Assembly: GCA_012517375.1 (NCBI GenBank)
Contig: JAAYVC010000049.1
Coordinates: 1-38,045 of the forward strand
Length of the DNA stretch: 38,045 bases
Direction of reading: 5' to 3'
DNA from: a bacterium
Lineage (GTDB): Bacteria; Hydrothermota; Tepidihabitantia; B3-TA06
In this document: positions 1 through 38,045 of the stretch, in pieces
Layout of the letters: every line of letters starts with the position of its first letter
How positions within the stretch are numbered: the stretch's first letter is position 1
Position numbers and translations under genes: made by a program
The notes under the pieces: model-generated
Seen by the model: only the letters and a program-made list of their open reading frames with translations
Databases searched by the model: none
Told to the model about the DNA's origin: nothing

Positions 1-35
1 AACGGCTCTGCGCCGTAAAATCAAGATACTGCTAT

Positions 36-82
36 GAGATTGCCGCGTCCTAACGCCTTCGGCGTTTCTCCTCGCAATGACG
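36..82. repeat. Dispersed intergenic repeat, GAGATTGC...CTCGCAATGAC type
   Basis: The ends GAGATTGC and GCAATGAC are partly inverted, and the left flank CTGCTAYGAGATTGC is nearly the same as at 35341-35355. Copies in either orientation occur at 34297-34334, 35247-35291 and from 35345. Repeats of this general sequence are common between genes in many bacterial genomes; their function is unknown to me. Confidence 0.6.
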
Positions 83-179
83 TTGGAGTTCGTGACGCTT
101 TTCATCAAACGGGACTCCATTTCTCGAATCCTGACTAACCACGCCAGGGAATTTGTCCAGCTTCTGACCATCTTTCCCA

Positions 180-218
180 CCCCAAGAAATCGCTTCGCAA
201 TTTCTTGGGGACCCCGGG
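180..218 (-). repeat. GGGGTCCCC-bounded hairpin repeat, copy 1
   Basis: CCCCAAGAAAT at 180-190 pairs with ATTTCTTGGGG at 200-210 and is followed by ACCCCGGG. Read on the minus strand the order is CGGGGTCCCC, stem, loop, stem ending in GGGG, which is the order of the copies at 318, 33370 and 33412. The inner stem sequence differs between copies although the pairing is kept. Confidence 0.6.
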
Positions 219-317
219 TCTGGAATCGATTCTGCCGAAGCTGTAGGCTTCCAGCCGCTACTTTTGGGGAGTATTTGACCATGATTCCTGATCGCAAAGA
301 GTTAAATCTGACTTGGT

Positions 318-355
318 TCGGGGTCCCCAACGGGGTGCGCAGCAACCTGTTGGGG
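318..355 (+). repeat. GGGGTCCCC-bounded hairpin repeat, copy 2
   Basis: TTCGGGGTCCCC is followed by an imperfect stem: CCCCAACGGG at 325-334 against CCTGTTGGGG at 346-355. Its boundary matches 33412-33422 exactly, but the inner stem is different. Confidence 0.55.
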
Positions 356-446
356 TGAATTAATCCTGACCTCGCTTCGGCATACGAATTGCCTGATTCG
401 TGCTACGAAACCGCCGGTCAAATATTTGAATCAGGACCAAACCGAC

Positions 447-475
447 TTGACCTTTACCCTGTTTTGTTCTATAAT
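447..475 (+). promoter_or_regulatory. Sigma-70-type promoter, leaderless start for the DUF2007-like gene
   Basis: TTGACC (447-452), a 17-base spacer and a perfect TATAAT (470-475). Only 9 bases separate the -10 box from the ATG at 485, so a start 6-8 bases after the box would leave 1-3 bases of leader. No Shine-Dalgarno sequence precedes that ATG. Confidence 0.75.
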
Positions 476-484
476 TAAGGCTGA

Positions 485-745
485 ATGTCTGTTGTTGCAG
501 TATATCGTCCTATGGACGAAGTTGAAGCAAGAGCGATACTTGCATATCTCAAGGGAGAGGGAATACGCGCTGAATTGAGGGTTTTTCACAACCCTTGGGA
601 GATTTCTTGGCTTGAAGGAAGGTCCTGGGGAGAAATACTGGTCTTGGAAGAGGATAGCGAACGCGCCCGCACGGTTATTGAGGATTTCTTATCGCTAACC
701 TCGCAGGACGAAGAATCTCAAAAGGAACCTCCGGACGTTTCTTGA
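485..745 (+). CDS. DUF2007-like small signal-transducing protein
   Basis: An 86-residue cytoplasmic protein. The first 70 residues follow the DUF2007 pattern: a short beta strand (VVAVYRP), a helix for element-to-element comparison (EVEARAILAYLKGEGI), a second strand, then the tail SWGEILVLEEDSERARTVIEDF. The fold resembles a small ferredoxin-like domain, and family members are described only as putative signal-transducing proteins. The acidic last 16 residues look disordered. The ATG has no ribosome-binding site and lies 9 bases after a strong -10 box, so translation is probably leaderless. ppdK starts 53 bases downstream on the same strand, so the two are probably co-transcribed. No specific function can be assigned. 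Confidence 0.75.
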   Translation: MSVVAVYRPMDEVEARAILAYLKGEGIRAELRVFHNPWEISWLEGRSWGEILVLEEDSERARTVIEDFLSLTSQDEESQKEPPDVS

Positions 746-798
746 AACGGCGTCAAAAAAATATTAAGAATCGCATATCCGAAAGTTAAGGAGGATTA

Positions 799-3570
799 GT
801 GAAATTCGTATACCGTTTTGGTGGAGAAAAGGCGGATGGCTCTGCCGCCATGAAGAATGTGCTTGGCGGAAAGGGCGCTAACCTGGCAGAGATGACTAAT
901 CTTGGTATTCCTGTGCCGCCCGGCTTTACCATCTCGACTTCTTTATGCATGGATTACCTTAAAACAGGCAAATACCCCAAAGGTCTGAAGGATGAGGTGG
1001 AAAAAGGCCTGAAGCATATAGAAAAGCTAATGGGCAAGAAGTTCGGCGATTCCTCTAATCCTCTTCTTGTTTCGGTGCGCTCAGGCGCGCGGGCTTCAAT
1101 GCCTGGCATGATGGATACCATCCTTAATCTGGGCCTTAACGACAAGACGGTTGAAGGTCTTGCGGAATTGACCTCCAATCCCCGGTTCGCATACGATTCG
1201 TACCGGCGTTTCGTGCAAACATACGGCGACGTAGTCCTGGGCGTGAAGGCAAGCTCAAAGGATGAACACGATCCCTTCGAAATCATGATTGATGAGGTTA
1301 AGCACGCAAAGAACGCATCTTTCGATACCGAATTGAGCGCCGAAGACTGGAAAGCTTTAGTCAAGCGCTTCAAGTCCATGATCAAGGATTTAACCAATGC
1401 GGACTTTCCTAACGATCCAGAGAAACAGCTCTGGGGAGCCATCGAGGCCGTGTTCCGCTCGTGGAACAACCCTCGCGCGATAACGTACCGCAAGCTTAAC
1501 CGTATTCCCGACGACTGGGGTACTGCCGTAAACGTTCAGGCAATGGTATTCGGAAACATGGGTTCTGATTCGGGTACAGGCGTTGCATTTACACGCGACC
1601 CTGCAACAGGCGAGCGAAAGTTCTACGGCGAATACCTTGAGAACGCGCAGGGCGAAGACGTCGTGGCTGGAGTAAGAACCCCTAAGCCCATCTCCCAGCT
1701 TGAGAAAGAGATGCCCAAGGTCTACTCAAAACTAATGAAGATTCAGTCCAGGCTCGAACGTCATTACCGGGACATGCAGGATATGGAGTTTACGGTAGAA
1801 CGAGGTAGACTCTGGATGCTTCAAACGCGCGCAGGAAAAAGAACTGGCTTTGCCGCAATCAGGATTGCGGTTGATATGGTCGACGAGAAGCTCATAAGAA
1901 AGGATGAGGCGCTACTTCGCATAGATCCTGAACAATTGAACCAGCTGCTCCAACCTGTATTCGACCGTTCTGAGAAGAAGAAAGCGGTGGCCGAAGGCCT
2001 CATTCTAGCAAAAGGATTGCCCGCAGGCCCTGGTGCGGCAACAGGGAAGGTTGCATTTAATGCCGACGACGCAGAAGAGTGGGCAAGAAAGGGTTCGAGC
2101 GTGATTCTTGTACGAATCGAGACCTCACCCGAAGATATCAGGGGAATGGCTGCCGCTCAGGGAATCCTCACACAGCGTGGAGGAATGACCTCTCATGCCG
2201 CATTGGTGGCAAGACAGATGGGAAAAGTGTGTGTTGCAGGTTGCGGCGACCTTGCAATCAACTACAAAACCCGTCAGATGACCATCAAAAACATGGTAAT
2301 CAAGGAAGGTGATTTTTTGTCGATTGACGGTACAACAGGCGAGGTAATAGCTGGAGAGGTGACAACAAGACCCTCGGAGGTTATACAGGTGCTCATCGAG
2401 GGTTCCATGAAGCCTGACCAGTCGGAAACGTACAAGCGCTTCGCAAAGCTCATGAAATGGTCGGAGGAGTCGGCCAAACTTGGAGTTCGAGCTAACGCCG
2501 ACAAACCTGAACAGGCCGTTATAGCAAGGCGCTTCGGTGCAGAAGGAATCGGACTCTGCAGGACCGAACACATGTTCTTCGAAGGAGCAAGAATTGACGC
2601 CGTCCGTGAGATGATTCTTTCGGATGATGAAAATGGCAGGCGCAGAGCGCTCACAAAACTTCTGCCCATGCAGAAGGAGGATTTCGTTGGTCTTTTCAGG
2701 GTGATGGACGGCTTCCCTGTAATAATCCGGACTCTTGATCCGCCGCTCCACGAGTTCCTGCCGCACGACTCCGAGACTATCAAGGAACTTGCCGAGAAGA
2801 TGAACGTAGGAGAAGAGAAGATTAAGGGAAAAATTGCTGAACTGCACGAGTTTAATCCCATGCTCGGTCATCGCGGATGCAGGCTTGGGATAACCTATCC
2901 AGAGATTACCGAGATGCAGGCCCGTGCCATCTTCGAGGCTGCGTGTCTGGTAATAAAGGAGGGCAAGACGGTAATACCGGAGGTCATGATACCGCTTGTT
3001 GGCAACATCAATGAGCTCTCGAATCAGCGTGAAGTTGTAGAAAACACTGCTAAACAAGTACTTACAGAACAAGGCATAGACATGCCCTACATGATTGGAA
3101 CCATGATTGAGGTCCCGAGGGCAACCGTCACGGCTGATGAGATAGCAACCAAGGCTGAGTTCTTCAGCTTTGGAACCAACGACCTGACGCAGACAGCCAT
3201 GGGTTTTTCAAGGGACGACTCCGGCAAGTTCCTTTGGGATTATATCGACAAGGGGATAATCAAGGACGATCCCTTCCAGACCCTTGATCAGCGAGGCGTA
3301 GGCTCACTCATAAGGCTTGCGATAGAACTAGGACGTCAGACCAATCCCAAGCTCGAAGTCGGCATCTGCGGAGAACATGGTGGCGACCCAAGGTCGATTG
3401 AGTTTTGTCATACCGCCGGACTCAACTACGTTTCATGCTCACCCTTCCGCGTGCCCATCGCAAAACTTGCCGCTGCGCACGCCGCTTTGAAAAATGCAAT
3501 ATTGGAACCAAAGAAAAACGGTGGCAGGAAAAAGGCAAAGAAATCGTCCGCTCAAACAAAAAAGAGATAA
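799..3570 (+). CDS. ppdK: Pyruvate, phosphate dikinase
   Basis: Catalyses reversible conversion of pyruvate, ATP and phosphate to PEP, AMP and pyrophosphate, linking glycolysis and gluconeogenesis in the cytoplasm. The 923 residues show the N-terminal ATP-grasp nucleotide-binding part ([10 protein letters not shown] near residue 24, [19 protein letters not shown] near 93), the swivelling phosphohistidine domain with [16 protein letters not shown] (catalytic His about 466) and the C-terminal PEP/pyruvate barrel with GTMIEVPRA and [10 protein letters not shown] (catalytic Cys about 857). The start is GTG with AAGGAGG four bases upstream. The protein is about 45 residues longer than typical bacterial PPDK (around 875); part of the excess is a Lys-rich tail (last 25 residues) that is not part of the fold. 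Very confident on family. Confidence 0.97.
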
Positions 3571-3675
3571 TACTATAATAGAGATGCTGATAAGAGTCCC
3601 TTTCACGGGGATTCGTAAATGCAGGAAAAAGTATAATCTCGCTACAATATATACCCTGTCTTCAGGAGGTATTCA

Positions 3676-5250
3676 ATGATCAGGAAATGGCTTCTTGCGG
3701 GAATCTGGCTGGCATTTATTGCAATTTCTTGTGAAAGACCTTCCCCTGGCTATGCAAACGTAAAAGTGTATTCAGAGCCAGCTGGCGCTGACGTGTTTAT
3801 TGATGACAGCTCCACAACGCTAAAAACCGACTGCACATTGAAGGATATTCTTCCCGGCGAGCGCGGGATAACCCTAATGCTTCAGGGATATGAAGACTGG
3901 GATACGACCATTTTGCTCGAAGATGGCGACGTCGCAAAAATTCATGCTAATTTGAGGAAGATCGACAGTACCCTTGGAACCATAATCATCTCGTCTGTTC
4001 CTCAAGGTGCGGATGTTTTTCTGGATGATAGCGCAACCGGCAAGAAAACCGACTGCACTCTGCATAACGTCAAGCTGGGCAATGTCACGCTAAGGCTCGA
4101 ACTCCCAGGATACTTTCCTTATGAAAAGAAAATTTATATTCAGACAGGCGCGACATCGGGCATAAACGCGGTACTCGAGCGGGATGCCTTAGCCTGGAAA
4201 TACAAAACCGGCTGGATTGTCAACTCCTCGCCGGCAATTGCTTCCGACGGCACCGTCTATGTTGGTTCCTGGGATAAAAGCTTTTACGCTTTCAGCAAGG
4301 ACGGCTCCCTCAAATGGAGTTACCTGACAGGTTCATTCGTGGAATCCTCTCCAGCGATAGGTCAGGATGGAACAATCTACTTCGGCTCTCATGACGATTA
4401 CGTCTATGCTCTTACAACGCTTGGAAGCATGAAATGGAGATACGGCTCCTCCTCCGAGGTTACATCATCGCCCGCAATAGCCGCAAACGGCACCATATAC
4501 TGCGGGGCAAGGGCAAGAAGAGAAGTGACCCAGGAGATAGTCGATTATCTTTACGCATTAAATCCTGATGGCTCGCTTAAATGGAGATTTGAGATTGGAG
4601 AGGAATCGTTCAAGGTTACGGCTTCGCCCGTTATAGCCTCGTCAGGAAACATCTACTTCGGGTGCGAAGACAAGAACCTCTACTGCATCAACACATCGGG
4701 GACAAAGGAATGGAGCTTTCCCGCAGGCGGAGTTATTAACTCATCGCCAGCTATAGCCCAGGACGGGACTATTTATTTCGGTTCGGACGATAAGAAGCTT
4801 TACGCGTTGACATCCAGTGGTTCACTCAAGTGGAGCTATACAACGGAAGGACTAGTCCAATGCTCGCCCTCTCTTGGGACTGATGGAACCATTTATGTAG
4901 GCTCATCAGATGGTTATCTTTACGCAATAACACCTCAAGGAACCTTGAAATGGCGCTATAAAACAGCCTCGTCTGTTACCTCTACCCCTGCTGTGGGCGC
5001 GGACGGAGCTTTGCACTTCGGATCATCGGACACTTATGTTTATATCTTAGACTCCCAGGGTCAACTCCTTTGGAGGTATAAACTTGAGGGTGCGGTGAAA
5101 TCGTCGCCAGCATTATCTCCGGATGGAGTCCTTTATGTAGGCTCGGACGATGGGTACATTTACGCCATTAACGTCGATTCCAAAGGACTCGCTTCCTCAT
5201 CCTGGCCTAAATTCCACCGCAACAACTCGAATACCGGACGGTCACAATAA
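3676..5250 (+). CDS. PEGA-domain and PQQ-like beta-propeller lipoprotein
   Basis: A 524-residue exported protein. An N-terminal signal runs to Cys19 (FIAISC), an acceptable though not ideal lipobox. Two PEGA domains follow (about 27-95 and 98-170), each with the EPAGADVFIDD / VPQGADVFLDD start that gives the family its name. From about residue 175 come eight repeats of roughly 40 residues with the pattern SSPAIAxDGTIYxGSxDxxLYALxxxGSLKWxY, as in PQQ-dependent dehydrogenase-like (YncE/BamB-like) propellers. Repeat 3 carries a 10-residue insertion. No PQQ-binding or catalytic residues are apparent, so a scaffolding or binding role at the cell surface is likelier than enzyme activity. ATG 3676 has AGGAGGT five bases upstream. 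A weak promoter may lie around TATAAT 3632-3637 but has no convincing -35 box. Confidence 0.85.
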   Translation: MIRKWLLAGIWLAFIAISCERPSPGYANVKVYSEPAGADVFIDDSSTTLKTDCTLKDILPGERGITLMLQGYEDWDTTILLEDGDVAKIHANLRKIDSTLGTIIISSVPQGADVFLDDSATGKKTDCTLHNVKLGNVTLRLELPGYFPYEKKIYIQTGATSGINAVLERDALAWKYKTGWIVNSSPAIASDGTVYVGSWDKSFYAFSKDGSLKWSYLTGSFVESSPAIGQDGTIYFGSHDDYVYALTTLGSMKWRYGSSSEVTSSPAIAANGTIYCGARARREVTQEIVDYLYALNPDGSLKWRFEIGEESFKVTASPVIASSGNIYFGCEDKNLYCINTSGTKEWSFPAGGVINSSPAIAQDGTIYFGSDDKKLYALTSSGSLKWSYTTEGLVQCSPSLGTDGTIYVGSSDGYLYAITPQGTLKWRYKTASSVTSTPAVGADGALHFGSSDTYVYILDSQGQLLWRYKLEGAVKSSPALSPDGVLYVGSDDGYIYAINVDSKGLASSSWPKFHRNNSNTGRSQ

Positions 5251-5335
5251 TAAATCTGCAGCCCTATCGTTGACTTTTGCCATTCGCTAAGTAGTTTTAA
5301 CCTTAAATTATAAACTAAGATCAGCGGAGGAGAAT

Positions 5336-8164
5336 ATGCAACTCATTTTTGTAATTGCATCGTTGTTTTTTCACGCCTGGGGCCATGAACAGATAGGCAA
5401 CGGCAACTCGGGAATGCAAGGAATAACAGTAGGTTACGGTCAAAACGACGATACTTTGAGGATTTATTCGGGATGCGACGATTCTACTGTCTATGAATTT
5501 ACGTTTTCGGGTAGCTCATGGAGAAAGAACCCTGTTGGAAAGGGACAGGGTCAGATGCATGGCCTTTCGGTCGGATTCGGTAGAAACGACGCCATAAGAA
5601 GGATATATGCGGGCTCCTGGACAACATCGGCAGGTCCTGACGAGTTTACTTACGAGGATGGTTCGTGGCAGCAGGTACCCATTAGTTCAGGACTACAGAA
5701 TTCCTACGACGGCGTAGTCGCATACGGACGAAACGATGATACCTTAAGGGTTTACACGGGAACAAATGAGGGTCAATGCCACGAATTTACATGGAGGAAC
5801 GGTGCATGGACGAGTCAGTACATGGGAGGAAGTTCCTCATCCACGGACGGGTCTCAGCACGATGTTTTCGCAGGCCACGGCCGCAACGACGATACAATCC
5901 GCATATACGGTGCGTGCACTGATGGAAATGTTTGGGAATTTACGAATCGCGGCGGCGTATGGTTTCCGCAAGTTATTTCTACGACCGACGGATGTGCATG
6001 GGGAGTATGCGTTGCAGAGGGCCGCAACGACGGAGTAAAACGAGTTTATGCATCCTGCGGACCGCAGGGCAGCCCGGGAGACATATATGAATTTACATGG
6101 GAGAACGACAATTGGACGCGCACCCTGGTGATGCATTCTACATCCTGCTTCTTCGGTATAGGAGCTGGTGTAGGCCGGAACGATGACACATTAAGACTTT
6201 ACGCAGGATCGTTCAGTCCAGGCCACCTTTACGAATATACGTGGCGAAACAACCAGTGGAACGCCTTTGACTGCGGCGAGATTCCGAGCGGGTCCTGGCT
6301 TCACGATATCTATCTTGCCAAAGGCCGCAACGATGATACGGTAAGGGTTTATGCTGGAGGAGGCGACAGATGGGTTCATGAATTTACCTACAGACCAGAC
6401 GCAGGCGTAAGGGTGCAACCCGATTCATCAGCCGAAACAAACCCTGGCGTGCCGATTGTGTATTCGATGTGGGTTGTTAATACGGGAACACACAAGGATA
6501 CTATTGATATCGCAACATCCGGCACACTGGACGGCTGGGATATAAGAATTCTCGACTCAGGGGGAACCCCCTTGACGGATTCTGATGAGGATCGAAAAAC
6601 CGACGTAGGAGCGATGAATTCATTTGATTCGGTTTCTATCAGGGTAGAGATCACATCACCGAGCGCGGCAATAGCTGGCACAACCGACTCGACGCGGGTA
6701 TGGGGCTCGTCCAGTCTTGCTCCTCTGGTCAGAGATTCCGCCATTCTTTTAACGACTATTGCTCAAATCTCAGGTCTTGTCGTTGAACCTGATCAGACGG
6801 ACAGCATTATTGCAGGCGAAGCTGTTGACTACATACTTACTGTCAGGAACGAGAGCAACTCAAGCGATTTAGTCGACTTGACTTCAAGCGGAACAATTTC
6901 AGAATGGGGTCTCGAACTCCTTGACGACGCCGGCCTGCCCCTGGAGGATTCGGATTCTGACGGTGACGCTGATATCGGACCTCTCTCAGCTGGTGAAGAC
7001 GTCGAGATCATTGCAAGAATTACTTCTCCGCCAGGCGCGGAGGGCGGAACAGTTGATACCTCAAGAGTAATAGGTGCGCTTAACATTGACCAATCGGTCA
7101 GGGATGCGGCCGCTCTCATGACCGTCATCAGGATTGTCCCTCAAGTGAGAATCGAAAGAGATTCCACTGATTCTACAGATGCTGGTTCTCCTGTTCGCTA
7201 CCGAGTAAATGTAACCAATCTTGGAAATAAAACCGAAGCAATAAATCTTGCGTTTCATTCCAGTCAGAACTGGCAATGCTTTTTGTATGATTCCACAGGA
7301 ATAACATACCTTTCAGATTCTGATGGAGATTCTCACATAGATGCAGGTTCTCTAGGAGCTTACGGCGATTCCGCCCTGCTCTGGATAGATATCGCTCCGC
7401 CTGCAAATGCCCGCCATAACACAGTAGATACAACGTATCTTACCGCTTTTTCATCACTTGATGAATTGGTGAGAGACAGTATAAGGCTCATAACAAGGGC
7501 GATGAATCTTATCCCAGGTGTATCAGTCGAACCCGATCAGGAAGGAACGGTAGATGCGGGCTCATCGATTCTCTACACCTTAAGAATAATAAACCAGGGC
7601 AATGAACCTGATAGTTTCGATTTGAGGATGGAATCGGATCTTTCCTGGCAGGCTGCCTTGAGACTACCGCAGGGTGAACCAGTAACCACTACAGGTCCTT
7701 TAGTAGCCAAGGATACAATGATAGTGGAGGTTCAAATAACTTCTCCTCCCGAATTGGCATCCATCATAGGTTCACCGGACTCAAGAAATACTGAACATCG
7801 AACGCTTTGGGCACAGTCACTCTCAAATCCATCGGTTCAGGATTCGGCATACATAATAACTCTTGCCGTACCGCCGCTCGACATCCACAACTACCCGAAT
7901 CCCTTCAGGGGTGCCACAACCTTCATATACAGTATACCGACGAGGGGAAAGGCAACTCTTTCAATCTTCAACAGAGCGGGCGAACATATCGCAACTCTAT
8001 TTGAATCTATTGATAGAGAACCTGGCATATTCACTGAATCATGGAACGGTTTGTCTTCAAGTAATGGAAGGACCGCACCTGGGGTGTATCTTTATTCACT
8101 AACCTTTGTCCCTGAACAGGGCAAAACACGAAGGATAACCAAGAAGGCGTTGCTGCAGCCTTAA
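5336..8164 (+). CDS. Secreted protein: seven-repeat GRNDD propeller, four Ig-like repeats, C-terminal sorting domain
   Basis: A 942-residue exported protein with a short signal peptide (about 1-16). Residues 20-355 hold seven repeats of 43-50 residues, each with a (Y/G)GRNDDTxRxYxG core and a closing EFTWxxGxW; seven such units suggest a seven-bladed propeller. Residues about 355-478, 479-601, 602-726 and 727-845 are four Ig/NEW3-like repeats (VEPDQTDSxxAGxxVxYxLxVxN), three with acidic DSDxDGDxDIG loops that may bind calcium. The end (about 847-942) is the FCB sorting domain: NYPNPFRG, then APGVYLY and a basic tail, typical of type IX or related secretion. SD GGAGGAG precedes the ATG. A TTGACT at 5270-5275 may be a -35 box, but the -10 is unclear. 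Ligand unknown. Confidence 0.85.
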   Translation: MQLIFVIASLFFHAWGHEQIGNGNSGMQGITVGYGQNDDTLRIYSGCDDSTVYEFTFSGSSWRKNPVGKGQGQMHGLSVGFGRNDAIRRIYAGSWTTSAGPDEFTYEDGSWQQVPISSGLQNSYDGVVAYGRNDDTLRVYTGTNEGQCHEFTWRNGAWTSQYMGGSSSSTDGSQHDVFAGHGRNDDTIRIYGACTDGNVWEFTNRGGVWFPQVISTTDGCAWGVCVAEGRNDGVKRVYASCGPQGSPGDIYEFTWENDNWTRTLVMHSTSCFFGIGAGVGRNDDTLRLYAGSFSPGHLYEYTWRNNQWNAFDCGEIPSGSWLHDIYLAKGRNDDTVRVYAGGGDRWVHEFTYRPDAGVRVQPDSSAETNPGVPIVYSMWVVNTGTHKDTIDIATSGTLDGWDIRILDSGGTPLTDSDEDRKTDVGAMNSFDSVSIRVEITSPSAAIAGTTDSTRVWGSSSLAPLVRDSAILLTTIAQISGLVVEPDQTDSIIAGEAVDYILTVRNESNSSDLVDLTSSGTISEWGLELLDDAGLPLEDSDSDGDADIGPLSAGEDVEIIARITSPPGAEGGTVDTSRVIGALNIDQSVRDAAALMTVIRIVPQVRIERDSTDSTDAGSPVRYRVNVTNLGNKTEAINLAFHSSQNWQCFLYDSTGITYLSDSDGDSHIDAGSLGAYGDSALLWIDIAPPANARHNTVDTTYLTAFSSLDELVRDSIRLITRAMNLIPGVSVEPDQEGTVDAGSSILYTLRIINQGNEPDSFDLRMESDLSWQAALRLPQGEPVTTTGPLVAKDTMIVEVQITSPPELASIIGSPDSRNTEHRTLWAQSLSNPSVQDSAYIITLAVPPLDIHNYPNPFRGATTFIYSIPTRGKATLSIFNRAGEHIATLFESIDREPGIFTESWNGLSSSNGRTAPGVYLYSLTFVPEQGKTRRITKKALLQP

Positions 8165-8203
8165 ACAAGCGTTCTATCGAGGTCCCTGAAGGGCTGAAAG
8201 GTA

Positions 8204-8231
8204 TTGACAAACGACCTATCTATCGTATCAT
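8204..8231 (+). promoter_or_regulatory. Promoter of the MazG-like / membrane-module operon
   Basis: TTGACA (8204-8209), a 16-base spacer and TATCAT (8226-8231), the same -10 hexamer as the tRNA-Ile promoter. The ATG at 8239 comes 7 bases after the -10 box and has no Shine-Dalgarno sequence, so the transcript is expected to start on the A of the ATG or one base from it. Confidence 0.7.
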
Positions 8232-8238
8232 ACACGAG

Positions 8239-8547
8239 ATGGAAACGAAGATTGGAGTGCGTGAATTCCAGGAATTGATTAAGGAAGAATTCTTCCACAA
8301 GGACTCCCCCAGAGGCTTGGCAAAGACCTTTATCTGGTTTACGGAAGAGGTCGGCGAACTGGCACGTGCCATAAGAAATGCCGATGAAAACCATCTAAAG
8401 GAAGAGTTCGCCGATGTGCTTGCCTGGCTCTGTACGATGGCCAATCTGGCCGGGATAGACCTTGAGGAAGCCGTTTTGGATAAATACAATAAGGGTTGCC
8501 CCCGTTGCGGGGGAAAACCTTGCAGATGTAAAGAAGCCTTCAACTAG
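8239..8547 (+). CDS. MazG-like nucleotide pyrophosphohydrolase with C-terminal zinc-knuckle motif
   Basis: A 102-residue protein of the all-alpha NTP pyrophosphatase group, which hydrolyses nucleoside triphosphates (often non-canonical ones) to monophosphates using Mg ions. The metal-binding pattern is complete: E36-E37-x-x-E40 in the first helix and E56-x-x-D59 in the second. The C-terminus adds C87-x2-C90-x4-C95-x-C97, a likely zinc site seen in some short MazG-like proteins. It heads a run of membrane-protein genes: the next starts 9 bases after its stop, with AGGAGG spanning the gap. Translation is probably leaderless. Substrate unknown; the link to the membrane genes may be only transcriptional. 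Confidence 0.85.
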   Translation: METKIGVREFQELIKEEFFHKDSPRGLAKTFIWFTEEVGELARAIRNADENHLKEEFADVLAWLCTMANLAGIDLEEAVLDKYNKGCPRCGGKPCRCKEAFN

Positions 8548-8556
8548 GAGGATCAT

Positions 8557-9855
8557 TTGAACCTTTTTAAGTTCATCTTCCTCATCTTTTTACAGCCTGA
8601 AGGAGACAGCGTTCCGGCAGTACTGCCGCCTATAAGGCCTCCTTCTCAAGTTGTAGCAATCGATGTGCCTAATGACCAGGGCGGTCAAATAGACATCAAG
8701 TGGAAACTTTCTCCCGATGATGCCCTTCTGGATGGTTATGCTGTCTACCGCCTGGAAAATGGAAAGGAACCCCAAATGATAGCCTTTCTTGCTCCGCGCC
8801 GCGACAGCACAATGGAAAGTAACGACGATGCGCTCTTCACTATAAAAAACATCGAGACACAGTTGAAATATTCGCGAAGCGACTTGAGAAAAGCCGAGAG
8901 GAAAAAAGATGCTGAAGCTATAAAAGAATTAACGGCTGATATAAAGGCTATGGAAGACTATGTGGCTTCACTCAAGGCATCACTCATGAGCAATTTTACG
9001 CCATACACTTACAAGGTTGCCGCAGTTCGCGGAGAAGAAGAGGTTCTTTCAGAACCCTCGGCAGAAGTAAAGGCATATCCTCAGTGGTTCCACTTGCAGA
9101 GGATAAATGTTCTTATTGCCATGGTCTTCTTCTTTTTCCTTGTGTTGTTCTTCATTTCAAGGGCAAAACGCGGCAAGGAACTCTTCCTACGCAAGATTGC
9201 CGGTCTTGAGGCAATTGATGAAGCCGTAGGACGTGCGACCGAGATGGGCAGGCCCATACTCTTCGTCCCGGGATTATCTGATATAAGTGACATAGCAACC
9301 ATCGCCGCACTCAATATCCTGCAGGGCATAGCGAAGAAAACGGCTCAGTACGACACTCCCATAATCGTTCCGAACCGAGACCCTATCGTCTACACGGTCG
9401 CCCGTGAAATCGTCAAGGAAGCGTATTCCGATGTTGGTCGGCCTGACGCCTTTAACCCGGACAGCGTCTTTTACATGACCGGCGATCAGTTTGCGTTCGT
9501 ATCAGGCGTTAATGGAATCATGCTGCGCGAGAAACCGGCAACAAATTTCTTCCTCGGGATGTTCTATGCTGAATCCCTTTTGCTTGCCGAAACCGGAAAC
9601 ATCTCGGGAGCGATACAGATTGCAGGAACAGATGCATCATCACAGCTTCCTTTCTTTATTACTGCCTGCGACTACACCATCATAGGCGAGGAGCTTTACG
9701 CGGCCTCCGCATACCTCTCACGCAATCCGGAACTTATAGGAACAATAAAGGCCCAGGACTGGGGCAAGGCGACAATTGCAGTATTGCTTGTGATACTCAG
9801 CCTGCTTGCCGCATTCGGCCTCGAGTTTGCGGTCCAGATACTTCAAACGGTATAG
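8557..9855 (+). CDS. DUF6754-like membrane protein with FN3-like domain
   Basis: A 432-residue protein. Its N-terminus is a signal anchor or signal peptide (about 1-12), then an exported fibronectin-III-like region containing LLDGYAVYRLENG, split by a charged helical insertion (about 95-135, probably coiled coil). A transmembrane helix (about 185-201) is followed by a cytoplasmic alpha/beta domain with GRPILFVPGL and TPIIVPNRDPIVYTVARE, and a second helix at the C-terminus (about 408-428). I assign it to the DUF6754 type from memory at moderate confidence; no function is known to me. The start is TTG at 8557 with AGGAGG five bases upstream. It is the first of four consecutive membrane genes, which suggests one complex. 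Confidence 0.75.
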   Translation: MNLFKFIFLIFLQPEGDSVPAVLPPIRPPSQVVAIDVPNDQGGQIDIKWKLSPDDALLDGYAVYRLENGKEPQMIAFLAPRRDSTMESNDDALFTIKNIETQLKYSRSDLRKAERKKDAEAIKELTADIKAMEDYVASLKASLMSNFTPYTYKVAAVRGEEEVLSEPSAEVKAYPQWFHLQRINVLIAMVFFFFLVLFFISRAKRGKELFLRKIAGLEAIDEAVGRATEMGRPILFVPGLSDISDIATIAALNILQGIAKKTAQYDTPIIVPNRDPIVYTVAREIVKEAYSDVGRPDAFNPDSVFYMTGDQFAFVSGVNGIMLREKPATNFFLGMFYAESLLLAETGNISGAIQIAGTDASSQLPFFITACDYTIIGEELYAASAYLSRNPELIGTIKAQDWGKATIAVLLVILSLLAAFGLEFAVQILQTV

Positions 9856-9863
9856 GAGGTTAA

Positions 9864-10517
9864 ATGCAGCGCACACTACCTTTAGTAATTACGCTGGTGC
9901 TCGGCATCGTGATGATGATTCAGTTCTTCATCCCGCACCAGTTCTCCAAGGCGTTTTACGATACTTCGCTGGAATGGCTGAGAGTAATGGGCTCTTTCGC
10001 GTTCATTCTGGGACTTTCGAGTTTTGTAACCCACCATTATCTGAAGATAAGACACAAAAAGGAAGGCTGGCAGTACAGTCCGATAGCCCTTGGAGCTCTT
10101 GTAATAATGGGCATCCTCGGGCTTGTTGGACGCTCCCCTAGCGTTACTCTCTGGCCTGTAAACGGCCAGAACATCTTCCTGTATCTCTTCAATAATTTCT
10201 ATTCATACATGATGGTCCCGCTTGGAGCAACCATGTTTTCAGTGCTTGCCTTCTATATCGCTTCTGCCGCCTACCGTTCCTTCAGAGCCAAGTCTCTGGT
10301 CTCGACCCTTCTACTGATAGCCGCCTTTATTGTGATGCTTTCAATAATCCTCTACAACGTTCTTCCCATAGGAAACCTTGGCGAATGGCTCCTATCCGTA
10401 CCTAATCTTGCAGCGAAACGCGGGATTCTCTTGGGCGCTGTTCTCGGCAGCATCGCGACTTCGTTAAAGATAATACTCGGAATCGAAAAAGGTTACCTAG
10501 GCGGAGGTGGCAAATGA
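9864..10517 (+). CDS. Six-helix integral membrane protein, module component 2
   Basis: 217 residues with about six hydrophobic helices (roughly 4-22, 32-52, 72-90, 107-130, 143-165, 183-203). I recognise no enzyme motif. The gene starts 8 bases after the previous stop with AGGAGG, and its last four bases (ATGA) overlap the start of the next gene, so the products are probably made in fixed proportion. The small loops and charge pattern fit a membrane scaffold or channel-like subunit. Function unknown. Confidence 0.8.
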   Translation: MQRTLPLVITLVLGIVMMIQFFIPHQFSKAFYDTSLEWLRVMGSFAFILGLSSFVTHHYLKIRHKKEGWQYSPIALGALVIMGILGLVGRSPSVTLWPVNGQNIFLYLFNNFYSYMMVPLGATMFSVLAFYIASAAYRSFRAKSLVSTLLLIAAFIVMLSIILYNVLPIGNLGEWLLSVPNLAAKRGILLGAVLGSIATSLKIILGIEKGYLGGGGK

Positions 10518-11371
10518 ACTTCTGGGAAAAACTCGGTAAAATAGACCGCAGGATAATCTACGGGATAATTGCTGTGGTCGTAATTGTACCTCTCGTAGCC
10601 GTCATAAAGCTTCCATCCAAGGTCAGGGCAATGCCCCGAACGCTGGATGTCTTCAATCACATAGAAAACATTGACATCCATTCGCAGCGTAAGGCTTTGA
10701 TGATCTCCGTTGACTTTGACCCGCAGGTCGAACCTGAGCTTAAGCCCCAGTTCGAAGCCGTAGTCCGGCATGCCTTCGCCCGAAACATCCCTGTAGTGGT
10801 GATGGCTCCATTTAGCGTTCAAGGCGTAAATATAGGCGTCGATGTAATTGAAAGACTTGCCCAAGAACACGGCAAGGAGTACGGTAAGGATTATGTGATA
10901 TTGGGATGGATACCTGGCGGAGTTGCCGTAATACTAGGAATGGGCAACTCCATAGAACAAACATGGAGAGCGGATAACAACGGAACGCCCATCTCCCAGA
11001 TTCCTATGATGAATAACATACGCAACTACGACGATGTAGCTTTGATCATAAGCTTCACAGGTTCAACATATTACGGTTATTGGATAACGTACGCTTATAC
11101 TACTTTTGGTGTTCCTGTAAGCACAGGGATAACGGCCGTTTCTGTGGCTGATATATATCCCTACCTCGGCTCGAAACAGCTTACAGGAATGCTTGCCGGC
11201 ATGAAAGCGGGCGCCGAGTACGAAAGGCTCGTCAAGGACAAGTACTATCCTGATAAAGAGATATTCCTGCGCGCCACCCAATCCCTTCCAGCCCTGTCCG
11301 CATCCCTGATAGTGATTATTCTTTTCGTCATTATCGGGAACATCAGTCACTTTGCCACGAGGAGGAAGTGA
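10514..11371 (+). CDS. Membrane-anchored alpha/beta protein, module component 3
   Basis: 285 residues: an N-terminal transmembrane helix (about 15-32), a soluble domain of about 210 residues and a C-terminal helix (about 262-280). The soluble part begins KALMISVDFDPQVEPELKPQ and continues with IPVVVMAPFS, DYVILGWIPGG and DVALIISFTGSTY, alternating strands and helices in a Rossmann-like order. The layout (helix, alpha/beta domain, helix) is like the C-terminal half of the protein encoded at 8557, so the two may be distant paralogues; I could not align them convincingly. ATGA overlaps link it to both neighbours. No catalytic residues recognised. Confidence 0.78.
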   Translation: MNFWEKLGKIDRRIIYGIIAVVVIVPLVAVIKLPSKVRAMPRTLDVFNHIENIDIHSQRKALMISVDFDPQVEPELKPQFEAVVRHAFARNIPVVVMAPFSVQGVNIGVDVIERLAQEHGKEYGKDYVILGWIPGGVAVILGMGNSIEQTWRADNNGTPISQIPMMNNIRNYDDVALIISFTGSTYYGYWITYAYTTFGVPVSTGITAVSVADIYPYLGSKQLTGMLAGMKAGAEYERLVKDKYYPDKEIFLRATQSLPALSASLIVIILFVIIGNISHFATRRK

Positions 11372-12024
11372 TGCACATATCTTTGAATCCCTGGGTATGG
11401 ATAGCGGCAATCCTGACCCTTGCAATATTCAGCATACTTTTCAAGGAAAACCCCTTTTACCGCGTCGCCGAGCATCTGTTTCTCGGTCTCAGCGTCGGTT
11501 ATTCGCTAACCTTCATATGGCACAACGCCCTATGGCAGATTGCATTCAAGCCTCTTTTCGTCGGCGGCGAAGTAATCCTCATAATTCCCATACTGCTTGG
11601 TCTTTTGTACTTCGCGCGGCTTATTCCCAAGATCTCATGGTTGGTCCGTATTCCAATAGCCATTACGCTTGGCTGGGGTTCCGGAATGGCGATTCCCAGA
11701 ATGTTTCAGGCAAGCATCTTCAAGCAGATGGAAGCAGGCGTCCAGCAGATTATGCCGCAGATGTTCAAAGGCGATAACCTTTTCGCGCTTTCAGGCGGAT
11801 TCTGGGGCATATTGATACTCATCGGCACTCTTGCGACATTGATATACTTTTTCTTCTCGCGAAAAGAGAAGAGCGTGCTTTCGACCGTGGTTTCGCCTGT
11901 CGGTATTTTCTTCATCATGCTCGGGTTCGGAGCCACTTTCGGATTAACGGTTATGTCGCGTATTTCTTTGCTGATAGGACGCCTTCAATTCCTTCTTAGA
12001 GACTGGCTGGGATTAATCCAGTAG
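11368..12024 (+). CDS. Multi-pass membrane protein, module component 4
   Basis: 218 residues with about six hydrophobic segments (roughly 8-24, 33-52, 63-84, 92-110, 147-166, 176-205) and the conserved-looking end SRISLLIGRLQFLLRDWL, an amphipathic helix close to the membrane. It starts inside the ATGA overlap with the previous gene and is the last member of the operon; a GC-rich hairpin follows 30 bases after the stop. No similarity to a known transporter is apparent. Function unknown, probably shared with the three genes before it. Confidence 0.78.
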   Translation: MMHISLNPWVWIAAILTLAIFSILFKENPFYRVAEHLFLGLSVGYSLTFIWHNALWQIAFKPLFVGGEVILIIPILLGLLYFARLIPKISWLVRIPIAITLGWGSGMAIPRMFQASIFKQMEAGVQQIMPQMFKGDNLFALSGGFWGILILIGTLATLIYFFFSRKEKSVLSTVVSPVGIFFIMLGFGATFGLTVMSRISLLIGRLQFLLRDWLGLIQ

Positions 12025-12054
12025 AGACGATAACAAAGACTATTTTTGAAAAAA

Positions 12055-12079
12055 GCCCCCTCCGTTAACCGGAGGGGGC
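12055..12079 (-). terminator. GC-rich hairpin after the membrane operon
   Basis: GCCCCCTCCG (12055-12064) pairs perfectly with CGGAGGGGGC (12070-12079) around a 5-base loop. The run of A before it gives a U-tract only when read on the minus strand; on the plus strand the tail is ATAAGTAAAAA. It could still slow plus-strand transcription between the membrane operon and the phosphohexomutase gene. Confidence 0.55.
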
Positions 12080-12105
12080 ATAAGTAAAAATGAGTGAAAA
12101 GTAAC

Positions 12106-13476
12106 ATGAATCCTGCAATATTCAGGGCATACGATATCAGAGGCGTTGCGGAGAGGGATTTGACGCCTGAAGTTACCGAAGCGATAGGCAATGCCCTTGC
12201 ATCGAGAGCAAAGGAACGAGGTATCCGGCAGATTGCTGTTGGCCGGGATATACGCATAAGCTCGCCAAGGCTTTTTGAAAACTTAACCTCAGGTATAATT
12301 AAAGCAGGCCTGGACGTTCTTGATTTAGGAATCGTTCCTACACCCTTGCTTTACTTTGCTCTTCACCAGTTTGATATCGATTCGGGCGTAATGATAACAG
12401 GAAGCCACAACCCGAAAGATCAGAACGGCTTCAAGCTCTGTGAAGGGAAAAAAAGTCTTTTCGGCGATGACATAATTGATTTAAGGAAACGAATAGAGGA
12501 AAACCGACTCATTACGGACAAAAAAGGCAAGGTTGAAAGAAAAGACATAATATCTTCATATATTAACTTTATGCACAAAGCTTTTGTTTTTAATGAAGAA
12601 ACTAAACTAGTCATCGACCCGGGTAATGGAACCGCAGGAATCTTACTTGAACGACTTTTTGAGAGATTTCCATCGCTAGAAGTAAAATACATAAACCTTG
12701 AACCGGATGGCAACTTTCCTAACCATCTTGCTGACCCGACGGTGCCCGAATACATGGTTGAACTCGGAGAAATTGTTAAAAAAACACGTGCCGATCTGGG
12801 AATCGGTTTCGACGGAGATGCAGATAGAATCGGCGCTATGGACGAAAGAGGAAACCTAATATTCGGTGACAAACTGCTGGCAGTACTGGCGTCTGAAGTC
12901 CTGGAACGCAATCCCGGCGGGAAAATAATATTCGACGTCAAATGCTCGCAAGGGATAGTTGAATACATAACAGAGCGAGGAGGCGAGCCTTTGATGTATA
13001 AAACAGGTCATTCGCTGATTAAGGCAAAATTGGCAGAAGAAAAGGCACCTCTTGCAGGCGAAATGTCTGGACACATTTTCTACTCGGACGGGTTCTTTGG
13101 CTACGATGACGCCATATACTCCTCGTTAAGACTTCTGTCCCTCCTTGAAAAAAGAAGGAAAACGCTTTCAGAACTTGTCTCCGAGATTCCCCTGTATTTG
13201 AATACTCCAGAAATTCACGTACATTGTGAGGATGAGAGAAAATTCGAAGTTGTTCGCAAATTGCAGGAAGATTTTTCTCACGAATACGAAACAATAACAA
13301 TAGATGGTGCAAGAGTCATCTTTAGAGACGGCTGGGGTCTTGTAAGAGCCTCAAACACCCAACCAGTACTCGTTCTGAGATTTGAGGCGAAAACCAATGA
13401 ATCACTTGAAAAGATAAAAGACATCTTTTTCAAGAGATTAAGAAAATACAATGTAGAACCCAAGGAGGTTCATTGA
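12106..13476 (+). CDS. Phosphomannomutase/phosphoglucomutase family enzyme
   Basis: A 456-residue alpha-D-phosphohexomutase, interconverting hexose-6-phosphate and hexose-1-phosphate for cell-surface sugar synthesis. It has the start IFRAYDIRG, the active-site phosphoserine loop TGSHNPKDQNGFK (Ser100), the metal loop FDGDADR (D236, D238, D240), the sugar loop GEMSGHIFYSD and the phosphate-binding RASNTQPVLVLRFE near the end. GEMSGH is the form typical of PMM/PGM (AlgC/ManB) rather than glucosamine mutase. I chose ATG 12106 over an in-frame GTG at 12094 because family members begin at MNPxIFR; neither has a strong ribosome-binding site. Its stop overlaps the TTG start of efp, so EF-P synthesis is translationally coupled to it. 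Confidence 0.9.
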   Translation: MNPAIFRAYDIRGVAERDLTPEVTEAIGNALASRAKERGIRQIAVGRDIRISSPRLFENLTSGIIKAGLDVLDLGIVPTPLLYFALHQFDIDSGVMITGSHNPKDQNGFKLCEGKKSLFGDDIIDLRKRIEENRLITDKKGKVERKDIISSYINFMHKAFVFNEETKLVIDPGNGTAGILLERLFERFPSLEVKYINLEPDGNFPNHLADPTVPEYMVELGEIVKKTRADLGIGFDGDADRIGAMDERGNLIFGDKLLAVLASEVLERNPGGKIIFDVKCSQGIVEYITERGGEPLMYKTGHSLIKAKLAEEKAPLAGEMSGHIFYSDGFFGYDDAIYSSLRLLSLLEKRRKTLSELVSEIPLYLNTPEIHVHCEDERKFEVVRKLQEDFSHEYETITIDGARVIFRDGWGLVRASNTQPVLVLRFEAKTNESLEKIKDIFFKRLRKYNVEPKEVH

Positions 13477-14030
13477 TACCTGCTACTCAAATAAAAGTAG
13501 GAAATTGCATTGTTCTTGACAATGATCCTCACATAGTCATGGATCGCAGGCACATCACCCTCGGAAGAAAATCAGGAAAGATTCAGCTTAAAGTGAGGAA
13601 CTTACGCACGGGTCTCTCGATGGAGAGACGTTTCGCATCCGACGAGAAGATTGAGGTCGCCGTACTTGAGGAAATCCAGATGCAGTATCTTTACGAAGAC
13701 GGAGAATTTTTCCACTTCATGAATACGGAAAACTATGAACAGATATCCATAAGTGCTGATTTCATTGGCGATAACCGCTACTATCTTACGGAAGGCATAG
13801 TTATCTCTGTTGTATATTTTGAAGGGAAACCCATTGGAGTACACCCACCAAAAACTGTAGTAATGGAGATTGTCGAGGCAGACCCTGCGCTTAAACATGC
13901 GACCGCTCAAGCACAGATGAAACCAGCGGTTACAAACACCGGACTCAAGGTTTACGTTCCGCCTTTCGTTGAAAAAGGTGACAAGATAAAGGTTGATACC
14001 GAATCCGGGGAATACCTCGAAAGGGCTTGA
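13473..14030 (+). CDS. efp: Elongation factor P with Arg at the modification-loop tip
   Basis: A 185-residue EF-P, the factor that enters the ribosomal E site to relieve stalling at polyproline. It has the N-terminal KOW-like domain, the central OB domain (YLYEDGEFFHFMNTENYEQ) and the C-terminal OB domain ending in VDTESGEYLERA. Aligning with E. coli EF-P by the following (K/R)xLxTG segment, the loop reads LGRKSGK: Arg32 occupies the place of modified Lys34, and Lys33 follows. Arg at this site is the form rhamnosylated by EarP in Pseudomonas and Neisseria. The start is TTG within the TTGA overlap with the phosphohexomutase stop, with AAGGAGG four bases upstream. No earP is visible here. Confidence 0.95.
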   Translation: MIPATQIKVGNCIVLDNDPHIVMDRRHITLGRKSGKIQLKVRNLRTGLSMERRFASDEKIEVAVLEEIQMQYLYEDGEFFHFMNTENYEQISISADFIGDNRYYLTEGIVISVVYFEGKPIGVHPPKTVVMEIVEADPALKHATAQAQMKPAVTNTGLKVYVPPFVEKGDKIKVDTESGEYLERA

Positions 14031-14101
14031 TTAGAAACGACCAGATAGACTTCTAGTAAATCGGTTCATAAAAAAAGCCCAAGATAAAGGTTTTAAGACT
14101 T

Positions 14102-15661
14102 TTAAGACTTTGAGGATTGTACAATACTCAATAGCCTGATCTTGCCGTCTGTATTAATCGTATATTCAATATCCACTACACTTTTTCTCTGGGAGAGTGG
14201 GCGCAACGCCAAGGGGATGTAAACTTGAACGCCGTCAGCTTTGTACCCATCATATGTCTCTTCAAGAATAACCCTGTGAGCGAGAAATCTGGGTGGAGGA
14301 TTACCTTCGCCAAATGGTGATAGCAAAATCCAGTCGCTTAAATCTCCCTTTATCCCAAGAACGAACACCTCGTCATTCACTTTCTCTTTCTCATCGCCTA
14401 CTTCAAGCGGTTGGTTTTCAAGCATTTCAAGAAATTCATCCAACCTGCCTTGTTTTACTGTAAATCCACATGCTTTTTTATGACCGCCAAAAGTCAGGAA
14501 CATATCTTTGAAAAGTGTCAGGTATCCTAAAAGATCTGTACCCTCTAGACCGCGGCATTCGGCGTGCCACAGGCCTTCTCTGCGAGGCGTTAATGCCATT
14601 GCAGGCAAGTTATAACGTTCTCTCAACGCGTGGGCCACTGTACCCAGATAATCTGAATCAATTTTATCTGATACAGTTACGATTACACCGCCGATTTGTC
14701 GAGCGAGTTTTTCGGCCAGGTCAATCATCTTTTGCTTTCCGCGCTGCCATTCCAGGGCAAGACCTTTCAACTCTCCGTATCGATTATGAAGCCATTCATC
14801 GTCAAATGAAAGAAGAAGTTTAACGCCTTCTTCTGGATCCGCAGCGTAAAAGGGAGCAATACCACGACTGTAAAGGTCAAAAACACTGAGGCTTTCAGCA
14901 TCAAAACCCATCTCTGCAAGCCATACGTTCAGGGATGGCCATATACCTGAACGCAATCGAGCCATACCTTCCTTCACTATCAAGCGGTTTTCATCAATCA
15001 GCGGGCAACGATCCGATATCGTTCCCAGTGCGGAGAATATCCAGTAATGGGGTTTCAAAAGGTTCAGTTCCTCAATCGAAAGCCCGACAAGCTTGTTATA
15101 TAGGGCGCAAACTACTTTTAGAACTACTCCGGATCCTGACAGCTCCCTCCATGGGTATTTGCTTAAAGGTATTTTGGGGTTAATAACAATAGCTTGGGGC
15201 ATTGAATCCACGATCTCGTGGTGGTCGGTAATAATCAAATCAAGCCCAAGGCTCTTGGCGGTTAATGCCTCGGCTGTATTTGTGACACCAACATCCACAG
15301 TGACTATAAGATTGCCTCCCTTTGCCGCAAAATTCTCCATCTCATTCTGTTCAAGACCGAATCCTTCAGTATCGTCTCCTGCTGGAATCCTTATCATGAC
15401 ATTCGAGGCCCCGAGGTCTTCCAAGGCAAGTTTAAGCAGGGAAGCTGAAGCTATACCGTCTAAATCTGCATGTCCCCAAACAAGAATCTTGTGACGTCTT
15501 TTCAAAGCGTTTATCAAAGCGTCCACCGCTCTTTGCATATCATTGAGAAGATAAGGATCATAATGATCGGAAAGCCTGGGAAACAAAAATCGCCTTCTTG
15601 ACTCAGGAGTCTTTATTCCCCTGAGTTCAATGTACTTAATGAGTTCATCTGAAACCATCAT
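14102..15661 (-). CDS. RecJ-like DHH/DHHA1 phosphoesterase
   Basis: 519 residues of the RecJ single-strand exonuclease family, used in recombination and mismatch repair. DHH domain: motif I GHADLDG (63-69), motif II VTVDVG (Asp123), motif III DHH (146-148), motif IV SGSGVVLKV. DHHA1 domain: FGGHKKACGF. Motif I differs from the usual GDYDxDG: the first Asp is His64, but Asp66 and Asp68, matching the metal ligands of Thermus RecJ, remain, so activity is plausible. The beginning (RGIKTPESRRRFLFPRLSDHYDPYLLNDM) is typical RecJ. The start overlaps the tsaD stop by 4 bases; it is the last gene of the ybbR-tsaD-recJ operon. Shorter than most RecJ (about 570), mainly at the C-terminal OB part. Confidence 0.88.
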   Translation of the reverse strand: MMVSDELIKYIELRGIKTPESRRRFLFPRLSDHYDPYLLNDMQRAVDALINALKRRHKILVWGHADLDGIASASLLKLALEDLGASNVMIRIPAGDDTEGFGLEQNEMENFAAKGGNLIVTVDVGVTNTAEALTAKSLGLDLIITDHHEIVDSMPQAIVINPKIPLSKYPWRELSGSGVVLKVVCALYNKLVGLSIEELNLLKPHYWIFSALGTISDRCPLIDENRLIVKEGMARLRSGIWPSLNVWLAEMGFDAESLSVFDLYSRGIAPFYAADPEEGVKLLLSFDDEWLHNRYGELKGLALEWQRGKQKMIDLAEKLARQIGGVIVTVSDKIDSDYLGTVAHALRERYNLPAMALTPRREGLWHAECRGLEGTDLLGYLTLFKDMFLTFGGHKKACGFTVKQGRLDEFLEMLENQPLEVGDEKEKVNDEVFVLGIKGDLSDWILLSPFGEGNPPPRFLAHRVILEETYDGYKADGVQVYIPLALRPLSQRKSVVDIEYTINTDGKIRLLSIVQSSKS

Positions 15662-16647
15662 GCGCTCATCTCCGCAAACGAAGAACGATCGTAAGCCCGA
15701 ACATCAAGCTTCGATTCACCAAAGGCTTTAAATCTCTCTATGCCAGCTGCCGCTATCATCGCCGCATTATCAGTACAAAGCGAAGGATACGGTGCATACA
15801 CGCAGAATCCTTTTTCTTTTCCGAATGCCTCAAACTTGTTACGTAGTCTTTTGTTGATTGATACGCCGCCGGCAAGCCCAAGTCTGCGCACCTTTAGTTC
15901 GTCAATTGCCTTCATGACGCGATCAAGAAGATGATCAAAAGCCGCCTCCATGAAGCCTGAAGCGACATCAGGGTAGCAGGCTTCTGGATGTTTTTTAAGA
16001 TAGTTTCTTGCGGCCGTCTTCAAACCTGAGTAACTGAAATCAAGACCTTCAGGATTGGGAACGGGAAATCTGACTGGAGTTCGAGCCCCTGAGGCCATTC
16101 TTTCAATAGCCGGTCCTGCAGGATATCCCAGGCCCATAAGCTTTCCAACTTTATCCAAGGCTTCTCCGCAGGCATCGTCCAGAGTGGAACCTATTTCTTG
16201 ATACTCAAACTCAGACCTCACGTAAACCAACTCGGTGTGCCCTCCCGAAATCAAAAGAACCAGAAAAGGATATTCCAACTCTTCCGTAGATAGTAAAACA
16301 CTGTATATATGCCCCTCAAGATGATCCACCGTCCTTAAAGGTTTTCCTGAAGCTAATGACAGACCTTTAGCAAAAGACAGTCCGCATAATATCGAACCCA
16401 AGAGACCTGGACCCGCAGTAACGGTTATTAAATCTATATCCTCAAGCGCTATACCTGCGGACTTAAGCGCTGTTTTCGTAATTGGATATAAAAGAAGAGC
16501 GTGCGCCCTCGAAGCATACTCGGGGACTACTCCTCCGAATTCCCTGTGAACGAGGTGAGAGGAGATAAGATTTGAAAGAATCGTTTTATCCTGAAGGACT
16601 GCCACACTAGTATCATCGCAGCTTGTATCGATACCGAGCGCGATCAT
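15658..16647 (-). CDS. tsaD: tRNA N6-adenosine threonylcarbamoyltransferase TsaD
   Basis: 329 residues. With TsaB, TsaE and TsaC it makes t6A37 in tRNAs that read ANN codons. The ASKHA-type start LGIDTSCDDTSVAVL is followed by PEYASRAH, the iron/metal motif HLEGH (His109, His113), LLISGGHTELV, FSYSGLKTA and the final metal Asp in CTDNAAMIA. The length matches the family (about 330-340). Four-base overlaps join it to ybbR upstream and to the recJ-like gene downstream. Two bases in the motifs look unusual only in detail (DTSCDD rather than ETSCDE). Essential in most bacteria, so this operon is probably constitutively expressed. Confidence 0.96.
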   Translation of the reverse strand: MIALGIDTSCDDTSVAVLQDKTILSNLISSHLVHREFGGVVPEYASRAHALLLYPITKTALKSAGIALEDIDLITVTAGPGLLGSILCGLSFAKGLSLASGKPLRTVDHLEGHIYSVLLSTEELEYPFLVLLISGGHTELVYVRSEFEYQEIGSTLDDACGEALDKVGKLMGLGYPAGPAIERMASGARTPVRFPVPNPEGLDFSYSGLKTAARNYLKKHPEACYPDVASGFMEAAFDHLLDRVMKAIDELKVRRLGLAGGVSINKRLRNKFEAFGKEKGFCVYAPYPSLCTDNAAMIAAAGIERFKAFGESKLDVRAYDRSSFAEMSA

Positions 16648-17564
16648 CTTACAAGAATCCTGAATATTGCCGGCTCGCTGCGCTCTACCCTTATTCCGGG
16701 AGCAATGGAAATGTCGGCAGGAACTCTGTAATCACCAGGGGTCATCGAAGATACAAGAATACTGATGTCGACTTTTGCAGGACTTATGTTTCTGAGCAAA
16801 CTAACAGGTCCTTTAAGGGTCAACTCCACTTCCTTGTTGAGAAGATAGGCCTGACCTGAAACAGGTCTACCTTCAATTCGGACCGGCAACCCCCTTAGCA
16901 CAACGGTCGTTTCAGCCTCTACCTTAACCTTCACCTTGATCCTCGAAGGTTCAACGAACAGACCGGCTGTATCAGGATGCTGAATTACCAATTCTCGTTC
17001 AACGGTTTCGGATAAATCATCAACATTCAAAGGTTCGCTGAACAACTGGTTTATTCCCGAAACAGCCTCACGCGTTCCATAAACATATGCTGTATTATCG
17101 AAGTCTATCGATGATATCGCATAATTTTTTGCTGGAAAGCCCTCAACCGGCACAATAATCTTTATCTTACGTTTCGCCCTTGGTTCAATCTTTAACTCGA
17201 TTTGATAGGGATCAAGGGATTTTACCTGAATCTGTTCCGGTATTATAACATTCTCTGGGCCTATGCGCAGTCTCTCAAAACCTTCGTGCATATCCTTTAG
17301 AGGCAGCATGATTCTTGGTTTTTTCTTGGCAAGTTGAATCAGTGCCTTGCCTTTCCCTTTAATCTCAACGGTTACCGAATCGATGCTTTTGGAAGATACA
17401 ACGTAATCCTGAGGAAGGAGTGACAAATCAAGCCCAAGCCTCAATTTCCTTGTATAGTCAGCCTCAAGCCTTGCAAAGAGCCAGACAAGTACTGCAACAA
17501 TCAAGGCAATGAGTTTAAGCCACCAATCTTCAAATATCCAGTGAATGATGCGTGATTTAGCCAT
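16644..17564 (-). CDS. YbbR-domain membrane-anchored protein
   Basis: 306 residues from ATG 17564. One N-terminal transmembrane helix (LKLIALIVAVLVWLF, about 16-30) is followed by three or four YbbR-like repeats, beta domains exposed outside the membrane, with typical starts such as KLRLGLDLSLLPQDYVV and VPVEGFPAKNYA. YbbR proteins (CdaR) activate the diadenylate cyclase CdaA in Firmicutes; no cdaA is visible here, although it often lies directly upstream. A TTG at 17585 would lengthen the frame by 7 residues, but a TATAAT box overlaps that extension and lies only 6 bases before ATG 17564, so the ATG is chosen and the mRNA is probably leaderless. Confidence 0.85.
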   Translation of the reverse strand: MAKSRIIHWIFEDWWLKLIALIVAVLVWLFARLEADYTRKLRLGLDLSLLPQDYVVSSKSIDSVTVEIKGKGKALIQLAKKKPRIMLPLKDMHEGFERLRIGPENVIIPEQIQVKSLDPYQIELKIEPRAKRKIKIIVPVEGFPAKNYAISSIDFDNTAYVYGTREAVSGINQLFSEPLNVDDLSETVERELVIQHPDTAGLFVEPSRIKVKVKVEAETTVVLRGLPVRIEGRPVSGQAYLLNKEVELTLKGPVSLLRNISPAKVDISILVSSMTPGDYRVPADISIAPGIRVERSEPAIFRILVR

Positions 17565-17570
17565 TATCGG

Positions 17571-17598
17571 ATTATAGGAAGGCAAGAACCGTAGTCAA
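17571..17598 (-). promoter_or_regulatory. Promoter of ybbR-tsaD-recJ operon, leaderless
   Basis: On the minus strand: TTGACT (17598-17593), a 16-base spacer and perfect TATAAT (17576-17571), then 6 bases to the ATG at 17564. Transcription beginning 7 bases after the -10 box would start on the A of the ATG. Confidence 0.75.
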
Positions 17599-17718
17599 GA
17601 AGGAGGAAAAAATAAAATCTGCAAGTTATATCTTGGTCGGATGCGAATTCGGCATTGTACTTTCAATAATGTAACCCAAATCAACAATATATTATTACTG
17701 ATAATCATCCTTTCTGTG

Positions 17719-17747
17719 TTGACGCGAACCGGTTTCCGGGCTAAAAT
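17719..17747 (+). promoter_or_regulatory. Promoter of uvrA-cca operon
   Basis: TTGACG (17719-17724), a 17-base spacer and TAAAAT (17742-17747). The ATG at 17761 comes 13 bases after the -10 box, leaving a leader of about 6 bases with no Shine-Dalgarno sequence. It is divergent from the ybbR promoter about 120 bases away. I see no LexA-type operator between the two. Confidence 0.65.
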
Positions 17748-17760
17748 TAGAGCTTGATTT

Positions 17761-20568
17761 ATGGAACAGGATATTCTCATAAAGGGTGCGCGAGAGCATA
17801 ACCTGAAAAATATAGACGTGAGGATCCCGCGTAACAAGCTTGTTGTAATAACAGGGCTTTCAGGCTCAGGAAAATCAAGTCTAGCCTTTGATACGCTTTA
17901 TGCAGAAGGTCAGCGCAGATATATGGAATCCCTTTCCGCCTACGCAAGACAATTCATGGGAGCAATGGAAAAACCTGATGTAGACTTTATCGAAGGCCTT
18001 TCTCCCGCTATAGCGATTGAACAAAGAACATCATCCAGAAACCCCCGTTCTACGGTCGCAACGGTAACCGAGATATATGATTATCTGAGAGTCCTTTTCG
18101 CAAGAGTAGGCAAGCCTTTCTGCCCCAACTGCGGCATCCCAATCTCTAAGATGTCTACGGATCAAATCATTGATACACTGCTCTTACATCCTGAAGGAAC
18201 GAAGCTGACTATCCTTGCGCCAAAAGTAAGAGGCAGAAAAGGCGAGTACCGCGATATCTGGCCTAAGTTAATCAGAAAAGGATTCGTCAGGGTCAGGGTG
18301 GACGGTCAAGTTATAGCTTTAGATAATCCGCCTGAGCTTGTAAAATACAAGCAGCATACTATCGAGATAGTTGTAGACCGTCTGGTAATCAAATCCAATA
18401 TGAGAAAAAGACTCGCCGATTCAGTCGAGCTAGCTCTTTCTGAAGGAGAAGGCATTTGCACTGTCTTGATAGACGATTCTAAAGAGCAGACATATAGTCA
18501 ATCTCTTGCATGCGTAGAGTGCGGTTTTGCTTATCCAGAGATATCTCCAAGACTCTTTTCATTCAACTCTCCCTTCGGCGCCTGTCCAGCCTGTCACGGC
18601 CTTGGCACGCAGATGGAAATTGATCCTGACCGTCTAATTGCCAATCCCTCACTTTCTATAATGGAAGGAACGCTTGTTCCATGGGGCGAGCCGCAGGGAT
18701 GGTCGCTTGCGTTTCTTAAGGCTGTTTCAAAACAATACGGTTTCGATCTGGAAACACCGTGGGTTGATCTTCCCGAGGATGCAAAAAAAGTCATTTTCTA
18801 CGGTTCCAAGGAACCGGTTAAAATCAAATACGAAGGCAGATCAGGTCACCGATACGAAGGAGAGGAGTATTTTGAGGGAATCGCAAACAACCTCATGCGC
18901 CTTCATAAGGAAACAGATTCGGATTATCGAAGAAGATACATCGAAGGTTTTATGTCTATTCTACCATGCCCTGTTTGCGGCGGCGACAGGCTAAAACCTG
19001 AGGCTCTATCGGTCAGGATAGGCAGCATAAATATACGGGATGTAACGCGTCTTTCCATCAAGAAGGCGACAGAATTCTTTAATAGTCTTAAGTTAAACAG
19101 GCAAGACAAGGCTATTGCCGGTGAAGTCGTAAAAGAGATACTTGACAGGCTAGGATTCCTTCTGGAAGTCGGAGTAGACTACCTTACTCTCGATAGAACT
19201 GCTGACACACTCGCCGGCGGAGAAGAACAAAGGGTAAGACTTGCAACACAGATAGGTTCCAGACTCGTAGGAGTGATATACATACTCGACGAACCTACAA
19301 TAGGATTACACCCAAGGGATAACAGACGCCTTTTGGCAACACTTCACAAACTCAGGGATTTGGGCAATACCGTCGTAGTTGTTGAACACGACAGGGAGAC
19401 CATAGAATCGGCGGATTACATTATTGACCTTGGTCCAGGAGCAGGCGCAAAAGGAGGAAAAATAATTGCGGAGGGCACTCCAGATGATATCAAATCTTCA
19501 ATTCGCTCGCTTACAGGCAGATATCTCACGGGCAAGTGCCATGTAGCCGTACCTTCAGAAAGAAGAAAAAACTCAAAGGAAAAATTGACTATAAAGGGAG
19601 CAAGACACAATAATCTGAAGGAAATCGATGTTGATTTTCCACTAGGTCTTTTTGTTTGCGTAACAGGTGTATCCGGTTCGGGCAAATCCTCACTCGTTTC
19701 TGACATTCTCTATCGCGCACTAGCGCGGAAATTTTATCGGTCACGCACAAAACCGGGGGATCACGACTCCATCGAAGGCCTTGAGTACATAGACAAAGTC
19801 ATTAACATAGACCAGTCGCCGATAGGAAGAACGCCGCGCTCCAATCCTGCGACCTACACTCAGGCATTTGGCCCTATCAGAGAACTCTTCTCGAAAACAA
19901 AGGAAGCGCGCATTCGCGGTTACGGTTCAGGAAGATTCAGCTTCAACGTCAGAGGCGGGAGATGCGAACGATGTTCAGGTGACGGAACGTTAAGGATAGA
20001 GATGCACTTCCTACCTGATGTTTATGTCCCTTGCGAGGTATGCCAAGGAAAGCGCTACAACAAGGAAACACTGGAGGTGCGTTTTAAAAACAAGAATATT
20101 GCTGAAGTTCTTGAGATGACAGTAGATGAAGGGCTTGATTTCTTTGCAGATATTCCGCCTGTTGAACGCAAATTGAGACTTTTGAAAGACGTAGGCCTTG
20201 GTTATATAAAACTTGGACAGTCTGCGCCTTCCCTTTCAGGCGGAGAAGCTCAGCGAATAAAACTTGCCAAGGAGTTATCGAAAATACCGAAGGGGCACAC
20301 CGTTTATATACTCGATGAACCTACGACAGGGCTGCATTTCGAAGACGTCCGCATGCTGCTCGGCGTTCTTCAAAGGCTTGTAGAAAAGCAAAACACGGTA
20401 ATAGTTATCGAACATAATCTCGACGTCATTAAAACCGCAGACTGGGTGATTGACCTCGGTCCAGAAGGCGGAGACGCCGGGGGCAGGATTATCGCCAGCG
20501 GTCCTCCTGAGGAGATTGCAAAAACCGTGAACTCGCATACCGGTCTCTTCCTTAAGGAAATGCTTTGA
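17761..20568 (+). CDS. uvrA: Excinuclease ABC subunit A
   Basis: 935 residues; the damage-recognition ATPase of nucleotide excision repair, loading UvrB. Two ABC modules: Walker [11 protein letters not shown] (Lys38) and [10 protein letters not shown] (Lys642), Walker B regions [15 protein letters not shown] and [14 protein letters not shown]. CxxC pairs for zinc are at CPNC (121-124), CVEC...CPAC, CPVC and CERC...CEVC. The second signature is normal (LSGGEAQR), but the first is LAGGEEQR (484-491) instead of LSGGEAQR. The length is normal (about 940). cca starts inside its stop codon. Nearly leaderless translation is likely. Confidence 0.97.
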
Positions 20569-21980
20569 ATATTTCTCTAAAGCCGATAAAGCAAAATGAA
20601 GAGATATTGAGAAAACTTTTATCCCTGAAAAAAGACAAAGAGATATACGTCGTCGGCGGAGCAGTACGCGATATTGTATTGGGCAAGAACATCCTTGATA
20701 TCGACTTTGCCCTGAAGGGTTCGGGAATGGCATTCGCCGAGGAGGCAGCGCGTAAGCTGAAAGGCGCTTTTGTTCCACTTTCCGAAAAAGATGACGAGGC
20801 CAGGGTCGTAATCAACAAAGAACTTGTTCTTGATTTCAAAGGTTTTACTGATACTTTAATACAGGATCTTACAGCACGGGATTTCACAATAAATGCGATA
20901 GCTCTATCGCTTGATAATGTTGTCTCATCAAAAAGCTTTTCCCCTATTGATCCATTTGAAGGATTAAAGGACATTGAAAAAAAACGGATAAAAACCGTAA
21001 GCCGGGATTCAATCAAGAATGATCCATTGAGAATCCTAAGAGCTTACCGATTCAAGTCTCAGCTTGGGTTTGAAATCTCGCACAGTTTGGAAAAAGAAGC
21101 GGAGACTACTTCGCTCAAAGATGTTGCTAGAGAAAGGATTTCTTACGAACTAAAGATCATCCTTCAGGCTCAAAAAACATATCCTATCATTAACCGGTTG
21201 ATTGCTACCGGGTTGCTTGAACAGATTTTCCCTTTTCCGGATTTCTTTAGGGATTATGCGGTTCGGGCGCACTCTTTAATGGTGTTTGAAAGACTAGAAC
21301 ATATTCTTAACCACAAGCATTTCCCTCCGTTGATAAATGATATCATCGAAAGAATAAACAGCGCTCCTGAAAAGCGTTCGCTTCTGAAACTCACAGCTCT
21401 GTTCCACGACGTATCAAAGCCTGAAACTTTAATAAAGGATAAGGATGGGTCTATGCATTTTTACGGTCATGACACAAGGGGAGCTAAGAAGATGCTCTGG
21501 ACCCTTTCAAAGATACTTAGGTTTTCTAATGCCGAATCCGAATATGTCGAGCAGTCGATTGCACGACACATGCACCTGCATCTTTTAGCAACATCCCAGG
21601 AGCTGACTGAAAGAGCCATGCGAAGATACATGCGAATGTGCGGTTCGGTCGCCGAAGACGTCATGATACTCGATCTTGCTGACGGTTTTGCCACGGCAGG
21701 AAGGACAAGACATCTTGAGAAAACTATCACATCGATACTGGAACTTGCTTCACAGGACGCAAAAAGGTCCGAATTCAAGCCCTATGTAAATGGAAATGAT
21801 CTTATCGAAATTGGATTAAAGCCTGGACCGATATTCAAGATTATTCTTGCAGAATTGGAGGAGTTACAATGGGAGAATAAAATCCAAAACAAGGATGAGG
21901 GCATCGCTCATGTAAAAGAAAGGCTTGAAAGCGGGGAATACACAATGAGCGCAGAACCTGCAGACGATTCACTGAAATAA
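20565..21980 (+). CDS. cca: CCA tRNA nucleotidyltransferase / poly(A) polymerase family with HD domain
   Basis: 471 residues of the class II nucleotidyltransferases that add or repair the 3' CCA end of tRNA. Motifs: YVVGGAVRD, catalytic DIDFAL, then ARDFTINAIA, DPFEGLKDI and NDPLRILRAYRF of the head and neck, followed by an HD domain (LFHDVSKPET, later IARHMHLHLL). Sequence alone cannot say whether it adds the whole CCA, only CC, or only A. The one tRNA in this window lacks an encoded CCA, so such an enzyme is needed. The start is TTG 20565 in a TTGA overlap with the uvrA stop, supported by AAGGA six bases upstream. Confidence 0.92.
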   Translation: MNISLKPIKQNEEILRKLLSLKKDKEIYVVGGAVRDIVLGKNILDIDFALKGSGMAFAEEAARKLKGAFVPLSEKDDEARVVINKELVLDFKGFTDTLIQDLTARDFTINAIALSLDNVVSSKSFSPIDPFEGLKDIEKKRIKTVSRDSIKNDPLRILRAYRFKSQLGFEISHSLEKEAETTSLKDVARERISYELKIILQAQKTYPIINRLIATGLLEQIFPFPDFFRDYAVRAHSLMVFERLEHILNHKHFPPLINDIIERINSAPEKRSLLKLTALFHDVSKPETLIKDKDGSMHFYGHDTRGAKKMLWTLSKILRFSNAESEYVEQSIARHMHLHLLATSQELTERAMRRYMRMCGSVAEDVMILDLADGFATAGRTRHLEKTITSILELASQDAKRSEFKPYVNGNDLIEIGLKPGPIFKIILAELEELQWENKIQNKDEGIAHVKERLESGEYTMSAEPADDSLK

Positions 21981-21990
21981 CAGAGGATAT

Positions 21991-22434
21991 ATGATCACTG
22001 GAGTGAACCACGTAACGCTTTCCGTAAGAGACCTGGATGTCTCATTTGACTTCTACACTAAGATACTCGGGATAAAACCGCGAGCAAAATGGTTACAAGG
22101 CGCCTACCTCGAAGCAGGAAAAATATGGATTGCGCTCATTGTAGATAAGAAGATGCGAACCCACAACAATCCAGAATATAGCCACTTAGCCCTCAGCGTC
22201 AAGCCAAAGGATTTCGGTCCAATTAGTAAAAGAATAAGGGAATCCGGAGCCAAGATATGGCACCGCAATACGACTGAGGGGCCCTCCATCTATTTCCTTG
22301 ACCCCGACGGCCATAAATTAGAGATTCATGTTGGTGATCTGAAGACTCGACTTATATGGGCAAAAACTAATCCATGGAAAGGACTTGAGTTCTTCAACAA
22401 CAATTATCAGAGCCAATGGTTTTTTCTACCTTGA
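21991..22434 (+). CDS. FosA-like VOC-family protein
   Basis: 147 residues, two halves of the vicinal-oxygen-chelate fold. It follows FosA (Mn/K-dependent fosfomycin thiol transferase) along its length: metal ligands His7, His65, Glu111; W34 and Q36; the EGPSIYFLDPDGHKLE stretch, then HVGDLKTRL with Arg120. Against FosA, Thr9, Ser99, Tyr101 and Arg120 are kept, Ser94 becomes Thr95, and Lys90, which contacts the drug phosphonate, becomes His91. It may thus act on another phosphonate or epoxide or use a thiol other than glutathione. SD AGAGGA precedes the ATG; it is 10 bases after cca. Family sure, substrate not. Confidence 0.82.
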   Translation: MITGVNHVTLSVRDLDVSFDFYTKILGIKPRAKWLQGAYLEAGKIWIALIVDKKMRTHNNPEYSHLALSVKPKDFGPISKRIRESGAKIWHRNTTEGPSIYFLDPDGHKLEIHVGDLKTRLIWAKTNPWKGLEFFNNNYQSQWFFLP

Positions 22435-22459
22435 CATAATGTATTTTTTCCGGTATCAT
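22431..22459 (+). promoter_or_regulatory. Promoter of tRNA-Ile / sppA / cyclase unit
   Basis: TTGACA (22431-22436), an exact 17-base spacer and TATCAT (22454-22459), with the tRNA beginning 12 bases further on. The -35 box overlaps the stop codon of the FosA-like gene (TGA 22432-22434). Confidence 0.8.
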
Positions 22460-22471
22460 TCGCTGTTGCGA

Positions 22472-22545
<74 letters not shown>

Positions 22546-22554
22546 CTAATATTT

Positions 22555-23355
22555 ATGAAGAAACTTTTTCTTCTCATAATACTCGCTTCTCTTGCGGGAT
22601 GCGAGGGCGAAAGACTGGGAATGATCAAGATTGAGGGAACTATCGTTTCCTCGGAGGAGACGGTGAAAAACCTCAAGACTTTCGAGGAAGACCCATCCAT
22701 AAAAGGCGTGTTGGTGGTAGTTAACTCCCCGGGAGGCGGCGTCGGTGCAAGCCAGGAGATCTTCGAGGCAATAAAAAGCCTCAAGGATAAAGGCAAAAAG
22801 GTCGTGGTTTCGATGTCGAGTCTTGCGGCATCCGGTGGATATTACGTTTCGTTGCCTGCTGACAAAATCGTTGCGCTTCCCTCCACCATTACCGGCTCAA
22901 TAGGCGTAATCCTTAATTTTCCGGTTTACAAAGGTCTTATGGACAAGCTTGGAATTCAGGTGTATACGGTTAAATCGAGAGAAAATAAAGACATAGGTTC
23001 AGGAACCAGAGAACCAAAGGAAACCGATACCTTGCTCTTAAAACAAATGATTGACGATGTCTATGAACAATTTGTCGATGAAGTCGTTCTTTGGAGAAAC
23101 CTACCGAAAGATAGTGTATGGGCAATCGCGGATGGAAGGGTTCTTTCAGGCAGACAAGCCTGCAAACTGGGTCTTGTGGATACCCTAGGTTCAAGAGAAG
23201 TAGCCCACAAGATTCTAGCCGAGTTGTGTGAAATGGAAGGTACCCCCAAATTAGTTGAGATACCTAAGAAACGCTCCTTATGGGAGGAGATAATGGAATC
23301 AAGAATAGGCGACTTTTTTACACCCACCCTTAGATATGAACTTCAATTCAGGTAA
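22555..23355 (+). CDS. sppA: Lipoprotein signal peptide peptidase, SppA/S49 family
   Basis: 266 residues. Serine protease of family S49 that degrades cleaved signal peptides in the membrane. The start MKKLFLLIILASLAGC is a lipoprotein signal with lipobox L13-A14-G15-C16, so the enzyme would be lipid-anchored rather than held by a transmembrane helix as in standard SppA. Conserved: VNSPGGGVGAS, the nucleophile Ser93 in LAASGGYYVS, and the general base Lys145 in RENKD. This is the short single-domain form. An in-frame ATG at 22513 lies inside the tRNA gene and is rejected. No Shine-Dalgarno site exists between tRNA and ATG. It is followed after 3 bases by the cyclase gene. Confidence 0.9.
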   Translation: MKKLFLLIILASLAGCEGERLGMIKIEGTIVSSEETVKNLKTFEEDPSIKGVLVVVNSPGGGVGASQEIFEAIKSLKDKGKKVVVSMSSLAASGGYYVSLPADKIVALPSTITGSIGVILNFPVYKGLMDKLGIQVYTVKSRENKDIGSGTREPKETDTLLLKQMIDDVYEQFVDEVVLWRNLPKDSVWAIADGRVLSGRQACKLGLVDTLGSREVAHKILAELCEMEGTPKLVEIPKKRSLWEEIMESRIGDFFTPTLRYELQFR

Positions 23356-23358
23356 TAT

Positions 23359-26300
23359 ATGATTGATGAAATTCTACTGCCCCTTATACCGCATCACGTC
23401 CTTGCAAGAATTCTGGCCGAAGGCAGAATAACGCCAGGAATCACAAAAACAAAGTCCGTTCTGCTTTATACTGATATCTCCGGTTTTACTGCACTTACAG
23501 AAGCGCTAACCGCCGAAGGAAAACAAGGAATAGAAGAAGTTACCGAGATATTAAACGCACATTTTTCAAGACTTTCAAAGATACTCGAGGATCAAAAAGG
23601 GTCGCTCTTGAAACTTGGAGGCGATTCGCTGCTAGCTCGTTTTGATGATCAAGATGCCGTTAAACGAGGAACGGCAGCAGCATGGGAGATGCTTGATTGG
23701 CTTAAGGAAAATCCCATAGTAAAAACAAGCAAAGGCAATTTTACATTATCAATGAAGGCGATACTTGGAGGAGGCGACTACTACGAGGCTATACTGGGAG
23801 ATGACGAGAAGGTCGATTGGTTCCCGTTAGGGGATTCAGTTGAAGAGCTTGCAATGGCCGAGAAATCGGTTGGTCCAGGGGAGCTGGTTGTAAGAAGAGG
23901 ACTCGGTGATGAAACCTTCGACAAAGCGCCATTTTTGGAGATCAATGAAGAAGACCGACAAAAGCTTGTCGGTTTAACAAAATCCTTTCTTCCTCTCGGC
24001 AATGCCGGGAAAAGCGCTTTATCTAAAGGCGGTGAATATCGGATTGTTGCTCCTTTTTTCCTTAACTTAGAAGGATACGATTCAGCGAATCCTGATTTCG
24101 AATCTCTTAACAGCTTCTACTTGAATATCCTTAAAATCGTAAGAAGATACCAGGGTGCGGTAAATAAAGTCGACATCTCGCCTAGAGGCAGCAAATTCCT
24201 TATTCTTTTCGGCGCACCTTTGAGCCACGAGACGGACAGAGCGAATGCTGCTGCATGCTTCAAGGATATTTATTCATTTGAGACTTCTTTTGTTCTGACT
24301 GGCGGGCTATCTTACGGCGCAGCATTTGCAGGCTATATCGGCGGTCAAGAAAAGGAATATACGGTGATAGGACAAAGAGTAAATGCAGCGGCAAAGATCA
24401 TGAGCGCATCCGAACCGGGCCAGTTCGTTGTAACTGAAGAAGCCCGCGACAAATTCTCCGATCTTTATGAAACTGAAGAGTTAGCCCCTGTATCCGTAAG
24501 AAACATCGCTTATAAGAGATTTATTTTGACTTATCCGAAAACTCAATCTTCTTCTCCAGCCGGCGAGTGGAAAACTCATGAAGAAGAACTCCAGCAACTG
24601 CTTGCACTGCTCTCCGAAGACACGAAAGTAATAGGAGTGACAGGCGACCAGGGCATCGGAAAAAGCCGTTTTCTAAAGAAAATCAGTATGAATCTCAGCA
24701 ATGATCATGAAGTATTGAAAGTTACGCTTGAAGAAAGGGAAGCGCCTTACCAGGTGTTCCGTAAGATTCTCATGAGCTCATCAGGGATTAAAGAAGAGGA
24801 TGACTCATCAGCGAAAAGGACAAAACTCTCCGAGCACATTGATTCCCTTGGAAACAATCCTCAAAATCATAGAGGCGATTCTGAGCTATCGAGAAGGTTT
24901 CCTTTTATTGCGGCGATGCTTTTCGGAATGGAAGAAGAACAGATAAAGATTGCATCATATTCTCCTGAACTCCGACTTGAAAACCTTTTAGACGCATTCA
25001 GAAGCTATCTTTTAAGCAGAGCCAAAGAAAAAAACCTGGTCCTGCTAGCGGATGATTTATCAAAAGCCGACAGCGGCTCACTTGAAATGCTTGCTTTTGC
25101 TGCGAGAACGTTACCTCGAATAAAGCAGAGAAATATAGCCTTCGTATTCACCTTCGACAAGGGTTTTGAGCAGTATTTTAAGGAGGTATTTGCCTCAGAT
25201 GGCGATGTAAAAGAATTGACCCTCTCCCCTCTTTCCGCCTCAAAAACAAGGGAACTTGTAGAACAGATTCTTTCCGGCAAGTCGGACGAAAAAGTTCAAC
25301 AGTTTTTGTACGAAAGAGCGCTAGGCAACCCTACCGTTCTTGAGCAGTGGATCGGATACCTGCAGGATAAAAGTTTGATTACAAAGGTGGGAGAGACCTG
25401 GGTTCTTGATGAGAATGTTGATTCTGCTGAGATACCTGACGACCTTTACAGTCTTGTATTTTCCAGGCTTGACAGACTGCCTGAAAAAGTTAGGGAAGCA
25501 TTAAAAGTGGGTTCGGTTTACGGCATGCATTTCCCGGCTCCAATAGTTTCTTATATTACAGAAAACAACAACTTATCTGACTTGCTTTTACCTGCTGTAA
25601 CTTCCGGCTTAGTCTACCCTTTAGAAGCCGGTGAAATAGACTACATTTTCAATCAGACTTTGATAAGAGACGTATGTTATGATTCTCTTTTACGAGGAGA
25701 ACGCGAAAAATACCACCGCCAAGTTGCAAGAGCGATTGAAAATCTTTACAAATCCTCTCTTGATAGATATCTTACTTTACTCTCTCATCATTATTCTGAG
25801 GCAAACGAGTGGGAGCAAGCGTTCGCGTATTCAATTCGTTCGGCTAAGGAAAACCGCAGGTTATTCCGCAACGAAGCCGCTGAGATCGATCTTACGAATG
25901 CAATAAGAATATGGAATGAACATTTAACAGAAGGATACAGTGAAGATCTCTATACGGCTTATTTCTGCCGAGCCCAGGTTTACGAATACCAGGGACGTTT
26001 TGATGAAGCCGCTAAAGATTACACCTCGGCGAGAAATCTCTCCATAAGAACCGGAATGCGTGAGCGTGAAATAGATACACTCAACAAACTGGCTTATGTT
26101 TCGCGTTTCATCTCGGATTTCGACCATCTTTTCGAGTATGCTGACCAGGCTCTTACTAAGTCCAGCGATCTCGGATACAAAAGAGGTCTGACCGTGGCGC
26201 ATGTAGAAAAAGGTGCCGGTTACGCAAGACAAGGCAGGCATGAAGAAGCCGATGGCGAGTTTCAAGCTGCTCTGGACCTGGCTCAGGAAATCAATGATAC

Positions 26301-27879
26301 TGAAGAAACAAACAGAGCGTTGAACAATTTGGCTACTTTGAATAGATTTCTGGGGCAACCTGATAAATCACTTGAATATTATCAAAAAGCTGTGACTCTT
26401 GCCGAGAAGAATGATGATAAGCTGCTGCTGACGACCAACATATTGAACCTTGCCAGACTTCTTCTCCAACTAGGCAAAATCCAAGAGGCCGAGAGCTATC
26501 TTGAACGAGCGCTAAAATCAGCGATAGAAATAGGTCATAGAGAAAACATCATAAAATGCATTATCGAACTTGCAGGCGTATACCTCATGAAAGGTGACCT
26601 TAATTCCGCTCATGAAAGATTGGAGGAAGCTTCCGTCAGAGCCGAAGAGCTGCAAAATCCTGAATTAGCAGCCGAAGTCGAACTTAACAGAGGACATATA
26701 TTTTACTATATGAACAAGCCTGAAGACGCCTTATCAGCATACGAGCACGCTCTTGAATTGCGCAAAATTGTAGGCGAACCAAATAGAATCGCTGACGCTC
26801 ACGCCCATGTTGGCAATACATTGCACATGCTAGCGAAATTAAACGACGCTCTGCCTCATCTCGAAGAAGCTCACAAGATATTTTCTGAAATCGGGAATCC
26901 CCAAGGCGCGGCTAGAGCGCTGGCGACTCTAGCGTCAATAAACCGCACAAATGGAAGGTACATTGAAGGCTTTAACCAAATAAAGGAGGCAAAAACGCTC
27001 TTTCACGAATCCGGAGATTCCTGGGGTGAGGCTGAAGCTACTCTAAGATTTTCAGAAGCCGCACTTGATTTCGCATTTTATGAGGATGCAATCAAAGGTC
27101 TCGATTTCGTGGAAGAAACTGCAAGTGCTCCCGAAATGGTTCGCATTAAAATCGAGTCGCAGATTTTGCGATCTAATATTTATGCCGAGATGAGTCTTCC
27201 CAAGAATGGCTTGGATGCCGCGACAAAAGCTATAGATAATGCAAAAACTTGCGACGCCCAGGATTTGATTTTACAATCAATGGCTGCAAGAATCAATAAT
27301 CTTATAGAAAATAAAGAACTCGAAACAGCCGTAGCTGAGTTAATTGAGCTTCAGGGAATAGCCGCGCAAACCGGCAACGTCACAACAGCGCTTTTGACAG
27401 CGGCAAGAATAAATCTCGCTAACGGAATGTCTTCATCCGCTATTGATATTCTAAAGCAGGTAGAGAGCGACGCACTGGATAAACTGGATTCCAGAAGCCG
27501 GCTTTCGTTGTATCAACTCCTTAGCCAGGCATATTACGAAGACAACAAGCCTTCCGAAGCTGCACTCTATGCTGAAAAGGTGATTTCCCTGACTCAAGAA
27601 CCAGGCCTTTTGTGGTTTGTAGTTTCTTCGAATCTTATAATCACTTCGATTATCTCTGATCAGTTGAAAATTCAATCCGATGAAAACGGTGAAAAGCACC
27701 CGTCTTTCCTTACCAGACTCTTTCATCCTTTAGCCTGTTCAAAATGGAACAGGCATCAAAAGGCGGCGGTTAAAGCAGCGAATGATATTCTCTCGAGACT
27801 CTCTGGCGATAATATTGTTTTGATGAAAGACGCTTTCATCAAAAAGGGAATAGCAGGCAAAAGGCTTCAAATCTCATAG
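23359..27879 (+). CDS. Soluble-adenylyl-cyclase-like protein: two cyclase domains, AAA ATPase, TPR repeats
   Basis: 1506 residues with no membrane segment. Cyclase domain 1 (about 30-215) has the metal-binding Asp39 in LLYTDISGFTALTE and Asp89 in LKLGGDSLLARFDD. Cyclase domain 2 (about 240-395) lacks the first metal motif but keeps KVDISPRGSKFLILFG and YTVIGQRVNAAAKIM. Next comes an ATPase with Walker A GDQGIGKS (about 432) and Walker B LVLLADD, a winged-helix-like stretch, then about 600 residues of TPR repeats (YQGRFDEAAKDYTSAR, LGKIQEAESYLERAL). This is the order seen in human ADCY10 and related bacterial proteins; product cAMP is likely but not proven. Starts 3 bases after sppA with a weak AGG. 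Confidence 0.87.
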   Translation: MIDEILLPLIPHHVLARILAEGRITPGITKTKSVLLYTDISGFTALTEALTAEGKQGIEEVTEILNAHFSRLSKILEDQKGSLLKLGGDSLLARFDDQDAVKRGTAAAWEMLDWLKENPIVKTSKGNFTLSMKAILGGGDYYEAILGDDEKVDWFPLGDSVEELAMAEKSVGPGELVVRRGLGDETFDKAPFLEINEEDRQKLVGLTKSFLPLGNAGKSALSKGGEYRIVAPFFLNLEGYDSANPDFESLNSFYLNILKIVRRYQGAVNKVDISPRGSKFLILFGAPLSHETDRANAAACFKDIYSFETSFVLTGGLSYGAAFAGYIGGQEKEYTVIGQRVNAAAKIMSASEPGQFVVTEEARDKFSDLYETEELAPVSVRNIAYKRFILTYPKTQSSSPAGEWKTHEEELQQLLALLSEDTKVIGVTGDQGIGKSRFLKKISMNLSNDHEVLKVTLEEREAPYQVFRKILMSSSGIKEEDDSSAKRTKLSEHIDSLGNNPQNHRGDSELSRRFPFIAAMLFGMEEEQIKIASYSPELRLENLLDAFRSYLLSRAKEKNLVLLADDLSKADSGSLEMLAFAARTLPRIKQRNIAFVFTFDKGFEQYFKEVFASDGDVKELTLSPLSASKTRELVEQILSGKSDEKVQQFLYERALGNPTVLEQWIGYLQDKSLITKVGETWVLDENVDSAEIPDDLYSLVFSRLDRLPEKVREALKVGSVYGMHFPAPIVSYITENNNLSDLLLPAVTSGLVYPLEAGEIDYIFNQTLIRDVCYDSLLRGEREKYHRQVARAIENLYKSSLDRYLTLLSHHYSEANEWEQAFAYSIRSAKENRRLFRNEAAEIDLTNAIRIWNEHLTEGYSEDLYTAYFCRAQVYEYQGRFDEAAKDYTSARNLSIRTGMREREIDTLNKLAYVSRFISDFDHLFEYADQALTKSSDLGYKRGLTVAHVEKGAGYARQGRHEEADGEFQAALDLAQEINDTEETNRALNNLATLNRFLGQPDKSLEYYQKAVTLAEKNDDKLLLTTNILNLARLLLQLGKIQEAESYLERALKSAIEIGHRENIIKCIIELAGVYLMKGDLNSAHERLEEASVRAEELQNPELAAEVELNRGHIFYYMNKPEDALSAYEHALELRKIVGEPNRIADAHAHVGNTLHMLAKLNDALPHLEEAHKIFSEIGNPQGAARALATLASINRTNGRYIEGFNQIKEAKTLFHESGDSWGEAEATLRFSEAALDFAFYEDAIKGLDFVEETASAPEMVRIKIESQILRSNIYAEMSLPKNGLDAATKAIDNAKTCDAQDLILQSMAARINNLIENKELETAVAELIELQGIAAQTGNVTTALLTAARINLANGMSSSAIDILKQVESDALDKLDSRSRLSLYQLLSQAYYEDNKPSEAALYAEKVISLTQEPGLLWFVVSSNLIITSIISDQLKIQSDENGEKHPSFLTRLFHPLACSKWNRHQKAAVKAANDILSRLSGDNIVLMKDAFIKKGIAGKRLQIS

Positions 27880-27904
27880 ATAAACCGGTAATTTGAAACG
27901 CGAA

Positions 27905-27932
27905 AAGGGAATGTCTCTTGAGACATTCCCTT
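27905..27932 (-). terminator. Hairpin terminator between convergent genes
   Basis: AAGGGAATGTCTC (27905-27917) pairs with GAGACATTCCCTT (27920-27932). Read on the minus strand it is followed by CTTTTCG, a short U-tract, so it best serves the lipoprotein gene; it may also stop the cyclase transcript. Confidence 0.7.
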
Positions 27933-27966
27933 AAAGGTTGTCAAAGATTAAAATGCTACACTAAGA

Positions 27967-28764
27967 TTAATAGTGTCCTACGCCCTGCGCCGTCTGAAAC
28001 GCATAGCGTAACCAGACTTTGACGGCATCTCCTGCAGCCTTGGATGTTGTTGTTACCGACGCCACCGAGTCGACTATGATCTTGCCGAAATAATTATCCT
28101 CGGTTTGGAATTGATAGATTCCGCCCTTTACGAGTTTTGCGCTCGATGCATACGAGGTAGGAGCGTCCTGAACATCAAGCCATTCTGTTTGGGTAGATGC
28201 TGTTACACCGCCAGTTGTTACTCCAGGTCTCTTTGCGAAATAAAGATCTTCGCCTTCACGATAGAAATAGAAATCAACATCCGGATCATCATCCTGTTTA
28301 GCTGTGGGAGCACCCGAAAGACGATCAAAGTATACGGCATTTGTCGGACCGTGCGTTCCGGGATCATAGCCCAAGTAATCGCCGTAGCCGCCTGGTCTCG
28401 GGTAAAAGCCCCTACTGAAACCGTAGCCTGTAACCTGTCCGCCTACTTCTCCGTTAACGGCGACAATATATTTCTCACCGTTATTTAAGCCTGTTTCTGT
28501 AACGGTTTTATCCTCGGTGACGCCCTTTTCTACTGGATCGCTTTTGTCATTGCCTTCCTTTGTGACGAATACGCTTAATCCGTCAAGACCTCTTGGCAGC
28601 TCTGCAGGCACGCCGTTTATGTTTATCGATACGCTATGATCGCCTGGTTCAACAACAACCTCAAGATCTTCTTCAATCAGTTTCTTTATTGCCGCTTCAT
28701 CCGGGATTAGACCGCATCCGAATACTAACATGGCTCCTGCGATTAAAACTATGAGTTTTTTCAT
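27967..28764 (-). CDS. Lipoprotein of unknown function
   Basis: 265 residues. The lipoprotein signal MKKLIVLIAGAMLVFGC has its lipobox Cys at 17. The mature part is rich in Gly, Asp and Thr, and probably all beta: a stretch around residues 60-105 resembles an Ig/FN3 strand pattern (GLNNGEKYIVAVNGEVGG), followed by a Gly/Tyr/Pro-rich segment (FYPRPGGYGDYLGYDPG) and a strand-rich end. No family recognised. A good AGGAGG lies five bases before the ATG, unlike the leaderless genes nearby. It stands alone, convergent with the cyclase gene and divergent from tdh. Confidence 0.8.
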   Translation of the reverse strand: MKKLIVLIAGAMLVFGCGLIPDEAAIKKLIEEDLEVVVEPGDHSVSININGVPAELPRGLDGLSVFVTKEGNDKSDPVEKGVTEDKTVTETGLNNGEKYIVAVNGEVGGQVTGYGFSRGFYPRPGGYGDYLGYDPGTHGPTNAVYFDRLSGAPTAKQDDDPDVDFYFYREGEDLYFAKRPGVTTGGVTASTQTEWLDVQDAPTSYASSAKLVKGGIYQFQTEDNYFGKIIVDSVASVTTTSKAAGDAVKVWLRYAFQTAQGVGHY

Positions 28765-28832
28765 TAACTCCTCCTTATAGTCTTTTTAAGATTTCTTCGC
28801 TTTCTTGCGAAAAAACACTAGTGCTTGCAATT

Positions 28833-28860
28833 AGCTTAATCAATAGTGTGAGTTTGTCAA
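28833..28860 (-). promoter_or_regulatory. Possible promoter of the lipoprotein gene
   Basis: On the minus strand: perfect TTGACA (28860-28855), a 16-base spacer and a weak TAAGCT (28838-28833). The leader would be about 60 bases, ending in AGGAGG. Confidence 0.4.
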
Positions 28861-28895
28861 TACCTTAATCACGATTACTATAAAACATCTTTATG

Positions 28896-28923
28896 TTGAC
28901 AGAAACCCCTTGTTCAATAAGAT
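28896..28923 (+). promoter_or_regulatory. Probable promoter of tdh
   Basis: TTGACA (28896-28901), a 16-base spacer and TAAGAT (28918-28923). The predicted start near 28930 leaves about 20 bases of leader containing GGAG before the ATG at 28952. Confidence 0.55.
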
Positions 28924-28951
28924 AACCGATACTAGTAAAAATGGAGCTGCA

Positions 28952-30073
28952 ATGTCAAAAATGAAAGCGGTAGTCAAGATAAGGCCGGAGAAAGGTGGAG
29001 CCGAGTTAATGGACGTAGACACGCCGACTATTCGCCCGGACGAAGTTCTCGTCCGGGTGCAATCAACTTCAATCTGCGGAACCGATATTCATATTTATGA
29101 GTGGAATCCGTGGGCGCAGAGGAGAATGGGCGAAAAGCAGCTTCCCCAGATACTTGGACACGAGGTTGCAGGAGTGGTGGTGGAGGTAGGTCAGGCGGTA
29201 AGAAGCATAAGGAAGGGCGATTACATATCCTGCGAGACCCATATATACGACCCCGGCGATTTGACTTCGCTTCTGGGACAGCGGCATATCGGCGAGCACA
29301 TGCAGATACTGGGCGTGGACCGGGACGGAGTATTCGCCGAGTATGTGGCCGTGCCCGAACGCGTTTGCTGGCGAAACGACCGCTCGATCCCGCCGGAGTA
29401 TGCTTGCGTGCAGGAACCCATGGGCAATGGCGTTTATGCGGTGCTCGGCGAGGATGCCGATGTCGCGGGCAAGACGATGGTTATAGTAGGCGACGGGCCT
29501 ACGGCGCTTTTTGCCACCGGTGTTGCTCGGGCAGCAGGTGTCGCAAAGATTATCGTCGTGGGGTTTTCAGACTTCGCCATGGACATTGCCAAACGCATGG
29601 GCGCCGACCATGTGCTCGATATAAAGAAGACAAGCCTTGAGGAAAGACATAAGTTCATTCTTGATGAGACGGATGGCTTCGGCGTGGATATCTCCGTAGA
29701 GATGGTCGGCGGGGAGAAACCTATTGAGGAAGCCTTCACCCATTTGAGAAAAGGCGGACGCCTGACCGCGTTCGGCGTGGCTTCGGAGGCAAAGGTGCCT
29801 GTCGACTACAATAACGGGCTCGTATTCAAGGGCGCGCAGGTTTGCGGTATAAACGGACGCAAGATATTCGATACCTGGTACAGGATGCGCAACCTCCTTG
29901 CCGCGCAAAGGATTGACATCTCTCCCGTTGTAACCCACGTAATGGCATTACATGAGTTTGAGAAAGGCTTCGAGATGCTTTTAGCCGTCCCGCGTTTGGC
30001 GGCAAAAATTGTACTCTTCCCAGACGAAAATGAATTAAAGGATGCAGAAAAGAGAATTTCAAGCAAGGGTTGA
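28952..30073 (+). CDS. tdh: L-threonine 3-dehydrogenase-like zinc alcohol dehydrogenase lacking structural zinc cysteines
   Basis: 373 residues, MDR superfamily. It follows L-threonine 3-dehydrogenase (threonine + NAD to 2-amino-3-ketobutyrate): catalytic zinc Cys42 in SICGTDIHIYEWNPWAQ, His70-Glu71 in GHEVAG, an NAD fold at GDGPTALFATGVARAAG and GINGRKIFDTWY near the end. The usual four-cysteine structural zinc lobe (CxxCxxC...C) is replaced by THIYDPGDLTSLLGQRHIG with no Cys. The start is ATG 28952 with GGAG five bases upstream; an in-frame TTG at 28910 lies between the promoter boxes and is rejected. Acetyl-CoA synthetase sequences follow, but no kbl. Another polyol or amino-alcohol substrate remains possible. 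Confidence 0.85.
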   Translation: MSKMKAVVKIRPEKGGAELMDVDTPTIRPDEVLVRVQSTSICGTDIHIYEWNPWAQRRMGEKQLPQILGHEVAGVVVEVGQAVRSIRKGDYISCETHIYDPGDLTSLLGQRHIGEHMQILGVDRDGVFAEYVAVPERVCWRNDRSIPPEYACVQEPMGNGVYAVLGEDADVAGKTMVIVGDGPTALFATGVARAAGVAKIIVVGFSDFAMDIAKRMGADHVLDIKKTSLEERHKFILDETDGFGVDISVEMVGGEKPIEEAFTHLRKGGRLTAFGVASEAKVPVDYNNGLVFKGAQVCGINGRKIFDTWYRMRNLLAAQRIDISPVVTHVMALHEFEKGFEMLLAVPRLAAKIVLFPDENELKDAEKRISSKG

Positions 30074-30165
30074 AATAAAGAATTTCATCAATAAAATATC
30101 GATGAATTCCCAAAATGGAAGTGAAATGGAAAAGGTAAAAATGACTATATATTTTAAGGAGGCCC

Positions 30166-30372
30166 ATGAGCAATATAGGCTCTTATGAGGAACAATACGA
30201 GAATTTTGACTGGTCAAAAGCGCGTGATTTTATCGGTTTCAAAGAGGGCGATTTTCTAAACATAGGCTACTACTGCTCGGACAGGATATGCGAGCAGGGC
30301 AAGAAAGCGACTTGTCGAAAAGGGAAAATCCTAACCTCCGCCTTAGCGGACATCAATAGGAGGAAGTTCTAA
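30166..30372 (+). pseudogene. Truncated duplicate of the acs 5' end
   Basis: The first 48 codons match the start of the intact acs at 31577 (38 of 47 residues alike), then the frame runs into unrelated sequence and stops after 68 codons at 30372. A tract of 45 bases (30247-30291 against 31658-31702) differs at one base, while the preceding 27 codons differ at many synonymous sites. It has its own AAGGAGG, so it may be translated as a leader-like peptide just ahead of the nuclease gene, whose ATG comes 3 bases after the stop. Confidence 0.8.
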
Positions 30373-30374
30373 GG

Positions 30375-31475
30375 ATGCGAATATTGTTGAAAGGAAAGGC
30401 AGAAAAGCGTTGGAGACCGCTCGCATCCTCCGATTACGAAGACGAGAGCAAAATACAGGAACTTCTTCAAAAAGATATCTCCCTCATCCCTCTGGAACCA
30501 CCCCTGGTGGCTTCGGCGCGAGAGTTCGGGCTTCCCAGTTCAGGTTCAAGTGATATTGTCGCGGTTGCTGAAGACGGTTCAATAGCCATTGTAGAGTGCA
30601 AGTTAGCCAAAAATTCAGACGTCCGAAGGAAGGTTATCGGACAACTTCTGGAGTACGCCGCGTATCTCTCACAGATGTCGGAATTGAAGTTCACGGATAA
30701 CTTCGATAAGCTTTCCGAGAAACCACTTTACGAATCCGTCAGGGAGCATTCAAGCATCGAATTCAACGAGTTGGAGTTCCGAAAGGCACTTGACAGGAAT
30801 CTTCGAGAAGGCCGCTTTCACTTGATCGTAGCCGTAGATCACATCAACGAAGAGCTGAGGGAGATCGTTCTTTACCTCAACAAGCATAGTGACTGCGTTG
30901 TTGCAGCCCTGGAATTGGAGTATTTCAGGGATGGGGAAAAAGAAATACTTGTTCCAAAAATATCGGGCGGCCCGGACGAAAAGGAAGCTGCGGTCGGCAG
31001 AGGTTCAGTAAAACGTACTTACGCACCAAAAGAGAATTTAAATAGGGAAACCTTTCAAAAAACAGTTGGGGAGGAAGTAGCTAAAGAAGAAATAACTGAA
31101 GAGGACGCCGCTGTTCTCAGACAACTGCTTGATTTTGCCGAAAAGAATGCGGACGAAATAAAATGGAACCCTGGGTGTTTTGTCTTCAGAATCAAAGCAA
31201 AGAAAATCATACTGCCTCTCTTGAGGGTATATACCGATGCGTATTTGGAATTTGATTTCAGGTCTGTTTTGAAAAGCATTGGTCTGAAAGACACGACGGA
31301 ATTCCGACAAAGAATTAACGCAATCGGCGCCTGCCTGGATGAGAAAAGAAGGGACTTCGAGCATTTCTGCCCAAGTACGGATTTGAAGTTTTTATACGAT
31401 GCGTCCTCGTTTGAAGCCTTTAAGGAAACGATTCTATGGGTTGAAGAGAAGATGCGTGCTTACAAAGGGGATTGA
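30375..31475 (+). CDS. NucS/DUF91-like PD-(D/E)xK nuclease-domain protein
   Basis: 366 residues, soluble. The N-terminal third carries the nuclease pattern of NucS/DUF91-type proteins: Glu24, Asp60 in SSDIVAVAEDG, E74-x-K76 in IAIVECKL, and Q90 with Y94 in GQLLEYAAYL. The middle and C-terminal parts (WNPGCFVFRIKAKKIILPLL and on) have no family I can name. Such proteins cut DNA at branched or mismatched sites or belong to defence and mobile loci; which applies here is unknown. AGGAGG lies eleven bases and AAGG directly before the ATG. It sits between a broken copy and the intact copy of acs, so it is probably a late arrival in a metabolic operon. Confidence 0.75.
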   Translation: MRILLKGKAEKRWRPLASSDYEDESKIQELLQKDISLIPLEPPLVASAREFGLPSSGSSDIVAVAEDGSIAIVECKLAKNSDVRRKVIGQLLEYAAYLSQMSELKFTDNFDKLSEKPLYESVREHSSIEFNELEFRKALDRNLREGRFHLIVAVDHINEELREIVLYLNKHSDCVVAALELEYFRDGEKEILVPKISGGPDEKEAAVGRGSVKRTYAPKENLNRETFQKTVGEEVAKEEITEEDAAVLRQLLDFAEKNADEIKWNPGCFVFRIKAKKIILPLLRVYTDAYLEFDFRSVLKSIGLKDTTEFRQRINAIGACLDEKRRDFEHFCPSTDLKFLYDASSFEAFKETILWVEEKMRAYKGD

Positions 31476-31576
31476 AAAGTGTATCGGATTTCATTCGCTC
31501 CTTTCAAGTGGAAAGAAGATAAAGATCATAGTGATTTTTTAAAGCTTAACCGAATCCTAAGGAGGATCTAAGGATC

Positions 31577-33283
31577 ATGAGCAACATCGGAAGTTACGAA
31601 GAGAAATATAAAACCTTCGACTGGTCCCAGGCCCGTGAGCATTTGGGATATAAGGAAGGCGATTTTTTAAACATAGGCTACTACTGCTCGGACAGGATAT
31701 GCGACCAGGGGAAGAAGGATAAGCTTGCCCTTATCTGGGAAGGCTCTGACGGCACGGTCAAGCGCTACACATTTAATGACCTGAGACTCGTAACAAACAC
31801 CTATGCTCAGTATCTCAAGGATTTGGGGATCAAGGTCGGCGACCGCGTCTGCGTATTCATGGACAAGATTCCCGATTTGTACTTTTCGATCCTGGGGATA
31901 TTGAAGCTCGGCGCAATGGCGCAGCCGCTGTTCTCCGCGTTCGGACCCGAATCCTTGATGACGCGTCTGGAGGATGCGGGCACTGCGGCTGTTATAACGA
32001 CCAAGAAGCATGTATCGAAGGTACGTCATATAAAACCGGATTTGCCGAATCTGAAGCACATAATAGTTGTAGACGGTGAGCCTTCAAAGAAGGGCGAAGG
32101 CGAGATAGTTTTCGAACTCGACAAAGCGAAAAAGGTCGAGAAATTCGAAAGCTACCCATGCACCCCTGAGACCCCATCCCTGCTTCACTACACATCTGGG
32201 ACTACGGGCAAGCCCAAGGGCGCCCAACACGTTCACGGTTCGATATTTGCGCAGGCCATAACGACGAGTTGGGTGCTCGATGTCAGGGATGACGATGTGT
32301 ACTGGTGCACTGCAGACCCCGGCTGGGTCACAGGAACCTCTTATGGAATCATCGGCCCCTGGTCTCTTGGCATTACGCAGGTTGTTTTGGATGCGGGATT
32401 TATACCCGACCGCTGGTACAAGCTTATACAGGATCACAAGGTGACTGTCTGGTACTCGGCCCCGACTGCCATAAGGATGCTCATGAAAGAGGGCACCGAC
32501 ATCGTCAAGAAGTATAACCTGTCGACATTGCGTCACCTTGCGAGCGTTGGCGAACCCTTGAATGCTGAAGCCGTTCACTGGTCACGCGAGGCTTACGGCC
32601 TGCCATTCCACGACACCTACTGGCAGACCGAGACCGGAGCCATAATGATAACGAACTTCCCCGGCATGGAGATAAAGGCCGGCTCGATGGGCAAGGCCTT
32701 TCCTGGCATAACTGCAACAGTCGTAGATTTGAAGACTTATGAACCAATCAAGGAACCCGGCAAGGTCGGACTTATTGCCTTGAAACCTGGCTGGCCTTCG
32801 ATGTTCAGAACTTACTGGAACAACAAGGAGACATACGACAATAAGTTCAAGAATGGCTGGTACATATGCGGCGACCGCTCGTCGATTGACAAGGACGGCT
32901 ACTTCTGGTTCGTCGGCAGGGATGATGACGTCATCAACACCGCAGGTCACCTGGTTGGGCCATTTGAGATCGAATCCGCATTGCTTGAGCATCCGGCGGT
33001 AGCGGAATCGGCGGCTGTAGGCAAGCCCGACCCCGTTAACATGGAGGTCGTAAAGGCGTTCGTGGCGTTAAAGCCGGGCTTCCAAGTATCGACAGATCTT
33101 GAACTTGAGATAATGAACTTCATCCGCAAGAAGCTCTCCCCACTTGCCATGCCGCAGGAGATAGAATTTGTAAGTTCGCTTCCAAAAACGCGTTCGGGAA
33201 AAATAATGCGCCGCGTTCTTCGCGCACAGGAATGGGGCGAGGATTTGGGCGACATCTCCACGCTCGTGAATGATGATGTATAA
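31577..33283 (+). CDS. acsA: Acetyl-CoA synthetase (AMP-forming), short AcsA type
   Basis: 568 residues. It activates acetate to acetyl-CoA through acetyl-AMP. Conserved core motifs: HYTSGTTGKPKGAQHVH (AMP-binding P-loop), YWQTETGAIMI, YWFVGRDDDVINTAGH (hinge and C-domain start) and the C-terminal KTRSGKIMRR with acetylation-site Lys542. The length matches Bacillus AcsA (about 570) rather than the 650-residue Acs, whose N-terminal extension is missing. Propionate or other short acids are possible. Upstream AAGGAGG and a second AAGG resemble the leader of the nuclease gene. Together with tdh it could serve amino-acid and acetate catabolism. Confidence 0.93.
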   Translation: MSNIGSYEEKYKTFDWSQAREHLGYKEGDFLNIGYYCSDRICDQGKKDKLALIWEGSDGTVKRYTFNDLRLVTNTYAQYLKDLGIKVGDRVCVFMDKIPDLYFSILGILKLGAMAQPLFSAFGPESLMTRLEDAGTAAVITTKKHVSKVRHIKPDLPNLKHIIVVDGEPSKKGEGEIVFELDKAKKVEKFESYPCTPETPSLLHYTSGTTGKPKGAQHVHGSIFAQAITTSWVLDVRDDDVYWCTADPGWVTGTSYGIIGPWSLGITQVVLDAGFIPDRWYKLIQDHKVTVWYSAPTAIRMLMKEGTDIVKKYNLSTLRHLASVGEPLNAEAVHWSREAYGLPFHDTYWQTETGAIMITNFPGMEIKAGSMGKAFPGITATVVDLKTYEPIKEPGKVGLIALKPGWPSMFRTYWNNKETYDNKFKNGWYICGDRSSIDKDGYFWFVGRDDDVINTAGHLVGPFEIESALLEHPAVAESAAVGKPDPVNMEVVKAFVALKPGFQVSTDLELEIMNFIRKKLSPLAMPQEIEFVSSLPKTRSGKIMRRVLRAQEWGEDLGDISTLVNDDV

Positions 33284-33288
33284 CTAAT

Positions 33289-33318
33289 AGATAAAAAACA
33301 GCTTGCCTGTTTTTATCT
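33289..33318 (+). terminator. First terminator-like hairpin after acs
   Basis: AGATAAAAAACAG and CTGTTTTTATCT form a 12-pair stem with one bulged A, just after the acs stop. The U-run is inside the 3' arm. Confidence 0.6.
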
Positions 33319-33333
33319 AATCCAAGATTTGAT

Positions 33334-33361
33334 GAGTGCGCATTTTGCGCACTCTCTTTTT
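33334..33361 (+). terminator. Intrinsic terminator
   Basis: GAGTGCGC (33334-33341), loop ATTTT, GCGCACTC (33347-33354), then TCTTTTT: a textbook stem with U-tract, forming a tandem with the hairpin just before it. Confidence 0.85.
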
Positions 33362-33369
33362 AGAAAATT

Positions 33370-33405
33370 GGGGTCCCCGCGAAGCTGTGGAGTAGATTCG
33401 TGGGG
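33370..33405 (+). repeat. GGGGTCCCC-bounded hairpin repeat, copy 3
   Basis: GGGGTCCCC at 33370-33378; CCCCGCGAA (33375-33383) pairs with TTCGTGGGG (33397-33405), including one G-T pair. Confidence 0.5.
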
Positions 33406-33411
33406 TTGAGT

Positions 33412-33449
33412 TCGGGGTCCCCACAAGATCGCAACGCGATCTTGTGGGG
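33412..33449 (+). repeat. GGGGTCCCC-bounded hairpin repeat, copy 4
   Basis: The best copy: CCCCACAAGATCGC (33419-33432), loop AAC, GCGATCTTGTGGGG (33436-33449), a perfect 14-base stem following TTCGGGG. Confidence 0.7.
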
Positions 33450-33821
33450 CAAAAAAAGCTGGTCAAAAGATGGTCAAACTTTCACCCCAAAAGACTGCTC
33501 CGCATTCCTTTGGTGACCCCGATAAGGAAGTCAGGATTGACGGTTTGTGTTCCAGTTTGAATAAGCGCGTCAGGATTTGAAAATGTCATTGGCGAGGTAG
33601 CCGCCGGAGGCGGCATGGGCTGAACTACCGCTGGAAGCACTTAAGTTCAGCAAGTCGCTGCCAACGACCAAAGCTCCAAAGGGTGACGCTTGCGGAACTA
33701 TCTATTCCCGAAGGGAATGCTCCTTAGACGTTAGTCAAAAACGTAGGAGCTGACCTTTAGGTAAGCTCGAATTATTTAGAAGCGGGCCGACTTGACGCGA
33801 CAAAGATGCTGCGTCAACCCC

Positions 33822-33849
33822 TTGACAAGGCGGACTTAAAAGCTACAAT
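33822..33849 (+). promoter_or_regulatory. Promoter of the DUF1801 gene
   Basis: TTGACA (33822-33827), a 16-base spacer and TACAAT (33844-33849). A leader of about 30 bases with AAAAGGAG precedes the ATG at 33885. Confidence 0.65.
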
Positions 33850-33884
33850 ATTAGTAGGAATTTATATGCAAAAGGAGATCGAAA

Positions 33885-34241
33885 ATGGATAAGAAGAAAA
33901 CTCAAAAAGGGGACGGAGAGGCCGAAGCGCTCGCGGCAATCGCCGCGATGGAGGAACCCTACCGCGCAATGGCTGAGCGGCTGCACAAAGTCATCAAGGC
34001 AAGTGCGCCTGTACTTGAGCCTAAAACCTGGTACGGGATGCCCGCCTATGCCAAGGACGGCAAGGTCGTCTGCTTCTTCCGCAGCCCGGAGAAATTCAAG
34101 GAGAGGTACATGACGTTCGGATTCAACGACAAGGCGAATCTCGACGAGGGCGTCATGTGGCCGGTCGCCTTTGCGCTGAAGGCGCTGACCGCCACCGAAG
34201 AGGCGGAGATAGGCGCGCTCGTAAAGAAAGCGGTGGGCTGA
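33885..34241 (+). CDS. DUF1801-family protein
   Basis: 118 residues, cytoplasmic. After a charged N-terminus comes the DUF1801 (YdhG-like) pattern: [35 protein letters not shown], then [17 protein letters not shown] and a helical end ([15 protein letters not shown]). The family is widespread and its biochemical role is poorly defined; one Bacillus member (Fra) is described as an iron chaperone related to frataxin. It has its own promoter and a good AAAAGGAG site. It stands alone between two repeat-filled stretches, which suggests an accessory location. Confidence 0.8.
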
Positions 34242-34296
34242 GGTCTACGACTTGCGTCGCAACTTGTTTAGAAGTTTGTCGCCGGGGAGTGAGGAA

Positions 34297-34360
34297 GTCA
34301 TTGCGAGTGTCGCTGCGAGCGACCGAAGCAATCTATTTGCGGAGCAAATGCTCCTTAGCG
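34297..34360. repeat. CATTGCGAG...GAAGCAATCT repeat with attached module
   Basis: GTCATTGCGAGTGTCGCTGC begins the unit and CCGAAGCAATCT (to 34334) ends it, with inverted TTGC/GCAA ends. It is joined to ATTTGCGGAGCAAATGCTCC (34334-34353), a hairpin whose end AATGCTCCTTAG is repeated at 33717-33728. Confidence 0.65.
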
Positions 34361-34447
34361 TATCAGCACTACCTTGTACGTCGCACCCCCCTCCCCCATC
34401 GGCTTGATGAAATACCCACCCGATTCGTAACACTCACCCCAAACAAA

Positions 34448-34516
34448 CGTAGGGGCTTACCTTCAGGTAAGCCCGGATTGACTATTTGCGGGCCGACCTA
34501 AAGGTCGGCCCCTACG
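34448..34516. repeat. Composite palindromic repeat
   Basis: CGTAGGGGC (34448) and GCCCCTACG (to 34516) are perfect inverted ends. Inside are two smaller hairpins, GGGCTTACC TTCA GGTAAGCCC and GGGCCGACC TAAA GGTCGGCCC. A diverged partial copy lies at 33741-33790. The right end is 4 bases from the stop codon of the minus-strand gene. Confidence 0.7.
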
Positions 34517-34519
34517 ATT

Positions 34520-35218
34520 TCACATCTTAGTTAAAAGTTGGATAAGCAGGGTTCCGCCAACACCAAGTATTCCGCTTATCAGCGATGCAATTAACGCTAC
34601 AATTATTTTGTCCTTGTTACGTTTCCAAAATGACTCTTGCTCGTGACGTCGTTTGAGAATAATTAATGAGTACCTTTTAGTTTGAATATTCATAGCCCAG
34701 AAAACCCAAACAACAAAGATAAGACCAAATGCAATACCGACAACTATTACCAACCATGTTTCCTTTATGATTCCCTCAATAAAATCTTCAAGGAATACCC
34801 CGATAATAGAACCAAAAAGCCAACTCCATCCCGTTTTGGAAAACCAACCAAATCTTAGGCGTCTAGGTTTAAGAACCTCTTTTACTTTTACCAAAACACC
34901 ACGATTAGTTATAGTGTCTTCACCTGCATAAAGCCATATTCTGTCGCTTTCAAAATTCAACGAAATATATGGACTATGTGTTGTAAGGTTCAAATCAGTA
35001 ATCTTTTCTTTCTTTAATTCCTTAAGCTGGCTTGGATCATCAAGTTGATATTCATCAGTCTTAATGGTTATTTCTTCTGACGCATCTCTTAATACTTCGA
35101 CTATCTTTTCGATGTCATCAAGATATATTTTTATTGGCGGAAAATTCTCCCATAGCTTTTGGCGATTTTTTTTACATAAAATTCCTGTAAATAGATTATC
35201 TATGCTTTCGATGCTTTG
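34520..35218 (-). CDS. Membrane protein of unknown function, reading frame without ordinary start codon
   Basis: On the minus strand the frame is open from 35218 (just after an in-frame TGA) to the stop at 34520, about 232 codons. The first ATG, GTG or TTG is the TTG at 34993, yet the 75 codons before it look coding: FPPIKIYLDDIEKIVEVLRD, then EEITIKTDEYQLDD, and a PYISLNFESDRIWLYAGED region that crosses the TTG. The C-terminal half has three hydrophobic segments, the last (IIVALIASLISGILGVGGTLL) ending the protein. The gene may use ATT (near 35182) or have lost its true 5' end. It is more AT-rich by eye than its neighbours and lies among repeats, suggesting acquisition. Extent and start uncertain. 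Confidence 0.6.
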   Translation of the reverse strand, partial: QSIESIDNLFTGILCKKNRQKLWENFPPIKIYLDDIEKIVEVLRDASEEITIKTDEYQLDDPSQLKELKKEKITDLNLTTHSPYISLNFESDRIWLYAGEDTITNRGVLVKVKEVLKPRRLRFGWFSKTGWSWLFGSIIGVFLEDFIEGIIKETWLVIVVGIAFGLIFVVWVFWAMNIQTKRYSLIILKRRHEQESFWKRNKDKIIVALIASLISGILGVGGTLLIQLLTKM

Positions 35219-35654
35219 TCAATGAGCGCGCTTTAATTTCCATTTCGTCATCGCGAGCTGCACCCCGCAGGGGCGCTAGCGTGGCGATCTCCTGGCACAT
35301 TCTTGAAACACACTGTACAGAGCCATGTGCGTAAGCACTCTGCTACGAGATTGCTTCGTCTTCTCGCTGAACGTAAGCGCTTCCCGCGCGGGTCTGCGCT
35401 TCGAGCGCACGTTCAGCCAATGCCTCCCCTGGAGGCTCGCTCGCAAAGACAGGAGAAGAAGGTCACCCCTCACCCGCCGCTGTGCAGCGGCCTCTCCCAG
35501 AGGACGAGGATGACTACCCCTCCCCTACCCCTCCCGCCAGGATGGGTAGTAGGAAACAGGCACAACCCAGTAGTATGTCGAACGCAGTTCGACCCATGCG
35601 GCCTCCGATTGCTAGCTTGCATCCGCATATTATCCAGCTAAACTAGCGTACAAC
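35219..35654. repeat. Gene-free, repeat-rich region
   Basis: No gene seen. It has a GTCATCGCGAG...GGCGATCTCC unit (35247-35291), an inverted relative beginning TGCTACGAGATTGCTTCGTC (35341), hairpins GCCGCTGTGCAGCGGC (about 35476) and GTCGAACGCAGTTCGAC (about 35577), and a CCTCACCC...CCTCTCCC stretch common in intergenic repeats. Confidence 0.65.
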
Positions 35655-35668
35655 AAAAGGAGATGCAT

Positions 35669-36295
35669 ATGCAGAGAATATTTCTGATAGCTTTGCTGGC
35701 ACTGTTAGTCATCTTCCTGCCCGTATCTGCCCAGATAGATACATTGAAAGCAGGTCGCACGCTCGGTCTCGAGTTCGCGCCCGGCGTCATGGGCGGACTC
35801 TCTTTCATGCAGGCGGGCGTTACCTTGCCGACAATAGGTAAATCATTCCAGATAGGAATAAAAGGCCGCATGTGCAGCTCGCTCACATGGTGCACGTTCA
35901 TTCACTCAGAGACGGGCGAGCGGGTTTCGTTCCACCCGGTCGTGGCGGCAGGAGTTGTGTCTTTCGGAGGTTCGGGTCCGATACTGTACGGCAAATTGAG
36001 ACCTTACGGAGCGACCGATATCATAGTCGGCTACTCATTCACGCCGTACGACGATCTGGTCTACGGCTGCGGCAATCTGATTGGCCCGAATTTGACCTTA
36101 GGCGTAACAGGCTACTTCGGCATAGAGCTTTTCACGTCAGAGCGGCTGGCGATGTTTCTGGACGCAGGCGGAGGCTTTAAGACACTTAAGCCCGAGGACG
36201 AAGAAAACCTCTACGCCATTGCATCGAGCTGGATAGGCTCGGGCTTCGGCCTCAAGATGGGGATTAGGTTTTATCCCCGCGCCGTCGCTTCGTAA
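35669..36295 (+). CDS. Exported beta-barrel-like protein
   Basis: 208 residues. Signal peptide MQRIFLIALLALLVIFLPVSAQ (cleavage after SAQ or SA). The mature part alternates Gly-rich and hydrophobic strands (TLGLEFAPGVMGGLSFMQAG, LRPYGATDIIVGYSF, LTLGVTGYFGIELF, SGFGLKMGIRFYPR), as in small outer-membrane barrels; the end FYPR is not a strict terminal Phe. I chose ATG 35669 because AAAAGGAG lies 6 bases before it, while the ATG at 35663 touches the ribosome-binding site. No specific family recognised. Confidence 0.75.
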   Translation: MQRIFLIALLALLVIFLPVSAQIDTLKAGRTLGLEFAPGVMGGLSFMQAGVTLPTIGKSFQIGIKGRMCSSLTWCTFIHSETGERVSFHPVVAAGVVSFGGSGPILYGKLRPYGATDIIVGYSFTPYDDLVYGCGNLIGPNLTLGVTGYFGIELFTSERLAMFLDAGGGFKTLKPEDEENLYAIASSWIGSGFGLKMGIRFYPRAVAS

Positions 36296-36354
36296 AGTAA
36301 TGTGGAGCAATTGCCTTTATCTGAGGCTCTCAGAGGTATCATAGGTCGAATCCA

Positions 36355-37986
36355 ATGAGACTTGATATCGAGAAGATAAAGAACGCATGCACGCCGACCT
36401 CGTTTAGACGAGGCAAGGAATACTGCGAGGAAGGAAGGGTTTCTTCAGTTGAGCGATTCGGGGAGCGGATAACGGCGATCGTTAAGGGAAAAGAACCTTA
36501 CAAGGTTACCATTCGTCCTTGGGGAAACGACTTCTCCGCTTCATGCACCTGCCCCTACAGGCAGGGTGGCTCATGCAAGCACATCGTGGCCGTGCTCCTC
36601 TGCCTGCTCGAAGAATACCTGAAGGTTGAGAAAGGCATGGGAACGGCAAAGGGCGATGCCGCGCCTGATTCCGGAGTCGGGAGTCAGGGTATTATATCTA
36701 ACCGCGACATTGGAAACCTCCTGAATATATATAACCTCAACCAAGATTCCGCGAAGAAAAGGTTTAAACAGTATAAAAGCGTGCTACGAGGCATGTACCG
36801 CCGCGCATTCAAAGGGTCGGGCTATCACCGCTACGGGATCGAGGTCGGATTTACCGATTTTGAGGAACTTGCACAGCACTGCATCCGCAGAGGCGATTTC
36901 GACGAGGCCTTGCTCGTTTATCGGGCGCTCTCCGAAGTCATTGCCGAAAAGATGGACTGGGTGGACGATTCGGACGGCTACTACGGCGGAGCTTTCGCGG
37001 ACGCCATGGACGATTTTGCCAACACCATCCTCGCCGCTGAATTCGATCACGACCGAAAAAAGGCTCACATAGAGTATCTCTTTCAGAAATTCATCGCGAA
37101 CGACCCCGACTACTTCGAGGAGCACTACGACGCAACGCTTAAGAAGATATGCACCAGCGAAGACGACTTAAGGCTCTGGAAGGAACTCCTCGAACCACAC
37201 ATGCCTCAGAGTCTGCCTGATAAGGAAGATTTCATCAAACGCTTTCGAGCATGGAGGCTTTTTTCGATGATGCTGCATATCCTTGAAGGCCTGGGAGAAT
37301 GGGACGCCTACTGCGCGCTTATGGAAAGGAACTACAGAAATGACAATCAGTTATGCCTGTGGTACGCCGAGCGTCTGGTCAAGATCGGACAACACGAGCG
37401 GGCAATTGAAGTGGCGGAAGAAGGACTGAGAATCTTTCCTGATCATCTCAGGGAGGGCCTGCGCAGGCTCCTTGGAGGGTTCTACAAGCCGAGTGATCCC
37501 GGCAAGTACAAGCTGAATCTGAAAGCCCTGTTCCTCGAAAAGCGAAGCTGGAAGGACTACTACGAGCTGAAGGCTCTTTGTGCGCGGGATGAATGGAGCC
37601 GGACGATCGAGGGCATAATCGCCGAACTGGCGCGCGAACGGCATGACCGGGACGATATCCTCATCGAAATATATCTGAAGGAGGATATGTTTGAAAAGGC
37701 TCTGAACATGGTTCTTTCTAAAAAGAGTCTTCAATATCTCGAGAAGTATCACGCGCGGCTTGCCGCGAAGTTTCCTGACGAGTACTTCAAGGCGTACATG
37801 GAGTTTATTGCTCCTTTTGCCAAATCGAATACGGGTCGAGGACATTACACTGAGGTCGTCCGGTATCTTAAGCTGATGAAGAGAATAGAAGGATATGAAG
37901 AAAGGGTCAGGGAACTCGTTGAGGACTTCAAGACCACATACGCAAGAAGACCTGCGTTTATTGAGGAGTTGAGGAAGGTCAAATAA
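36355..37986 (+). CDS. SWIM zinc-finger protein with helical-repeat C-terminus
   Basis: 543 residues, soluble. Residues about 1-90 are a SWIM domain: SFRRGKEYCEEGRV, then C64-x-C66-x7-C74-x-H76 in SCTCPYRQGGSCKH. SWIM domains bind DNA or proteins and often accompany SNF2 helicases; none is visible here. The rest is helical, with TPR-like units (RRGDFDEALLVYRALSEV, GQHERAIEVAEEGLRIFPDH, EDMFEKALNMVLSKKSLQYLEKYH). No ribosome-binding site precedes the ATG; TATCAT at 36337-36342 lies 12 bases upstream, so a very short leader is possible, although the -35 is poor. The bases after the stop, 37987-38045, show nothing. Confidence 0.85.
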   Translation: MRLDIEKIKNACTPTSFRRGKEYCEEGRVSSVERFGERITAIVKGKEPYKVTIRPWGNDFSASCTCPYRQGGSCKHIVAVLLCLLEEYLKVEKGMGTAKGDAAPDSGVGSQGIISNRDIGNLLNIYNLNQDSAKKRFKQYKSVLRGMYRRAFKGSGYHRYGIEVGFTDFEELAQHCIRRGDFDEALLVYRALSEVIAEKMDWVDDSDGYYGGAFADAMDDFANTILAAEFDHDRKKAHIEYLFQKFIANDPDYFEEHYDATLKKICTSEDDLRLWKELLEPHMPQSLPDKEDFIKRFRAWRLFSMMLHILEGLGEWDAYCALMERNYRNDNQLCLWYAERLVKIGQHERAIEVAEEGLRIFPDHLREGLRRLLGGFYKPSDPGKYKLNLKALFLEKRSWKDYYELKALCARDEWSRTIEGIIAELARERHDRDDILIEIYLKEDMFEKALNMVLSKKSLQYLEKYHARLAAKFPDEYFKAYMEFIAPFAKSNTGRGHYTEVVRYLKLMKRIEGYEERVRELVEDFKTTYARRPAFIEELRKVK

Positions 37987-38045
37987 GCGGATGAGGATAA
38001 TCCAGCGCTCATTAAGAAAGGGAGATGGCCGTAGGCCTTGGAGAT

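Follow-up and report, generated by a model that had tools for sequence, protein, structure and literature searches.

A four-gene DUF6754 membrane module and three soluble partners, a putative seven-component system of little-studied bacterial phyla

In this study, four membrane genes, c1, c2, c3 and c4, were analysed at positions 8557-12024 of the window, by which we mean the whole 38,045-nucleotide stretch of DNA under study. It is well supported that c1-c4 form a set, inherited together in many little-studied bacterial phyla. The sequence-only reading had described a four-gene module; the four membrane genes stand, but the module proved incomplete, with three soluble partners (k0, a MutL-type protein and n12) encoded elsewhere in the genome. 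That the seven genes belong to one system is well supported as well, and its function would putatively lie in the ATP-linked movement or assembly of envelope material.

Locus layout and distribution of the membrane genes

All four genes lie on the plus strand as tightly coupled ORFs of the lengths originally read, namely c1 (the DUF6754 protein, 8557-9855, 432 aa), c2 (9864-10517, 217 aa), c3 (10514-11371, 285 aa) and c4 (11368-12024, 218 aa), each with an AGGAGG/GGAGG-like site close to its 5' side. The junctions had been given as an 8-base gap and two ATGA overlaps; the gap between c1 and c2 and the ATGA overlap between c2 and c3 were found as described, but c3 and c4 are joined by a GTGA overlap, or by TGATG if c4 begins at the in-frame ATG at 11371. 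A mazG gene (8239-8547, plus strand), encoding a MazG-type nucleotide pyrophosphohydrolase (PF03819, E 1.9e-14), ends 9 bases before the start of c1, and since a MazG gene also stands immediately 5' of c1 in 15 loci, the operon of this copy probably begins there and reads mazG-c1-c2-c3-c4, with mazG outside the core system. Promoter and terminator scans of the locus gave signals not clearly richer than those of shuffled sequence. A perfect 10-pair GC-rich hairpin (12055-12079) lies between c4 and the next gene, of phosphomannomutase type, with its T-run on the minus strand, on which no gene was recognised there. Elsewhere in the window, a large secreted-looking repeat protein is encoded at 5336-8164, its C-terminal match to the CHU_C type IX sorting domain falling below the cut-off, and the called start of an S49-type peptidase ORF (22513-23355) falls within a tRNA-Ile (22472-22546), so that the true start of the peptidase gene must lie 3' of the tRNA.

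DUF6754 was detected in 140 of the 147 sampled WOR-3 genomes, with up to 7 c1 copies per genome; the search gave no hit in 14 well-known control genomes. A scan of named genomes recovered relatives in WOR-3/Stahlbacteria, Latescibacterota, Edwardsbacteria, TA06, CSSED10-310, Coatesbacteria, Fermentibacteria, Poribacteria, Eisenbacteria, Zixibacteria, Muiribacterium, Hyd24-12, and anammox and other Planctomycetota, so that DUF6754 genes span roughly a dozen named phyla, a count that is approximate because the names of such assemblies may be wrong. Planctomycetota genomes consisting of a single contig carry the system, as do anammox bacteria, and some of these organisms can be cultured.

Whether the four genes stay together in relatives had been posed as a check on the original reading, and the answer favours a conserved membrane module: c2-c3-c4 directly follow c1 at 127 of the 158 DUF6754 genes that could be assessed, that is, those with three downstream genes in view, with median spacings of 9, -1 and -4 bases for c1-c2, c2-c3 and c3-c4, respectively. 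Departures from this order include probable frameshifts or missed ORFs. Scattered or individually absent genes, which the same reading had regarded as evidence against a module, occurred as exceptions only, in the form of a few lone c1 genes without adjacent c2-c4 (eight loci), some of them coexisting with complete sets in one genome, and of four Planctomycetota loci where c1 adjoins n12 and the genome encodes c3 at a separate site. The existence of lone c1 genes indicates that not every copy needs adjacent c2-c4. The genome from which the window derives has one more complete copy of c1-c4, on a different contig. Among 199 Planctomycetota genomes, c1 was found in 50, and c3 in the same 50 and in 1 of the 149 others (50 shared, 0 with c1 only, 1 with c3 only; Fisher p 1e-46); this p-value and those given below for the soluble partners (4e-34 to 1e-46 overall) are too small because genomes share ancestry, and the pattern is still clear.

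Families, folds and predicted topology of c1-c4

The impression that component 1 looks like a DUF6754 protein was borne out, with a match to PF20539 at E 4e-120 and 400 bits against a gathering cut-off of 27. Its membership of this Pfam family is undoubted, but the family name denotes a domain of unknown function only, and the entry is silent on c2-c4 and on the soluble partners. The protein consists of a short N-terminal hydrophobic segment, an FN3-like domain (residues 30-164; 8644-9048, plus strand) recognised by profile and fold matches to FN3 domains, a transmembrane (TM) segment, the DUF6754 alpha/beta domain (9079-9837, plus strand), and a second TM segment. In the confident AlphaFold2 model of c1 (pLDDT 92.8), a helical hairpin (residues 90-147) is inserted into the FN3-like domain of this window's copy. 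The top Foldseek matches of c1 were carried by the FN3 part, and a fold search of the PDB with c1 returned no convincing match to the DUF6754 domain. The DUF6754 domain, 55-70% identical between copies, is better conserved than any other part of the membrane complex, and the extracytoplasmic part of the c1-c4 system is variable.

No match was obtained for c2, c3 or c4 in Pfam or NCBIfam, and scans of 66-88 homologues of each revealed no consistent family; matches of these homologues to Acyl_transf_3, DUF3623, DUF998, DUF3704 and Otopetrin were put down to chance, as they involved few members or poor E-values. Both c2, with six TM segments, and c4, with about six, are conserved multi-TM proteins carrying conserved polar residues; paralogy between these two was considered and rejected on a negative profile comparison. 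The third protein is built as a soluble alpha/beta domain (residues 41-244; 10634-11245, plus strand) between two TM segments, and its confident AlphaFold2 model (pLDDT 95.7) yielded no PDB match with E below 0.001 in Foldseek. Among solved structures, no sequence relative of c2, c4 or the MutL partner was found at the thresholds used. The original statement that no transporter, secretion or respiratory motif is recognisable held in Pfam, NCBIfam, homologue scans and the PDB, where none of c1-c4 matched a known subunit of these kinds: there was no match among the four to an ABC or other primary or secondary transporter family or its ATPase, and the ExbB-ExbD/TolQ-TolR/MotA families (PF01618, PF02472) were absent from the matches of c2, c4 and their homologues, ExbB-ExbD-type genes being seen only as separate neighbours.

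Topology was assessed statistically, from charge bias over 66-102 homologues. With 4.7 K/R per 15 residues after the first TM segment of c1, the FN3 domain is predicted to lie outside the cytoplasm and the DUF6754 domain inside, and both ends of c2 are likewise predicted to be inside. The K/R residues of c3 are concentrated at its two short ends, and the case that its alpha/beta domain lies outside the cytoplasm is moderately strong. It had also been suggested that components 1 and 3 may be ancient paralogues, a suggestion not upheld by profile-profile comparison: hhalign, run with whole profiles and with domains to which AlphaFold2 secondary structure was added, gave probabilities of 1.8% and under 1%. 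In the AlphaFold2 models the order of helices and strands is alike in the two alpha/beta domains, which charge bias sets on opposite sides of the membrane.

Soluble partners k0, MutL and n12

Neighbour analysis showed that, in several phyla, c1 is preceded by a MutL-type ASKHA gene together with n12, and k0, a soluble protein of about 110 residues (18 members), is encoded 5' of MutL in many loci. The full order k0-MutL-n12-c1-c2-c3-c4 is found, with all genes adjacent, in WOR-3, in anammox and other Planctomycetota and in several further lineages, the three soluble genes standing often, not always, 5' of c1-c4. Contig C6 of the window's genome carries k0 and MutL side by side, next to a gcvP gene, and n12 is located on contig C89. 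Contig C62 of this genome holds a single 947-codon ORF (3715-6558, minus strand) in which a second MutL-like part is fused to an n12-like part, and two related genomes have comparable long ORFs that include n12-like parts. In one group of Planctomycetota, seven loci have a gene for a PALP (pyridoxal-phosphate) enzyme close to k0-MutL.

The MutL partner matches PF13941 over positions 1-450 of 450 (E 1e-125), and both of its ASKHA phosphate motifs, DCGSTTTKA and DIGGATTD, are invariant. Mean column identity is 67% for MutL across phyla, which suggests that the system is likely under strong functional constraint, and 57% for n12, a soluble, barrel-sandwich-like protein of about 375 residues. No Pfam match was found for k0, and its identification as a glycine-cleavage H protein was ruled out by the absence of such a match.

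Co-occurrence ties the soluble genes to the membrane module. Among the same 199 Planctomycetota genomes, with strong E-values, n12 was present in 47, comprising 45 of the 50 with c1 against 2 of the 149 without (p 2e-36), and MutL in 49, comprising 45 of the 50 against 4 of the 149 (p 4e-34). Across phyla, 18 of 20 named genomes carried n12. Of the WOR-3 genomes in which DUF6754 is missing, two are well assembled and contain neither n12 nor k0, and four, which are fragmented or less complete, still have n12, an outcome compatible with incomplete assembly. In addition, n12 is mostly represented by one full-length gene per genome, in contrast to the several copies that c1 can reach, which suggests that one shared soluble part serves several membrane sets.

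Putative function and competing explanations

We consider it plausible, though somewhat short of an even chance, that c1-c4 are the inner-membrane part of a seven-component, ATP-linked machine that moves or assembles envelope material. All seven products would join in one complex, in which c2 and c4 make up a 12-TM core, the c3 alpha/beta domain and the FN3 domain of c1 face the periplasm, and the cytoplasmic DUF6754 domain of c1 serves as the docking site for MutL, n12 and k0, whose ATP cycle would drive or assemble the complex. The various c1-c4 copies may then connect a common cytosolic part to periplasmic or outer-membrane partners that differ from copy to copy. The putative task, moving or assembling envelope material such as polysaccharide, is suggested by the periplasmic domains and by neighbours that vary between lineages, namely an SLBB/polysaccharide-export gene next to one clade of c1, Wzi-like genes next to other c1 groups, and ExbB-ExbD near c1 in WOR-3 and Planctomycetota. 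In a FastTree phylogeny of c1, read by local support only, copies tend to cluster by neighbour type, with an SLBB clade, MazG and Wzi groups and ACAD/DUF4388 groups. However, the envelope neighbours are not the same in every clade, and an informative neighbour is missing for about 40% of c1 copies, so these genes may be incidental. No substrate, enzyme motif or known transporter fold was identified.

MutL-type proteins are known less as motors than as accessory factors of B12 enzymes, and the partner found here matches, over the full length of PF13941, the MutL/GlmL protein of glutamate mutase, which shares the ASKHA superfamily with BadF/BcrA and hydantoinase. It differs in its size of about 600 residues, its C-terminal extension and its co-inheritance with a membrane complex. 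This family membership is consistent with a membrane-bound metabolic enzyme or cofactor complex, in which MutL would be a GlmL-like reactivating chaperone and the membrane subunits would carry out or supply a reaction connected with lipoate or glycine cleavage. The enzyme-like conservation of the DUF6754 domain fits such a complex, as do two recurrent neighbours, a gcvP subunit gene upstream of k0-MutL (seen in the window's genome, in further WOR-3 genomes and in three lineages besides) and lplA, a lipoate ligase gene, often 3' of c4 in several WOR-3 and related loci. On the other hand, the genes flanking the Planctomycetota clusters are different ones, the loci read showed no recognisable B12-mutase gene next to MutL, and the likeness of n12 to lipoyl/biotinyl domains is sub-threshold; a role of n12 as a lipoyl carrier was ruled out, its candidate lysine not being conserved. 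We regard a metabolic complex as unlikely.

The ASKHA fold family of MutL also admits an actin-like protein that, with n12, organises an inner-membrane scaffold or signalling complex (polarity, envelope organisation) without transport. The adhesive-type FN3 domain outside would suit this role, and so would a DUF4388 gene and two unassigned soluble genes found 3' of c4 in some loci, but DUF4388-type neighbours are limited to few loci, and the conserved polar residues of the two conserved multi-TM proteins point to a role beyond anchoring, which makes a pure scaffold quite improbable. Sub-threshold matches of the N-terminal half of n12 to the barrel-sandwich domains of NqrA and RnfC (E 0.003-0.01), together with two roughly six-TM subunits, recall a redox or ion pump with n12 as the NqrA/RnfC-like and c2/c4 as the NqrD/E-like components. 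Beyond this likeness the membrane subunits are unrelated: c2 and c4 match no Nqr/Rnf family over 66-68 homologues, no NqrB/D/E-type or NqrA/RnfC subunit was found among c1-c4 nor were other Nqr/Rnf subunits found, no flavin or iron-sulphur motif was recognised, and MutL has no counterpart in Nqr/Rnf, so that such a pump is very improbable.

Returning to the machine proposed above, its most far-reaching form is a new trans-envelope machine in which several interchangeable four-subunit inner-membrane complexes, with folds lacking a close solved relative, share an actin-fold (ASKHA) ATPase together with n12 and k0, in a dozen or so phyla, anammox bacteria included; we put this forward as possible, though less likely than not. 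It would resemble ECF transporters in that one shared ATP-binding part serves several membrane sets, as copy numbers suggest here, but it would use an ASKHA ATPase instead of ABC ATPases, no relation in sequence or fold was found, and transport is putative here.

No mention of DUF6754/PF20539 was found, nor anything relevant on the system's families, in a literature search confined to published, non-subscription papers, so an earlier description is possible. The novelty lies in the system as a unit, to which no characterised transporter or complex is known to be related and whose function is putative. Once seen as a single system, seven uncharacterised or barely characterised proteins become one testable object.
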